Positions 1 to 64,000 of a DNA stretch of 64,000 nt are shown piece after piece (within the stretch, counting starts at the first letter, position 1; each line of letters starts with the position of its first letter). A model generated the notes under the pieces. The model was not told the origin of the DNA, made no database searches, and saw only the letters and a program-made list of their open reading frames with translations. The DNA comes from Spiroplasma platyhelix PALS-1. GTDB taxonomy: Bacteria > Bacillota_I > Bacilli_A > Mycoplasmatales > VBWQ01. Where the stretch lies: NCBI RefSeq assembly GCF_021496725.1, contig NZ_CP051215.1, positions 62,001 through 126,000 on the forward strand, read 5' to 3'. Position numbers and translations under genes: made by a program.

Positions 1-1152
1 GTTAAAGAAAGAAATGATAAAGGTCAACCGATTTTAATTGGAACTGCGAATGTTGATGTTTCAGAACGAATTTCTAATATGTTGCGTTTAGAAGGAATCA
101 GACATGAGATTTTAAATGCTAAGAATCATGCTCGTGAAGCTGAGATTATCTCTAAGGCAGGAGAATTTCATGCTGTTACTTTAGCAACTAATATGGCTGG
201 TCGAGGAACTGATATTAAATTAGCACCAGGAGTTAATGAGATTGGTGGTCTTGCAGTTCTAGGTACTGAAAGAAATGAAGCAAGAAGAATTGACAACCAG
301 TTAAGAGGTAGAGCAGGAAGACAAGGAGACCCAGGGTTTTCACGTTTTTATGTTTCAATTGAAGATGACTTGATCATGCGTTTTGGTGGCGAAAAGTTGA
401 AAAAGATTTTTGCTAGTTTGGGTGATGATTTTATTAAGTCAAAAATGCTAACTCGTTCAATTACTAGAGCTCAACAAAAAATTGAAGGATTGAACTTTGA
501 TGCGAGAAAGAATTTATTAGATTATGATAATGTTATTGCTCAGCATCGTGAAGCAATGTATGCGCAAAGAGATAAAATTCTAACATCTGAAAGTGTGTTA
601 GATATTTTGAAAACTATGCATCGTACTGTTGCAAGAGATTTATTAAAAATCTTCAGCAAAGTTCAAGGTAGAGAACAGTATATTGACTATCAAGCTTTAG
701 TTACAGGAACACAAAATAAACTTTTAAAACAAGGTACTTTAGAACCTGAAGTATTGAAAAAAATGCTTCCTGAAGAAGTGATCGACTTGATTAGTGAAAA
801 AGCTTTTGAATTTTATTTAGAAAAGCGTGCTAGATTAAATGAAGTAATCATCAACCAAATTGAGTATGCAACTTTATTGCAAGTTTTTGATCGTTTTTGA
901 ACTGAACATATTGATGGACTAAGTAAATTAAGAGCAGGAATTCACTTACGTGGTTACGCTCAATTAAATCCTTTGCAAGCTTATATTGAAGAAGCTTCAA
1001 AATTATTTAGCTTAATGACAATTAACATTGCTCATCAAGTATTGATCATGTTGCATAGTATTGATCCAGATCAAATACAAGTCCGTAGTGAAGAAAAAAT
1101 TCTTGATACAGTTCTAGCAAGTAACCCTGAAACAAAAACTAAAATAGGATAA
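1..1152 (+). CDS. secA: SecA preprotein translocase ATPase (3' part)
   Basis: C-terminal 383 residues of SecA, the cytoplasmic ATPase that pushes preproteins through SecYEG; the 5' end lies outside the window. Reading is open from base 1. It covers the second helicase lobe (ATNMAGRGTDIKL near residues 63-75, then the RGRAGRQGDPG arginine-finger motif) followed by the helical scaffold and wing region (FDARKNLLDYDNV). One in-frame TGA at 898-900 is read as Trp. There is no C-terminal zinc-binding tail; the protein stops soon after the scaffold domain, as is common in mollicutes. A terminator follows directly. Its partner secY lies far away at 58555. Identification is secure. Confidence 0.97.
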
Positions 1153-1155
1153 ATA

Positions 1156-1190
1156 AAAAGGCTTAATAATTAAGCCTTTTTTAAATTTTT
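1156..1190 (+). terminator. Intrinsic terminator after secA
   Basis: An 11-bp perfect stem (AAAAGGCTTAA / TTAAGCCTTTT) with a 3-base loop, followed by a T-rich run. It sits three bases after the secA stop. Confidence 0.9.
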
Positions 1191-1243
1191 GAGTTTTTGT
1201 GATACAATTATTAGTGCTAAAAATGCTAGTAGGAGGTGAGAAA

Positions 1244-3136
1244 ATGAAATACGATTATGATGTTCTTGTCATTGGTGCAGGACATGCTGGTGTTGAAGCA
1301 GCCCTTGCAACAGCAAGAGCAGGCCATAAAACAGCAATCATGACTTTAGATAAGAACAAGATTGCTTTGATGCCTTGCAACCCATCAATTGGTGGTTCAG
1401 CAAAAGGAATTGTTGTTCGTGAGATTGATGCTTTAGGTGGCGAAATGGCTAAAGCAGCTGATGCTACTGCCTTACAAATGAAATTATTAAATAATTCTCG
1501 TGGTCCAGCAGTCTGAGCAATGCGAGCACAATCAGATAAAATTGCTTATTCAGAATATATGAAAAATGTGCTTGAAAAGCAAGAAAATCTAACAATCATT
1601 GAAACTTTGGTTCAAGAACTATTAGTTAGCGATGAGCAAGAAGTGTTTGGTGTTCGTTGTGAAGACAAGCAAACTTTTTTAAGTAGAGTTGTCATCCTAA
1701 CAACAGGAACTTACATGCGTTCGCTAACATTACAAGGTTTCACTAAAAAAAGTGAAGGTCCAGACCAACAACGAACAAGTAATGGCATTTCTTTACAACT
1801 TGCTAACTTAGGGTTTCAATTAGTACGTTTAAAAACAGGTACACCACCAAGATTGCTTGCTAGTAGTATTGATTTTTCTCAAACGCAGTTAGAATTAGGA
1901 ACTAACTTACCTTTAGCATTTTCTCATCAAACTAAAAAATTCTTATCGTTTGAAGAACAATGACCTTGCTATTTACTCTACACAAATGAAAAAACTCATG
2001 AAATTATCAACAATAATTTAGATAAGTCACCAATGTATAATGGCACAATTGATTCTAAAGGTCCAAGATACTGTCCAAGTATTGAAGATAAAGTAGTTCG
2101 TTTTGCCGATAAACCAAGACATCAAATTTTTTTAGAACCAGAATCAAAAGAATTAGATACAATTTATGTTCAAGGTCTTTCAACTTCATTAGGGATTGAA
2201 GAGCAAGATCAAATTTTAAGAACACTACCAGGGTTAGTTAATTGTCAAGTTGTCAAATGAGCTTATGCGATTGAATACGATGCCATTGAGCCAACTCAAT
2301 TATGACCAACTTTAGAAACAAAATTAATTAAGAATTTTTTTACTGCAGGTCAAATCAATGGTACTAGTGGTTACGAAGAAGCTGCTTGTCAAGGTTTAAT
2401 GGCAGGGATTAATGCTCATTTAAAACTAACTAAGCAAAAGCCTTTAATTTTAAAGCGTGATGAAGCTTACATCGGTGTGCTAATTGATGATCTAACAACA
2501 AAAGGAAATAGTAGCGAACCTTATCGTTTACTAACTTCACTAGCAGAACATCGTTTGTTACTTCGCAATGATAATGCCCAAACAAGATTAATTAAGTATG
2601 GTTATCAAGCAGGATTAGTTTCTCAAATCCAATGAGATGAATTCAATCATAAGCAAGAGTTAATGAAAGTGATTGAAGATAAATTGAAGATGATTAAAGT
2701 TAAACCAAATACTGAGTTTGCTGACCTTTTAATTAAGAATCATCAAATGACAATCCCTGAAAATAGTATTAGTTGTTATGAATTATTGAAGCGACCAGAA
2801 ATTAAATTAGCTTGCTTTAAACCACTAATTATTGAGATTAGTCAGTTAGATGATCATCAAATTTTAGAATTAGAAATTTCAATTAAATTTATTGGTTACA
2901 TCAATCAACAAATTAAAGTTGCTCAACAAATGCTAAGTTTAGAAAGTAAACAAATTCCTAGTGATATCAACTATGATTTAGTAGACAATATTACACTAGC
3001 AGCAAAAGAAAAATTAAAGAAAATCAGACCATTAACTATTGCACATGCAACAAGAATTTCAGGAATCAGTCCAGCAGATATTCAAATGTTGTTGTTTTTC
3101 TTAAAAAATAAATATCCTTATTTAAATGCTAATTAA
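1244..3136 (+). CDS. mnmG: tRNA uridine-5-carboxymethylaminomethyl modification enzyme MnmG (GidA)
   Basis: FAD-dependent subunit of the MnmE-MnmG complex, which installs the cmnm5 group at wobble U34 of certain tRNAs. The 630-residue length fits the family. The N-terminus has the FAD-binding dinucleotide fold ([16 protein letters not shown], residues 6-21), then [13 protein letters not shown] and the [17 protein letters not shown] motif near residue 370. The ATG at 1244 is preceded by a strong AGGAGGTGAG site; an upstream in-frame ATT/ATA stretch is not used. Several TGA codons are tryptophans (for example 1514-1516, 1961-1963, 2636-2638), so the gene looks broken under the standard code but is not. 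It stands alone between two terminators. mnmE is not in the window. Confidence 0.97.
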
Positions 3137-3156
3137 TTTATTGATTGGCATTTTTT
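3124..3156 (+). terminator. Intrinsic terminator overlapping the mnmG stop
   Basis: A 13-bp stem with three G-T pairs: AAATGCTAATTAA pairs with TTGATTGGCATTT across a TTTA loop, followed by T's. The left arm includes the last codons and stop of mnmG. Confidence 0.8.
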
Positions 3157-3232
3157 ATTAGTTTTAATAAAATAGAGTTAACTTTAATAAATGCTATTTA
3201 ATACTTTTATCAAATTTTAGCCTAATTTTTTG

Positions 3233-3238
3233 TATAAT
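3233..3238 (+). promoter_or_regulatory. -10 box of the importer operon
   Basis: Perfect TATAAT, 32 bases before the lipoprotein ATG, in the only intergenic gap ahead of the importer operon. No convincing -35 box is visible. Confidence 0.5.
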
Positions 3239-3269
3239 TAAATGAGATAAGAGATAGATAGGTGTTTTT

Positions 3270-4376
3270 ATGTTTAAGCGTTTTTTGCTTTTAGTTGTAA
3301 CAATTCCAACATTACTGGGTTTTACAAGCAAAATAGTTGCATGTCAATGGGATTTAGTCCCAGAAGTTTTATTAGTAACTAGTTATGAAAATGCTCAGCA
3401 ACAATCTTCTGAAGATAAGATAATTTATCAAAAATTGCGTTCAATTTATGGTGATAATTTAGTTACGGCAATCTTTAGTGCAATTGATGACAACACTTAT
3501 GCCAACATTTTAAGTAATTTAATTACAAGATTTAATTTAAAAAAGATTTTTATTTTAGATCCGAAATTTGTTGACTACTTGCCAAAGACTAGTTCTGATG
3601 TAACACCAAATACTAATTTAATTAGAGTCTTACAGCAATTTACTAATGTTGATTTTTATTTTTTTAATAATCAAATTGCTGATAGCATTAAAGTTACCAA
3701 TAATATCTATGAATTTCGTTTTGATACACCAAATAAAGAACATCCAACTCCAGAACTAACATATGGTGCAGCAGCAGCAAAGCATTTTTATGATCAATTA
3801 ACATTACCTGATGGTAGTGGCAACATTGACACTACTAGATATAATTTTGATGTTGACACTAGTGATAGTAAGTGAATTGTTCGTGTGGGAGTACTTAATA
3901 ATATTGGTAGTGTCTATCAACAAAAAGTTGTTGATGATTTTATTGCAAGTTTAGCAAATAATATTCCTTTAAATACAAAATATGAATATTATGCGGTTGA
4001 TCTTAAGATAACTAATTCTTATAATCATGCTAATGTCCAAATTATTGAACAAGCTGCTAGTACACTCTATCAATATAATCATGTTAACTTTGTTTTCAAT
4101 AGTAATTATTGATACAATAACGAAATTGTTCATGCAGCAAGTAGTGCTAATCAAACAAAAACAACTAAATTCATTGCTAATAGTGTTGTGAATAAAGATG
4201 ATTATAAGTATAAGGGTGGAAATTATCTGATGTTTGCTTATAATTTAGATTTAGCAATTCTTGATTACACAGTTGATAACTCATTTCCAGAAACTTTACA
4301 AGTGATTGATGATGCACCAGAAAAATTTCATGCTTATGGACTTAATAGTAATTTAAATTTTGTTGACGGTAATTAA
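3270..4376 (+). CDS. BMP/PnrA-like substrate-binding lipoprotein of an ABC importer
   Basis: 368-residue exported lipoprotein, probably the solute receptor for the ABC importer encoded just downstream. A basic start (MFKR), a hydrophobic stretch and the lipobox IVAC (Cys near residue 25) indicate processing by signal peptidase II and membrane anchoring. Segments such as WIVRVGVLNNIGSVYQQKVVDD and the ending resemble the two-lobed basic-membrane-protein fold, which in other bacteria binds nucleosides. Sequence conservation is modest, so the ligand is inferred from the operon rather than from binding residues. TGA tryptophans at 3873-3875 and 4110-4112 are in frame. The ATPase gene starts 10 bases after the stop. 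Confidence 0.75.
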
Positions 4377-4386
4377 GGAGAAAATC

Positions 4387-6084
4387 ATGGAACATCCAGT
4401 TATTAAACTAAAAAATTTAACTAAATATTATGATGAGTATCAGAGATTAATTTTTTATAATACCAATTTAGAAATTAGCAACGAAATTCATGCGATTGTT
4501 GGGCCAAATGGAATTGGTAAGACCTCATTAATTAGAATGCTAGCAGGATTTGAAAGTCCTTCTAAAGGAGAAATTTTGATTAGTGATAGTGGTGGAGTTT
4601 ACAGTCGCATCAATAATCCTAGTGAGATGCTTGATTTTAAAATGGCTTATGCAGGACAAGATGACAACTTCCTTGAAACACTAACTGTCAAACAAAATAT
4701 TATTCTAGGTCTTGAATCTAGAAGAGCTTATTTCTTTTCTAATCCAAAAGAATCGGAATTTCGAATTAAAGAACTAATGGAACAATTTAAAATTAAATTA
4801 AATTTAGATAAGTTTGTTAAGGACTTAGCAATTGAGGAATTAAAAAAACTATCGTTATTACGTGCTTTGTTTAAAGAACCAAAAATTTTGTTGTTAGATG
4901 AACCAACAGTTGGTTTATCATATAGTCAAAAGGCAGAATTTTGATTGATTTTTAAGACATTAAGAGAAAAAGATATTACGGTTGTCTTTACAACAAGAGA
5001 TCAAGATTTTGCTCAAGCTGTTGCTCATCGTGTTTCATGAATTAAAAAAACTAAAATTACTGGTACTAAAACAATGAAACTAAAAGAAAACATCAAATTA
5101 TTTACTAATGATGAATGAAGTAAGATAAAGTATCAAAAGCCTGAAATTAAGAATCAAGTTCCTTTATTATATGTTAATAATTTTTCTTTAGATGATGCTA
5201 AGTTACCAAGTTTTTTTAATTTAGAATTTGCTATTCGACCAGGTGAAATTTATGGTATTTATGATTATGAAAATTTATATAGTGAAGTTCTGACTGATAG
5301 TTTAGTTGGGTTGGTTAAGTCTGCTACTAAAAGAATTTGATTTGAAGAAGATGAGATCACTTTTTATAGTGCCAAGAGATTCTCAAAATTAAATATCAAT
5401 TGAGTACCAGGTCAATATGGTAAAAAAGCTGTCTTGCAAGATGACACCTTATTAAATAACTTTACGTTTTGAAATTACAATAAAAGAAAATATGTTACTC
5501 AATCAGGCATTGTAAAACGATTTGAAGTAAAAAATAAAGTTGCGATTTTATCTAAGGCTTATAATATTAGTAACAGTAGAGATGGCTTAGTTACTGCTAA
5601 CAAACTTTCAAAAGGTGAGTTACAAAAATTTGTACTAGCAAGAAGTATTGAAGAAGAACCAAAATTTTTGATTCTTTCAAATCCTTTTTCTGATCTAGAT
5701 TACAATTCAGCTAAGGTGGTAATTAAACGTTTGACTTCCTTAACTAAAAAAGGTAAAGGTATTTTAATTATTGATACTGATCCTTTTCTTTTACAATTAT
5801 TATGTAACAGAGTAGCAGTTTTATATCATAAAGAATTTGTTGCTAAAATGGTTAGTAAGCAAGTAAAGGCAAGTAATATGATTAATCCTGCACTATGACC
5901 TAGTTTTGCGTTGACTAATGAGACATTTATTAAATCAGAAAAAATGTCAAAATTACCACAAACAAAATGATTTGTTAAGAAACAAGCAATTAAGAAATTC
6001 TTTAAAAAAGTATTTAAACCATTTATTGTGGCTAAGAAATGAATTAAAGATCAAATTGATGAAATAAATTCAAGGTTGGGGTAG
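4387..6084 (+). CDS. ABC importer fused ATPase (two nucleotide-binding domains, NupA/RbsA type)
   Basis: 565-residue fused ATPase that should power the nucleoside-type importer. The first domain has a normal Walker A (GPNGIGKTS, about residues 39-47), a Q-loop (AYAGQDD) and Walker B (ILLLDEPTVGL, near 167), but its signature is degenerate (AIEELKKLS instead of LSGGQ). The second domain lacks a recognisable Walker A (GIYDYENLYSE where the P-loop should be), yet keeps a signature (LSKGELQK, near 408) and a weak Walker B (FLILSNPFSDLD). One consensus ATP site built from domain 1 Walker motifs and domain 2 signature is therefore expected. RBS AAGGAG precedes the ATG. Many TGA tryptophans; one uninterrupted frame otherwise. 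Confidence 0.85.
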
Positions 6085-6086
6085 AA

Positions 6087-7325
6087 ATGACAGTTAATTT
6101 TAAAAAAGTCAGTTTTTGAATGATTACTTTAGCTCTAACAGTACTAATGTTGTTGATTATTAGTTTGATTCTTCTAGCATCGCAAACTAATCCACTAACA
6201 TTTTTAGATGTTGTTTTTCTTGAACCATTTAAAAACATAAGTTACTTTAGTGGTTTTCTAAATCTTTTTTCAGTGCTATTGTTAGTTGGTTTGGCAGTTG
6301 GAATTACTTTTAAGTATAAAATTTACAACTTTGGTGTGTCAGGACAAATGTTGATTAGTGCGATTGTGACTTATGTTATCGCAGTAGCAATAACTAATGG
6401 TGGAGGCACTAATCGTGCTATTGTACTTTTTTTACTATTCATAGCAATTATTGTTGGAACATTTACTGGGTTTGTCATTGCTTTTTTAAAGAATTATTTT
6501 AAAATTAACGAAATAATCAGCACAATCTTATTTAATTTTATTGCTTTTGAAGGATATAAAGGTTTAATCACTAGTCCTAACTATCAAAATCAAGCGATGC
6601 CAGAAATTTTAAGTTTACGCTTTTCATTAACAAGTGGTCCTTTTAGTGCCAGCAATCTTTTCTCTGCTGGGATTATCATTGCTGTAATTATTTTAGTGAT
6701 TACAATTTTATTATTTAATAATCGTACGCTTGGATTTAAATTAAATGCTGTAGCAAAAAATCCGTTAGCTTCTAAGCAAGCAAGAATTGATCCTAATCAT
6801 CAAATGTTGAAAGTGCTACCAATTTCTGGTGCGATTGCTGGTGTTGCAGGCTATCTTTATTTTCTATCAACAAATAATAGTTTGCCAAAACTTGATAGCA
6901 TCCCGCAAGAAGGATTTTATGCAATTGCGATTGCTGCGTTAGCATTTTATGAACCAGGAGTGATGGTGCTAAGTAATTTTATTTTTACTTTATTTATTCG
7001 ACCAATTAATTTTAGTAGTTTTGCTTATTTAAAAAATCCAGCAATAGTTGTTGTGATGTTAGGTGTTGCAGTTTATTTAATGGGTCTATTTCCCTTTGTT
7101 TGATATCTTTGAGATCAATCGCCATTTATTCAAGAAAAATGATTTAAAATTAAAAGAAAGTTATTTAAAATTGCGACACCAATTGAAGAAGAAATTCCTG
7201 GTCTGGAGCGAAGTAGAAAAAATCAACAAGTTGAAACACTTAATATTAATTTAGCAGGAAAAAAAGATCATTCTAGAAGATGACATTTAAAGAGAAATAA
7301 AACAAAAGAAAAGAAAAAGAGGTAA
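6087..7325 (+). CDS. ABC importer permease, BPD-transp-2 family (NupB/NupP type)
   Basis: 412-residue polytopic permease, one of two membrane subunits of the importer. About eight to ten hydrophobic segments span residues 10-340; the stretch KYKIYNFGVSGQMLISA is typical of the RbsC/BMP-type permease family. After the last segment there is a 70-residue basic, probably cytoplasmic tail (rich in Lys/Arg), which is longer than usual. The ATG lies two bases after the ATPase stop, so translation is probably coupled. I chose 6087 rather than the ATG at 6120, because it restores the N-terminal residues and has the Trp-TGA in frame. Confidence 0.85.
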
Positions 7326-7330
7326 GCAAG

Positions 7331-8242
7331 ATGAGTTTAGATATTGGTAGCATTCTAGTTAGCACCTTATTAATTTCTTGTCCTTTAATTCTGCTATCAA
7401 CAGGTGGAATTTTAAACACTCGTGCTGGGATTGCAAATTTTGGGTTTGATGGCATTATGTGTGCTGGAGCATCTTTATATTGCTTGATAGTTTCATTGTT
7501 GAAACCTTCGTTAGGAAGTAGTGTCGTGCTGTTAGCCTTTTTCTTAACAATTTTAATGGGTCTAATTTTTAGTTTGATTTATAGTTTTGCAACTATGACT
7601 TTTAAAGCTAATCAAATGTTGACTTCAATGGCAATTAACTTTCTTGGTTACGGATTAGCAATTGTTTTCCCAATTGCTTTTATTGGTTCTTTAAATTTCT
7701 CAATATCTTCAATTTATATTAAATTGTATGCTGTTTTGGCAATTGTTGTGACATTAATTTTAGTTTATTTGTTTGCAATTATTTTATTGCTAACAAGATT
7801 TGGATTGTACATCAGAGCTCTTGGAGAAAATCCAACTGTTGCATCTTTTAGTTACATTAAAGTTACTAGATCAAGATATTTAATTTCTTCTTTTAGTTCA
7901 AGTTTAGCTTGTTTGTCAGGAGCTTTACTAGTTTACATCAACCCTAATCTTTTCATTGCCAATAATAATTTTTCTGGGCTTGGATTTTTAGTGATCATCA
8001 TGTGGATGATTGGTCGTAGTAAGTTTGTCTTTACAACGTTTGTTTGCATTATCTTTGCTTTCTTACTGCAATTAAGTATTAGTTTGCAAGTAATTAGTCA
8101 AGTGCAAGCAGCCCTACCAGGATGATTCTTAGGGATGATTCCTTATCTTGCAGCGCTACTATTTATGATGATTTTCCGTTACGATACTTCGCTACCTTTA
8201 AGTTGAAATGTCCCCTATATCAAAACAGGTCAGATTAAATAA
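7331..8242 (+). CDS. ABC importer permease, second subunit (NupC/NupQ type)
   Basis: 303-residue membrane protein with about eight hydrophobic helices, paired with the preceding permease. The N-terminal STGGILNTRAGIANFGFDGIM motif is characteristic of the second permease of nucleoside/simple-sugar importers. Five bases separate it from the upstream stop. The frame continues through TGA at 8123-8125 to a TAA. It is the last gene of the importer operon, and no clear terminator follows. Substrate assignment to nucleosides is inference from the family and from the fact that mollicutes import nucleosides. Confidence 0.85.
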
Positions 8243-8314
8243 AATTTAACTTTAAAGATTTATATTATATAATTTTATATAAATTAACTATCTAAGTTTT
8301 TTTAAGGAGTACTA

Positions 8315-9010
8315 ATGAATTCTGATTGAAGTTTGAACTTGAAAAACTTTCAACTTACAAATGATATTAAAACTAAACTAGAAAAATACTATGAATTAAT
8401 AATTGAATACAATCAAAAATTTAATCTAACAACAATAACAGAAAAAGAAGAAGTTTACTATAAGCATTTTTATGATACTTTATTAATTAGTAACGAAGTT
8501 GCTTTAAATGATCAAACTATTTGTGATGTTGGGTCTGGCCTTGGTGTTCCAGGGATAGTTTTAAAAATTTGTTTTCCAAATTTACAACTTACAATGATTG
8601 AATCTAATAGTAAAAAATGTCAGTTCTTAGAAGTAGTTGTGCAGCAATTAAAATTAGAAAATGTTTATATTGTTAATCAAAGAGTAGAAGAATTTGCTCA
8701 TAAGTATCGTGAAACTTTTGATTTAGTTGTCGCAAGGGCAGTGGCACCACTAAATATTCTAAATGAACTTTGTTTACCATTAGTTAAAGTATCGGGATTT
8801 TTTATTGCTTATAAAGGTTTGAATATTGAATCAGAGTTACAAAGTATTAAATCAGGTTTAAAAATTATTGGTGCAGAATTAATCAAACAAGCAACTTATC
8901 AACTACCAAAAAATTATGGAACAAGAAATTTATTAATTTTTAAGAAACAGAAACTAACACCATTAAAATATCCACGAATATATCAGCAAATCAAGAATAA
9001 ACCTTTATAA
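8315..9010 (+). CDS. rsmG: 16S rRNA (guanine527-N7)-methyltransferase RsmG (GidB)
   Basis: 231-residue SAM-dependent methyltransferase that modifies G527 of 16S rRNA. The SAM-binding motif I (CDVGSGLGVPGI, about residues 70-81) and the following acidic residue in MIESNSKKCQFLE are clear, as is VARAVAPLNIL. The ATG at 8315 follows an AAGGAG site with good spacing and adds six residues, including a TGA tryptophan, over the internal TTG. It is followed by parA-parB, the order often seen near bacterial replication origins. Confidence 0.95.
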
Positions 9011-9063
9011 TTATAATTTGTTACAATTTTTATATAGTAAAAGTAGAAATAATCAGGTGAAGT

Positions 9064-9828
9064 ATGGGTAAAATTATTGCCATTGCAAATCAAAAAGGCG
9101 GAGTTGGAAAAACAACAACTGCTACTAATTTAGCAGCAGGTTTGGGGTTAGAAAACAAAAAAGTCTTATTAGTAGATTTAGATGCTCAAGGTAGCGCAAC
9201 AATCTCAATGGGTTTTAGTTTTAATAGTATCAAAAAAGATATTTATGATGTTATTGTTGCAGATACAACAATTGAAGAAGTTACTAAAGCTAATGTTTGT
9301 AAAGGTGTAGATTTAGTACCTGCAAGTATCTCTTTAGTAGGAGCAGAGTTATTTCTTTTAGAGCATTCAAAAACTAAAAAAAATGTTTTATTAGAAAAAC
9401 TTGCAAGTGTGAAGGATAGTTATGATTATATTATTATTGATTGTCCTCCAAGTTTAGGTTTACTTAATCGTAATGCACTAGCAGCTTCTGATTCGGTTAT
9501 CATTCCCTTACAAGCTGAGTTTTATGCCCTTGGTGGTTTAGTACAACTGCTTGCGACTATTCGTTTAGTGCAACAATTATTTAATCCATCTTTAGAAATT
9601 GAAGGCATATTACTAACGATGGTAAATATCCATACTAACTCTTCAGTAGAAGTAATTAAAGAAATTAAAAAGAACTTCAAAGAGAAGGTCTACAAAAATT
9701 ATATTCCAAGAAATATTACCTTAAGTGAAGCTCCTTCGCATGGCAAAAGTATTTTCAATTATCGTCCCAATTGTCGAGGGGCAATAGCTTATCGTAATTT
9801 AGTTAGTGAGGTCTTGAATAATGGCTAG
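9064..9828 (+). CDS. parA: Chromosome partitioning ATPase ParA (Soj)
   Basis: 254-residue deviant-Walker ATPase of the ParA/Soj family, which works with ParB in moving the origin region. The deviant Walker A KGGVGKTT (about residues 11-18, with the signature Lys) and the switch motif IIIDCPPSLGLLNRNAL are present. Length matches Soj. RBS AGGTGAAG precedes the ATG. Its last eight bases overlap the parB start, so the two are co-translated. Confidence 0.96.
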   Translation: MGKIIAIANQKGGVGKTTTATNLAAGLGLENKKVLLVDLDAQGSATISMGFSFNSIKKDIYDVIVADTTIEEVTKANVCKGVDLVPASISLVGAELFLLEHSKTKKNVLLEKLASVKDSYDYIIIDCPPSLGLLNRNALAASDSVIIPLQAEFYALGGLVQLLATIRLVQQLFNPSLEIEGILLTMVNIHTNSSVEVIKEIKKNFKEKVYKNYIPRNITLSEAPSHGKSIFNYRPNCRGAIAYRNLVSEVLNNG

Positions 9829-10711
9829 TGAAAAAAAGAATCGTATTGGTGTTAAGGGTTTAGAAACAATTTTTGGTGATGGGATTAATGATTTGATTAC
9901 TAATATTGAGAATTCTCCTGAAGTGCAACAAAGTTTGGCACAAGAAGTTCCAATTAATAAAATTATTGCCAATCCCCATCAACCAAGAAAACACTTCAAC
10001 ACTCAAGAATTAGAAGAATTAAGTCAGTCAATTAAATTACATGGATTGATTCAACCAATTATTGTTAGCAAAATTAGCAATAGCAATTTCTATCAATTAA
10101 TTGCCGGAGAAAGAAGAAAAAAAGCAGCTGAGATGATTGGTTTAAAAACAATTAAAGCAGTAACAATTGATGCAACAGATCAACAAATGATGGAGTTTGC
10201 CTTAATTGAAAATATTCAAAGAGTAGATTTAAATGCTTTTGAAGAAGCTCAAGCTTATAAAACTTTAATTGACAAGATGAAATGAACTCATGAAGAGTTA
10301 GCAAAAAAAATAAATAAATCTCGTCCTCATATTACTAATACTCTAAGAATTTTAGATCTACCAGCTGAAGTTCTTAAGATGGTGAAGGATAATAAATTAA
10401 CTATGGGTCATGTTAGACCTTTATTGCAACTAACTCCAAACAGCAACTTAATTGTTGCTCTTGCTCATCGTGCTTTTAAAGAAAAATGAAGCGTTCGTAA
10501 AGTTGAAGACATGGTTAGAGTTCAACAATTATTAGGAACAAAAAAAAGTCCAAATATCAAAGATAGTGATATTTATTTGATTGAGTTGGAAAATAGTTTA
10601 AGCAAAAAATTAAGTGCAAAAGTAAAAATCAAAAATCAAAAATTAATTATCAGTTATCTCAACGATAAAGATTTAAATCGTTTGTTAGAATTATTAAAAT
10701 TAATTGATTAG
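9821..10711 (+). CDS. parB: Chromosome partitioning protein ParB (Spo0J)
   Basis: 296-residue ParB-family CTPase/DNA-binding protein. The N-terminal nucleotide-binding region has PHQPRKHF and the GERRKKAAEMIG box; the central helix-turn-helix region (TMGHVRPLLQL) and the C-terminal dimerisation segment follow. TGA at 10283-10285 and 10487-10489 are tryptophans. It overlaps parA by eight bases. Its 3' end overlaps the 3' end of the convergent methyltransferase gene by 12 bases. I found no good parS site in the window. Confidence 0.95.
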
Positions 10712-11983
10712 CATTGTTTCAACAATGCTAATTTTTTTATTTGCTTTAGCTTGATTATATTTTTGATTTCAAATTTCTTGAATAGTGTCACCCATAATTT
10801 TAATTAAATCAACTACCAATGCATTACCCATACAAAAATATCTGAATCTTTCAGGCATATCAGTATTAGTTCAATTATCTGGAAAGCCATTAATTCTTTC
10901 AGTTTCTATTGGTGTTAAGAATCTTAGTTTTTTTGTTTTTGGATCTTCAATTATATGAGAAGAACGATTAATAGTTCCTTCACTTGTTAGCATTGTTCTT
11001 GCTGGAGAATCAATTCTATCTGGAAATGACATTTTTCCTTCTGAATAATAATATATATCACCATTTGGTTTGGTTCTTTGAATTCTTTTTCTATCTTTTA
11101 ATAGGCTTAGTTTTAATTCTTGTGTTTTGGTTAGAAAATATTTTTCTTCAACTTCTGTATTTAAAATAATATTTTCTAAATTTTTAGGTTGGTTACTATA
11201 AGGTGTAGCGTTAGTAGTGAAAATTTTTGAGTCAATCATACAACCACTATTTTCAAAATCAAATTTAAAATTATCAGATACATCTGCTAAATCAATAAAT
11301 TTTTCTTTGATATCGATTTCTTTTATATTATCTAAAGTTATTTCTTTTATTATTTTAAAACTTTTAGCAAAAAAACCATTTTTTTGAATTAAATCTAATG
11401 CATTATCAAAATTAGCATTTTTAATATTAAAAAAATTAATATCTTTTTTATATGCAAATATAAAAATTCTTCTTCTTTTTTGTTGCAAACCATATTCTGC
11501 TGCATTAATTACTCTTCACTCAACATAATATCCGTTATTATATAAATCTCTTAATATTATTCCAAAATCACGACCTTTGTGAGTTTTAGTTGATTTTAAT
11601 AAACGATTAACATTTTCTAATAAAATCATTTTTGGTTTTTTTTCTTTAATAATTCAACTAATTTCTCATCAAAGAACTCCTTTTTCCCCTTGAATTCCGG
11701 CTGCTTGAGTTCGAGCTACTGAATAATCTTGACAAGGGAATCCTCCAACCAATAAATCAATATTATTAGGCATTTCAAATTTAGCAACAGCAATATCTTG
11801 GTTACTATGATTTTTACTATTACCAAAATTATGGTTATAGCAATTAAAAGCATGTTGTTTTTGTTTTTTAGGCTCTCATTGGTTAGCTCATACAGTATGA
11901 AAAATTTTTTTTGAAGAGTTTTCTAATCCTAATCTAAAACCTCCTACACCAGCAAATAGTTCAACTACTTTAATTTTTTTCAT
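10700..11983 (-). CDS. C5-cytosine DNA methyltransferase (type II, probably GATC)
   Basis: 427-residue SAM-dependent DNA (cytosine-5) methyltransferase. Ordered family motifs are present: I (FAGVGGF, residues 10-16), IV with catalytic Cys84 (GGFPCQDYS), VI (ENV, 123-125), VIII (QKRRRIFIF, near 168-176), IX (ERINGFPDN) and X (RYFCMGNAL). The variable region between VIII and IX should set the target. Because the divergent neighbour is a Sau3AI-type endonuclease, the likely target is GATC methylated on cytosine. The ATG at 11983 has AAGGGAG upstream. ATA codons are frequent. The 3' end runs 12 bases into parB, suggesting insertion right behind the parB stop. Function secure; specificity inferred. 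Confidence 0.93.
10707..10738 (+). terminator. Intrinsic terminator of parB
   Basis: Perfect 12-bp stem (ATTAGCATTGTT / AACAATGCTAAT) with a two-base centre and a run of T's. It begins inside the parB stop, and the same bases encode the last residues of the convergent methyltransferase. Confidence 0.9.
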
Positions 11984-12012
11984 AAAGTAAAAAGCTCCCT
12001 TCTTTTATAATC

Positions 12013-12041
12013 TTGTCTACTGTTTTTATTTGTAATATAAT
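12013..12041 (+). promoter_or_regulatory. Promoter of the restriction-helicase operon
   Basis: TTGTCT at 12013-12018 and TATAAT at 12036-12041 with a 17-base spacer, about 83 bases ahead of the endonuclease ATG, in the 141-base gap between divergent methyltransferase and endonuclease genes. Confidence 0.6.
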
Positions 12042-12124
12042 ATTAATAAATTTGATGCAAAAGATCAAGATGTTAAACACAATTAATTATAAATAATTTT
12101 ATAGGAAGATCAAGGATATAGATT

Positions 12125-13513
12125 ATGGAAGTAAAAACAGAAGAACAGGTACTTCAATTAGCTAATAGAATAAAAAACAAATCAATTAATCAAATTATTA
12201 AAGAATTAAGTAATACTAATGATGTTAACTTAGAAGATAAAGGTTATGTAGGTTATGTTATAGAAAGTTATTTTGGTGTTAAACGTAATAATTCTAGCAA
12301 ACCAGACCTTAGTCATTTAGGAATTGAAATTAAGACTACTCCACTTAAAAAATTAAAGAATAAAAACGAATTTTCTGTAAAAGAAAGAATGGTTTTAAAT
12401 ATTATTAATTTTCATCAAGAAAATTTAGAAGATTTTTATCAATCATCATTTTTTATTAAAAATAAAAAAATATTAATGGTATTTTATTTGTTTAATAATG
12501 AAATTTCAGATAAAAATTATTTTATTCATACTATTAATTATCATGATTTATCAAAAATTTCTTTAAAAGATTTGAATATAATTAAAAAAGACTGAGAGAT
12601 TATTGTTAATAAAATTAAAACTGGTAGAGCGCATGAATTATCAGAACGTTTAACTAAATATTTAGGAGCCTGTCCAAAAGGAAATAAGAAAAGTAATAGT
12701 TTAGTTACTCAACCTTTTTCAGATATTAAAGCAATGAGACGCGCTTATAGTTTTAAACCTCATTATTTGAAATATTTATTAATGCAAGATTGCTATAAAG
12801 ATAAATTAATAAAATTTAATATTAATGAAAATGATAATTTAGTTGATTTTATTTTTCAAAAACTCTTTCCTTATATTAATTTGACTGCTAAAGAATTATG
12901 CAAGAAATTCAATATTAATTATAAAAGGAAAGATAAACACTACGCAATTTTAAAAGAGATTTTTGGTATTAATAGTTTTAATAATGTTGAAGAATTATTA
13001 AAAGAGAATATTAAAATCCGTACTTATACAATTAAACCAAATAATGTAATACAAGAAGAATTTCCTTTTCTTATAGTAAATCCTCATGAATTTGAATATA
13101 AGAATGAGAATTCTTTTTATGATTCTGAACTTTATAATTATTTTATTAATACTAAATTTATTTTTGTGGGGTTTAAGAAAGATGATGATAATACTTATAT
13201 TGCAAAAATTTCTTATTTTGAGTTTCCTGAAAAATATCTAAATAAATTAGAAACTATATGAAATGATACACGAAGAAAGTTTCAAGGTGAGATTATATTA
13301 AATTTAAAATATACTAAAAAAGGTAAAATTATTACAACTAATAATTTAATTTCTAAAAAAAATGGTTATATTGGTCATATTAGACCAAGAGCTCAAGATA
13401 AAAATAATGAATATTGAATTCCTTGTGATAAAAAAATAACTAGACAATGTTATTGATTAAATAAAGAGTTTGTTCAAGAAAATTTTAAATATTTAACAAA
13501 AGATTTTAAATAA
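12125..13513 (+). CDS. Sau3AI/MutH-family type II restriction endonuclease
   Basis: 462-residue restriction enzyme, close in length to Sau3AI. The N-terminal half carries a PD-(D/E)xK core, Asp61, Glu68 and Lys70 in KPDLSHLGIEIKTTPL, with the same spacing as the MutH active site (Asp70, Glu77, Lys79). The LEDKGYVGYVIESYFG stretch before it also fits the family. As in Sau3AI, a second half (about residues 200-462) may be a pseudo-copy used for allosteric DNA binding. Established members cut GATC; that target is inferred here. In-frame TGA tryptophans occur near the middle and end. The start has a weak RBS (ATAGGAAG, with distant spacing). Very AT-rich and full of ATA codons. Confidence 0.88.
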
Positions 13514-13534
13514 AGAATAAAAAAGGGGTAAAAA

Positions 13535-14833
13535 ATGGAAACTGAAAATTATATTATCCAAAAAAATTTAGAAAAATTAATTTCTTTTAACAATCCTTCT
13601 CAGACTGGAATGATAATTCCTTCTTTTCCAAATAAAAAATTTGATGTTTATGAAGTTCCATTAGAATGATTAAAATTTAATCCTTATAATGATAGAATAG
13701 CGTCATATATTAGAAGTTATGAATTTAAAAATAAAAATAAAGATATAAATTATTGATTTTCTGATGAAGGACAAAAATTAATAGCAAATTTTTTATGAGA
13801 ATCAGATGTCAATAGTAATGATAAAACTAAAGAAGATTTATTAAGAAATAAACAGCATACTTTTGCTATTATAGATAAGAATGGTTTAATTATAGATGGT
13901 AATCGTCGTGTATGTATTTTAAAAAAAATTTGTTCGGAAATAAATTATAAAAATTTTAATGTTAATTTTTTTAATAAGTTAAAAACTATAATAATTTGGG
14001 AGCCTTTGAATAAAAATCAAGTTATGGAACTTGAAACAGAAATTCAGATGGGTCAAGATGGTAAAATTGATTACCAACCAATTGAAAAATATTTAAAAGT
14101 TAATAAATTATTGAATGAAGGATTTCCTGAAGAAAAAATTGCCAGTTTAATAAAAAAAGAAGTAAAAGATATTAGAGAATATAAACAAGTTTATAATTTA
14201 ATGAATAGTTATTTAGATTATATTAATGCTCCAAATCAATTTGAATTTATTAAAAGAATGGAAGATCATTTTATTAATTTAAATAAAACTTTAAATTATA
14301 TGAGAAACGAAAATTATAGTGCGGATTGAAAATATGATGATACAGATATTTTTGATTTTCAAATTATAGCGTTTTGTTTTGTTCGATCAGGATATGAAGG
14401 GAAAAAATTTAGAAAATTATTAGGTTCAGCAACTCAAAGAAATGGTCCTTTTGCTAATAAAAAAATGTGAGATAAATTTAAAGAAGAAATTTTGGAAGAG
14501 AATAATAAAGCTGAAAAACGAATGATGCATAGAATTGATTTAATGAAAAAAGAAGATCAAGAAGCTGTTTATAAAAATGATAGTAATAAAATTTATTTAA
14601 AAGATAAATATAATGAAGTTTTAAGAGATATATCTCGTATATTAGAAATTAAGAATGATGGTTTCAAAGGTCAAAAATTAATGAAATCCTGTTTGCAGTC
14701 TATAAATGAAATAAATAATATTTTTGAAGAAATATATATAACGTCTGAACTCAAAAAAGATTTTAAAAAAATAAAAGAAATAATTTTAAATATTGATAAA
14801 AAATTAATTGAAAAAGGTAAAAAAGATGATTAA
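13535..14833 (+). CDS. ParB/Srx-domain protein of the defence island
   Basis: 432-residue protein with an N-terminal ParB/sulfiredoxin-like fold: VPLEWLKFNPYNDR near residue 45 and IIDGNRRVCILKKI near 118-131, where DGNRR matches the GERR-type nucleotide-binding box. A region near residue 190 (LLNEGFPEEKIASLIKKEV) resembles the helix-turn-helix of ParB proteins. The C-terminal third is charged and helical, unlike chromosomal ParB. It is unrelated in length and neighbourhood to the chromosomal parB at 9821. It starts 21 bases after the endonuclease stop with GGGG as RBS, and overlaps the helicase gene by eight bases, so it probably works with them. Whether it binds, hydrolyses CTP or cuts DNA is unknown. 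Confidence 0.7.
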
Positions 14834-16862
14834 ACTAGAGATTTCTAATGATAATATGATTATAATTTTAAATGCTAGTTACTTATCAGATGATAATAAG
14901 AGAAATTTAGATCTTTTTTTAGGTTCTAGTTCAAGAATTGCACAAAATTTTTTAACTATAAAAAATGATACGCAAGTTAATACTCAAAATTTATCATATT
15001 CTTTAATTCAAATAAAAAAATATTTAGATAAAAGTAGAATTAAATATATTTTAGGAGAAACTATTAAAAAATTTGAATCTAAACAAACTTTAGTTAAAGA
15101 TAATTTTTTTAAATTGAAAAAAATTGGTGAAAATTTAAAATTGAATATAGAGATAATTCCTGAAGAATTTATTTGAGAATATAAAGATTTTGAAAAATTT
15201 ACTAAAAAAAGTTTCCAAAAAGAACATATCCCATATCCAAATCAATTGCGTAGCGCATTTTTTCATTTAAAAATGAAAAAATCTTGTAATTTTTCTGATC
15301 CAGGAACTGGGAAAACAACTATAGTTTATAGTTTATTTAACTGATTAAAAAATAAAGAAGAAGATGAAATTGATGCTATTTTTATTATAGGTCCACTGTC
15401 TTCATTTCATTCTTGAGAAAAAGAATATGAAGAATGTTTTTGAAGAGTTCCAAATTGTATTGATTTTAAAGCAAAAAGTTTTGCGAGTCGTCTTAAAATT
15501 AGTAATATAGAAGATTTAGACAGAGTATATTTTTTAAATTATGATAGAGTTGATTCTTATAAGGAAGAATTAATTGAATTCTTTCAAAAGTATAGAATAT
15601 TATTAGTTTTGGATGAAGCACATAGACTTAAAAATCCAGTATCAAGAAGATTTAAAGCATTGAATTGTATTTTAAATGCTTCAGGTATTAAAATTCCTTA
15701 TCAGATTATACTAACAGGTACACCAATTCCTAACGGATACGAAAATTTTCATTCTTACTTTGATTTAATAAGAAAAGAAGAACCTAAAATTCTTTCTAAA
15801 CAATTTCACGAACTTAGAAAAATTGAGAATACTGATTTATTAAAAATTGCTGAACTTACAAAAGAAATTTTTCCGTTTTTTTATAAGTTAAAAAAAGAAA
15901 AAATGAAGAATTTTAAAATTCCTATTGAAAAGTTACAAGATTGTAGTATGGATGAATTCCAAAATGAATTATTTGACAGACTTCGAAAGAATTTAATTGA
16001 TTCTTGAGATAAAGAAAATGATATTCAAATTCATTTAAATTTTTATAGAAGTAAATTAATTAGATTAATGCAAATACAAACAGATCTTAGAATGATATCA
16101 CAGCCAGTAGATAATATTATTTATTCAAATACTAATTTAAATGATAATGATGAAGATTTAGATGATAATGATTTTGAAGAAATAAAAAATCTTTTAAAAA
16201 ATAAATCGTTTGAAAAGGAAATAGAAGAATTAGCACTTAATTCTTCTGATATCAAAGTTAAATTAAATACTTATGTTAACCAAAAGAAAATACCTGAAAA
16301 ATATATTCAATTAATAGAAATAGTTAAAAAATTATTGAATAACAATCAAAAAATTATAATTTGAACAAATTGAATTTTTACTATTAATGAAATTCATAGA
16401 CTCTTAAAAAATGAAGGTATAAATTCTGGTTTATTATATGGAAAAATTAAATATGAAGAAAAATTGAAAACTATTGATAAATTTAATAACCTTGAAAGCA
16501 ATGAACTAATGGTTTTAATAGCAAATCCAGCTTCAGTTGCAGAATCAATTTCACTTCATAAAGCTTGTCAGAACGCGATATATTTTGATATTAATTATAA
16601 TGTTACAAATTATTTTCAATCAAAAGATAGAATTCATAGATACGGGATGCTTCCAGACAAAGAGCAAGTAACATATTATTATTTTTTATCGGGCAATGGA
16701 TTAGAAAAATATATTTTTAATTCTAATAAATCAAAAGAACAACAAATGAAAGAATTTTTTATTTCAAATGACAAAACATACAACAGTTTTATTCCTGAAT
16801 CTACTGATGTTGAAGGAATGAAAAAAGTAATTAACATACTAAGAAAAACAAATATAGACTAG
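14826..16862 (+). CDS. SNF2-like superfamily 2 helicase/translocase
   Basis: 678-residue ATPase. After an N-terminal domain of about 130 residues that I do not recognise come the SF2 motifs: a Q-like segment (YPNQLRSAF), motif I DPGTGKTT near residue 158, Ia (GPLSSFHSWEKEY), motif II DEAH near 263 (LDEAHRLKNP, as in SNF2 proteins), motif III TGTPIPN near 298, and a C-terminal lobe with VAESISLHKACQNAIYFD and QSKDRIHRYG (motifs V and VI). Such enzymes usually translocate along duplex DNA. It begins within the ParB-like gene, ATG overlapping by eight bases. Codon use is ATA-rich, like the rest of the island. A link to restriction is inferred only from context. Confidence 0.85.
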
Positions 16863-16954
16863 TTTATTATTTGTTTTAATAAAAATATTCTTTTTTTAGA
16901 TTTTATGTTAGCATAGTATATGAAATAAAATCTTAAATAATCAAGGAGACAATT

Positions 16955-18052
16955 ATGCTAACAGCAGGAATTGTTGGCTTACCTAATGTTGGTAAGTCAA
17001 CCCTTTTTAAAGCAATAACTAATTCTCAAGTTTTAATCGAGAATTATCCTTTTGCTACTATTAAACCTAATATTGCAACTTGTCCTGTTAGTGATCCAAG
17101 AGTAAAGAAAATAACAGAAATTTTTCAACCTGAAAAAATTGTGCCAACAGTTTTAGAAATGCATGATATTGCCGGGTTAGTTAAGGGTGCTCATAAGGGT
17201 GAAGGTTTAGGAAATCAATTCTTAGCAAATATTAGAGAAGTTGATGCTATTTGCCAAGTAGTTCGATGCTTTGAAGATAGTAACATCACTCATGTTGCTA
17301 ATAAAATTGATCCTGTTGATGATTTTGAAGTAATTGAATTAGAATTAATTTTTGCTGATCAACAAGTGATTAAAAATCGGTTAGAAAAGACAGTTAGAAA
17401 AGTTAAAGTTACTAATGATAAGGCAGCTTTAAAAGAAATTGAATTATTAAAAAAAATTAATCAAGCACTTGATCAAGGAGTTGTTCTTCGTAATCAAAAG
17501 TTAACTGAAGATGAACAAGAATTAGTTAAGCCATTTAATTTCTTAACAATCAAACCAGTGGTTGTTATTGCAAATATTGGTGAAAGAGATTTATCTAATA
17601 AAGATAACAAACATCTTGAAGCTTTAGAAAATTATGCAAAAGAAAAAGGTTTAGAAGTAATTTCAGTTTGTGCCAAAATTGAAAGTGAAATTGCTGAACT
17701 TGAAGATGCAGAAAAAACTGAATATCTAAAAATGTTAGATATTGAAATGTCAGGAATTGAACAAATTGTTTTAGCAACTTATAAATTATTAAATTTAGCA
17801 ACATTTTTTACTGCTGGACCAAAAGAAGTTCATGCTTGAACTTTTATTAAAGGAATGAAAGCACCTGAGTGTGCTGGAATTATTCATACTGATTTTATGA
17901 AAGGATTTATTAGAGCTGAGATTTATAACTATCAAGATTTAATTATTTCTGGCGATGAAAAAAAAGTAAAAGATGCTGGAAAATTAAGAATTGAAGGAAA
18001 AAATTATCAAATGCAAGATGGAGACATTTGTCATTTTCGTTTTAATGTTTAA
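16955..18052 (+). CDS. ychF: YchF/Obg-like GTPase (ATPase)
   Basis: 365-residue member of the universally conserved YchF/OLA1 group, a ribosome-associated ATPase in the Obg family. G1 is [11 protein letters not shown] (residues 7-17), G3 [20 protein letters not shown] follows, and the C-terminal TGS domain ends with the usual [11 protein letters not shown]. The family's ATP-specifying motif lies in VVIANIGE rather than NKxD. RBS AAGGAG is well placed. The only break is a TGA tryptophan at 17837-17839. Codon use returns to the host pattern here, marking the right edge of the accessory island. Confidence 0.96.
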
Positions 18053-18218
18053 TTAAGATAAATGAATATATAGGGTAGAAAATTAAAGCGAAGAGTATTA
18101 ATAAAAATTAGAGAATTTAAATAAAAAAAACATTAATAGTTGATGGTTATTTGTTTTAAAAAAATGTAAAATTAAGTTGAAAATTAAAAAGAGGGGCAAA
18201 AAATATAAGGGGTTTATT

Positions 18219-18749
18219 ATGAAAAAATTATTCTTATTAATCGAAAGTTTGATGCTTTCTTCTGTTGTTATTAGTCCAATAATGGCAGAAATTAATGAAA
18301 ATTTACAACAAAATGAGATTAATACTAAATCACTTGATATGGTAGATTTAAGATTACCTTCATCAGGTGCTGCAATTGAAGTGGAATTACCTAATTTAAA
18401 AAAATTAGTAAATGATAATGTTAATCCAAATGAAACAGTATATGAAACTGGTATAACTTTAACAAATAAAAATAATGAATCACATGATTGATTAAATGAT
18501 TTGTCTGATACAAGTCGTTTAAAAACTGTTTTAAGAGAAGATGACTTAAGTATTAATAAAGTTATAGCTCGAGTTTGAGAAAATAAAGGTGAAGGATTTA
18601 GTTATCTTATAGTAAATCTAACTTTTACTTCTTCTGAAAATAAAGAACCAAAAGTTATGCCAATCGGTAGATTTCTTTGATTTACTAATCAAGTTAGAAA
18701 TTTTTGAACTGAAGCAATGAAATTTGAATATGAAGTATATTCAAAGTAA
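18219..18749 (+). CDS. Exported protein of unknown function
   Basis: 176-residue protein with a clear signal peptide (MKKLFLLIESLMLSSVVIS, then PIMA before Glu) and no lipobox cysteine, so it is probably cleaved by signal peptidase I or stays tethered, not lipidated. The mature part is polar and has no family I recognise; LTFTSSENKEPKVMPIGRF suggests a beta-rich domain. An AAGGGG site precedes the ATG; I prefer it to an upstream in-frame start, which lacks an RBS. Three or more TGA tryptophans occur. Several ATA codons hint at less constrained or acquired sequence. It is a single-gene unit with its own terminator. Confidence 0.7.
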
Positions 18750-18823
18750 TTTATTTTAATATTTTTTATAATAAAGAATTTTTATTTAGAAAATTATATT
18801 AAATTGTTGACTTTTTAATTTTT

Positions 18824-18858
18824 AAATCATTGTAACTAATACAATGATTTTTTATTTT
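18824..18858 (+). terminator. Intrinsic terminator
   Basis: 11-bp stem AAATCATTGTA / TACAATGATTT with a five-base loop and a trailing T-run; 75 bases after the exported-protein stop. Confidence 0.8.
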
Positions 18859-18907
18859 TACCGCAGAATCTAGTAAATAATTCTTTCAATCATTAATTAA
18901 AATTGAG

Positions 18908-18936
18908 TAGACAAGTGATTTAGCATATATTATAAT
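18908..18936 (+). promoter_or_regulatory. Promoter of the three-gene membrane operon
   Basis: TAGACA (18908-18913) and perfect TATAAT (18931-18936), 17-base spacer. Transcription should start near 18943, which places the in-frame ATG at 18940 outside the mRNA and favours the ATG at 18982. Confidence 0.65.
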
Positions 18937-18981
18937 TAAATGATTAAATGTATTAATAAAGGTAAGGATGTGTTTATTAAA

Positions 18982-19473
18982 ATGGATAAACAAAATAAGC
19001 AAATTGAATATCAAAAAGAAAGAGAAGAATATGCTCCGCATGTTGAAAAAGTTGATCCAGCTTTTAAGAAATTAAGACAAGGAAAAATAATGTTATTTTT
19101 TGCACCAATAGTTCATTTAGGGGCTTGTGCAGTTTTCTTAATTCTTTTAGTTATTGGTTTACTTGCGAAAGATAAATTAGGATTTACTTTAAACTCAACT
19201 CAATCAGCTTTAGCATTCTCTTATATTGGAGCATCAGTTTTAGTTGATCTATTACTTTTTATGTTTCCAGCAAAGAAAGCAAATAAGAAGTCACAATTTC
19301 GTATTATGGCAATCTTAACTTTAATTCTTTCAACATTAATTTTAAGTGGTTCATTTATTTTTTGGGGAATTCCAACTTTGTTATTTTATTCTGTGATAAC
19401 ATTAATTGTATGAGTATTTGAGGTTATTGCAGCAATTTATTTAATGTTAGTTGTTGAAGCATTACCTAATTAG
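18982..19473 (+). CDS. Membrane protein of unknown function (operon gene 1)
   Basis: 163-residue protein with a charged N-terminus of about 33 residues (MDKQNKQIEYQKEREEY), then four hydrophobic helices at roughly 36-60, 77-96, 107-127 and 130-155. I recognise no family. The start at 18982 is chosen because the promoter leaves earlier ATGs untranscribed; a GTG at 18970 with AAAGG upstream is an alternative. It is followed after eight bases by another four-helix protein, so the three genes 18982-20884 form one operon. Confidence 0.75.
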
Positions 19474-19481
19474 GTGAGAAA

Positions 19482-20114
19482 ATGAAAAAGATTTTTTTAC
19501 ATTTTAAAAAAAGTTCTGTTAATCAAAAGGAACCTTTTTTGCCTTATGAAGATAAGGTAAAAGTAGCATATTTTAGTTACTCAGGATTATTTTGATTTTT
19601 AGGCTTATTAGTGTATATTTTTAGTCTTTTTCTTATTATCAATTTAGCAAAAAATGGTAAATATCAAATTACTAGTGATATTAATGAAATCAATTTTTTC
19701 TTTACACCAATTTTAAACTTAATCTTAGTTACTGCTTCATGAGTCCTATTGTTGATTGCTCCTAAAAGAGCTTATAAAAGTCCAAAGCATAGTAGTATTT
19801 TATTTTATTGTAGTTTCTGATTTTTAGTAATTAGTGTGATGTTGAATGGACAAGTACAATTAACATATATGGAAGTTTATGCTCATGAAACTTTGTATCA
19901 TTGAGTTAACATTGTTTTTGCTAAGATAGTTATTCTTCTTTCAGTTTTTGCTTTGTTTGGGATTCAAATCTTTTTTTGAACTATGCGTCGTAAGTTTGCT
20001 TTTATGCCAACTGATTACGAAATTTACACTCAAAGATCAATTGATAAGAAAGCTAAAAAAGCTGAAAAGCAATTGAAAAAACAAAATGCTAAATTAGCAA
20101 ATAAAAAATCATAA
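19482..20114 (+). CDS. Membrane protein of unknown function (operon gene 2)
   Basis: 210 residues. Four hydrophobic helices (about 39-60, 80-102, 112-130, 148-172) are followed by a basic, probably cytoplasmic coiled tail rich in Lys and Ala (KKAKKAEKQLKKQ). GGTGAG lies just before the ATG and overlaps the upstream stop region. No family recognised; the topology resembles its two neighbours, suggesting a related set or a membrane complex. Tryptophans are mostly encoded by TGA. Confidence 0.75.
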
Positions 20115-20149
20115 AATGATATATTTATTTTAGGATGGAGAGAAAAAAT

Positions 20150-20884
20150 ATGAAAAGTCGAATTACTTGATTTTTATTTTTTTATATCATTTTAGCTATT
20201 TTTATTTGTTACGATTTGGCTTATTTAGGAGTCATCTGAAGCAACAGAGACCTACTTAATTTATATAACAATGGTTTTGAAGTTTCAGGACCAGGGAAAG
20301 ATTTATTTAATTATTCAAATTCTTTTGCAGTTTATGGTTTACCAACACTTGGTACTTTATTTTCTCTTTTTGGTTTAGTTGCAGCAGTGCTTAGTCAATC
20401 TTTTATCTTAAAATCAAGTACACCAAAAAGTAAATTAATTGCTTTATCAACAAGTTTTATTGTCTTGATTATTGGTTTCTATTTCGATTTTATTGGTCAA
20501 TTATTTTATAATGAATGAAATGATACTTCAGTGATGATTACAGAAACAGGTAAGTCACCTGTTGTGGCAAATACATTTTATAGTTACTGAATGTCACTAG
20601 CAGATATTTGAATTGTTTTTGCAGTATTTTTTGTGCTATTTATTGCTTCAATTGTGATCATAATTAAATTGTATTACTTAAATATTCAATGATTAAAATA
20701 CGACAAAAAAGAAAATGCTCAAGAATTAAATTTAGAAATTACAGCTCCTTTTCCAAGTAATGTTGAGTTTGATCCAAATGAAACTCAAACAATTACTCTA
20801 ACGCTTGATACAGATAAGTTGACACCATGGAAAACTCCTAAGAAAAAGGATAAAATAAAAAAGAAGAAAAAAACAAAAAAATAA
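20150..20884 (+). CDS. Membrane protein of unknown function (operon gene 3)
   Basis: 244 residues, RBS GGATGGAG. Four hydrophobic helices occupy about residues 7-30, 60-85, 98-120 and 145-175; a long polar C-terminal tail follows, first acidic/Thr-rich, then strongly basic (repeated Lys at the end). No family recognised. It ends six bases before gltX, whose own RBS is poor, so gltX may be expressed from this operon. Confidence 0.75.
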
Positions 20885-20887
20885 TAA

Positions 20888-22354
<1,467 letters not shown>

Positions 22355-22363
22355 AGGTTTATT

Positions 22364-23548
22364 ATGAAAACTAATAAGAAAATGTTTGCTCAAGAATTTA
22401 TTCGTGATGCAATTCATAAAAATATCAACATCAATGAACCTGTAATTAGAGAATTAATTGCTAGTAAGGAATTTCAAAGATTAAGATGAATTAGTCAACT
22501 AGCAGGAGCTCAAGTTGCTTTTCCAAGTGCAACTCATACAAGGTTTACTCATAGTTTAGGAGTCTATCATGTGTTGAATCGTGTCTTTAGTGAAGTAAAG
22601 GGCGCTAATTTAATTAGTGACAAAGAAAAATTAGTTGTTAGAATAGCTGGTTTGTTACATGATATTGGTCATGGACCTTTTTCTCATACTTTTGAGAAAG
22701 TTTTAAATTTAAATGAAGATAAAGATTATCCCTTTAGCCATGAGTTCTATACTTGTGCCATCATTAGTGATGAAAAAACTGAAGTTAACCAAATTTTAAA
22801 AAAGTATCACATTGACATCAATCAAGTTACAAACATTATTAAAAAAGATCGTAGCAAATGTCCAAAGTATCAAATTCAATTAGTTTCATCACAACTTGAT
22901 TGTGATCGGATTGATTATCTAATGCGAGATGCTTATTTTACTGGTGCCAAGTATGGTGCGATTGATTTGGATTGAGTTATCAGCAATATGATTCTTGACA
23001 AGAAAGAAGGAATTTTATTTAGTTACAAGGCTCTTTCAGCAATTGAGAATTATTTGATTACAAGATTTCATATGTATCTCCAAGTTTATTTTCATAAAAG
23101 TAGTATCTTTTTTGATTTAAAGTTACAAAAGTTGTTTCAACAATTAGTTAAATTGTGAAAAGAAAACTATCAATGAAAAATTGACATCCAAAAAATCATG
23201 CCAATTTTAAAGCAAGAGAAAATTGAAGTTAGTCAGTATTTAGAATTAAGTGATGTTACTTTAATTAACTTAATCAAAGATATTATTGCTTATGAAACTG
23301 ATGAAACCTTAATTATTTGAGCAAAAGCAATTTTATACAATCAAGAAAAATATAAAATTGTTCTAGAAAGAAAAAAAGTTAGTTCAAATGCAAAAGTTTT
23401 AAATAATTTTATTTATGATACCAAAAAAGATCCAATTATGATTCAAACAGTTGACAATAAAGTTCTACCTTTAGAAAAAGTTTCACAACTTTTTGAAAAT
23501 CCAACAAAAGAACAAAAAATCTTTTATTCTTTAGCAGAAATTAATTAA
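22364..23548 (+). CDS. HD-domain phosphohydrolase (YwfO/dGTPase-like)
   Basis: 394-residue HD-superfamily protein. The metal-binding motif is clear: FTHSLGVYHV around residue 64, LLHDIGHGPFSHTFE around 105-119, and CDRIDYLMRDAYFTGAKYG around 179. This arrangement matches dGTP triphosphohydrolase-like proteins such as B. subtilis YwfO, which hydrolyse (d)NTPs. Substrate here is unproven. The ATG has a GAGG site and starts nine bases after the gltX stop, so the two are probably co-transcribed. Confidence 0.88.
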
Positions 23549-23654
23549 TTTTGCTGTTAGTTTAATTTAAAAGAAAGATATTGCGATAATTCTAATATTA
23601 TGTTAAAAATTAGTAAAAGTTTACTAACTTTTTAATTTGAATGAGGTATCTATT

Positions 23655-24764
23655 ATGAACATCTTTCCATGTATGAATAAAGTTTTTATGTATCCTGATG
23701 ATAAAATTTTAGACATGCCGTTAAATGATTTTTATAATAAGATAAGTCATTATCAATTTACTTATGAAGAATTAGTAATTATCTTAGGAATTATTTTAAA
23801 TAAAGCAGTTATTAATCAAACAAAAGCACAATTAAAATTAGTAGCAAATGATTTCAAAGAAGAAGTAGTAATTACTTTTGCAATTTTTGCTTATATCTTT
23901 ATTGGTGATGAGTACAATGATCGTATGACAATCAGTCACTTGAAAGTTAACTTACAAGAAGAAGAACGTAAGTTATTTATTGATACTTTAAATACTTTAA
24001 TTAGTGATTCAAGTCGGATTTTTCATCTTTCAAGCGCTTTAGGAAATGATAACGATCGAGCTAATATGTTTGCTGTTAACGCACTTTTAAATATTAAACG
24101 AGGTCTGGGTATTGATAATTTCCATATTACATTGTTTACTATTTATCAATCTTTGGAATTAAAGTTGAAACATTGTTTAAAAAAATATATTGATAATGAA
24201 CCAAGTGCCCAAAAGAAACAAATTAATTTTCATAATTTAGTTCGTTTAATTAAATTAATTAGTACTACCAGAGTGACTGATTCTGAAATGTCTGAAATTC
24301 TAAAATCTTTAAGAGAATATTTACGTTATTTTGAAAAAATTAATCCGGGTGGTCAAGCAGCAAGATATGAAGCAACTCCCAATAATAATTATTTTAATGA
24401 GAAGAGTTACTCATTTATTAATGAAAGAGAACTATTAGAGAACTTTGTTCAAGCTTTAACTTTGTTGCAACAGTTGTATATAAAATTAATTGAAATTTAT
24501 GATAGTAAAGAATCAGAAGCAAAGCATGATTTTGAAAGCAATGCTTTGGATAAAAATTTAGCAGAATTAATTGGAGCCAACTTTAATGATGATGAGAATC
24601 TCTTTAATAACAAATTACTTAATTTGTTAGATCATCAAATTTTTGGAGATTATCAAGAATTAGTTAACTTAAGTTATGAAGAACTAACTGATTTACGTTT
24701 TTTAATTAGAATTGGATTTATGAAATCAATTAATCAAGCAGTTAGTCAATTTTTAAAAAAATAA
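23655..24764 (+). CDS. Conserved-looking protein of unknown function, possible HEPN-like fold
   Basis: 369-residue soluble, helix-rich protein with no tryptophan TGA. I recognise no family with confidence. A central stretch (SLELKLKHCLKKY ... HNLVRLIKLI ... GGQAARYE, about residues 175-240) resembles the helix pattern of HEPN domains, but the Rx4-6H RNase motif is not evident, so an active nuclease is not claimed. The ATG at 23655 follows GAGGT at 23644-23648 and is preferred to the upstream TTG. It lies between two housekeeping genes and uses host-like codons, suggesting a resident gene rather than a recent arrival. Confidence 0.7.
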   Translation: MNIFPCMNKVFMYPDDKILDMPLNDFYNKISHYQFTYEELVIILGIILNKAVINQTKAQLKLVANDFKEEVVITFAIFAYIFIGDEYNDRMTISHLKVNLQEEERKLFIDTLNTLISDSSRIFHLSSALGNDNDRANMFAVNALLNIKRGLGIDNFHITLFTIYQSLELKLKHCLKKYIDNEPSAQKKQINFHNLVRLIKLISTTRVTDSEMSEILKSLREYLRYFEKINPGGQAARYEATPNNNYFNEKSYSFINERELLENFVQALTLLQQLYIKLIEIYDSKESEAKHDFESNALDKNLAELIGANFNDDENLFNNKLLNLLDHQIFGDYQELVNLSYEELTDLRFLIRIGFMKSINQAVSQFLKK

Positions 24765-24833
24765 AAAAACAATAATTAATTAGGTATAATAGAAATATTT
24801 TTATAAAATGTTTTTATTAAGAGGAGTCAGTCA

Positions 24834-26483
24834 GTGAAAGAAAGTAGTTACATAATTAGTACAATTCAAAAAATGCTTGTTAGCGCATTAAAACTAACAG
24901 AGTATCAAGTTGAAGAAAATGATATTCCTGTTGAACTTAATCAACAAAAAAATAATTTTGGTGACTATGCTTCAACAATTGCTTTGCAGTTAGCTAAAAA
25001 GTATCATAAGAAACCAGCAGATATCGCACAAGAAATAGTTAGCAAAATTGAAAAAAATAATTTAATTGAAAAGATTGATATTTTAGGAGCAGGATTTATT
25101 AACTTCTATCTTAGTCCTAGTAGTTTCTATCAAATTCTAGTTGAGATTCTTGATCAAAAAGAAAATTATGCTAAGTTAGAAACTAATAATTTAAAGTATA
25201 ATGTTGAATTTATTAGCGCTAATCCAACAGGGTTGTTGCATTTAGGTCATGCAAGAAATGCAGCGATTGGTTCAAGTTTAGCCAATATTTTAGAGCATAG
25301 AGGCTATCAAGTAATAAGAGAATACTACATCAATGATGCTGGCAATCAAATCAACATTTTAGCAATATCAATTTTTATTCGTTATCAAAATCTTTGTGGA
25401 GCACAGTTAGAATTACCTGAAGATAGTTATCGTGGTCCAGAAATAATTGCAGCAGCACAAACTTTTAAAGATAAGCACGGAAGTGAATTTTATCAAAAAG
25501 AGTTTTCTTCTGAGATAAATAAAGTACTTGCAGAGTTTGGGATTGATTACATGCTAAATGAAATCAAGACTGATTTATCAAATTTTGGTGTTGAGATGGC
25601 AGTTTGATTTCATGAATCAAGTGTCTATCAAGATGGATCAATTAAAAAAGTGTTAGATATTCTAGCAAAGAATAATAATAGTTATCAACTTGAAGGAGCT
25701 ACTTGATTAAAAAGTAAGCAATTTGGTGATGATAAAGATCGTGTGATTGTTAAGTCAGATGGTACTTATACTTATATGTTGCCAGATGTTGCCTATCATG
25801 ATAATAAATATCATCGTAGTGATTTATTAATCAATATTTGAGGTGCTGATCATTCAGGATATATCAATCGAATTAAAGCAGGTTTAGCGGCACTATCAGA
25901 TGATCCTAATAAATTAATCATTGTTCCAACACAAATGGTTCGTTTAGTGCAAAATGGTGTTGAGCATAAAATGTCAAAGCGTGCAGGAACTGCTATCACA
26001 ATGAAAGATTTACTTCAAACTGTTGGCAAGGATGTTTTACGTTATTTCATGATTTCTCGTGCATCTGAAACACATTTAGACATTGATATTGATATTGCAA
26101 AAAGTAAGAATCAAGATAATCCAGTATTTTATCTGCAATATGCTCATGCAAGAATTAATCAAATTATCAGTCAAGTACCAAATTTTAAAATGGTTCAATC
26201 AATTGATTTGCTAACTCATAAAAAAGAAAAAGAACTATTAATTTTAATTGATGAGTATCTTTTAACTTTAAATCGCGTTGTTAGTACATTTCAACCACAT
26301 TTATTAGCTAGTTATTTGCAAAGATTAGCAAAAACATTTCACTCTTATTATAATGAGTGTAAAATTATTAACATTGATAATAAAGAGTTAACTAATCAAC
26401 GTCTAACATTAGTCTGGGCAGTTAAATATCTATTATCTAATGGGTTAAATTTAATTGGTGTTTCTGCACCAAATAAAATGTAA
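24834..26483 (+). CDS. argS: Arginyl-tRNA synthetase
   Basis: 549-residue class I synthetase. The N-terminal Add1-type domain ([14 protein letters not shown]) precedes the HIGH motif [15 protein letters not shown] (about residues 129-143); KMSK appears as HKMSKRAGT near residue 378. The start is GTG, chosen because AAGAGGAG lies upstream at proper spacing. A perfect TATAAT at 24785-24790 may be its -10 box. TGA tryptophans are in frame. rpoE follows. Confidence 0.95.
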
Positions 26484-26507
26484 GAAGGGAAAATTAGAGG
26501 TGAAAGT

Positions 26508-26951
26508 ATGGAAACTAACTTATTAGAAATTGCTTATAAGTATTTAGAGAAGCGTAAAAAGGCTAGTTTTAGTGATATTTGAAAGCATGTTAAGAAAGAA
26601 TTAAATATCAGCCCCGAACATGAAGAAAAAGTAATTGGAAATCTTTATACAGGAATGATTTTAGATACACATTTCTTTTTAAAGAGTGACAAATTATGAT
26701 ACCCAAGAAGTCAAGTATCTTTAGATGAAATTAAGTCACAAGTTACTTCAATTGCTCAAGATCATGATGAAGAGTTTGATTTATCAGAAGATATTACTGA
26801 TTTATCAGAAAGTTTTGTTGAAGAAGAAACTGAAGATGATGAAGAGGATGACGACACCATCTATATTGCTGAAGATAGTTATGATGATGGTGATCAAGAA
26901 CTTGATTTAGATTTAAATAAAAAAGCTTTACAAGAAGAATTTCAAGGTTAA
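26508..26951 (+). CDS. rpoE: RNA polymerase delta subunit RpoE
   Basis: 147 residues: a folded N-terminal HARE-HTH domain (LEIAYKYLEKRKKASFSDIW) of about 85 residues, then a strongly acidic, probably disordered tail rich in Asp and Glu, the hallmark of the Firmicutes/mollicute delta subunit. Delta speeds recycling of RNA polymerase and displaces nucleic acids. It is followed after nine bases by pyrG, the same order as in Bacillus. RBS AGAGGTG. Confidence 0.93.
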
Positions 26952-26960
26952 GGAAAAAAG

Positions 26961-28562
26961 ATGGAAACTAAGTATATATTTGTTACTGGAGGAGTTGTTT
27001 CTTCGTTAGGAAAAGGAATTGTTGCAGCATCAGTTGGCAGAATTTTAAAGCAACGAAAATTAAAAGTATTCATGCAAAAAATTGATCCTTACATCAACAT
27101 TGATCCAGGAACAATGAGTCCCTATCAACATGGTGAAGTTTATGTTACTAGTGATGGTGCTGAAACTGATTTGGATTTAGGACACTATGAACGTTTTATC
27201 GATGAAAATTTAACGCAACAATCTAATGTTACAGCAGGAAGAATTTATCAATCAGTAATTGAAAAAGAACGAAAAGGTCTTTACAATGGAACAACTGTCC
27301 AAGTGATTCCTCATGTTACTGATGAAATTAAAGCACGAATTTTTAAAGTAGCGCAAGAAAGCAAGGCAGATGTCATCATCACTGAAATTGGTGGAACAGT
27401 GGGTGATATTGAATCACTAGCTTTTATTGAAGCAATCAGACAAATTCGTTACGAAAAAGGTAAGGAACAAGTTGCTATTATTCACACTACTTTGATTCCA
27501 TTTTTAGGTGCAGCAGGAGAATTTAAAACAAAGCCAAGTCAGTATTCGGTTAAAGAACTACTTTCTTTAGGAATCCAACCAGATATTTTAGTGTGTCGTA
27601 GTGATGCACAAGTCCCAAGTTCAATTTTAGATAAGTTGTCACTATTTTGTAATGTTCCAAGAGAATATGTCCTTTCACTTCCTGATTGCAGCAATATCTA
27701 TCAAGTTCCATTAGTGCTAGCAGAACAAAAAATTGATTTATTTTTAGCTAACCTTTTAAAGTTAAAAATAAGTTCATTAGATATGAAAGAATGACAAACA
27801 ATCAACAATAAAATTGATGACATTAAAAATGAGACTAGAATTGCTATTATTGCTAAGTATGCTAACTTAACTGATGCTTATTTATCAGTGATTGAATCAT
27901 TGAAAATTGCTGGGTTTAATTGCAATACTAAAGTAAAGTATGACATTCTTGATGCAGAAAAACTAACTGTTAAAAATCTTAAAGAAACATTAGGTAAGTA
28001 TGAAGGGATTATAGTTCCTGGCGGGTTTGGTGCAAGAGGAATTGAAGGTAAGATTTTAGCAATTAATTATGCTCGAACTCATAAGATTCCTTTCTTAGGA
28101 TTGTGTTTGGGAATGCAGTTAGCATGTATTGAATTTGCTCGAAATGTTTGTAAGTTAGAAAATGCTAACTCAACTGAGTTTGATTTGCAAACTCCTTATC
28201 CAATTTTAGATTTACTAAGAGGAAAATCTTATAGTGATCAAATGGGTGGGACTTTACGTTTAGGAAATTATCCAGCAACTTTAAAAAGTAACACACTAGC
28301 AAGCAAACTTTATCAGAAATCAATTGTTGAAGAAAGACATCGTCATCGCTATGAATTTAACAATGATTTTCGTCAAGAGTTAAGTGATAAAGGTTTGATT
28401 TTTAGTGGTACCTATCAAGAGCAAGATTTAGTTGAAATTATTGAATTGCCAAGTAAGGTTCATCCATTTTTTATTGCAAGTCAATTTCACCCTGAGTTTA
28501 CTTCAAGAATCAATCGCCCTAATCCATTATTCTTAGGATTTATCAAGGCTGTGACTAAATAA
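26961..28562 (+). CDS. pyrG: CTP synthase
   Basis: 533 residues. It makes CTP from UTP using glutamine and ATP. The N-terminal synthetase domain begins [16 protein letters not shown] and has the [20 protein letters not shown] stretch; the C-terminal class I amidotransferase domain has the nucleophile in [10 protein letters not shown] (Cys near residue 381) and the catalytic FHPEF near the end. TGA at 27792-27794 is Trp. It forms an operon with rpoE. Confidence 0.97.
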
Positions 28563-28599
28563 AATTTAAATTTGGGTAGTTATAGAGTTAATCATCGTG

Positions 28600-28605
28600 T
28601 ATAAT
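28600..28605 (+). promoter_or_regulatory. -10 box of fba
   Basis: Perfect TATAAT in the 86-base gap between pyrG and fba, 43 bases before the ATG; no clear -35 box. Confidence 0.45.
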
Positions 28606-28648
28606 TGCTCTTAGAAATTAAAATATTTAATTTATTAGAAGGTGTATA

Positions 28649-29518
28649 ATGGAAAATTTTATTAATGCTAAGTCTTTAGTTGATAAAGCTAGAGCAGGAA
28701 AATATGCTGTTGCTCATTTTAATATCAATAATTTAGAATGAACAAGAAGCATTTTAGAAGTAGCGCAAGAAACACAATCAGGAATTATTATTGGTGTTTC
28801 AGAAGGAGCAGCTAAATATATGGGTGGCTATCATGTTGTTGGCAATTTAGTTAAGTCTTTAATGCAAGATTTGAAAATTACTGCTCCAATTGCCTTACAT
28901 TTAGATCATGGGCAATCATTTGAAGCATGTCAACAAGCTTTAGAAGCAGGTTTCACTTCAGTGATGTTTGATGGTTCACATTTAAGTTTTACAGAAAACT
29001 TAGCAATAACTAAAAGAGTTGTTGAACTAGCTAAAAAATATAATGCTTCAGTTGAAGCAGAAGCTGGCTCAATTGGTGGAGAAGAAGATGGCGTTGTTGG
29101 ACTTGGTGAGGTAGCTGATCCAAATGAATGTAAGCAATTAGCTGATTTAGGGATTGATATCTTAGCAGCAGGAATTAATAATGTTCATGGACCTTACCCA
29201 GAAGGTTGACAAGGTCTAAACTTTGATTCTTTACAAAAAATTGCGCAAGTAAGCAATAAACCATTAGTTTTACATGGTGGTTCAGGAATTCCAAAAGAAC
29301 AAGTTAGCAAAGCAATTAGTTTAGGAATTTGTAAAGTAAATGTGAACACTGAGTTGCAAGAAGTTTTTGCGGCAGCAATTAGAGAATACATTGTTGCAGA
29401 TAAGGATAAGACTAAAAAAGGTTACGATCCAAGAAAAATTATGCGTGCACCAATGGATGCAATTAAGAATACAGCAAAAGAGTTACTGACAGAATTTGGT
29501 TCTTTAGGTAAGTCATAG
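28649..29518 (+). CDS. fba: Class II fructose-1,6-bisphosphate aldolase
   Basis: 289-residue zinc-dependent aldolase of glycolysis. Family motifs: AVAHFNINNLEW near the start, the metal/substrate region LHLDHGQSFE (near residue 85), EAEAGSIGGEEDG, and ALHGGSG-like LVLHGGSGIP near 210. A GAAGGTG site precedes the ATG. TGA at 28739-28741 and 29207-29209 are tryptophans. It should work with the fructose route (fruA-fruK) at 41926-44506, splitting the bisphosphate that FruK makes. Confidence 0.95.
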
Positions 29519-29584
29519 TTTTAAAAATAATTTATAAGTGATTATTTTTTAGATTATCAATGATACATTCATGATAAAATTAAT

Positions 29585-29676
29585 ATGTAAGACCTAAATG
29601 TTAGTTGATGACAGATAAGCTTAGTTTGCTTTGGAATCTAACCGCGGTGTAAACGCGGAACCATTTAGGCATTTTT
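29585..29676 (+). ncRNA. Candidate structured RNA A (three-way junction)
   Basis: An RNA-like element starting TGTAAGAC. A closing stem CCTAAATG (29593-29600) pairs with CATTTAGG (29662-29669) and is followed by T's. Inside are a hairpin AGATAAGC/GCTT...ATCT (29613-29639) and a GC-rich hairpin CCGCG-GTGTAAA-CGCGG (29642-29658), striking in DNA this AT-rich. A related element with compensatory changes lies at 30564-30650 on the other strand. A TAAAAT at about 29573 could be a -10 box. It does not match tRNA, SRP RNA or a riboswitch that I can name. Not part of fba, which ends 67 bases earlier. Confidence 0.5.
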
Positions 29677-29720
29677 TATGATTAAATCCCATTTTGAACA
29701 GCTACAATAAAGTAGATTCG

Positions 29721-30542
29721 TTAAATGGGATTTATTGCTTCACATTTTAAACACAATTTTGATATTGTTTGACATTGTTCTTTTATAGTATAGTGACAAA
29801 AACAAGAAATTTTTTTATGAATAGTATCAAAAAACATATCTATGTCTTTATCTCAATCTTTTTGAGAACCTATAATGATTCTACACATAGAGGAAGTTAA
29901 ACCAGCATAGTAATCAGAATATCTTATTAAAGGTGATATTGATGAATCTAATTGTGTTACAATTATTTTCACATTATTAAATTTAGAATTTATATATAGT
30001 GATGTATTTATATAGCCTTCAAGCGATTCAAGATTATTTTTACGATTTATTTTCGGTGTAGATTTTCTTTGATCAATAAATATTTTTATCGCAATTTCTT
30101 CATTAAAATTGATATTTGATTTATTTAAAGTTCTGTCTACTAGATAATAAACCATCATATTATATATTGCGTCCAAATTTAAAGCTCTATTATTTTTTGC
30201 TTTTCATTTTTTTAAATTACAATGGATGCTTATATTTTGTTGATTAAAATTTTTTATATTTTCAATTAAAAATTTTTTATTATCATATGATAGTGTATGT
30301 CATTTTAGTTCTCTGTCTTTTTTTGTATTTTCTGACAAGATATATTGCGCTAAATTTTGCTCATTATTTTTTCGATATGCTTTGATAGAATTTTCTGTTT
30401 TTAAAATATTAGCTTTAATTTTAGTTTCTATTTTTTGAATTTGAGTGTGGTCATTAGAAATATTATAAAACCCAGCGATAGTAAAAAACGCTGATGTAGT
30501 ATTTCCACTTTCATCTAAATAAAAATTAATAAATCATTTCAA
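29721..30542 (-). CDS. DUF3800 family protein
   Basis: 273-residue protein of the DUF3800 family, identified by the N-terminal NFYLDESGNTT (acidic pair Asp/Glu) and by the C-terminal LDSSISPLIRYSDYYAGL, the two conserved ends of that family. Its activity is not established; family members are often found near mobile or defence genes. No in-frame ATG exists ahead of the conserved start; TTG at 30542 with GGGGG nine bases upstream is the best start. ATA codons are common. It is embedded between two related structured RNAs and is the only gene between fba and the ABC exporter on the minus strand. TGA tryptophans (for example in ELKWH) are in frame. Confidence 0.75.
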
Positions 30543-30563
30543 AAGATATAAACCCCCATTTAT

Positions 30564-30650
30564 AAAAAAAGAGGGTTGCCCCTCCAGCATAGAACTGTCC
30601 GTGCTTACATCACGGTTAAGCTTTGCTACATAATTCTATGTCTTACAAAT
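30564..30650 (-). ncRNA. Candidate structured RNA B with intrinsic terminator, upstream of the DUF3800 gene
   Basis: Read on the minus strand it begins TTTGTAAGAC, like RNA A. A closing stem CATAGAA (30640-30634) pairs with TTCTATG (30593-30587). Inside, AGC-AAA-GCT and the hairpin CCGTG-ATGTAAG-CACGG (30615-30599) follow. It ends in a strong terminator: GAGGG-GCAA-CCCTC (30584-30571) and seven T's. The DUF3800 start lies 22 bases beyond, so this is either a stand-alone small RNA or a transcription-attenuating leader. A TATAAA lies just upstream of the GTAAGAC start. Confidence 0.55.
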
Positions 30651-30754
30651 TTATAGTAACATTTTATTTAAAAAAATAACAGCAATTAAATTATTTTTAT
30701 TTTTTTTGTTACAATTAAACAAAAATAAACTTTAAAAAAGTTCCGAGGTTTTTT

Positions 30755-31474
30755 GTGAAAAAAAAGATAATTGAGATTACTAATTTAGAAAAGACTTTTG
30801 CTAGCAAAGTTATTCTTAAAGATGTCAACTGAAGTGTTGAAGAAGGAGAACGAGTAGCAATTTTAGGAGCTAATGGTGCTGGTAAGACAACATTTGTCGA
30901 AATGATTAGCCAAGTTTCTAAACCAACAAAAGGAAAAATTAAAATCAATTTAGATGGAAATATTAAATCACAAATTGGAATTCAATTTCAACAAGGTGAT
31001 TGAATTCCAGGGTTAAATGCGCAAGATCTTTTAGAATTTTATCATCACCTTTTTCCTGAGTTCAGTGAAAAAAGAGAAAAAGAATTAGCAGAGATTTTTG
31101 AGATTAATGAATTTAGAAAAACTAGTTTAACTAAATTATCTGGTGGTCAGAAGCAGCGCTTTAATGCAATGCTTTCAGTTTTAAACAAACCGAAGATTGT
31201 GATTCTAGATGAACTAACAGTTGGTTTAGATATGGAGTTACAATTTAAAATTTTAAACTTCTTTAAAAAAAGTACTAAAGAAGAAAAGCAAACTTTATTA
31301 ATTGTTTCTCATAATGCCCAAGAAGTTGAAATGTTGTGCACAAGAATGATTATCATTGGAAATCAAGGAATTTTCTTTGATGACTCAATTAAAAATGTTC
31401 AAAAAAATTATGGTGGGGTAAGAAATTTAATGGATAATTATTTTAGAAAGGAACTAAAAAATGGCAAAAAATAG
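30755..31474 (+). CDS. ABC transporter ATP-binding protein (ABC-2 exporter)
   Basis: 239-residue single-domain ATPase. Walker A is GANGAGKTT (about residues 40-48), the Q-loop follows in IGIQFQQGD, the signature is LSGGQKQRF near 132, and Walker B is IVILDELTVGLD, with Leu where most have Pro after Glu. It starts at GTG (RBS CGAGG is weak). It overlaps the permease gene by 14 bases, so the two form a half-transporter pair. The substrate cannot be told; related pairs export drugs, peptides or lipids. Confidence 0.88.
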
Positions 31475-32294
31475 ATTTTCTAGTTTCAAACGTAAAAGTG
31501 AAAATTATTGAGGACTCTTTAAATTAATTGGTAAATCTTTTTATCGTAATCCTCGTGGACCACTTTTTCTTTATATTGTTCCTGTTTTTTTCTTAGTACT
31601 ATTTTATTTTGTTCTGGGTAATGGGATGGACAATGCAGGTAAAGTTAGCTTGTTGTCTAGTTACTTGTTATTACCAGGGCTAACGATTTTAACTTCTTTA
31701 GCTCCAGCAATTGTTGAATGAAAAAATTCAGTTTTTTTAAAGCGAATTGACAGCACAGGAGTAAACAAATCTTTATTTTTATTAGCATTGTGAAGTTTTT
31801 ACTTTTTAGTTGGATTAAGTGGCATCTTTTTTCAATTTCTTATCGCCTTAGCTTTAGGGAATAAAATTTTTATCGAACATTTGCCAACGATTCAATGAGG
31901 ATACTTTATTTTAGGAGTTTTCTACACAATTATTTTAGCAATAGCAATTGCTACTCTATTAGGCGGACTTTTTAGTAATGAAGGAGTAATGCAAGGACTG
32001 ACAATGATGATTTATTTTTTATCAATTTTCTTATCAGGGATAATGTTGTATCCAACTTTATATGAAACAAGTGAATTTATTAGAATCTTTACTTATTTAA
32101 TTCCTCAAAAATATGCATCTTTCTTAATTTTAATGGCTCAAGATGTTAAAGGACTAGCAGGAGAATTTAACAATGCTAATCCAAATCATCAAGATTTTAC
32201 AGCTGTTTGACAATTAATAGTTGGTGGATTATTGTTTATTATTTTCTTTTTTGTAATCACTAACTTTACTTTTAAATGAACTGCTAAGCGATAA
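31461..32294 (+). CDS. ABC-2 type transporter permease
   Basis: 277-residue membrane protein with about six hydrophobic segments, after a basic amphipathic N-terminus (MAKNRFSSFKRKSENYW). The region LSIFLSGIMLYPTLYET and the preceding large loop fit ABC-2 permeases. RBS AGAAAGGAAC lies inside the ATPase gene. TGA at 32208-32210 is Trp. Partner of the ATPase at 30755. Confidence 0.85.
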
Positions 32295-32385
32295 CAACAA
32301 ACTTAATTTGCATTTTATTTAATTATGTCTTTTATTTTTTGTTAGAATTATAGGTAAAGAATTAGAATGATAAGGAAGTGTCTTA

Positions 32386-32823
32386 GTGAATAAAAAGGTA
32401 ATTGCGATTGCTAACGATCATAGCGCATCTGAATTTCGTAAACCAATTATTGAATATTTAGAGCAAGCAGGATATGAAGTTTTAGATTTAGGAACAAAAG
32501 ATTCCAAACCAGTAGACTATCCTGATTTTGGTGTCAAAATTGCTAAAGCAATTGTTGCACAGAAAGCTGAATTAGGGATTGCTATCTGTGGAACAGGAAT
32601 TGGAATTAGTATTGCAGCTAACAGGTTTCATGGCGTTAGATGTGCTTTAGTGTATGAAGAAGAAACAACAAGGTTAGCAAGACAACATAATAATGCTAAT
32701 GTGATTGCGTTAGGAGCAAGAATTATTTCTTCTTATAAAGCAGTTGAGTTAGTAAAGATATTTTTAGATACACCAATTAGTTCTGAAACTCGTCATCAAA
32801 ATAGAATTAAAAAATTGGATTAA
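32386..32823 (+). CDS. rpiB: Ribose-5-phosphate isomerase B
   Basis: 145-residue RpiB/LacAB-family isomerase interconverting ribose-5-P and ribulose-5-P in the pentose phosphate pathway. Motifs: [14 protein letters not shown] (phosphate binding), [18 protein letters not shown] with the catalytic Cys near residue 68, and [14 protein letters not shown]. The start is GTG with GGAAG upstream. glyA follows after 17 bases, so the two are probably co-transcribed. Confidence 0.94.
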
Positions 32824-32840
32824 AGAAAGAAGGAAACAAA

Positions 32841-34244
32841 ATGAATTATGATAAGGAGCAATTTTTAATGAAAGATGAAAAACCTGATTTAACAATAATC
32901 AATAGTAAAACTAAACAAGATGCTGCTTTTAATAAAGGGTTGGATCCACAACTAACTGAAGTTGTTCAAAATGAAATTGTACGCCAACAAAATCATGTTG
33001 AGTTGATTGCTTCAGAAAATTATGTTTCTGAAGCAGTTTTGAAGTTAGCAGGAACAGTACTGACAAATAAATACGCTGAAGGTTATCCAAAAGCAAGATA
33101 CTATAATGGTTGTGAGTATGTTGATGTTAGCGAAGAACTAGCAAGAGACAGATTCAAACAATTATTTGCTTGTGGTCACAAGCCGGGTGAAAAATTTAAA
33201 GATGAAAATGGCCGAGAATGAACTTGTAAGCAAGCAAATGCTCATGCTAACGTACAACCACATTCAGGTAGTCAAGCAAATGCTGAAGCTTATGGTGCAG
33301 TTCTAAAACCTTTAGATACAATTTTAGGAATGCAACTTGACGCAGGTGGGCATTTAACTCATGGTTATCGTGTCAACTTTTCTGGCAAGACTTATCATGG
33401 ATTCGGTTACGGAGTAAGTGAAAAAGATGAACAATTAGATTATGATGCAATCTTAGAACTCGCAAAACAATGTCAACCAAAAATTATTATTGCTGGAGCA
33501 AGTGCTTATTCAAGAACAATTGATTTTTCTAAGTTTCGTGTCATTGCTGAAGAAGTAGGGGCATACTTAATGGTTGATATGGCACATATTGCTGGACTAA
33601 TTGCTGCAAAGCAACATCCAACACCAGTTTGTCATGCCGACATCATCACAACAACAACCCATAAAACTTTAAGAGGACCAAGAGGAGGAGCAATTCTATC
33701 AACTGCTGAATTAGCAAAAAAAATTGATAGTTCAGTTTTCCCAGGTAATCAAGGTGGACCATTAGAACATATTATCGCTGCTAAGGCGCAAGCCTTTTAT
33801 GAAGCGCTAACACCAGAATTTGTTGAGTATCAAAAGCAGATTATTAAGAATGCTAAGGCGTTTGCTAAAGTGTTTAGTGATGCAGGGTTTAATGTTGTAG
33901 CACAAGGAACAGATACTCATTTGTTCACAATTAATGTTCTAGCAATTAATGGTTTAAATGGTGAGACTGCTGTCAACATTTTAGAAAAAATTAATATCGT
34001 TGCTAACAAGAATGCTGTTCCATTTGATAAGTTGCCACCAAAAATTACTAGTGGTGTACGATTTGGTTCTCCTGCCATGACAACAAGAGGATTTAAAGAA
34101 CAAGATTTTGAAAAATTAGGACAAATCATCATCAAAGCTTGAAGTCTACCAAAAGGGATTGAAGATCCAGGACTGGTTGCTTTAAAAGTTGAAGTTGAAG
34201 AATTATTGAAACAATTTCCAATTTATCCAAATATGACATTTTAA
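32841..34244 (+). CDS. glyA: Serine hydroxymethyltransferase with an unusual insertion
   Basis: 467 residues from the first ATG. PLP enzyme that converts serine plus tetrahydrofolate to glycine plus methylene-THF. The PLP lysine is in [14 protein letters not shown] (near residue 275). Family motifs [31 protein letters not shown] and [11 protein letters not shown] are present. It is about 45 residues longer than usual. Part is an N-terminal extension (a second ATG at 32871 with AAGGAG would trim ten residues), and about 21 residues are an insertion after KQLF ([18 protein letters not shown] and on, near 108-131), containing two Cys and one His. TGA at 33219-33221 within the insertion is Trp. 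Confidence 0.94.
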
Positions 34245-34280
34245 ATTAAAAACCTGCAATTAATCTTGCAGGTTTTTAAT
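34245..34280. terminator. Bidirectional terminator between glyA and the symporter gene
   Basis: 14-bp perfect stem ATTAAAAACCTGCA / TGCAGGTTTTTAAT with an eight-base loop; A/T flanks on both sides let it serve both convergent genes. Confidence 0.88.
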
Positions 34281-34282
34281 TA

Positions 34283-35851
34283 CTATTCAATTGTTTCAAT
34301 TTCTTCTGCTTCTTTTAAAGGTTGTTTTGTTATTCGTGCTTTTAGTTTTTGTGAGTGAGATTTAATTTCTTGATAGTAAGTAAAGATGAAAGTAACTGCT
34401 AATGTAACAAAGGCACCAATGGTCGTACCAACTGTTAAGAAAATGAACATATTGGCTTCAATATTAAGAATTAATTGATAGATAGCAAAACCAAGATTTA
34501 CAGCAATGATAATTGGGATTACAACTAAACAAAGAATTCTAAAGATATATTTATTTCATTTAAATCATGAAGTTTCGTTGTTGTGTTGTGCTATTTCAGG
34601 GTAGCACTTTCATAGTCACATAACACCAATTAATTCAAAAATTCCAATAATCATTTGTCAAATTCCAGCGACTCAAATAGCTAGACCATCAATTAAAGCA
34701 GCACTGTTATTAAAAATAAATACAATATCAACTAGAATGCTAAGAACAATAATTCCGATGATTATTTTATAACGTTTAATTTTTCATTCTGTTTCTAAAG
34801 GATTAACAACTCCTTCAAGCATGGCAATTAGTGAAGAGATTCCAGCAAAGAATACTGATAGGAAAAAGAAGATTGCAAGAATATGACTAAAAACTAATAA
34901 AGCAGTTCCTTGACCAATGATAGCAAAAATTTGAGGAAAGACTTGAAAAATTAAAGTTGGACCTGGTTTGAATACTTCATCAATTCCAACATTTTGATTT
35001 TTAGCAATTGCAGAAATAGTTGCAAAAACAATACAACTTGTAATTAAAGCAATAATAGTTGTTCCTGCTGTAATGATTAAGGTTTTATTAGTGTTGTCTT
35101 GATTTTTTGGTGCATGACTTGAAAAGATAATAATTGCTCCCACACAAGTAGACAACATAAAGAAAGCTTGTCCAAAAGCATCTGTTCAAATGTTTGTTTT
35201 AGCAAGGACACTACCATGGAAACTAAACATTCTTTTTAGTCCATCTCCTGCGCCATCTAAAGTCAAAGTGTAGATCATCATAGCAAAGATAATTAAAAAT
35301 AATCCTGGAACAAAAATTTTATTTGCTTTATCAACACCTTTAGTAACACCACCTAAAACAATTACACCAGTTAGAACTCAAACACCAATTAAACTTAATA
35401 AAACTCAAATACTAATATTGCCTAATTGTGAAAAACTAGTTGGATTAGGATTAGTTTGCCCAATAATAACATCAAGAAAATAATCTTTTTGTGTTAATCC
35501 TGGTAAGAAACCCATTATTAAAGCTAATAGTGATCAAGCAACTAGAACACTATAAAAGATTCCCATTAATCAAACAACTGCTGATTGTAAGAAACCAAAG
35601 AATTTACCAGGTTTATTAGCTAATTCTTCAAAAATCATGACATGATTTTTACGGTATTTGTTTCCAAGATTCATTTCAATTAATAAAATTGGAACAGCGC
35701 AAATAATTAGCGCTATAAAAAATGGGATTAAAAAAGTACCACCATATTGGTTCATTTTTGTTGGAAATCCCCAAATTCCACCAAGACCAACAGCAGCACC
35801 TAAAACTGACATGATAAATCCTCAAGCTGAGATTGTTTGCTTATTTTTCAT
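34283..35851 (-). CDS. Sodium:neurotransmitter symporter (NSS/SNF) family transporter
   Basis: 522-residue polytopic transporter with about twelve hydrophobic helices. The N-terminal signature ISAWGFIMSVLGAAVGLGGI followed by WGFPTKMNQYGG is the helix 1 sodium- and substrate-binding region of the NSS family. Bacterial members import amino acids (for example LeuT, MhsT, TnaT) with sodium; the substrate here is unknown. The C-terminus is basic and then acidic. The ATG at 35851 has AAGGA upstream; the ATG at 35812 would cut off helix 1. Convergent with glyA. TGA tryptophans in frame. Confidence 0.9.
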
Positions 35852-36004
35852 AAGTCACATTCCTTAAATAAGTATATCTTTAAATGATAACGGATAATTT
35901 TTAGAAAAACAATCTTTTTTTAGATTTAATCTTAATAAAATCGCATTTTTATTAGTAAAATGTACTATAATTAAAAAGAAAATAGTAATTAAAAAGGTGA
36001 ATTT

Positions 36005-38014
36005 ATGTTTAAGTTAGTTGCGCCTTATCAACCAACAGGTGACCAACCACAAGCAATTCGAGAACTTGTTAGTGGGATTGAAAATAATATTAAGAATCAA
36101 GTTTTACTAGGTGCTACTGGAACTGGTAAGACTTTTACTATGGCTAATGTTATTACAACTGTCCAAAAACCAACATTAATTTTAGTTCACAATAAAACGC
36201 TAGCAATGCAACTTTATGGGGAACTAAAAACTTTTTTTCCTGAAAATCGTGTTGAATATTTTGTTTCTTATTTTGATTTCTATCAACCAGAAGCTTATCT
36301 TCCTAAAACTGATGTTTATATTGATAAGAATTCAAAAATCAATCAAGAAATTGAAATGTTACGTTTAAGTACATTAAATGCTTTATCAACAAGTAAAGAT
36401 GTGATTGTTGTTGCATCAGTAGCAGCAATTTATGGTGCTCAAGATCCAGAACAGTATAAACAGACATTTTTTGAGTTAAGAAAAGATACAAAAATTAATC
36501 GTCAAGATTTATTGCATCGTTTAGTATTGATGGGTTATGAGCGTAATGATTTAGAATTGAAGCCAGGAACATTTAGTGCTAAAGGTGATGTGATTAAGAT
36601 TGCGCCTTCTTGAACTGATCAGTATTTTTTAAGAGTTAGTTTATTTGGTGATGAAATTGAAGAAATTGCTAAGGTGGATACTTTAAATGCTAATGTTTTA
36701 GAAAGATATCCTTTCTTAACACTCTTTCCTGCGCAAGATTACATTAGTACTAAAGAAAGAGTTGACTATGCTGTTCAAGAAATTGCTAAAGAACTAGAAG
36801 TTACGCTAGCTAAATTAAGAAAAAACAATTTTTTATTAGAAGCACAAAGACTAGAGCAACGAACTAATAATGATTTAGAGTCTCTAAGAGAATTTGGAAT
36901 TTGTAATGGCATGGAAAATTATGCTCGTTTTTTAGAAAAACGTAGCCCAGGTTCTGCTCCTTATACTTTATTTGATTTCTTTCCAAAAGATTTTCTAACA
37001 ATTATTGATGAGTCACATATGACTCTACCACAAGTTAGAGGAATGTATCTTACTGACCGTCATAGAAAAGAAACTTTAGTTAAGTATGGCTTTCGTCTAC
37101 CAAGTGCTTTAGATAATCGTCCCTTAAATTTTGAAGAATTTAAAGCACGATTAGATTATGTAGTTTATACTTCTGCAACACCAGGTGATTATGAATTAGA
37201 ATTAATTAAAAAAGAAAAATCTGGTTTCAATCAAACAATTCAACAAGTAATTCGACCAACAGGACTATTAGATCCAACAGTAGAAATTAAACCTTCTTTA
37301 AATCAAATTAATGATATCATTGAACAAATTAAAGCTCGTGCTGCTCAACAAGAACGTGTTTTTATCACTACACTAACAATTAGAATGGCTGAAGAACTAA
37401 CTGCATACTTACAAGAACAAAAAATTAAAGTTGCTTACTTACATAATGAATTAAAGACATTAGAACGAACAAAAGTTTTATTAGATTTAAGACGAGGTGT
37501 CTACGATGCTGTTGTTGGGATTAATTTATTAAGAGAAGGATTGGATGTACCAGAAGTTTCTTTGATTTGTATTTTAGATGCTGATAAGAGTGGATTCTTA
37601 AGAAATACCAGATCATTAGTTCAAACAATTGGTCGTGCTGCTAGAAATGTTCATGGGCATGTTATCTTGTATGCTGATGAGATTAGTCTTGCAATGAAAG
37701 AAGCAATTGGTGAAACAGAAAGAAGAAGAAATATTCAAATTGCTTACAATAAAGAACACAACATCACTCCAGTTAATGTTAAGAAACCATTAAGTGAAAT
37801 CATCAGTACTAAAGAATTAGATACTGACTTGAAAAAATTACGAACAACAAAAGGCAAGGAAAGACTAACAGCAAAAGCTAAAATTATTGCTGAGTTAAGA
37901 GTAGAAATGCTAGAAGCAGCTAAAGCATTAAACTTTGAGAAAGCTGCTGCCTTACGAGATTTAATTTTAAATATTGAATCAGATGATGACACAAAGAATG
38001 ATAAGGGAAAATAA
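36005..38014 (+). CDS. uvrB: Excinuclease ABC subunit B
   Basis: 669-residue DNA damage-recognition helicase of nucleotide excision repair. Walker A is GATGTGKT (residues 36-43), the beta-hairpin region [16 protein letters not shown] follows at about 80-95, motif II is IIDESHM near 336, and motif [11 protein letters not shown] near 540. The C-terminal UVR motif ([13 protein letters not shown]) that contacts UvrC is present. RBS AAGGTG. It overlaps ogt by one base. uvrA is at 45429-48305; uvrC is not in the window. Confidence 0.97.
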
Positions 38015-38490
38015 TGGCTAAAAATTATGGTTACTATCATAGTCCAATTGGTTTGCTTGAAGTTATTGGTGGTCAAGAAATAATTAAAATATCATTGATT
38101 GAAAATGTTGGTAATAGAAATTTGTCATTAGATTCATCAAATAATCCTATTGTTAGCAAATGTATTAAACAATTGCAACAGTATTTTGAAGAGCAACTGC
38201 AAACATTTGACATACCACTTGTAATTAGAGGAACAGAGTTTCAAGAATTAGTTTGAAATGAGGTTGCTAAGATTCCTTATGGTGAAGCAATTAGTTATCA
38301 AGAAATAGCAAAAAGAATTAATCGCCCCAATGCACTTCGTGCAGTTGGCACAGCAGTAGGCAAGAATCCAATTCCAATTATTATTCCTTGTCACCGTGTT
38401 GTTCGAGCTGGTAAATCTAAAATCATTAGATTTGGGTGGGGCAAAGAAAGAAAAATTTTCTTGCAAAATTTAGAACAAAAAAAGAACTAG
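38014..38490 (+). CDS. ogt: Methylated-DNA-[protein]-cysteine methyltransferase
   Basis: 158-residue suicide repair protein that takes the alkyl group from O6-alkylguanine. The acceptor Cys lies in IIPCHRVVRAG (near residue 126), preceded by the NRPNALRAVGTAVGKNP helix-turn-helix and arginine finger region. Its ATG overlaps the uvrB TAA (TAATG), making a two-gene repair operon. TGA at 38254-38256 is Trp. Confidence 0.93.
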
Positions 38491-38506
38491 TTAACTAGTT
38501 CTTTTT
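38479..38506. terminator. Bidirectional terminator between ogt and pepA
   Basis: Perfect palindrome AAAAAGAACTAG-TTAA-CTAGTTCTTTTT. It includes the ogt stop and serves both convergent genes. Confidence 0.9.
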
Positions 38507-38508
38507 CA

Positions 38509-39891
38509 TTAATTGTTTTTCATGTACTGAACAAGTGACTTAACGTGAACAGCTTGACCACGGTCGTTGTTGTAAGCAGTTCCTGCGATGTCTAGATGTA
38601 AGTAAGGTTTGTCTTCAGCAAATTCTTGTAGGAATGCTGCTGCACTTGATGAACCACCATAGCTATCTTTAGTGATGTTGCTTAGATCTGCAACAGGAGA
38701 ACTTTTGATTCCTGCAACGTTTTCTTCATGAATTGGCATTCTTCAAATTTCTTCATTTGCTTGATCGGCAGCAGTTTTAAAGCCGTTGAATAATTCATCA
38801 GTGTAACTAAAGGCACCAGTCATGTAGTGACCAAGAGCAATTAAGATTGCTCCAGTTAGTGTTGAAAGTTCAATAATCTTTGTGGCATTTCCTTTTCTTA
38901 AAGCATAAGTCATCCCGTCAGCAAGCACTAATCTACCTTCGGCATCAGTGTTGTTGATTTCAACAGTCTTACCATTCATTGACTTAACAACAGTTTCAAC
39001 TAATGTTGCATGACCACCAATACGGTTTTCTGTTAGACAGGCAACAGCAACGAAGTTAGTTTTCAATCCTAGTTTAGCTGCTGCTAGAGCACTATTGCAA
39101 ACAATTGCTGCTCCAGACATATCAAATTTCATACCTTTCATAAACTGACTAGGTTTTAGTGAGTAGCCGCCACTATCAAAAGTGATTCCTTTTCCTACTA
39201 AGCCTAGAATTTCTTTACTGCTGTCGTCACCATGATATTCAAGCACAACAACACGAGGTTCGTAGTGTGCTCCTGCGTTAACTGCTAGTAGCAAATTCAT
39301 TTCTAAATCTTGAATTGCTTTTTTATCTAAGATTGTTACTTTTAAGTTAGGAATTCCTTTTGCTTTTTCACTAATGTGGTTAGCAAAAATTTCAGGATAT
39401 AAAATATTAGGTGGCATATCTTGTAGGTCACGAGCAAAGTTTAGAAACTCACTTTGAGTTTTAATTTGTGTTTCAGAAGTATATTCTGGTAACTTACTTG
39501 ATGATACTAAGTTATATTTAATTTTTGCTTCAGTAGTTTCTTGCTTAGTTTTTAAAGTATAAGGTGTATGGTCAGCATAAAGAATTGCTTCATAAATTGT
39601 TTGTAAAGCTTCGGCTTCACTAAACTTTTCACTAACAAATGACTTAACATCAATATCAACGTCTTTTTGAATTTCTTTACTTCTAATAATTTTAATAAAC
39701 ATTTTTGCTAAACTTGTTCTTGTTAGTTGATTTTTTTCACCTAAGTATAAGAAGTAAGTTTTTGCTTCGCTAATTAAAGTAATTTTATTGTTTACTTTTG
39801 CAATCAGTTCATTAGGTAGACTATTTTTTGTTACAGCAACTAATTTTAATTGATAAGAGTTATTAGTACTGATTTGAATGTTACTATCCAT
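38509..39891 (-). CDS. pepA: Leucyl aminopeptidase (M17)
   Basis: 460-residue M17 metallo-aminopeptidase, a hexameric cytosolic enzyme that removes N-terminal residues from peptides. The catalytic signature NNTDAEGRLVLADGM (near residue 317) and GLVGKGITFDSGGYSLKP with metal ligands are clear. A GGAG site precedes the ATG at 39891. One TGA near 38742 is Trp. Together with pepF it should recycle imported or degraded peptides. Confidence 0.95.
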
Positions 39892-40016
39892 ATTATTTTC
39901 TCCTTTGATTAATATTTGATTAGAGTATGCCTTTTATTATAATATACTTTTGCTAATTCTAATAGATGTTATTATATATAATATAAGAAACTTTGACATA
40001 TGGAGGATGATTAACA

Positions 40017-41831
40017 GTGAAACGTAGTGAATTAACGTCAGCACAAAAAAAACAATATTGTTGAGACTTTTCTCATTTATTTAAAAATGATGAACATTGA
40101 ATTAAAGGTTTAAATGATTTAGATCAAGTTGCAAGTAAGTTAGTAAAATTAAAAGGAAAATTAAAAGAATTAAAAAACTTTAAAAATTACTTAGAGTTGA
40201 GTAAGGAACTTTCTTTAAATTTAATGAAATTAGGACAATACTTGCATTATAGTGATTTAGATCAGACTAATTTAAATTTTCAAAAATTAAATAATTTATT
40301 TGCTATTAAAATTACTAACATCAATCAACAACTTTCATGAATTGAACCAGAAATCAAAGCAATTGGTTCAAAAACAATTGATAAATGAGTTTCAGATAAT
40401 CCTGAGTTAAAAAACTATCAACATACTATGAAAGTATTTTTTCAATTTGAAAAATATATTTTAAGTGAGCATGATGAAAACTTATTAAGTAAAGTTAGTA
40501 AGTCTCGTGGTGCAGTTGGTGATTTGTATGATACTTTAGTGTATGCTGACAAAGAAAAGGTTTCAATTAAATATAAGAAGAAAGAGCAAGAATTAACTCA
40601 AACTTTATATTTAGATATTTTAGAAAATACTCATCCAACTAAAGATCAAGAACTTAGAATTCAAACAAATCAAAAATTCTATCAAGACATCGTAAACAAA
40701 AAACATTCCTTAGCACAAATTTATCAAGGAATTATTGAAGTGGGAATTGAAGAAACAAAAATTCGTGACCCAAAAGAAAGTCTTAGCTCTTTAGAATATA
40801 GTTTGCTTGGTGACAATGTTAGTTTACCAGTCTATGAAAATTTAATTAAAGTTGGACAAAAGCATGCTGATTTAGTTAGAGAGTTCTATCAGATTAAAAA
40901 GTCATTCTTTAAATTGAAAAAATTCTATCCAACAGATACTAGTTTACAAATGGCAAAATTACCAAATCAAAAATATGATGTTGAAACAGGAATTAACATT
41001 ATTAAATTAGTTTTGAGTGTTTTAGAAAATGAATATTTAGAACAATTAAATTTAGCATTGCTACCTGGTAGAATTGATTACTTTGAAGATACTAACAAAA
41101 GAACAGGAGCTTATTCTTCTGGAGGAAATGGTGTTGAACCAATTATTTTAATGAATTGAGATGATACTATTAATGCTATCAACACTTTAGGTCATGAGTT
41201 AGGTCATTCAGTTCACACATTACTAGCAGATAAGTATCAAACTTACCCTAATAATAATTATCCGATTATTTTAGCTGAGGTTGCTTCAACTGTTAATGAA
41301 CATTTAATTTTTGACTATTTATATAACAAAGCTAAAAGTGATGAAGAAAAAATTTATTTGTTACAAAGTCATATTGAAACAATTATTGGAACTTTTTTCC
41401 GTCAAATTCAATTTGCTGAGTTTGAATGAGAAGCTCATAAATTAGTTGAAAAAGAAGAACCATTGAATGCTGATGTTCTAGCAGATTTGTATCGTAAGAT
41501 TGCTGATAAGTATGGACAAGATGTTTTGGATCTTGCTGATGACAAGCAAAAGAGTTATAGTTGACCACGAGTATCTCATTTTTTCCATTCACCCTTTTAT
41601 GTTTATAAATATGCAACTTCAATTACAGTTTCTTATAAACTTTATGAAGATATCAAGCAAGGAAAAAAAGATAATTTACTAAAGTTTTTAAAATCTGGAG
41701 GAAGTGACTATCCATTAGAAATTCTAAAAAAAGCTGGTGTCAATTTAGAAGATATAAATGTTTATAATCCACTAGTTGAGAATTTGGCAAATTTAATCAA
41801 TGAATTAAAGATATTAACTAAACAAAAATAG
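40017..41831 (+). CDS. pepF: Oligoendopeptidase F (M3)
   Basis: 604-residue M3 zinc metallopeptidase that cuts short peptides. The HExxH zinc motif is GHELGHSVH near residues 392-400; a downstream Glu in ILAEVASTVNEH supplies the third ligand. Start GTG with GGAGG seven bases upstream. The frame is open through several TGA tryptophans. Divergent from pepA across a 125-base gap, so the two peptidases share one promoter region. Confidence 0.94.
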
Positions 41832-41880
41832 TGTTAAGAAAAATTTAAAAAACTTTACAAAATAAGAGATTTAGTAGTAC

Positions 41881-41886
41881 TATACT
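41881..41886 (+). promoter_or_regulatory. -10 box of the fruA-fruK operon
   Basis: TATACT, 40 bases before the fruA ATG. A TTTACA at 41854-41859 is too far (21 bases) to be a normal -35 box. No operator identified. Confidence 0.4.
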
Positions 41887-41925
41887 AGTAAATGTATTAA
41901 ATTGATAATTTATAAGGAGGAAAGT

Positions 41926-43569
41926 ATGGCTAGCAAAGCAACAAGTAAGAAGCAAGATCATAAAGAAGAAACAAATGTAAAGTTTCCTGAAGTCATTGCG
42001 ATTACTGCTTGTCCAACTGGGATTGCTCATACTTACATGGCAAAAGAAAAAATTCTTGAAGCAGCAAAAGAATTAAAGATGACATGTAAAGTTGAAACAC
42101 AAGGCCGAAGTGGAAATGAAGATGTTCTGACTGCTGAAGAAATTAATCATGCTAAAGTGATTATTTTTGCTGCTGATAAGGCTTTAATTGGTGTAGAACG
42201 ATTTAATGGTAAACAAGTACTAGAAGTAGGAACAAAAGATGCTATCCTAGATAGTAAAAAATTAATCAACAATTACCTTGAAGGTAAAACTGAAGGAAAA
42301 GCAAAACTAACAGTGATTAATCAATCTGGTGGTGGCGGAGAAAATATTGAGTTTTCATTTAAGAACTTTAAATATATTACTCGTAACCTACTAGCAGGAG
42401 TATCTCGTATGCTACCTTTTGTGGTTGCAGGAGGAATAATCCTAGGAATTGGTTTCTTATTAGATAGTGGAAATTCAGGTGGAGATTTTGGTGTAACTAG
42501 AGGAGTTGCAGCATGATTCTCTGGATTAGGAAAAGTTATCTTTTCAATGATGATTCCAATTTTAGGAGCTTATATCTGTTACGCTATTGTTGGTCCACAA
42601 GGTCTACTACCGGGGATGGTGGCAGGGTTAATTGCCAATGCACCAGAAATGCTTTATAAAACAGATGGTACTGGATGAACTAATACTTGAGGAAGAATTT
42701 TTCCTAGTATTCAGAATTTCAACTCGGGATTTTTTGGCGCTATTATCGGTGCCTATTTAGTAGCTTTTGTTGTCTATGGGCTAACAAAAGGAATGAAAAA
42801 AATGCCAAAATCACTACAAGGTGTAAGAGATATCGTTTTCATTCCTGTGATTAGTGCTCTAGCAGCAGGAGTTATTATGTTCGTAATTAATATTCCGTTA
42901 GGATATTTAAATTATGGTTTAGGTTTAGGTCTAACAGAAATGGCTAAGCATAACCTAAGTGCACTAGCAGGATTAATTGTTGGAGTTATGATGGCTGTTG
43001 ATATGGGTGGTCCAATTAACAAAGCCGCTTATGTCTTTGGTACAGCAACAATTGATGCATCTAACACAGCATTTGATTCAATTAGATCAACTAACAATGG
43101 TACAATTTTTATGGCAACAGCAATGATTGCAGGAATGGTACCACCATTAGCGATTGCGTTATCAACAAGAATTTTTAAAAGATATTGAAGTAAAAAGGAT
43201 GTTGAAGGTGGAAACACTAATTGATTCCTATCAGCTTGTTTCATTACAGAAGGAGCAATTCCTTATGCAGCAGAAGATCCAAAAAGAGTGATTCCAAGTT
43301 GTGTTGCAGGAAGTGCAGTAACTGGAGCAATTCTTACAGGATTTGGGGTGACATTAAGTGCACCTCATGGTGGAGTCTTTGTCTTTCCACTATTAGGAAT
43401 TCAAGATAATGGAAGTAACTGATTCACTATGCCAACGCAAGCTGGTTCAATGGGAATTGCAATTCTAATTGCTTTTGTTGCTTTATTTGCAGGAGCTTTA
43501 ATCTCAGCAGCAATTCTTGGTTTCTGAAGAATGAAAAACATTAAAGATGGTACTTTAATCTTAAAATAA
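41926..43569 (+). CDS. fruA: PTS fructose transporter, subunit IIBC
   Basis: 547-residue fructose-specific phosphotransferase component. The IIB domain begins [15 protein letters not shown], with the phosphorylated Cys near residue 28; a linker near 130-150 leads into the IIC membrane domain ([16 protein letters not shown], then about eight to ten helices). No IIA domain is fused, so a separate IIA protein must donate phosphate. RBS AAGGAGG. It takes in fructose as fructose-1-phosphate for FruK downstream. TGA tryptophans in frame. Confidence 0.95.
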
Positions 43570-43579
43570 AGGATAGAAA

Positions 43580-44506
43580 ATGATTTACACACTAACATTA
43601 AATCCAGCAATTGATCAAATGATTAGTGTTCCTAATTTCCAATTAGGAGCAACTAATAAAGCAAAGGATCAGTATCAGATCCTTGGTGGTAAGGGTGTGA
43701 ATGTTTCAGTGATGTTACAAAACTTAGGTCATAAAAATATGGCTTTAGGTTTTATGGCTCAAGGTGAAGCAGCACAATTTGAATCATATTTGAAGACAAA
43801 AGAAGTTGTGAGTGATTTTCATAAAATTGCAGGTCACACAAGACTTAATTTAAAAATTAGAGACTTATCTAACAATCAAGAAACAGAATTAAATTGTTTA
43901 GGCTTTAGTATCTCAGATACTGATGAAAAAGCACTAATGGATGTCATTAAAAAATATCTAACAAAAGAAGATATCTTGATCATGTCTGGTTCAATTGCAC
44001 CAGGCAGTAGTAAGAATCTCTATCAAACAATTGCTCAATTTTGTTCTGAAAATCAAATCACATTTGCGATTGATGCAACAAAAGAAGTGTTGCTGTCAAC
44101 ATTGCAGTATCATCCTTTGTTGATCAAACCAAATCTAGCAGAATTAAATGAAATATTTAGTGCTAGTACGAGTTTTAACAACATTGAAGAAGTGACTAAC
44201 TTAGCAAAAAAGTTACTCAGTTCAGGAGCCCAAAATGTTTTGATCAGCAATGGTGGTCAAGGTAGTTTGTTAGTTACAAAAGATCAAAGTTACCTAGCAA
44301 ATGCAGCTAAAGGAACTTTAGTTAACTCAGTGGGTGCTGGAGATTCAATGGTTGCAGGGTTTGTTGGAACATACAGCAAAACTAAAGATATTAGAGAAAG
44401 TCTACTAGTAGCTTCGGCAGCAGGAGCAGCAACTGCTTTCTGCCAAGGTATTGGTGACTTAGATTTAGTTGAAAAGTTGAAAGCACAAATAAAAATTACT
44501 CCCTAG
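43580..44506 (+). CDS. fruK: 1-phosphofructokinase
   Basis: 308-residue PfkB-family sugar kinase. N-terminal YTLTLNPAIDQMI and GGKGVNVSVML, C-terminal VNSVGAGDSMVAGF (catalytic Asp near 255) are typical of FruK. Adjacent to fruA after ten bases, it converts fructose-1-P to fructose-1,6-bisphosphate, the substrate of Fba at 28649. Other PfkB activities (tagatose-6-P kinase) are less likely in this operon. Confidence 0.93.
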   Translation: MIYTLTLNPAIDQMISVPNFQLGATNKAKDQYQILGGKGVNVSVMLQNLGHKNMALGFMAQGEAAQFESYLKTKEVVSDFHKIAGHTRLNLKIRDLSNNQETELNCLGFSISDTDEKALMDVIKKYLTKEDILIMSGSIAPGSSKNLYQTIAQFCSENQITFAIDATKEVLLSTLQYHPLLIKPNLAELNEIFSASTSFNNIEEVTNLAKKLLSSGAQNVLISNGGQGSLLVTKDQSYLANAAKGTLVNSVGAGDSMVAGFVGTYSKTKDIRESLLVASAAGAATAFCQGIGDLDLVEKLKAQIKITP

Positions 44507-44521
44507 GGAGTAATTTTTATT
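44488..44521. terminator. Bidirectional terminator between fruK and the Cys-rich gene
   Basis: A perfect palindrome centred on CCCTAGGG (AAAAATTACTCCCT / AGGGAGTAATTTTT), serving two convergent genes. Confidence 0.9.
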
Positions 44522-44541
44522 ATTAACTATTTTTATAAGGT

Positions 44542-44664
44542 TTATTTTCTTGTATGGTTATCATAAGATGAGCAATTTCTACAATTTGAACAATCTGGAT
44601 GATTACCTGCTTGAGTACAATTACAATTGCACCCATAACAAGGTTTGTCACAATTTCCTGACAT
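44542..44664 (-). CDS. Cysteine-rich 40-residue peptide, possibly metal-binding
   Basis: A 40-residue peptide with eight cysteines at positions 5, 9, 12, 14, 16, 25, 28 and 31, arranged as CxxxCxxCxCxC then CxxCxxC, with His22 and His37. Spacing with many CxC and CxxC pairs suggests a metallothionein-like metal-thiolate cluster or small zinc knuckle; no signal peptide or lipobox. A strong ribosome site AAGGGGG sits eight bases before the ATG, a promoter lies upstream, and it shares a bidirectional terminator with fruK, so it looks like a complete gene despite its size. No family recognised. Confidence 0.7.
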   Translation of the reverse strand: MSGNCDKPCYGCNCNCTQAGNHPDCSNCRNCSSYDNHTRK

Positions 44665-44700
44665 ATTAGTCCCCCTTCTAATAATTATTTTTCATAAATA

Positions 44701-44728
44701 ATTTTAGACTGATATATTTTTAATACAA
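44701..44728 (-). promoter_or_regulatory. Promoter of the Cys-rich peptide gene
   Basis: On the minus strand TTGTAT (44728-44723) and TAAAAT (44706-44701) with a 16-base spacer, 37 bases before the ATG. Confidence 0.45.
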
Positions 44729-44774
44729 GATTATTTTTAAAATTTTAATAGTTTTAAAAAAATAAATTAAGTAC

Positions 44775-44803
44775 TTGTTCTATCTAGATACTAGCGTTAA
44801 TAT
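44775..44803 (+). promoter_or_regulatory. Promoter of the PemK/MazF-like gene
   Basis: TTGTTC (44775-44780) and TAATAT (44798-44803) with a 17-base spacer, 33 bases before the ATG. The spacer contains the inverted TATCTAGATA. Confidence 0.5.
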
Positions 44804-44835
44804 TGATTTATAAAGTTATTAAAGGAGTTTATTAA

Positions 44836-45174
44836 ATGGAGAAAATAAAAATTTATAAATGAAATATTTATACTGCTAAAGTGCCATATACAACAAATTT
44901 TTCGAAAAATAAAGAACGACTTGTTATAGTTATAAGTATTATTGGTGATGATTTAGTTATATTGCCAATATCAACAAAAATTCATAAGAAACAAAAATGA
45001 GATTTTGATATTGAATTGAATAATCCAAGTATTATTCAGATTGGAAATATACAAAGTATTAATAAAAATGATATTATTAATCCATACTATCGAAGAAAAG
45101 AAAAAGTAGTTAGTAAAATAGATTTGGAGTTACAAAAAGAAATTTTAGCTTCACTTAATAATATTTTTTCATAA
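44836..45174 (+). CDS. PemK/MazF-like protein, possible orphan toxin
   Basis: 112-residue protein resembling PemK/MazF-type ribonuclease toxins: IYTAKVPYTTNF near the start, ERLVIVIS (strand after the usual RP motif, here RL), LVILPISTKI and a later PSIIQIGNIQSINKNDI. These beta strands match the family pattern, but the canonical Arg-Pro of GxRPxVV is not kept, so activity is doubtful. No antitoxin gene is next to it: an unrelated Cys-rich peptide lies upstream on the other strand and only hairpins lie downstream. RBS AAAGGAG is well placed. ATA-rich codons suggest acquisition. Confidence 0.55.
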
Positions 45175-45202
45175 AAAAATTTGGTTATATAACCAAATTT
45201 TT
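45175..45202. terminator. Terminator after the PemK-like gene
   Basis: Perfect 28-base palindrome centred in GGTTATATAACC with A-run and T-run flanks; it begins right after the stop and could act in both directions. Confidence 0.85.
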
Positions 45203-45428
45203 AATTTATTTAACTTCTTACCTTAAATACTTAAGATAAGACAATCCCTTACGGGTTACATCTGACTCCTAAAATTAAATAACTTTAGGCAAAAACCTTT
45301 TTATAATAAAATTATATTATGAAATATATCTTTATTATATTAAGGTACATTAATAATAGCATGTCGAAAAAGTCTTGTCAATTCGTTAGCGAAATTCGTT
45401 AATTTTATTTGTAGTCATCGGTCGTTTT
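45203..45428. other. Intergenic region with hairpins, possible small RNA
   Basis: No gene. It contains a cluster of inverted repeats: CCTTAAATACTTAAG (45221-45235), CCC-TTAC-GGG (45246-45255) and CCTAAA/TTTAGG (45268-45289), the last followed by AAAAACCTTTTT. The GC-rich centre is unusual here. On the minus strand TATAAT-like boxes lie near 45300-45320, and the palindrome at 45175-45202 could end such a transcript. The strand and nature of any RNA are not established. Confidence 0.3.
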
Positions 45429-48305
45429 TTATTTAAGTCTCTTTAGATCACGAGCAATGATTGGTTTTAAAAATTCTCCTGTGTAAGAATTTTCATTTTT
45501 AATTACTTGTTCAGGTGTACCAGTGGCGATAATTTTTCCACCATATTTTCCACCTTCAGGACCTAAATCGATAATATAGTCTGCTACTTTAATAACTTCT
45601 AAATTATGCTCGATAACAATAACTGTATCACCATTATCGACAATTTTATTTAAGACTTTGATTAATTTTTTAATATCGTCGATATGAAGACCTGTTGTTG
45701 GTTCATCAAGGATATACATTGTTTTACCTGTTGCTCGTTTTTGTAAGTAGGCAGCTAGTTTAATTCTTTGTGCTTCACCACCAGATAGTTCAGTAGCTTG
45801 TTGACCAAGTTTGATGTATCCTAATCCGACTTCTTCTAAGACTGATAGTTTTTTATAAATTTTTGCTTGGTTGGCAAAGAATTCTAATGCTGTTTCGACA
45901 GGCATTTCTAAAACATCAAAAATATTTTTTCCTTTTCATTTTACTTGTAGTGTTTCACTATTGTAACGTTTGCCTTCGCAAACTTCACAAGCAACATAAA
46001 CATCAGGTAGGAAATGCATTGAAATTTTAATTACACCATCACCATTACATCGCTCACATCTTCCACCTGGAACATTGAAAGAGAAACGGCTTTTTGTGTA
46101 GCCACGAATTTTAGCTTCAGGGCTACTAGCAAATAAATCTCTAATGTCATCAAAAACAGAAGTGTAAGTTGCTGGGTTACTTCTTGGTGTTCTGCCAATT
46201 GGTTCTTGTGAGATAGCGATGATTTTATCAACATTTTCATAGCCTTTAATTATGCTATTTGGTTTTTGATTTTTTTTCATTAAAATTTTATGCAAATCAT
46301 TATATAGAACTTCATTAATTAAACTTGATTTTCCACTACCAGAAACACCGGTGATACAAATAAATTTTCCTAATGGGAATTTTGCTGATAAGTTATTTAA
46401 ATTATTGACAGTGGCATTTTTAATTTCTAAAACTTGACCATTACCACTTCTTCTTGTATGGGGAAGTTCAATATATTTAGTTCCAATTAAATACTGACCA
46501 GTGATTGATTTTGGGTTTGCCATAACTTCTTCTGGTGTACCTTCTGCAACAACTTTGCCACCATGAATTCCTGCTTTTGGGCCGATGTCAATTAATCAAT
46601 CTGCTGCTAGCATTGTATCTTCATCATGTTCAACTACTAATAGTGTTGTTCCTAAATCACGCATTGTTTTTAAAGTGGCAATCAATTTATTGTTGTCTCT
46701 TTGGTGAAGACCAATTGAAGGTTCATCTAAAACATATAGCACACCTGTTAGTTGAGCACCGATTTGTGTTGCTAGACGAATTCTTTGTGATTCTCCTCCT
46801 GAAAGAGTTTGTGCATTTCTTGATAGACTTAAATAATTTAAGCCAACATTAATTAAAAAATTCAAACGTTTGTTAATTTCTACAAGAACTAATTTAGCAA
46901 TTTCTTGTTGGTGAGGTAACAATTGAATATGTTTGATTGCTTCTAAACTTTCTTCAATATCTAATTTTGTTAGTTCACTAATATTTAATAATTGTTTTTT
47001 ATCTTTTAGAGTTGTATGAATTTTGACACTTAAAACATCTTCATTTAGTCTTGAACCTTTACAAGTAACACAAATTCTTTGTGTCATAAATTTACGATAG
47101 TATTCTCGTGCTAGATCACTAGTTGTTTCAATATAGCGTCTTTCAATTAAAGTTGCTACACCTTCAATATAATCATAGTTAGGATATTTTCTACCATTAG
47201 CTGATGTTAGACTATAGTTGATTGGTTCTTTGCTACCACGCATAATAAATTGAATTTGTTCTTTTGTTAGTTTATTTAAGGGTAGATTCAAATCAATTAG
47301 ATAGTGATGACATAGAACTTGTAATTTTTGTCACTCCAAATTTGTTGTGTTGACAATATTTTTATAATATTCAATTCCACCTTGATTAATTGATAGACTC
47401 ATGTCAGGCATTAGTAAATCTTCATCAACTTCTAAACGAACACCAACACCCTTACATTCTGGACAAGCTCCTGCAGGAGCATTGAATGAAAACAAACGAG
47501 GTTCTAAATTAGGTAGTGAAAAACCACAAACCTTACAAGCATATTTTTGAGAAAATAATCATGTTTCATTAGTATCATTAATTGTTACTTTTGCTAGTTC
47601 ATTACTATGTTCTAAAGCTACTTCTAAAGCATCATGAACTCTTGAGATTGTGACATCATCATTTTTGAAAACAATTCTATCAATCACAATATCAATATCA
47701 TGTCTCATATTTTTATTTAATTCAATTTCTTCATCTAAAGTGTAGATTTTATTGTCAACTTTGACACGTAAAAAGTTCTCTTTCTTCAATTGTGCTAGTA
47801 GATCTTGATAAGTTCCTTTTTTACTAGTGACAATTGGAGCTAAGATTTCAATTCTTGTTTCGTCTTTTAAAGTTTGAATTTGTTTAATCATTTCTTTTAA
47901 AGTTTGATTACTAATCTCACCATGACCATTCTTACAATAAGGAGTTCCTACTCTTGCGTATAATAAACGTAAGTAGTCATAAATCTCTGTTACTGTTCCA
48001 ACAGTTGATCGCGGATTATTACTTGTTGTTTTTTGATCAATTGAAATTGCTGGCGATAGGCCATCAATTGAATCAACATCAGGTTTTTCACTGTTACCTA
48101 AAAATTGTCGAGCATAAGCTGACAATGATTCAACATATCTTCTTCTTCCTTCAGCATAAATTGTATTAAAAGCTAAAGAAGATTTACCACTTCCTGAAAC
48201 ACCAGTTATGACTACTAATTGGTTTTTAGGAATACTGATATTAATGTTTTTTAAATTATGTTCTCTTGCACCTTTAACAATGATATATTTTTGTTCTTCA
48301 TTCAT
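45429..48305 (-). CDS. uvrA: Excinuclease ABC subunit A
   Basis: 958-residue damage-sensing ATPase of nucleotide excision repair. Two ABC ATPase modules: the first Walker [15 protein letters not shown] near residue 35, a zinc-finger in [13 protein letters not shown], signature [16 protein letters not shown] and Walker [15 protein letters not shown]; the second Walker [11 protein letters not shown], zinc finger [11 protein letters not shown] and signature [12 protein letters not shown]. Several TGA tryptophans divide it under the standard code, but the frame is continuous. RBS GAGGT. Partner uvrB lies at 36005. Confidence 0.97.
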
Positions 48306-48458
48306 ATTTTTACCTCGTATAATAATTAATACTAATAATTAATTATACTAAAAATTTTAAGTTAATTTAATACTATATTAATTTTCTTTTTTTTGTTAGT
48401 CTTTAACTATGATAGAGAAGCAATTTTTGTTAATTAAAATAATAGGAGAAGGTGTATA

Positions 48459-48689
48459 GTGATAAGTACTCAAGAAAAGTCAGATAGCAAATGAGAAAAA
48501 AGAGAATGATTATTTATATTTAGTTTTTTAGTGTCTTTAATAGTTTTAAATATTATTTTTATATTTATTAATTGATTTGTATGAAAAAATGATAATGTTA
48601 CGGTAGTAACAACAGTTACTAGTATTCTTAATATGTCAATTTGTTTGATCTATTGATTTATAGCTATGTGAAATAAATTAAAAAAATAA
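48459..48689 (+). CDS. Small membrane protein of unknown function
   Basis: 76 residues from a GTG start with a strong AGGAGAAGGTG site upstream. Polar N-terminus (ISTQEKSDSKWEKREW), then a helix of about 22 hydrophobic residues (FIFSFLVSLIVLNIIFIFI), a short polar loop, and a second helix (LNMSICLIYWFIAMW). Tryptophan is encoded by TGA seven times. ATA codons are common. No family recognised. It is a single gene with its own strong terminator, divergent from uvrA. Confidence 0.6.
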
Positions 48690-48718
48690 AATTTCTTTAG
48701 CAAACAAAAAAGAAATTG

Positions 48719-48765
48719 AATTCTAGATAGAGATCTAAGGTGATAACTATCTAGAATTTTTTTAA
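48719..48765 (+). terminator. Strong terminator after the small membrane protein
   Basis: 12-bp perfect stem AATTCTAGATAG / CTATCTAGAATT around a 16-base loop, then seven T's. Confidence 0.85.
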
Positions 48766-48859
48766 TTTTAGTTTTAAAAAGACTAGATTTTAATATAAAA
48801 AAGATATTAAAAAAAATAAAAAAAATTGGTTTTTCCTCTTCCTTTCTTATTACTCTATA

Positions 48860-49045
48860 TGTTATACTTACTAGGCATGGTTGTTTTGTGTCTTTACTGA
48901 TACACTGATGCTAGTTGTAGCATTAAATAACCTTGTCTTGTTCTTTTTAAAAGTTAGCAGAAACGTTAAGACTAACTTTGAAATTATTTCATAAATTTGA
49001 TTTAAAGAAATTTATGAATTTGTTCTAATAAGGAGGAAACAATCA
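48860..49045 (+). promoter_or_regulatory. S10 operon promoter and structured 5' leader
   Basis: An extended -10 (TGTTATACT, 48860-48868) probably starts the ribosomal superoperon. The untranslated leader of about 170 bases has three hairpins: ATGCTA-GTTG-TAGCAT (48908-48923), AAAGTTAG/CTAACTTT (48950-48979) and an 11-bp perfect stem TTCATAAATTT/AAATTTATGAA (48988-49018), the last lying just before the AGGAGG site of rpsJ. In other bacteria L4 represses the S10 operon through such a leader; here this is inference. 48766-48859 shows nothing else. Confidence 0.5.
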
Positions 49046-49366
49046 ATGGCAATCATTGAAGATCGTGTAAAAATTCGTATAGTAGGATATGATCAAGAAG
49101 CACTTGACAACGTTGTAAAAAAGTTCACTACTACTTTAAAAGAAGAAGGTGTTGAAATGTCTGGGCCAATCCCATTACCAACACATAGAGAACTTTATAC
49201 AATCTTACGTTCACCGCATAAGCATAAAGACTCACGTGAACAATTTGAAAGAAGAATTCACAAGAGAATTATTACTGCTAAGTTGTCACAAAAAGCTTTA
49301 AACGCTTTAAGTGGAATTAAGTTGCCTAGCAGCGTTAGTGTTTCTTTGGTACTTGAATCAAAATAA
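49046..49366 (+). CDS. rpsJ: 30S ribosomal protein S10
   Basis: 106-residue S10 (also the NusE elongation factor), first gene of the superoperon. Typical segments: KIRIVGYDQEALD, GPIPLPTHRELYTILRSPHKHKDSREQFE and THKR-like IHKRII. AGGAGG precedes the ATG at good spacing. Confidence 0.98.
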   Translation: MAIIEDRVKIRIVGYDQEALDNVVKKFTTTLKEEGVEMSGPIPLPTHRELYTILRSPHKHKDSREQFERRIHKRIITAKLSQKALNALSGIKLPSSVSVSLVLESK

Positions 49367-49428
49367 TTCAATACTATTGAATAAAATTAGAAAAAAGAAA
49401 AATATTTTAAAATCTTCAAGGAGGAGAA

Positions 49429-50136
49429 ATGAAAGGAATCTTAGGAAAAAAACTAGGAATGTCACAAGTGTTTTTAAGCAATGGACAACTAGTTCCTGTT
49501 ACAGTTATTGAGATTCAACCAAATCTTGTTAGTCAAGTTAAAACTGGAGAAAATGAAAAATACAACAGTTTACAACTTTCAACATTCGATTTACGTTTGA
49601 ATTTAACTAATAAAGCAGTAGCAGGTCATTTTAAAAAAGTTGATAGTCAACCTAAGCGCTTCGTAAAAGAAATTCGTAATATGGCAGGCTTTAACGTTGG
49701 TGATATCATCAACGCCAGTGATGTTTTTACAGCTGGAGAGTTTGTTGATGTTACGGGAACTTCTAAAGGAAAAGGTTTCCAAGGAAGAATTAAGAGATTT
49801 AATCAAACTCGTGGACCGATGGGTCATGGTTCAGGATTACATCGTCAGATGGGATCAACTGGATCAATTGCAGCCAATCGTGTCTTTAAAAATCAACCAA
49901 TGCCAGGTCAAATGGGTAATGCTAAGCGAACAATTAGTAACTTAGAAATTATTAAGGTTGAAGAAAAATATATTTTAGTTAAGGGTTCAGTTCCAGGACC
50001 AAAAAAAGGATTCGTTGTGATTAAAGAAGCAGTAAAGAATCCTAAAACAGTTGCAGCAGCTAACTTACATAAATGAGCAAGTGCACAAAGCACTGAAAAC
50101 ACTAGTGTTGCTAGTGCAAGTGTAGAAACTGAGTAG
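49429..50136 (+). CDS. rplC: 50S ribosomal protein L3
   Basis: 235-residue L3 that helps form the peptidyl transferase centre. [14 protein letters not shown] at the start and [17 protein letters not shown] in the middle are diagnostic. Its C-terminus runs about 25 residues past the usual end, with a Ser/Ala/Thr-rich tail after a TGA tryptophan at 50074-50076. RBS AAGGAGGAG. Confidence 0.97.
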
Positions 50137-50152
50137 TAGTATGGAGGAAATT

Positions 50153-50782
50153 ATGAAAATTAATGTCGTAGATAGTACTGGTAAGAAAGTTAGTGAGTTT
50201 ACATTAAACGAAAAAGTTTGAGCAGTAACTCCTAATCAACAAGCTCAGTTTGATAGTTTATTAAGTTACAATGCAACAAAAAGACAAGGTACTCACAAAG
50301 TTAAGACTCGTGCTGAAGTCTCAGGTGGGGGAAGAAAACCTTGAAAACAAAAAGGAACTGGAAATGCAAGACAAGGGTCAATCCGTGCTCCACAATGAAA
50401 AGGTGGGGGAATCGTGTTTGGTCCGACTCCTGAAAAGAACTATTTAATTAAATTAAACAAAAAAGTTCGTAAATTAGCTTTAAAATCAGCTCTTGCTGCT
50501 AAGTTACAGAATGAAAATATTATTGTTATTGATCAATTAAAATTTGAAAAACCTTCAACAAAATCAATGTTAGAAGTACTAACAAATTTAGAATTAGCAA
50601 ATAACAAAACTTTGATTATTAGTGATGTTGAAAATCATCAAACAGTAATCAAATCTGCAAGAAATTTAACAAGAACACAAAGTATTAATGCTAAGAGCGT
50701 TAACATTTATGACTTGTTGAATGCTAATAAAGTTTTAGTGACTTTAGAAGCAATTAAAAATATTGAGGAGGCTTTAGGATAA
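50153..50782 (+). CDS. rplD: 50S ribosomal protein L4
   Basis: 209-residue L4, which lines the exit tunnel and in several bacteria also represses the S10 operon. The tunnel loop KTRAEVSGGGRKPW and GGGIVFGPTPEKNY are present. TAATG overlap with rplW couples translation. TGA tryptophans are in the loop, so the gene looks truncated under the standard code. Confidence 0.97.
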
Positions 50783-51078
50783 TGCATTTAAGTGAAGTAA
50801 TTAAAGGTCCGATCTTATCAGAAAAGACATATGCTCAAATGGCAAATGGTGTTTACACATTTTCTGTAAATCGTAAAGCCAACAAAACTCATATCAAAAA
50901 AGCTTTCGAACAAATTTTTGAAGTTAAGGTAGAAAAAGTTTCTATCATCAACAGCAAACCAAAAACTAAAGCAGTTGGCCGTTTTATTGGTAAGACTTCT
51001 GCAGTGAAGAAGGCAGTTATTAAGTTAGCTGCTGGAGAACAATTAAGTCTTTTCAATGATGAAAGTCAAGATAAATAG
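50782..51078 (+). CDS. rplW: 50S ribosomal protein L23
   Basis: 98-residue L23, at the tunnel exit, where it docks SRP and trigger factor. IKGPILSEKTYAQMANGVYTF and the basic loop are typical. It overlaps the rplD stop by one base. Confidence 0.96.
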   Translation: MHLSEVIKGPILSEKTYAQMANGVYTFSVNRKANKTHIKKAFEQIFEVKVEKVSIINSKPKTKAVGRFIGKTSAVKKAVIKLAAGEQLSLFNDESQDK

Positions 51079-51097
51079 GTTTATAAAGGAGTAAGAC

Positions 51098-51967
51098 ATG
51101 GCAATTAAATCAAAAAATCCCATTACAAATGGGCAAAGAAACATGACAGTACTTGATTATAAAAGTACGATTACTACTAATAAACCAGAAAAGGCTTTAT
51201 TAGAAAAATTAGTTCGTAAGTCAGGAAGAAACAATCAAGGGAAAATTACTGTTAGACATCAAGGTAGTGGACACAAAAGAAAGTATCGTGTTGTTGATTT
51301 CAAAAGAAATAAAGACGATATCTTCGCAACTATTAAGACTGTTGAATACGATCCAAATCGTAATGCCAACATTTGTCTTGTTAATTATGCTGATGGTGAA
51401 AAGCGTTACATCTTAGCACCAAAAGGTATTGAAGTAGGACAAAAAATTATCAGTAGTACTGGTGACAATGAGAATGTTAAGGTTGATATTCTTGTTGGTA
51501 ACTGTCTACCTTTAGCAAAAATCCCACAAGGAACACTTGTACATAATGTTGAATTGAAACCAAATAAAGGTGCTCAATTAGCAAGAAGTGCAGGAACAAG
51601 TTTACAAATCTTAGGAAGAGATGAAGATGGTAAGTATACCTTACTAAAAATGCCTTCTGGAGAAGTAAGAAAAGTATTAAGCATTTGTAGAGCAACAATT
51701 GGTGTTGTTGGTAATGAAGATGTTAACTTAGTAAACATTGGTAAGGCTGGAAGAAATCGTTGAAAAGGTGTGAGACCTACTGTTCGTGGTAGTGTTATGA
51801 ATCCTAACGATCACCCACATGGTGGTGGTGAAGGAAAAGCACCAATCGGAAGAAAAACTCCAGTAACTCCATGAGGAAAGAAAGCCCTAGGCTTGAAAAC
51901 TCGTGATAAGAAAAAAGCATCAAACAAGTTCATTGTAAGAACTAGACATGCTGCCAAGAAGAAATAA
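51098..51967 (+). CDS. rplB: 50S ribosomal protein L2
   Basis: 289-residue L2, a core protein of the peptidyl transferase region. [27 protein letters not shown] and the C-terminal [19 protein letters not shown] are diagnostic. TGA tryptophans at 51761-51763 and in PVTPWGKK are in frame. RBS AAAGGAG. Confidence 0.98.
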
Positions 51968-51980
51968 AGGAGAATAAATT

Positions 51981-52253
51981 ATGGCAAGATCATTAAAAAA
52001 AGGTCCTTTTGCTGATCAATCATTGATCAAAAAAGTAGAAGCCCTAAATCAATTAAAGAAAAAACAAATCATTAAAACTTGATCACGTCGTTCAACAATT
52101 TTTCCTGAATTTGTTGGTCACACATTTGGAGTTTATAATGGAAAAACTCACTTACCAGTTTATGTTACAGAAGACATGGTTGGACACAAATTAGGTGAAT
52201 TCTCACCAACAAGAAAATTTGGTGGCCATGGAAACGACAAGAAGAAGAAGTAG
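51981..52253 (+). CDS. rpsS: 30S ribosomal protein S19
   Basis: 90-residue S19 of the small-subunit head. [18 protein letters not shown] and the later [18 protein letters not shown] and [13 protein letters not shown] are typical. One TGA tryptophan. RBS AAAGGAG. Confidence 0.97.
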
Positions 52254-52262
52254 GAGTTAAGT

Positions 52263-52598
52263 ATGGAAGCAAAAGCAAAACTATCTAAGCTAAGAATGAG
52301 TCCAAGAAAAGTACGTTTAGTTACAGACTTAATTCGTAATCAAACTGTTGTTAGAGCAATTACTATTTTAGCTCATGAACCAAAAAAAGCTGCAAAACCA
52401 ATTAGCACTTTATTAAATTCAGCAATCGCAAATGCAACAAACAACCACGGGATGGAAGCAGATAAGTTAAGAATTAAAACAATTTATGTGAATGAAGATC
52501 CAACACTAAAAAGATATCGCCCACGAGCACATGGTAGAGCATTTCAAATCTTAAAAAGATCAAGCAATGTAACTATTATTGTTAGTGATGAAAAGTAG
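52263..52598 (+). CDS. rplV: 50S ribosomal protein L22
   Basis: 111-residue L22, whose extended loop reaches the exit tunnel. [17 protein letters not shown] and the terminal [15 protein letters not shown] are diagnostic. RBS GGAG shortly after the rpsS stop. Confidence 0.97.
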
Positions 52599-52607
52599 GA
52601 GGAAAAT

Positions 52608-53339
52608 ATGGGTCATAAAGTTAGTCCAAACGCCTTAAGATATGGCGTGAATAAAGATTGACAATCTCGTTGATACGCAGCAAATGATCAAGAAATGGCA
52701 AAATGAATCTTAGAAGATAATCAAATTCGTAAAGTTTTACTTAGTCATTTAAAAAATGCTGGTGTGTCAAAGATTGAAATTGAAAGAACAAAGACACAAA
52801 TTACTCTATTTATTCACTGTGTTCGTGTTGGATCAGTTCTAGGTCAAGGTGCAGCAAACCTTGAAGTATTAAAAAAAGTAGTACAAAAAACTATTAAAAA
52901 TCGCAAGATGGATGTAAAGATTAATGTTGTTGAGATTGCTAACCCTGATCTAGATGCTCAGATACTAGCAAACACAATTGCTCAACAAATTGAAAATCGT
53001 TTATCTCATCGTGCAGTACAAAAACTAGCAATTCGTAGAGCTCTTAGATCTGGAGCAAAAGGAATCAAGACAAAAGTTTCAGGAAGACTTGGTGGTGCTG
53101 ATATGGCACGTACCGAAGGATATTCTGAAGGTAGCGTACCTTTAGCAACTCTAAGAAGTAATATTGATTTTGCTCAAGCAGAAGCAAATACTGTTTCAGG
53201 TAAAATTGGGATTAAAGTTTGAGTTTACAAAGGTGAAATCCTTCCAGGAGAAAAACTTTTAAGAGAAACAAACTTCAACCCAAGAAATCGTCGTAATGCT
53301 AATTCTCAGTCAGTAAATCGTCGTAGGGAGGCTAAGTAA
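52608..53339 (+). CDS. rpsC: 30S ribosomal protein S3
   Basis: 243-residue S3 with KH domain, at the mRNA entry. [18 protein letters not shown], the [14 protein letters not shown] region and [18 protein letters not shown] are typical. Several TGA tryptophans lie near the start and end, hiding much of the gene under the standard code. RBS AGGAGG. rplP follows after one base. Confidence 0.97.
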
Positions 53340-53340
53340 A

Positions 53341-53811
53341 ATGGCAATTCCAAAAAGATATAAATATCCTGCTGTTCATCGTTTAAGTTACGAAGGCAAA
53401 GCAAAAGGATGCAAAAATGTTGATTTTGGTACTCTAGGACTACGTGCTGAAGAAGGAAGCTACATTACTGAAAGACAAATTGAAGCAGCTAGAATTGCAA
53501 TGACAAGATATATGAAACGTGGTGGAAAAGTTTGAATTAGAATTTTTCCTCAACTACCTATCACTAGAAAACCAGCTGAAGTAAGAATGGGTTCTGGTAA
53601 GGGTTCAATTGATCATTGAGTAGCTGTAGTAAAAAAAGGAACGGTAATGTTTGAAGTAGATTATCCAAATCATGATATGGCAAAAGAAGCTTTACGTTTG
53701 GCAATGCATAAGCTACCAATTAAATGTAAAATCGTTGGTAGAGAAGACTTATCAAACAAAAAAACAATTAAGCAAGAATTAGGTGAAAACAATGGAAATG
53801 CAAGTAATTAA
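53341..53811 (+). CDS. rplP: 50S ribosomal protein L16
   Basis: 156-residue L16 near the A-site t[45 protein letters not shown] and KGSIDHWVAVVKKG are diagnostic. It is some 12-18 residues longer than usual, the extra being a polar Asn-rich end which overlaps the rpmC start by 20 bases. Confidence 0.97.
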
Positions 53812-54205
53812 ATCTAAATCAACTGCAGAGTTACAAGAACACGAAGAACAACTTCGTGCCCAATTGTTTGCTTTCAGAATTCAAAAAGCGATTGGTAAGT
53901 TAGATGCACCGCATATGATTAATCAACTACGTAAAGACATTGCCAGAATTAAAACTGAGTTACAAAGCAGAAGCGAAAAAGGTGAAGTTATCAAACCTTT
54001 AAATATTAAAAAGATGACTCTACCTGAAGAAAAAGAAGACAAAACAACAAAAAAAGAAGATAAAAAAGTTGCTAAGGCAACAAAAAAATTAGATAAAGAA
54101 TCTAATAAAGCAGATACTGAAATCAAAGAACCAGAAAAACCTGAAGATAAAAAAATAACAACAGATTCAACTCCAAAGGAGGAAAACAACAATGACAAAC
54201 AGTAA
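53792..54205 (+). CDS. rpmC: 50S ribosomal protein L29 with long charged tail
   Basis: 137 residues from the ATG at 53792 (AGGTG upstream); a GTG at 53783 is an alternative. The first 65 residues are ordinary L29 ([30 protein letters not shown]). A further 70 residues rich in Lys and Glu form a low-complexity tail, a feature known in several mollicutes. Its end overlaps rpsQ by 14 bases and contains that gene's GGAGG site. Confidence 0.93.
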
Positions 54206-54485
54206 TATTATGTTAAAAAAACATAAAACTTTTATTGGTACAGTAGTATCTAATAAAAGTGATAAGACTATCGTTGTTAGTATAGAAACATCAAAAACTC
54301 ACCCAATTTATAACAAACGTTACAAATCAACTAAAAAATACCATGCTCATGATGAACAAAACCAAGCTCAAATTGGTGATGTTGTGAAGATTATTGAAAC
54401 TCGTCCATTGTCTGCTCTAAAGCGCTTTCGTTTACTAAATATTATCGAAACTAAGGCAGAACAAGTTGCAAAGGAAAATAATTAA
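54192..54485 (+). CDS. rpsQ: 30S ribosomal protein S17
   Basis: 97-residue S17, a 16S rRNA-binding OB-fold protein. [32 protein letters not shown] and [15 protein letters not shown] are typical. The ATG at 54192 is spaced correctly from GGAGG in the tail of rpmC; the ATG at 54210 is a poorer choice. Confidence 0.96.
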
Positions 54486-54487
54486 TT

Positions 54488-54856
54488 ATGGTTCAAAATT
54501 TATCATGATTGAATATTGCCGATAATACGGGAATCAAAGAAGCAATGGTTATTAGAGTTTTGGGTGGAAGTAACAAAAAAACAGCTAACATTGGTGACAT
54601 TGTTGTTTGCTCAGCAAAAGTTGTAACACCAAATTCAATGGTTAAAAAAGGACAAATTGTGAAAGCAGTTATTGTTCGTACTAAATTTGGTGTGAAACGC
54701 AGTGATGGTAGTTGTGTAAAATTTGATGATAATGCAGCAGTTGTAATTAAAGAAGATAAGACACCAAGAGGAACAAGAGTCTTCGGTGTTCTTGCAAGAG
54801 AAGTTAGAGATCGTGGATACAACAAGATCGCTTCACTTGCAGAAGAAATAGTTTAA
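54488..54856 (+). CDS. rplN: 50S ribosomal protein L14
   Basis: 122-residue L14, at the 30S-50S interface. [20 protein letters not shown] and the C-terminal RELRD-like [18 protein letters not shown] are diagnostic. The ATG at 54488 gives the usual family length; an internal TTG would drop the conserved start. One TGA tryptophan near the beginning. It begins two bases after the rpsQ stop. Confidence 0.97.
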
Positions 54857-54870
54857 AGGAAAGAATTATT

Positions 54871-55224
54871 ATGGCGTTAGGTAAAAAAAGTAAAGCAATT
54901 AAAATTCTTGATACAAAACTAAAAAAAGGCGATAAAGTAAAAATTATCGCTGGAAAATACAAAGGAACTGTTGCACCAATTATTAAAGTTTTACGAGATA
55001 AAAATCGTGTTGTTATTGAAGGTATCACTATGAAAAAACATCAAAAGCCGACACAAGAAAATCAAGAGGGTGGAATCATTGAAATTCCAGCACCAATTCA
55101 TATTTCTAATGTGCAGATTATTGATGGTAAATCAGGAAAAGCAAACAAAGTTTCAAGACTTGGGTACACATTTAAAGATAAGAAAAAGATTCGCGTTTAT
55201 CGTAAATCTGGTTCTGAAGCTTAA
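54871..55224 (+). CDS. rplX: 50S ribosomal protein L24
   Basis: 117-residue L24, an early assembly protein with KOW motif KKGDKVKIIAGKYKGTVAPI. PTQENQEGGIIEIPAPIHISNV and the basic end fit the family. RBS AAAGGAAAG. Confidence 0.96.
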   Translation: MALGKKSKAIKILDTKLKKGDKVKIIAGKYKGTVAPIIKVLRDKNRVVIEGITMKKHQKPTQENQEGGIIEIPAPIHISNVQIIDGKSGKANKVSRLGYTFKDKKKIRVYRKSGSEA

Positions 55225-55242
55225 TAAGGAGGACAATTAAAA

Positions 55243-55800
55243 ATGAATCGTTTACAAGAACAATACAAAAAGACAATTGTTTCTCAATTGCAAGAAGAAC
55301 TAAAGTATTCATCAATCATGCAAGTACCTAAGATTGAGAAAATTATTATCAACATTGGTGTTGGTGACGCTGTTGCTACACCAAAAATGTTAGATAAAAC
55401 AGTAGCTGAATTAACTAAGATCACAGGTCAAAAGCCAGTGATTACAAAAGCAAAAAAATCAATTGCCGGATTCAAACTTCGTGAAGGAATGCCAATTGGT
55501 TGCAAAGTGACTCTAAGAGGTCAAAAAATGATGGATTTCTTGGATAAATTAATTTCTATTGCTCTACCAAGAGTTAGAGACTTCCAAGGTCTATCAAAAA
55601 ATTCATTTGATCAAAATGGTAATTACACCTTTGGTGTAAAAGAACAAATTATTTTCCCCGAAATCAACTACGAAGATGTTGAAAAAATTCGTGGGTTAGA
55701 AGTAACAATTGTTACTTCAACAAATGATAAGCAAGCAGCAACATTATTATTAGAAAAATTTGGATTCCCTTTCAAGGGAAAGGCAAAGCAGGAGGCGTAG
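55243..55800 (+). CDS. rplE: 50S ribosomal protein L5
   Basis: 185-residue 5S rRNA-binding L5. [40 protein letters not shown] and [15 protein letters not shown] are diagnostic. RBS AAGGAGG. The stop lies one base before the rpsN ATG, with the rpsN RBS inside the gene. Confidence 0.97.
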
Positions 55801-55801
55801 T

Positions 55802-55987
55802 ATGGCAAAGACAGCTTTAAAAGAAAAACAACAAAGAAAAGCAAAATTTAGCACTAGAACTTACACACGTTGTCAAAAATGTGGACGTCCTCATGCAGTT
55901 ATTCGTAAGTTTATGCTTTGTCGTCTATGTTTTAGAGAATTAGCATATAAGGGACAAATCCCAGGCTTAAGAAAAGCTTCATGATAA
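55802..55987 (+). CDS. rpsN: 30S ribosomal protein S14, zinc type
   Basis: 61-residue zinc-binding S14: [20 protein letters not shown] supplies the four Cys ligands, and [12 protein letters not shown] follows. Reading the TGA at 55982-55984 as Trp gives the canonical ...KASW ending, a neat internal proof of the genetic code. RBS GGAGG lies in the end of rplE. Confidence 0.97.
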
Positions 55988-56003
55988 GAAGGAGGTATGT
56001 TAA

Positions 56004-56405
56004 ATGTTAAATGATCCAATAAGCAATTTACTAACAGTTATTCGTAATGCAATCAGAACATCTGATAAGAGTAAGCATCGTACTGTTAGTGTGCAATCAT
56101 CAAAGCAATTAGTTAAAATTGCTGATATTCTACAAAAGAACGGGTATATTGAAAAATATCGTGTTAACGAATATCAACCTAAAAAACCAACTTTAGAAAT
56201 CCTACTAGGACATAGTGGAAAGAACATTCTTGGTTTAAAACGTATCTCAACTCCGGGATTAAAAGTATACGCTCAAGCTAAAGCTCTACCAAATGTGCTA
56301 AATGGTTATGGAATCGCAATTATCTCAACTTCAAAAGGAATTATGACAAACAAAGAAGCAAAGAAACTAGGCCTTGGTGGCGAAGTTCTTGCTTATGTTT
56401 GATAA
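56004..56405 (+). CDS. rpsH: 30S ribosomal protein S8
   Basis: 133-residue S8, a central-domain organiser of 16S rRNA. NDPISNLLTVIRNA, GLKRISTPGLKVYA and STSKGIMTNKEAKKLGLGGEVL are typical. Reading the final TGA as Trp ends it at YVW before TAA. RBS AAGGAGG. Confidence 0.97.
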
Positions 56406-56417
56406 GGAGAATTAAGT

Positions 56418-56972
56418 ATGTCAAGAATTGGTAACCGTATTCTAACAATTCCAAATGGAGTTCAAGTTAAGTTAGATGAAAATAACTATTTAGATGTTGC
56501 TGGAAGTAAAGGGAATTTAAATAAGTTCCTTCCAAAAGGAATTAAAATTATCATTGATCAAGAAAAGAAAACTATTAGCACAGAAAGACCAAATGATAAC
56601 AAACAAATGAAACAATTGCATGGAACTGTTAACTCATTAGTTAATGGTATGTTGATTGGAGTTTCTAAAGGCTTCACAAAGCACTTAGAAATTAATGGTG
56701 TTGGTTATCGTGGTAATGTGCAAGGAGATATTCTAAATCTTAGTTTAGGATACTCACACCCAATTAAGTATGATATCCCTAAAGGAATTACAATTGTTTC
56801 ACCAAAACCAACTGTTCTTGAGATCAGTGGAATTGACAAACAATTAGTAGGTCAAGTTGCTGCCCAAATTCGTCAATTTAGAACACCTGAACCTTATAAA
56901 GGTAAAGGGATTAAGTATAGAGATGAAATTATTCGTCGTAAAGAAGGAAAATCAGCTGGTAAGTCTAAATAG
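56418..56972 (+). CDS. rplF: 50S ribosomal protein L6
   Basis: 184-residue L6, near the factor-binding site. [17 protein letters not shown] at the start and [18 protein letters not shown] near the end are diagnostic. RBS AAGGAG. Confidence 0.97.
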
Positions 56973-57001
56973 ACTTGCTAGGATGATTAAAGGAGACAAG
57001 T

Positions 57002-57352
57002 ATGTTCAACAGAAAAGAAGCTCGTAAGATTCGTCATTTGCGAATCCGTAAGAAAATCGTTGGTTCAGAAATTAGACCACGTTTAAATCTTTTTAAATCA
57101 AATAATAGTCTTTATGCTCAAATTATTGACGATAGCAAGGGAAATACTATTATTGGTTTATCATCTTTGACTTTTAAAGATTTAAAGTCAAAGAAAAATA
57201 TCGAAGCAGCAACAAAATTAGGTCACGAAATTGCTAAATTAGCAGGTGACAAGAAAATCAAATCAGTAGTGTTCGATCGTGGTGGGAATTTATATCATGG
57301 CAAAGTTAAGGCATTCGCTGATGCTGCCAGAAAAAGCGGATTAGAATTTTAG
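57002..57352 (+). CDS. rplR: 50S ribosomal protein L18
   Basis: 116-residue 5S rRNA-binding L18. RIRKKIVGSEIRPRLNLFKS, NNSLYAQIIDD and the terminal VVFDRGGNLYHGKVKAFAD are typical. RBS AAAGGAG. Confidence 0.97.
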   Translation: MFNRKEARKIRHLRIRKKIVGSEIRPRLNLFKSNNSLYAQIIDDSKGNTIIGLSSLTFKDLKSKKNIEAATKLGHEIAKLAGDKKIKSVVFDRGGNLYHGKVKAFADAARKSGLEF

Positions 57353-57366
57353 AAGGAGAAATTGCA

Positions 57367-58098
57367 ATGAACTTAGAAGATAAAAAAGAAACTCAAGTTA
57401 GCTCAACTGCAACAGAAGCAAAGCAAGAAACTGCAGTAGCAAAAAATCCTAAAGATAGCGCAAGTACTAGCACTAGTCGTGCTGTAAACGCTAACGATAC
57501 TAGAAGACCATTTCGCCCACAAGACAAAAATAAGTCAAATAAAGACCGCCCACAAAGAACAAGACAAGATTTTCGTAAACCAAAAGAACAAAGTGACTTT
57601 CAAGAAAAAGTTATTTGAATTAGAAGAATTAACAAAGTAACTACAGGTGGAAGAAGACTAAGATTTTCAGCAGCAGTTGTTGTTGGGAACAAAAAAGGAA
57701 CCGTAGGACTTGGAGTTGCAAAAGCAAATGAAGTTAATGATGCCATTAAAAAAGCAATTGCAGCAGCTCATAAAAATCTAAAACAAGTATCAATCAACAA
57801 AGATTATTCAATCTACCATCATGGTATGGGTACTTATTGTGCAAGTAAAATTTTATTGAAACCTGCAAAAGAAGGGATTGGAGTTAAGGCCGGAGGAAGT
57901 GCAAGAGACGTTGTTGAACTTGCAGGAATCCAAAACATTTACTCTAAATCACTAGGGTCAAACAATAAAATCAACTTAGCAAGAGCAACAATCAATGGAT
58001 TGAGCTCTCTTAAATCAGCAGAATTTTTTCAAAACAAAAACATCAAAAGAAAAACTACTCCAGTTACTTCTGTAGCTAGTTCTGATGTTAGAAAGTAG
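57367..58098 (+). CDS. rpsE: 30S ribosomal protein S5 with N-terminal extension
   Basis: 243 residues, about 75 more than usual. The extra N-terminus is polar, rich in Ser/Thr/Ala and then Arg/Lys (FRPQDKNKSNKDRPQRTRQ), and probably disordered. The conserved core follows: VIWIRRINKVTTGGRRLRF, VVGNKKGTVGLGVAKANEV and GGSARDVVELAGIQN. TGA at 57616-57618 is the Trp of VIWIRR. rplO follows directly; rpmD (L30) is absent, as in many mollicutes. Confidence 0.96.
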
Positions 58099-58110
58099 GA
58101 GGAGACTAAA

Positions 58111-58554
58111 ATGGAATTAAAACTACATGAATTACAAGCAACTCCTTTTTCAAGAAAAAAACCTAAGAGAAAAGGAAGAGGAACTTCTTCTGGTCTTGGG
58201 AAGACTGCCGGTAAGGGAACAAAAGGCCAAAACGCTAGAACTGGTGGAGGAGTAAGACCTGGATTTGAAGGAGGACAAACTCCTTTATACAGAAGAATCT
58301 CAAAAAGAGGATTTACAAATCCAACAACTATTAAATATGCTATTATCAATTTAGATCAAATTAATAGCATTAAAGAAACTGATGTAACACCACAATTGTT
58401 ATATCAATTAAAAATTATTAAGGATAAAAAACATCAAATTAAAGTTCTTGGCAACGGAACTTTAGCAACAGCTAAAAATATTCAAGCGCATAAATTTTCA
58501 AATGCTGCTAAGTTAGCAATTGAAAAAATTGGAGGAAAAGCTGAGGTGATTTAG
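58111..58554 (+). CDS. rplO: 50S ribosomal protein L15
   Basis: 147-residue L15. KRKGRGTSSGLGKTAGKGTK, RPGFEGGQTPLYRRISKRGF and IGGKAEVI at the end are diagnostic. RBS GGAGGAG. The stop abuts the secY GTG. Confidence 0.97.
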   Translation: MELKLHELQATPFSRKKPKRKGRGTSSGLGKTAGKGTKGQNARTGGGVRPGFEGGQTPLYRRISKRGFTNPTTIKYAIINLDQINSIKETDVTPQLLYQLKIIKDKKHQIKVLGNGTLATAKNIQAHKFSNAAKLAIEKIGGKAEVI

Positions 58555-59919
58555 GTGTTTAAGACCACTCGTGAATTAACAAAACAGTATAAAGAAGTTA
58601 TTCTTCGAATCTTATTTACTATTTTTGTATTAGTGATCTTTCGAGTTGGTTCCTTCATTACTGCTCCAGGAGTCCATTTAAATGGTGATTTAAATGGCAG
58701 CAACAATAGTGGATTAGAATTCTTTAACCTAATCTCAATGTTGGGTGGAGGTGCGATTAATCGCTTCTCAATTTTCGCTCTTGGAGTATCTCCTTATATT
58801 ACAGCTTCAATTATTGTTCAGTTGTTGTCAACTGATGTTGTACCAACACTAACAAGATGAGCTAAATCAGGAGAAAAAGGGAAACGCAAGTTAGAATTAA
58901 TGAACAGAATTCTAACTGTTCCATTTGCCATTATGCAAGGCTTTGCAACAATTTTAGGACTACAATCTCAAGGCATCATTAGTGTTGACTGATCAAGTGG
59001 TTCTGGAGTTGGTCCAGCAATGTTTTACTACTTTTTGGTACCAATGGTTCTTTTAGCAGGAACTATGTTATCATTATGAATGGCAGATCAAATTACTAAT
59101 CGTGGGATTGGTAACGGGATTTCATTAATTATTTTTGGTGGGATTGCTGCCAATTTACCATTTAATTTAGCTGCTACTTTTAAATATTGAGTAGGGCCAG
59201 ATTCAAACAATGCTGTCATCTTCCAAGGAGCTTTACAATTTGCATTATATTTACTTGCTTTCTTGTTTATCATCTTGGTCGTAGTGTTTTTTAATGAGTC
59301 TGAAAGACATATTCCAATTCAACAATCAGGAAGTGGACTAACACTAAAGGGTGATAAGTCTTCTTATCTACCTTTAAAAATTAATTCTGCTGGGGTTATT
59401 CCTGTCATCTTCTCCTCAGCTTTAATCACTGCTCCAATGACAGTTGCTCAAATTATTCAAAGTGGCAACCCAAATAGTGGTTTTGCGAAATTTACGCAGA
59501 ACTATTTGTCGCTTCAATCATGAGTCGGAATTAGTATCTTTGCTATCATGACGATACTGTTTACTTATTTATATGCTCATGTCCAAATTAACCCTGAGCA
59601 AATGTCACAAAACTTTCAAAAAGCAGGAACGTATATTCCAGGTGTCAAACCTGGCAAGGAAACAGAAGTATACATCAAAAGAATGTTAAATCGTTTAAGC
59701 ACAATTGGTGCAAGCTTCTTAACATTAGTTGCAGTGCTACCATTCTTAATTTCTAAGGTTGCTAACCTGCCTTCATCATTAGCTATTGGTGGAACAGGAC
59801 TAATTATTATGGTTGGAGTGGCTTTAGATACTGCAAAACAAGTTAAAGGAAGAATTACTCAACATTCATTCTTAAATTACAAAGAACAAAAAGTTTCTCA
59901 AGAACACTTATGATCTTAG
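58555..59919 (+). CDS. secY: Protein translocase subunit SecY
   Basis: 454-residue channel of the Sec translocon, with ten hydrophobic helices. [18 protein letters not shown] (helix 1), [16 protein letters not shown] (helix 2) and the [18 protein letters not shown] segment fit the family; [10 protein letters not shown] precedes a cytoplasmic loop for SecA. GTG start directly after the rplO stop, with AGGTG across the junction. In-frame TGA tryptophans break it up only under the standard code. Partner of SecA at base 1. Confidence 0.97.
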
Positions 59920-59964
59920 TATTTATCAAACATTTATAAATAAATGTAAAAAAAGGAAGAACAC

Positions 59965-60615
59965 ATGAATTTAATTATTTTAGGACCTCCAGGCTCAGGA
60001 AAGGGAACTCAATCAGATTTTTTAGTTGAACAATATCACTTTGTTCATCTTTCAACTGGTGACTTACTAAGAGATGAGATTGTTGCTAAATCAGAAATTG
60101 GTTTATCAGCAAAAAGTTTTATTGATCAAGGTAAGTATGTTCCTGATGATGTCATGAATGGCATCATTGACAATAAAATCACTAATCTTAAAGATAACTT
60201 TATTTTAGATGGTTACCCTAGAACTATTGGTCAAGTTAAGTTTTTAGAAACAGTTCTTCAAAAAATCAATCACAAGATTGATGTGGTCTTATATCTAGAG
60301 ATTAAAGAGCAAACGATTGTTGACCGTTTACTAGCAAGATTGGTTTGTCCAGTTTGCAAAACAACTTACAATCGTATCTCTATGCCACCAAAAGTGGATA
60401 CTCTTTGTGATAAGGACCAAACACCATTAATTCAAAGAACCGATGATACTGATAGCAATAAAATTGTCACTCGGTTAAATGAATATAATGTATCAACACA
60501 ACCTTTAGTAGATTACTTTAGAAGCAAGGGACTTTTAAAAGTAATAGACGCTAATCAAGATAACACAACAATTCGTCAGCAATTAAAACAAATTATTGAG
60601 GCAATTCATGGTTAG
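59965..60615 (+). CDS. adk: Adenylate kinase
   Basis: 216-residue kinase (ATP + AMP to 2 ADP). P-loop GPPGSGKGTQ (residues 7-16), AMP site LSTGDLLR and DGYPRT motif are clear. The LID has CPVC...LCDKD, a zinc site with three Cys and an Asp, typical of Gram-positive long-type enzymes. It overlaps map by eight bases. Confidence 0.97.
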   Translation: MNLIILGPPGSGKGTQSDFLVEQYHFVHLSTGDLLRDEIVAKSEIGLSAKSFIDQGKYVPDDVMNGIIDNKITNLKDNFILDGYPRTIGQVKFLETVLQKINHKIDVVLYLEIKEQTIVDRLLARLVCPVCKTTYNRISMPPKVDTLCDKDQTPLIQRTDDTDSNKIVTRLNEYNVSTQPLVDYFRSKGLLKVIDANQDNTTIRQQLKQIIEAIHG

Positions 60616-61351
60616 TATTAAAAGCGCATCAGAAATTGTTAAGATGAGAAAAGCTGGAAAAATTGTTGCAGAAATTCATCAAGAATTAGCAAAACTAATA
60701 AAGGTTGGAACAACAGGAAAAATGCTTGATTTAAAAGCAAGGGAAATTATTAAGAAACATAAAGCTACACCATCGTTTCTTAATTATCATGGATTTCCAG
60801 CAGTAATTTGTGTTTCGGTTAACGAACAACTAATTCATGGAATTCCTAATGATAGACCCTTCAAACTTAATGATCTAGTGAAAGTTGATGCTGGAGCAGC
60901 CTTTGAAGGCTACCACAGTGACGCAGCCTTTAGCATGTGCGTTGGCAAGCCAACAGCAGAGCAAGAAAAGATTATTAATGTTACTAAAGAAGCATTAGAG
61001 AAAGCGATTGAGATTATTAAACCAGGCATAAGAATTGGTGACATTGGTGCAACAATTCAAGCTTATGTTGAAAGTCAAGGCTTTTATTTACCAACATCAT
61101 ACACTGGTCATGGTATTGGTAAATCCCTTCATGAAGACCCAGCAATCCCTAATGTTGGTGTTGCAAATACTGGTATGAGGTTACATGCTGGTATGACCAT
61201 TTGTATTGAACCAATGGTGCAAACTACAACTGATAAAGTTAGAGTTTTAAAAGATCAGTGAACTGTTGTAGCTACAGATAACAAACCAACCGCTCATTTT
61301 GAACACACATTATTAGTGACAAATGATGGTTGCGAAATATTAACCAAGTAG
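60608..61351 (+). CDS. map: Methionine aminopeptidase type I
   Basis: 247-residue metallo-aminopeptidase that trims the initiator Met. Metal ligands lie in LVKVDAGAAFEGYHSDAAF (two Asp), TGHGIGKSLHEDP (His) and CIEPM (Glu), with a last Glu in HFEHT. The ATG at 60608 follows GAGG inside adk. TGA at 61259-61261 is the Trp of DQWTVVATD. Confidence 0.97.
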
Positions 61352-61424
61352 TACCTTGCAGTATTTTCAATACTGCACTACTTTAAAAAATTGTTAAAAT
61401 ATGATATATTTAGAGAGGTATTTA

Positions 61425-61751
61425 ATGGCCAAAAAGAAACCACAACATCAAAAACAAAAAAGTACTAGTTCTACTGGTAGCAATAGTTTTGAAAAAAATA
61501 AGCCAAATACTATTTTATGTGAAGCTCAAGTTGTAGAAGTTTTACCAAATACAAAATTTAAAGTTTTATTAAAGGATTTTGATACAGTTATTGATGCAAC
61601 TCCTTCTGGAAAAATTCGTTTGAATCACATTCGAATTCTTAAAGGAGATTTTGTTACAGTTGAGTTGTCAACTTATGATCTAACAAAAGGTCGCATCGTG
61701 TTTCGTCATAAAACTAATAAACCATCAAATTTTAACAATGAACAAAAATAA
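61425..61751 (+). CDS. infA: Translation initiation factor IF-1 with extra N- and C-termini
   Basis: 108 residues; usual IF-1 is about 72. The OB-fold core (EAQVVEVLPNTKFKVLLKD, GKIRLNHIRILKGDFVTVEL, DLTKGRIVFR) occupies residues 38-98. The basic Lys/Gln/Ser-rich N-terminus of about 35 residues is extra. AGAGG precedes the ATG at 61425. A TATAAT-like box (ATGATATATT) at about 61401 suggests an internal promoter in the 73-base gap after map. Confidence 0.93.
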   Translation: MAKKKPQHQKQKSTSSTGSNSFEKNKPNTILCEAQVVEVLPNTKFKVLLKDFDTVIDATPSGKIRLNHIRILKGDFVTVELSTYDLTKGRIVFRHKTNKPSNFNNEQK

Positions 61752-61766
61752 TTAGGAGACAAAAAT

Positions 61767-61880
61767 ATGAAAGTACAAGCGTCAGTAAAGAAGATTTGTG
61801 ACAAATGTCAAATAATTAAACGTAAAAACCGCAATATGGTTATTTGTGTCAACCCAAAACACAAACAACGTCAAGGATAA
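61767..61880 (+). CDS. rpmJ: 50S ribosomal protein L36
   Basis: 37-residue L36, zinc-binding: [19 protein letters not shown] then [13 protein letters not shown], three Cys and one His as ligands. RBS AGGAG. It is too short for many gene finders but is complete. Confidence 0.96.
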
Positions 61881-61893
61881 TTAGGAGGATTAT

Positions 61894-62289
61894 ATGTCAA
61901 ATATGAATATCGCTAGTAAAAGAATTGGACAAGTAAACATTCCTGGAAACTTGCATTCTGATATTGGTCTAACAAGAATTTACGGAGTTGGTAGAAGTAG
62001 TGCTATCAAGATTTTATCTGAATTAAGTATCAACCCAACTACAAAAATTGCTGAATTAACAGAAAAACAAATTAGTGCCATTAGTGCAGAAATTGAAAAA
62101 AATTACAAAACTGAAGGAGAATTACGAAGAGAAGTTTCTTTAAACATCAAACGTTTAATGGAAATTGGTTGCTATCGTGGGATTAGACATAGAAAAGGTT
62201 TACCAGTAAATGGTCAATCAACTAAAACTAACGCTAGAACTCGTAAAGGTCCAAGAAAAACTGTAGCTAATAAGAAGAAAGCGGCATAA
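61894..62289 (+). CDS. rpsM: 30S ribosomal protein S13
   Basis: 131-residue S13 of the small-subunit head. [36 protein letters not shown] and the basic [15 protein letters not shown] tail are diagnostic. RBS AGGAGG. ATG at 61894 adds three residues over the later ATG at 61903. Confidence 0.97.
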
Positions 62290-62303
62290 AGGAGAAAATT
62301 AAT

Positions 62304-62696
62304 ATGATTAATAAATCAACTACAAAAAAGAAAATTAAAGTTAATCCTAATTTTCTTAAAGCAAAAGCTTACATTAAAGCAAGCTTCAACAACACAATTA
62401 TAACTATTACTGATGTTAACGGGAATGTTATTGCTTGATCTAGTGCTGGAGCTGTTGGCTTTAAAGGAACAAGAAAATCAACTCCTCATGCAGCCCAAAA
62501 AGCAACTGAAGCTGCAGGGAAAACAGCCATGGAACATGGAGTTAAAATTTTATCAATTTATGTTAACGGGACAGGACCAGGAAGAGAACCAGCAATTCGT
62601 AGTTTACAAGCATTAAATTTTGAATTACATGAATTAAGTGATGTAACACCATTACCACATAATGGTTGTCGCCCACCTAAGAAGCCAAGAAAATAG
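62304..62696 (+). CDS. rpsK: 30S ribosomal protein S11
   Basis: 130-residue S11 at the platform. [38 protein letters not shown] and [17 protein letters not shown] are diagnostic. The TGA in VIAWSSAG is the conserved Trp, hiding the first half from a standard-code reading. RBS AAAGGAG. Confidence 0.97.
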
Positions 62697-62705
62697 GTGA
62701 ATGGA

Positions 62706-63761
62706 ATGAATCAATTTTTAAGACCAAAATTTCTTTTAAATCAAGAAGATCCAAATGAAAATTATATGGAATTTAATGTTAGTCAATTAGAACGTGGCTT
62801 TGCTACAACTTTAGGTAATGCTTTAAGAAGAACACTATTATCTTCTATCCCTGGTGTTGCAATTTATGGAGTAAGAATTCAAGGTGTGAACCATGAATTC
62901 AGTACAATTAAAGGTGTTGTTGAAAATGTTTCAGAAATTATCTTAAATATTAAAGATATTGTTCTAACATCTAACAACATTGCTGCAGATAGCAAAATTG
63001 AAAACTTAACTTTAAATGTTAAGGGTGAAGCTGCCGTAACAGCAGGAGACATTGTTTGTCCAACTGGTGTTGAAGTTGTGAATAAAGATTTAGTTATTTT
63101 TCACACAACTAATCGTAATTTAGGTTTAGAAGTAGAATTTTTTGTTAAGAAATCTCGTGGTTACGCAAGTTTTGAAGAAAACAAAAAATTAGTTGGAAAC
63201 AGTATGGGAATTATGGCAGTTGATGCAAACTTCTCACCTGTAACTAAAGTAACTTACAAAGTAGAACCAATTACAAAAACTATTAAAGGCGTAGATTATG
63301 AAAAATTATTGCTAGCTATCCAAACAAATGGTGCAATTAGTCCTGCTAGTGCCATTTCAATGGCAGCAAAAATCTTTTTTGGCCATTTAGAATTATTTAT
63401 TAATTTAAGTGATGAAGTAAGAAACTTTGAAGTAATTGCTACATCTGACAATAAAGAAAATGATAATTTAAATCTAGTTCTAGAAGACTTAGACTTATCT
63501 GCTCGTTCATACAACTGTTTGAAACGTGAAGGATGTAAGACTTTAGGTGACTTCTATCACAAAAAACTAGTTGAATTGAAAGACATGGAAAATTTAGGAG
63601 ATAAATCATTAGAAGATATTATCACTTCTGTTCTAACAGTTTTTCAAATCGACAAAGATGCGATTGATCGTATTATTAAGAGTTTTAAAAAGAACTTTGA
63701 TAAATGAAAAGAAAAATCATTAGAAAATATTGTTGATGAATATAAAGATGAAGGGAAATAA
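62706..63761 (+). CDS. rpoA: RNA polymerase alpha subunit
   Basis: 351-residue alpha subunit. N-terminal assembly domain: ERGFATTLGNALRRTLLSSI and VAIYGVRIQGVNHEFSTI; C-terminal domain: LEDLDLSARSYNCLKREG and LKDMENLGDKSLEDI. The ATG at 62706 has AGGTG at about six bases; GTG at 62697 is possible. TGA at 63705-63707 is Trp, extending the C-terminus by 17 residues to the real stop. Confidence 0.97.
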
Positions 63762-63773
63762 GGGAGGCAAATA

Positions 63774-64000
63774 ATGTCATATATTAACGATAACGGGTTT
63801 ACAACTAGTAAACAGTATGGCCAATTACGTGATTTATCTAGCCAATTGATCTTACATGGTAAACTAGTTGTTACTGAAAATACTGGTAAGAAGTTGCAAA
63901 CTTTTATTGAACCATTAGTAACACTAGCAAAACGTGGTGACCTTCATTCAAGAAGAATGGCAATTGCAAAATTACGCAAAATCACTACAAAAGAAAGTGA
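63774..64000 (+). CDS. rplQ: 50S ribosomal protein L17 (5' part)
   Basis: First 75 residues of L17, cut by the window end. LRDLSSQLILHGKLVVTENTG and LVTLAKRGDLHSRRMAIAKL match the family. RBS AGGGAGG. Last gene of the alpha operon, as usual. Confidence 0.96.
   Translation, partial: MSYINDNGFTTSKQYGQLRDLSSQLILHGKLVVTENTGKKLQTFIEPLVTLAKRGDLHSRRMAIAKLRKITTKES

What the first reader, a model, noticed from the sequence alone, without database searches (positions are those of the whole stretch)
10700..16862. Restriction-modification island that adds ParB-like and SNF2-like proteins
A C5-cytosine methyltransferase (-) faces a Sau3AI/MutH-type endonuclease (+), and this is followed without a break by a ParB-domain protein (DGNRR box) and an SNF2-like helicase (DPGTGKTT, DEAH, TGTP). 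The last two overlap by eight bases and follow the endonuclease by 21. A plain Sau3AI system needs only two genes. ParB-like plus SNF2 pairs are known in other DNA-modification systems (for example the Dpd 7-deazaguanine cluster has ParB-like DpdB and SNF2-like DpdE), and an SNF2 helicase with a C5 methyltransferase occurs in DISARM, but the DUF1998 gene of DISARM is absent. This could be a composite GATC defence system not yet described: modification, cutting, and an ATP-driven DNA-tracking arm.
Basis: partly seen in the sequence, partly recalled or inferred. Interest (0 to 1): 0.78.

Follow-up and report, generated by a model that had tools for sequence, protein, structure and literature searches.

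The report
ParB–SNF2 chassis for swappable restriction systems
A Spiroplasma-type bacterium carries a DNA-cutting defence system in which an ordinary enzyme pair (a Sau3AI-like cutter and its protective methylase) is built onto two extra genes, a ParB-like protein and a SNF2 motor; the same two genes turn up as an inseparable pair, with interchangeable cutters and methylases, in bacteria of many phyla, which points to a widespread and apparently uncatalogued kind of motor-driven restriction system.

Summary
The four genes are real and intact under code 4 (TGA=Trp): C5-methyltransferase (-), Sau3AI-family endonuclease with its D/E/K catalytic triad, ParB-superfamily protein, SNF2 ATPase with all motifs. 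The ParB–SNF2 pair is not a local curiosity. Searches with ParB profiles alone returned 105 relatives in Bacillota, Bacteroidota, Pseudomonadota, Chloroflexota, candidate phyla, prophages and plasmids. In 96 the SNF2 gene follows directly; 82 of 104 loci carry a C5-methyltransferase. The pair is co-inherited (distance correlation 0.94) while the methyltransferase is exchanged (0.39). The nuclease is exchanged too: NOV_C/DUF3883, HNH, PLD fused to the SNF2, or Sau3AI/MutH as here. In candidate-phylum relatives nested within the NOV_C clade, Sau3AI occupies the exact NOV_C slot. Sau3AI-associated methyltransferases form one clade but sit in several places on the ParB–SNF2 tree, so the GATC module was plugged in repeatedly. 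Its interpretation is partly right: the pair is a general restriction chassis, not a GATC add-on, and neither Dpd nor DISARM. Best explanation: an NTP-driven sensing/translocation arm coupling recognition of unmodified DNA to a plug-in nuclease. No curated family and no paper found describes it. Function is inferred; nothing was tested biochemically.

The parts
10700..11983 (-). C5-cytosine DNA methyltransferase (Sau3AI-type partner, probably GATC)
   Evidence: PF00145 225.7 bits, TIGR00675 246.4 bits, PADLOC MTase_II 505.6 bits; groups with all other Sau3AI-associated MTases in one clade, support 98
11984..12124 (.). divergent promoter region with two conserved AAGATCAAG copies (12061-12069 and 12106-12114; GATC at 12063 and 12108), also present in Spiroplasma sp. 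JKS002669
   Evidence: sequence and alignment with L012; regulatory role inferred
12125..13513 (+). Sau3AI-family type II restriction endonuclease: N-terminal MutH-type catalytic domain (D61, E68, K70) plus C-terminal recognition/effector domain
   Evidence: NF040973 379.9 bits (cut-off 300); PDB 4pxg Sau3AI 4.6e-64; triad
13535..14833 (+). ParB-superfamily protein (NxxNxR, DGNRR; ParB-N + HTH fold + helical C-terminal part)
   Evidence: A5/A3 family alignments, AF2 model, Foldseek to ParB/KorB/Noc/Spo0J
14826..16862 (+). SNF2-family ATPase with signature Walker A NFSxPGxGKT; ATG start overlaps the ParB-like gene by 8 bases
   Evidence: PF00176, PF00271; motifs; AF2 model and Foldseek to SNF2 remodellers

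Best explanation
The locus is a type II-like restriction-modification system whose restriction arm has an NTP-driven module. Proposed working: the methyltransferase (-) protects host GATC sites with 5mC. The Sau3AI-type protein reads GATC and supplies the cutting site. The ParB-like protein (predicted nucleotide-binding ParB-N domain, HTH, helical tail) loads on DNA as a nucleotide-gated clamp or anchor. The SNF2 ATPase, made from the overlapping gene and acting with it, translocates on double-stranded DNA, so that the complex scans for, or communicates between, unmethylated sites and licenses the nuclease. The ParB-SNF2 pair is a portable chassis: other members use the same chassis with other methyltransferases and nucleases. 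Shown here: gene content, intact motifs, obligate pairing, co-inheritance of the pair, exchange of methyltransferase and nuclease. Inferred: complex formation, clamp and translocation activity, activation of the nuclease, GATC specificity.
For: Adjacent same-strand SNF2 in 96 of 105 ParB-like genes, median gap -1 base; of the other 9, 6 have an alpha/beta hydrolase and 3 are fragments or run into contig ends. Reciprocal search: the SNF2 profile at 1e-50 hits in 382 genomes exactly the 8 with an intact ParB hit. C5-MTase in 82 of 104 loci against about 0.025 expected per 18-kb stretch. Distance correlation with ParB: SNF2 0.94, BanI-like 0.92, NOV_C 0.75, C5 0.39. 86 of 93 loci with an intact pair have an identified nuclease: NOV_C, HNH, PLD fused to SNF2 with HxK...GSxNET, type III-like Res or Sau3AI/MutH. 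In L095/L099, inside the NOV_C clade, Sau3AI stands in the NOV_C position. Sau3AI-associated C5s are one clade (1 change, support 98, 0 of 500 shuffles) while the same rows need 4 changes on the ParB-SNF2 tree. Non-catalytic Sau3AI C-domains lie directly in ParB-SNF2 operons that have a PLD or HNH nuclease, as expected if recognition and cutting are separable subunits of one machine. Precedent: CglI/NgoAVII, C5 MTase + nuclease + SF2 ATPase cutting after translocation (PMC4267653, PMC5737866).
Against: No biochemical or genetic data. Sau3AI is known to cut alone without ATP (own knowledge) and most Sau3AI systems lack the pair, so the pair may be dispensable for cutting. In L055, L056 and L112 a complete Sau3AI system lies next to a complete ParB module that has its own nuclease, which looks like neighbourhood rather than integration. 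One member carries TIR instead of NOV_C, and six ParB-like genes are paired with an alpha/beta hydrolase instead of SNF2, more like a trigger-and-effector design. ParB and SNF2 diverge faster (56 and 50% identity) than M and R (75 and 74%) between the two Spiroplasma copies. Scattered placement depends partly on fasttree topologies with weak deep branches.
Confidence: 0.6

Rival explanations
1. Guard or backup model: the M-R pair is a plain Sau3AI system and ParB-SNF2 (with NOV_C, HNH, TIR or hydrolase elsewhere) is a second, linked defence that senses phage DNA, replication or attack on the R-M system and triggers its own effector, as PrrC does beside EcoprrI (own knowledge).
For: Exchangeable third-gene effectors including a ThsB-like TIR and an alpha/beta hydrolase in place of SNF2; complete Sau3AI systems beside complete ParB modules in L055, L056 and L112; plain Sau3AI systems are common.
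Against: In the window, L012, L095 and L099 no separate effector is left, and Sau3AI fills the NOV_C slot in L095/L099; the largest group (37 of 93) has ParB + SNF2 + NOV_C, nearly always with C5, and no other identified REase, so there the module itself must restrict.
Confidence: 0.22
2. The pair supports modification or maintenance: the SNF2 motor clears or remodels DNA for the methyltransferase, or ParB stabilises the locus, without a role in cutting.
For: SNF2 remodellers such as HELLS/DDM1 are needed for 5mC maintenance in eukaryotes (abstract of PMC10538959); the pair is strongly associated with C5 methyltransferases.
Against: The methyltransferase is the least co-inherited partner (rho 0.39) and can be an N6-type enzyme; naked bacterial DNA rarely needs remodelling for methylation; the nuclease shares the operon more tightly.
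Confidence: 0.08
3. Mere defence-island neighbourhood: unrelated defence genes parked together.
For: The spo0J-ychF gap is a hotspot: another genome of the genus carries an N6 methyltransferase there.
Against: Overlapping genes, obligate pairing, C5 enrichment of roughly 30-fold, repeated slot-for-slot nuclease exchange.
Confidence: 0.05
4. A degenerate member of DISARM, Dpd, Zorya or BREX that has lost genes.
For: Weak SNF2 similarity to DrmD, DpdE, ZorD and BrxH models.
Against: Scores of 21-50 bits against NCBIfam cut-offs of 500-1500; hallmark genes absent in the window; the family keeps its own constant gene set over many phyla.
Confidence: 0.03

Closest known systems
CglI / NgoAVII restriction-modification systems (PMC4267653, PMC5737866)
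   Same: C5-methyltransferase active on its own, separate nuclease protein, separate SF2 ATPase; cleavage needs NTP hydrolysis and translocation; PLD nuclease, as in the PLD-SNF2 subgroup here
   Different: ATPase is a Z1/DEAD type, not SNF2; no ParB-like protein; nuclease is PLD-B3, not Sau3AI
MORC/GHKL-associated R-M operons with SWI2/SNF2 helicases (PMC2292703)
   Same: C5 methyltransferase, Vsr, SNF2 helicase and exchangeable HNH, REase-fold or PLD nucleases around an NTP-dependent DNA-acting protein
   Different: that protein is a GHKL/MORC ATPase; ParB is not mentioned in the paper; here a ParB-superfamily protein takes the place
Sau3AI type II R-M system
   Same: M and R of the window are Sau3AI-type (NF040973 above cut-off; PDB 4pxg)
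   Different: Sau3AI itself needs only M and R; here two more genes follow R in the operon
Dpd 7-deazaguanine system (ParB-like DpdB, SNF2-like DpdE)
   Different: DpdE model 21.7 bits against a cut-off of 500; no DpdA or base-synthesis genes here; modification is by C5 methylation
SNF2-DUF3883 R-M operons (PMC3710099)
   Same: SNF2 helicase and DUF3883/NOV_C REase domain in R-M operons
   Different: described there as a fusion with HEPN/DUF499 neighbours, no ParB partner stated

Membership tests
Sau3AI type II R-M | Sau3AI-family endonuclease, both domains, catalytic D/E/K | tested here: met
   NF040973 379.9 of 300 bits; D61, E68, K70
Sau3AI type II R-M | cognate C5 methyltransferase adjacent | tested here: met
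   divergent gene, clade of Sau3AI-associated C5s
Sau3AI type II R-M | GATC specificity and cleavage without ATP | not testable with these tools
   needs enzymology and methylome data
ParB superfamily | ParB-N fold followed by HTH | tested here: met
   AF2 pLDDT 91.4; top 20 PDB matches ParB, KorB, Noc, Spo0J; HTH_ParB in 5 of 73 homologues
ParB superfamily | CTP binding / clamp formation | not testable with these tools
   DGNRR and neighbouring conserved residues resemble ParB boxes; no ligand test
SNF2 ATPases | Walker A, DEAH, TGTP, motif VI arginines | tested here: met
DISARM | DrmA, DrmB (DUF1998), DrmC (PLD) with methyltransferase | tested here: not met
   flanks are soj-spo0J and ychF; SNF2 scores 50.2 of 610 bits for DrmD
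Dpd | DpdA-K gene set, DpdE equivalog | tested here: not met
   21.7 of 500 bits; no such genes near
CglI/NgoAVII | C5 MTase + R (PLD-B3) + N (Z1 SF2 ATPase) | tested here: not met
   C5 present, but nuclease is MutH-type and ATPase is SNF2
CglI/NgoAVII | NTP-dependent cleavage through translocation | not testable with these tools
   works-like claim only
MORC-associated R-M operons | MORC/GHKL ATPase | tested here: not met
   no GHKL protein among the four genes

The most novel reading that the evidence does not exclude
A widespread, so far uncatalogued class of NTP-driven restriction systems built on one constant chassis, a ParB-type nucleotide-gated clamp plus an SNF2 double-strand translocase, into which bacteria plug different specificity modules (methyltransferase with or without a recognition domain such as Sau3AI-C, BanI-like or BglII-like) and different effectors (NOV_C, HNH, PLD, MutH, even TIR). 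ParB would play the part that GHKL/MORC clamps play in other helicase-bearing R-M systems.
Probability: 0.45. Interest if true: 0.85.

Novelty: new variant of a known kind. Interest (0 to 1): 0.72.

Why it matters
Helicase-driven restriction is known for type I, type III and CglI, but a ParB-type clamp has not, as far as I could find, been reported as part of a restriction machine. If true, it adds a ParB family that works outside DNA partitioning, explains many 'orphan' C5 methyltransferases that have no recognisable nuclease beside them (the C5 + ParB + SNF2 + NOV_C group), and gives natural domain swaps of recognition and cutting (Sau3AI split into N-only and C-only forms) that make the mechanism directly testable. 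Curated defence libraries have no model for the ParB component, so genome annotation currently misses the system.

Tried and rejected
Dpd/DISARM/Zorya/BREX membership: rejected, scores far below cut-offs and no partner genes. Pfam, NCBIfam, PADLOC and PHROGs for the ParB-like protein: no family. Viral scan with the REase gave nothing. GATC avoidance: 0.71 of expected in the window against 1.01 in two other Spiroplasma loci, but several unrelated palindromes are as low or lower, so no conclusion. Literature searches for ParB + SNF2 + restriction, DUF3883 + SNF2, Sau3AI + SNF2/ParB and SNF2 + Vsr found no description of this gene set; only open-access PMC papers are held, so absence there is weak evidence.
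Full report
WHAT IS THERE. The window lies in a 744-kb single-contig mollicute genome, in the same genus as Spiroplasma sp. JKS002669 (L054). Under code 4 the stretch holds four intact genes: a C5-methyltransferase 10700-11983 (-), a Sau3AI-family endonuclease 12125-13513 (+), a ParB-like protein 13535-14833 (+) and an SNF2 ATPase 14826-16862 (+). The island is poorer in G+C (22%) than the rest of the window (30%). It sits between the host spo0J and ychF genes. The same four genes lie at the same place in Spiroplasma sp. JKS002669 (L012; M 75%, R 74%, ParB 56%, SNF2 50% identity). A third genome of the genus has other genes there, among them an N6 methyltransferase. The spot is thus a hotspot, and the system is at least as old as the split of two species unless it was exchanged.

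IDENTITY OF THE PARTS. The REase is a Sau3AI-family member at equivalog level (NF040973, 379.9 bits, cut-off 300), matches the Sau3AI crystal structure 4pxg over its length and keeps the triad D61, E68, K70. The methyltransferase matches PF00145. The SNF2 protein has all helicase motifs, and its model (pLDDT 84.2) matches SNF2 remodellers. The family has an unusual Walker A region, NF[SA]xPGxGKT, in 88 of 93 members. The ParB-like protein hits no curated family. Its model (pLDDT 91.4) matches ParB, KorB, Noc and Spo0J in the first 20 PDB places, and 10 and 5 of 73 homologues reach ddrB-ParB and HTH_ParB weakly. Membership in the ParB superfamily is therefore well supported; CTP or ATP binding is inferred only.

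THE PAIR IS A CONSERVED UNIT. Profiles of the ParB-like protein alone (A1, A3) found relatives in plasmids and phages, viral contigs, genomes of the same phylum and 79 contigs across many phyla, the best-scoring part of 198 confirmed stretches. Of 105 ParB-like genes, 96 are followed on the same strand by the SNF2 gene with a median gap of -1 base. Six are followed by a PGAP1-like alpha/beta hydrolase and three are fragments or run into contig ends. The reverse test agrees: an SNF2 profile at 1e-50 hits 8 of 382 genomes, and they are exactly the 8 with an intact ParB hit; a ninth genome has only a ParB fragment.

IT BELONGS WITH RESTRICTION-MODIFICATION. A C5-methyltransferase is present in 82 of 104 loci. 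In 195 genomes of the phylum there are 321 such genes, about 1.4 per Mb or 0.025 per 18 kb, so the excess is roughly thirty-fold (the background is from the window's phylum only). Five further loci have a type III-like methyltransferase, with its ResIII partner. Vsr genes are frequent (24 loci).

THE NUCLEASE IS A PLUG-IN. The gene after SNF2 is most often a NOV_C/DUF3883 protein, alone (37 of 93 loci) or with a BanI/DpnII-like REase before ParB (26). Others have HNH (L055-L057, L067), a PLD domain fused to the N-terminus of SNF2 (L010, L047, L049-L052), type III-like Res, or Sau3AI. Sau3AI proteins occur whole, as the catalytic N-domain alone (L022, L096) or as the non-catalytic C-domain alone (L010, L050, L051, L057, L067); the C-only forms sit directly in operons that supply a PLD or HNH nuclease. 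In L095 and L099, nested inside a NOV_C clade, Sau3AI stands where NOV_C stands in the relatives. In the window no other nuclease is present, so Sau3AI is the cutter.

THE SPECIFICITY MODULE IS A PLUG-IN TOO. Distances between ParB-like proteins correlate with those of SNF2 at 0.94, NOV_C 0.75, C5 0.39. All 15 Sau3AI-associated C5 enzymes form one clade (support 98, 0 of 500 shuffles as low), yet on the ParB–SNF2 tree of the same rows they need four changes (nine on the larger set). The GATC module has thus moved as a block between chassis. These are fasttree topologies with several weak deep branches; the counts are approximate, the direction is not.

MECHANISM. The simplest reading is one machine: methyltransferase for self-marking, a recognition part, a nuclease, and a ParB–SNF2 arm that uses nucleotide hydrolysis to load, scan or communicate along DNA. 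CglI/NgoAVII shows that a C5-type system can need an SF2 ATPase and translocation (PMC4267653, PMC5737866). MORC-bearing R-M operons (PMC2292703) show the same gene company with a GHKL ATPase where ParB stands here; ParB and GHKL proteins are both nucleotide-gated clamps (own knowledge). The main rival is a guard or backup module with its own effector, favoured by the TIR and hydrolase variants. In the window no separate effector exists, which speaks for integration with Sau3AI.

PLAIN Sau3AI IS COMMON. Sau3AI-family genes occur in 41 of 295 genomes of the phylum, and only 3 of these genomes also have the ParB-like protein. The pair is therefore an enhancement or variant, not a requirement of Sau3AI.

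REGULATION. Two AAGATCAAG copies in the divergent promoter (GATC at 12063 and 12108) are conserved in both Spiroplasma loci, in a region where about 0.3 GATC would be expected. Autoregulation through the system's own site is a reasonable guess.

NOVELTY. No curated model and no paper in the held library describes this gene set. Subscription journals and REBASE annotations were not searchable. I rate it a new variant of a known kind (helicase-associated restriction-modification).

Noticed in passing
window 11984-12124: Two AAGATCAAG direct repeats with GATC, conserved in position and context in Spiroplasma sp. JKS002669 (L012), in the divergent M/R promoter; possible autoregulation by methylation of the system's own site.
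   Followed up: partly
L082:12214-13266: The gene after SNF2 in Pedobacter planticolens keeps the family's N-terminal part but carries a ThsB-like TIR domain (PADLOC 9.5e-46) instead of the NOV_C nuclease.
   Followed up: partly
L059:13322-15422, L091, L097, L108, L109, L120: ParB-like gene paired with a PGAP1-like alpha/beta hydrolase instead of SNF2, mostly beside a C5 methyltransferase and sometimes Vsr; a sister system of unknown working.
   Followed up: no
L010:8104-8847, L050:7749-9128, L051:9850-10698, L057:12185-12898, L067:12202-12894: Stand-alone Sau3AI C-terminal domains without the catalytic MutH domain, always next to ParB-SNF2 and another nuclease; natural separation of recognition and cutting.
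   Followed up: partly
L022:4938-5699, L096:13584-14384: Stand-alone catalytic MutH-type N-domains of the Sau3AI family without the C-domain.
   Followed up: partly
window 10711-16955 and L169:7170-10360: The spo0J-ychF gap is a variable site in this genus: Sau3AI system in two genomes, an N6 methyltransferase and other ORFs in a third; a Dam-like gene is also inserted before rsmG in the third (L169:12814-14487).
   Followed up: partly
L047, L048, L011 (cluster 17), L049:10001-12427: Large 790-1010 aa proteins of unknown function directly before ParB-SNF2 (sigma-70 region 4-like HTH found in the L047 protein), possibly a recognition subunit.
   Followed up: no

What the first reader, a model, noticed from the sequence alone, without database searches (positions are those of the whole stretch)
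29585..30650. Two related structured RNAs in inverted orientation around a DUF3800 gene
RNA A (+, 29585-29676) and RNA B (-, 30650-30564) share a start TGTAAGAC, an AAGCTTA segment, and a GC-rich hairpin followed by A-rich bases and a closing stem. The hairpin is CCGCG-GTGTAAA-CGCGG in A and CCGTG-ATGTAAG-CACGG in B: the central C-G pair became T-A, so pairing is kept by compensatory change, and the loop keeps TGTAA. The closing stem changed on both arms too (CCTAAATG/CATTTAGG versus CATAGAA/TTCTATG). That is covariation, the best sequence sign of a functional RNA. B ends in a strong terminator with a GCAA loop. I cannot match the pair to a known riboswitch, tRNA, SRP RNA or tmRNA. They could be small RNAs, a regulatory leader, or the structured ends of a mobile cassette whose cargo is the DUF3800 gene.
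Basis: seen in the sequence. Interest (0 to 1): 0.78.

Follow-up and report, generated by a model that had tools for sequence, protein, structure and literature searches.

The report
Two small RNAs beside nuclease-like gene
Two related small structured RNAs flank a gene for a protein shaped like the nuclease RNase HII; both belong to, or are close kin of, a catalogued but unexplained RNA family that travels with such genes, and comparisons suggest that the RNA is a separate partner of the protein that can outlast it, much as an antitoxin can outlast its toxin.

Summary
RNA A (29586-29676, +) and RNA B (30648-30563, -) fold into the same three-way junction, with compensatory changes in all four helices. 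They are not unclassifiable: B matches Rfam RF02969 (DUF3800-I RNA) end to end at 42.1 bits, E 1.2e-4, just under the curated cut-off of 44.2, so a default scan misses it. A covariance model built without any window sequence finds exactly two sites in the 64 kb: B (E 7e-6) and A (E 0.018). A is a divergent relative with an enlarged side arm. No other copy was found in the genome, and its only DUF3800 gene lies between them; the protein is modelled as RNase HII-like with invariant acidic residues.

Of 59 such RNAs in the order, 17 lie upstream, 10 downstream and 3 opposite to a DUF3800 gene; 29 have none within 5 kb. At least eight persist beside a broken gene. The RNA is best read as a trans-acting partner, most likely restraining the nuclease antitoxin-style (inferred, about 0.4). 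'Ends of a mobile cassette' is not supported, though the gene with RNA B has probably moved between families. Verdict: new member of a known kind; function open.

The parts
29586..29676 (+). RNA A: divergent DUF3800-I-type RNA. P1 29593-29600/29662-29669, P2 29604-29606/29659-29661, enlarged P3 29607-29638 (GAU-GA...GA-AUC), UAA linker 29639-29641, P4 29642-29646/29654-29658 with UGUAA in the loop; P1 plus U-tract may serve as terminator
   Evidence: Model R2 (no window sequences) 21.2 bits, E 0.018 over 64 kb; R1 31.3 bits; same fold by free energy
29575..29585 (+). presumed -10 region of RNA A (TAAAAT/TTAATA), weak
   Evidence: Read from the sequence only; the consensus scan reports no full sigma-70 site here
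30563..30648 (-). RNA B: DUF3800-I RNA. P1 30640-30633/30595-30588, P3 30627-30625/30621-30619, UAA linker 30618-30616, P4 30615-30611/30603-30599 with UGUAA in the loop
   Evidence: Rfam RF02969 42.1 bits, E 1.2e-4, model 1-115; R2 35.1 bits, E 7e-6
30563..30585 (-). intrinsic terminator of RNA B (GCAA loop, U-tract), about 20 nt before the gene start
   Evidence: Terminator scan, 0.1 expected in shuffles
29721..30542 (-). DUF3800 gene, probable TTG start at 30542, TGA read as Trp; RNase HII-like model
   Evidence: PF12686 46.5 bits; structure and fold search
29586..32294 (.). block (A, DUF3800, B, ABC ATPase, ABC permease) that is absent between fba and rpiB in both same-genus genomes
   Evidence: Synteny comparison; orthologous ABC permease not found elsewhere in the genus, only 26-30% matches

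Best explanation
Shown or strongly supported (about 0.93): A and B are two small structured RNAs of the DUF3800-I kind beside the genome's only DUF3800 gene. B is the orthologue that travels with this gene; A is a divergent sister whose nearest kin sits beside a different DUF3800 lineage in the same genus. Inferred (about 0.4): each RNA is a separate transcript of 85-95 nt that binds the DUF3800 protein, an RNase HII-like nuclease, in trans, with the conserved UAA linker and UGUAA loop as the likely grip, and holds it in check as an RNA antitoxin does. In the B arrangement the gene would be expressed by read-through of the RNA's terminator, which would keep RNA in excess over protein. A would be a second or left-over controlling RNA. 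What the free nuclease would cut, and what would release it, is unknown.
For: Family; covariation in all 19 pairs, score 0.707 against 0.188 in shuffles. Only two copies in the genome, both at the only DUF3800 gene; a random site this close has a probability of about 0.002. RNA position relative to the gene is free: upstream, downstream, opposite or absent, so it acts in trans. RNA kept beside broken or remnant genes in G121, G094, G064, G027, G176, G257:C2, G019, G035. Three intact genes in RNA-I clades without a local RNA (L122, L123, L130) lie in genomes with RNA elsewhere. RNase HII-like fold and invariant acidic residues. RNA presence is clustered on the DUF3800 tree, 5 changes against 14 in shuffles.
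Against: No expression, binding or toxicity data. A short RNA is a smaller mutational target than a gene, so its survival beside a broken gene is only suggestive. Orphan counts are inflated by fragmented assemblies and by the 5-kb cut. The 3-of-3 trans pairing was noticed afterwards and rests on few genomes. PADLOC has no match for the protein. A shared fold does not show nuclease activity.
Confidence: 0.42

Rival explanations
1. The RNA is an activating cofactor: DUF3800 plus RNA is a ribonucleoprotein nuclease of a defence kind, in which the RNA positions or helps to recognise the target.
For: RNase H fold; DUF3800 proteins occur in some CRISPR type V and VI loci (PMC10910872, PMC12669027); the G101 locus lies beside a Cas9 gene.
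Against: All arms covary, so no free guide segment is evident; many RNAs have no nearby gene and several persist beside broken genes, which an activator would not explain well.
Confidence: 0.27
2. RNA B is a leader or attenuator that regulates the DUF3800 gene in cis; A is the terminator structure of fba or of the convergent gene.
For: B ends in a terminator about 20 nt before the gene; 17 RNAs are upstream on the same strand.
Against: 10 RNAs lie downstream, 3 opposite, and 29 have no gene within 5 kb; five in tandem in G135 without a gene.
Confidence: 0.12
3. RNA A is a left-over from another DUF3800 system of the G031 type whose gene was lost here, and has no role with the present gene.
For: A's GAUGACAG...UGGAAUCUAA signature occurs in 2 of 320 genomes, the other time directly after a DUF3800 gene 27% identical to this one.
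Against: A is 45 nt from the only DUF3800 gene and its fold is intact; such closeness is unlikely by chance. No remnant of a second gene was seen in the 67 nt before A. This rival concerns A only and fits with the main reading of B.
Confidence: 0.3
4. A and B are the structured ends of a mobile cassette whose cargo is the DUF3800 gene.
For: Inverted arrangement with TGTAAGAC at both outer ends; the block is absent in two relatives; the gene with RNA B has probably been transferred.
Against: The G025 and G056 pairs have an RNA at one end only; TGTAAGAC is the conserved 5' start of the RNA; the absent block also holds the ABC genes, so its edges are not at A and B; no transposase seen.
Confidence: 0.05

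Closest known systems
DUF3800-I RNA (Rfam RF02969, type Gene; sRNA)
   Same: Three-way junction P1-P4, UAA linker, UGUAA loop, 3' terminator (B), beside a DUF3800 gene
   Different: B is 2.1 bits under the cut-off; neither A nor B has the 5' hairpin of the Rfam consensus; A has an enlarged P3, no separate terminator hairpin, and lies opposite to the gene
Type III toxin-antitoxin (ToxIN)
   Same: RNA, then terminator, then nuclease-like gene; RNA separable from the gene (a resemblance in layout)
   Different: Antitoxin there is a set of tandem pseudoknot repeats and the toxin has a fold like type II RNase toxins (PMC8860590); here a single three-way junction and an RNase HII-like fold
RNase HII / RNase H2
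   Same: Predicted fold, VIA Z 10.2-10.3 over 163-169 residues; acidic invariant residues and a DE-x-G motif on the first strand
   Different: About 14% identity, separate Pfam family, RNA partner, patchy distribution

Membership tests
Rfam DUF3800-I (RF02969) | Score at or above the curated gathering score (44.2 bits) | tested here: not met
   B 42.1 bits, E 1.2e-4 over the whole model; A not reported. Hence filed as DUF3800-I-type, sub-threshold
Rfam DUF3800-I (RF02969) | Conserved three-way junction with covarying P1, P2, P3, P4 | tested here: met
   Independent model R2 finds A and B only; covariation
Rfam DUF3800-I (RF02969) | 5' hairpin of the consensus before P1 | tested here: not met
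   No convincing hairpin in A or B; Rfam's alignment of B there holds mismatches. Other hits such as L052 also lack it by eye
Rfam DUF3800-I (RF02969) | Nearby DUF3800 gene | tested here: met
   PF12686, 46.5 bits, between A and B
Type III toxin-antitoxin | Antitoxin made of tandem RNA repeats that fold as pseudoknots | tested here: not met
   A and B are single three-way junctions
Type III toxin-antitoxin | Toxin of the ToxN (Kid/MazF-like) fold | tested here: inconclusive
   Fold search ranks RNase HII first and lists no ToxN; absence from the list does not exclude it
Type III toxin-antitoxin | RNA binds and inhibits a toxic nuclease | not testable with these tools
   Needs assay
RNase HII-like fold | RNase HII fold with acidic active site | tested here: inconclusive
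   Fold match Z 10.2 and invariant D10, E78, D157, D210; residues not superposed
RNase HII-like fold | Cleavage at ribonucleotides in hybrid duplexes | not testable with these tools
   Needs assay

The most novel reading that the evidence does not exclude
DUF3800-I RNA with DUF3800 is a new class of RNA-controlled nuclease: an RNase HII-fold toxin or defence enzyme held by a three-way-junction RNA that acts in trans, with orphan and tandem RNAs serving as protection against foreign copies.
Probability: 0.3. Interest if true: 0.8.

Novelty: new member of a known kind. Interest (0 to 1): 0.45.

Why it matters
DUF3800-associated RNAs are catalogued, but the papers found here report no function for them. 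This locus and its relatives give testable clues: the RNA is found upstream of, downstream of, opposite to or far from the gene, persists beside broken genes and occurs in tandem, and the protein is modelled as RNase HII-like. If the RNA restrains the protein, this would be an RNA-protein toxin-antitoxin or defence system unlike type III, in genomes small enough for clean tests.

Tried and rejected
Rfam at the default threshold found nothing in the window; the hit appears only in a short-stretch E-value search, where the snoRNA and PyrG-leader hits (E 1.5-4.5) are chance. No tRNA or tmRNA. MAFFT alignments of whole RNAs misplace P1 and were not used; models were seeded from gap-free cores, some padded with N. 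Mobile-cassette ends: rejected for lack of an exact empty site, a transposase or a constant second RNA. Guide RNA: P3 varies but covaries, so it is a hairpin, not a free guide. Conserved operon partner: none; the commonest Pfam families occur in only 2 of 74 neighbours and are ordinary. PADLOC has no match for the DUF3800 protein. The original report of DUF3800 RNAs (Weinberg et al. 2017, named from memory) is not in the library. The fold search also lists Argonaute PIWI and Cas9 (Z 5.9-6.8), too weak to use. ToxN does not appear among the fold matches, which does not exclude it.

Full report
WHAT IS THERE. The window is from a small genome (744 kb, one contig) whose genes are open when TGA is read as tryptophan. 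Between fba (28649-29518) and a two-gene ABC transporter (30755-32294) lie RNA A (+), a DUF3800 gene (-) and RNA B (-). From the TGTAAGAC start to the 3' end, free-energy folding alone gives the same three-way junction for A, B and the G025 orthologue of B: a closing stem P1, a short P2, a side arm P3, a UAA linker and a hairpin P4 with UGUAA in its loop. With helices set by hand, A versus B has 10 two-sided compensatory changes in 19 pairs and no broken pair; A versus its G031 relative has 4, with one P1 position facing a gap.

WHAT FAMILY. A default Rfam scan of the window is empty. A search of the 1.5-kb stretch gives RF02969 DUF3800-I for B: 42.1 bits, E 1.2e-4, whole model 1-115, against a gathering score of 44.2. 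I then built covariance models from cores of RF02969 hits in other genomes. Model R2 has no window sequence; over the full 64 kb it gives two matches at E up to 1, B (35.1 bits, E 7e-6) and A (21.2 bits, E 0.018). R1, which includes B, gives A 31.3 bits. Over 39 distinct sequences all 19 pairs show two-sided changes, with a covariation score of 0.707 against 0.188 for shuffles and at most 0.144 for slid partners; the alignment is fitted to the structure, so the contrast is somewhat flattering. A is thus a divergent relative with a 32-nt P3, and with P1 plus a U-tract in place of a separate terminator.

THE GENE. PF12686 at 46.5 bits. In 38 homologues D10, G13, E78, K80, D157, S200 and D210 are invariant. 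The AlphaFold2 model (pLDDT 82.6, pTM 0.84) matches RNase HII and RNase H2 first: Foldseek E 3e-4, VIA Z 10.2-10.3 over 163-169 residues. Two papers report an RNase H fold for DUF3800 and its presence in some CRISPR loci (PMC10910872, PMC12669027). A shared fold does not show activity.

RELATIVES. In two same-genus genomes fba is followed, after a spacer of about 290-410 nt, by rpiB; the block from A to the ABC genes is absent there. G025 has the orthologous gene (about 70% identical) elsewhere, preceded by a close RNA B with its own compensatory changes. G056, in another family, has a 64%-identical protein with a close RNA B, while the core enzyme pyrG is 58% identical there and 81% within the genus; the pair has probably been transferred. 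A's signature is found in 2 of 320 genomes, the second time directly after a different DUF3800 gene in G031. The window's genome has one DUF3800 gene and two RNAs of this kind, all at this place.

HOW IT MIGHT WORK. Among 59 RNAs, 17 are upstream on the same strand, 10 downstream on the same strand, 3 on the opposite strand, and 29 have no DUF3800 match within 5 kb on the contig (that class includes loci with gene remnants, and fragmented assemblies inflate it). In at least eight loci (G121, G094, G064, G027, G176, G257:C2, G019, G035) the gene is broken or a remnant while the RNA still scores. G135 has five RNAs in tandem. RNA-I presence is clustered on the DUF3800 tree: 5 changes against 14 in shuffles. 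Three intact genes in RNA-I clades without a local RNA (L122, L123, L130) belong to G115, G135 and G192, each of which holds the RNA elsewhere; this was noticed afterwards and counts as a lead. Together these say that the RNA acts in trans with the protein. That it restrains the protein rather than activates it is inference, from the order of loss (gene first, RNA kept), the RNA-terminator-gene layout with only about 20 nt between terminator and gene, and the multiple or orphan RNAs. An activating RNA cofactor is the main rival. A leader role could be added for B but is not the general role.

MEMBERSHIP AND NOVELTY. B is a DUF3800-I RNA by homology, structure and context, though 2.1 bits under the curated cut-off; A is a divergent relative of the same kind. 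The pair may work like a type III toxin-antitoxin but is not a member: the tandem-pseudoknot feature is not met, and the protein model points to another fold. The finding is a new member of a known kind. The inverted pair of RNAs around the gene is unusual but is also seen in G101.

Noticed in passing
L103 and L107, downstream of the DUF3800 gene (- strand, 3' of about position 2872): Two orthologous DUF3800 genes of the same genus are followed by another conserved candidate RNA (GUUGGUCAGAGUCUAG...GCUGCCCAAC plus terminator) with no Rfam match.
   Followed up: partly
L104 and L108, downstream of the DUF3800 gene; L105, upstream of it: Further candidate structured RNAs beside other DUF3800 genes of the genus, each of a different type and without an Rfam match; every DUF3800 gene of these genomes may have its own RNA.
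   Followed up: partly
L049:4001-4921 (- strand): Five DUF3800-I-type RNAs in tandem, each with its own terminator, and no DUF3800 gene within 4 kb.
   Followed up: partly
L056:4001-10101: G101 has the same inverted arrangement (RNA opposite and downstream, second RNA 2.5 kb upstream on the gene's strand) next to a Cas9 gene.
   Followed up: partly
L061, L062, L063; L066, L129: In G257 and G189 the DUF3800-RNA pair lies inside repeated segments of about 4-8 kb at 97-99.9% identity, so it seems to be cargo of a larger mobile element there.
   Followed up: partly
window 10700-16862: A restriction-modification-like island: C5 DNA methyltransferase, type II restriction enzyme, an unidentified 432-aa protein and an SNF2-like helicase.
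   Followed up: partly
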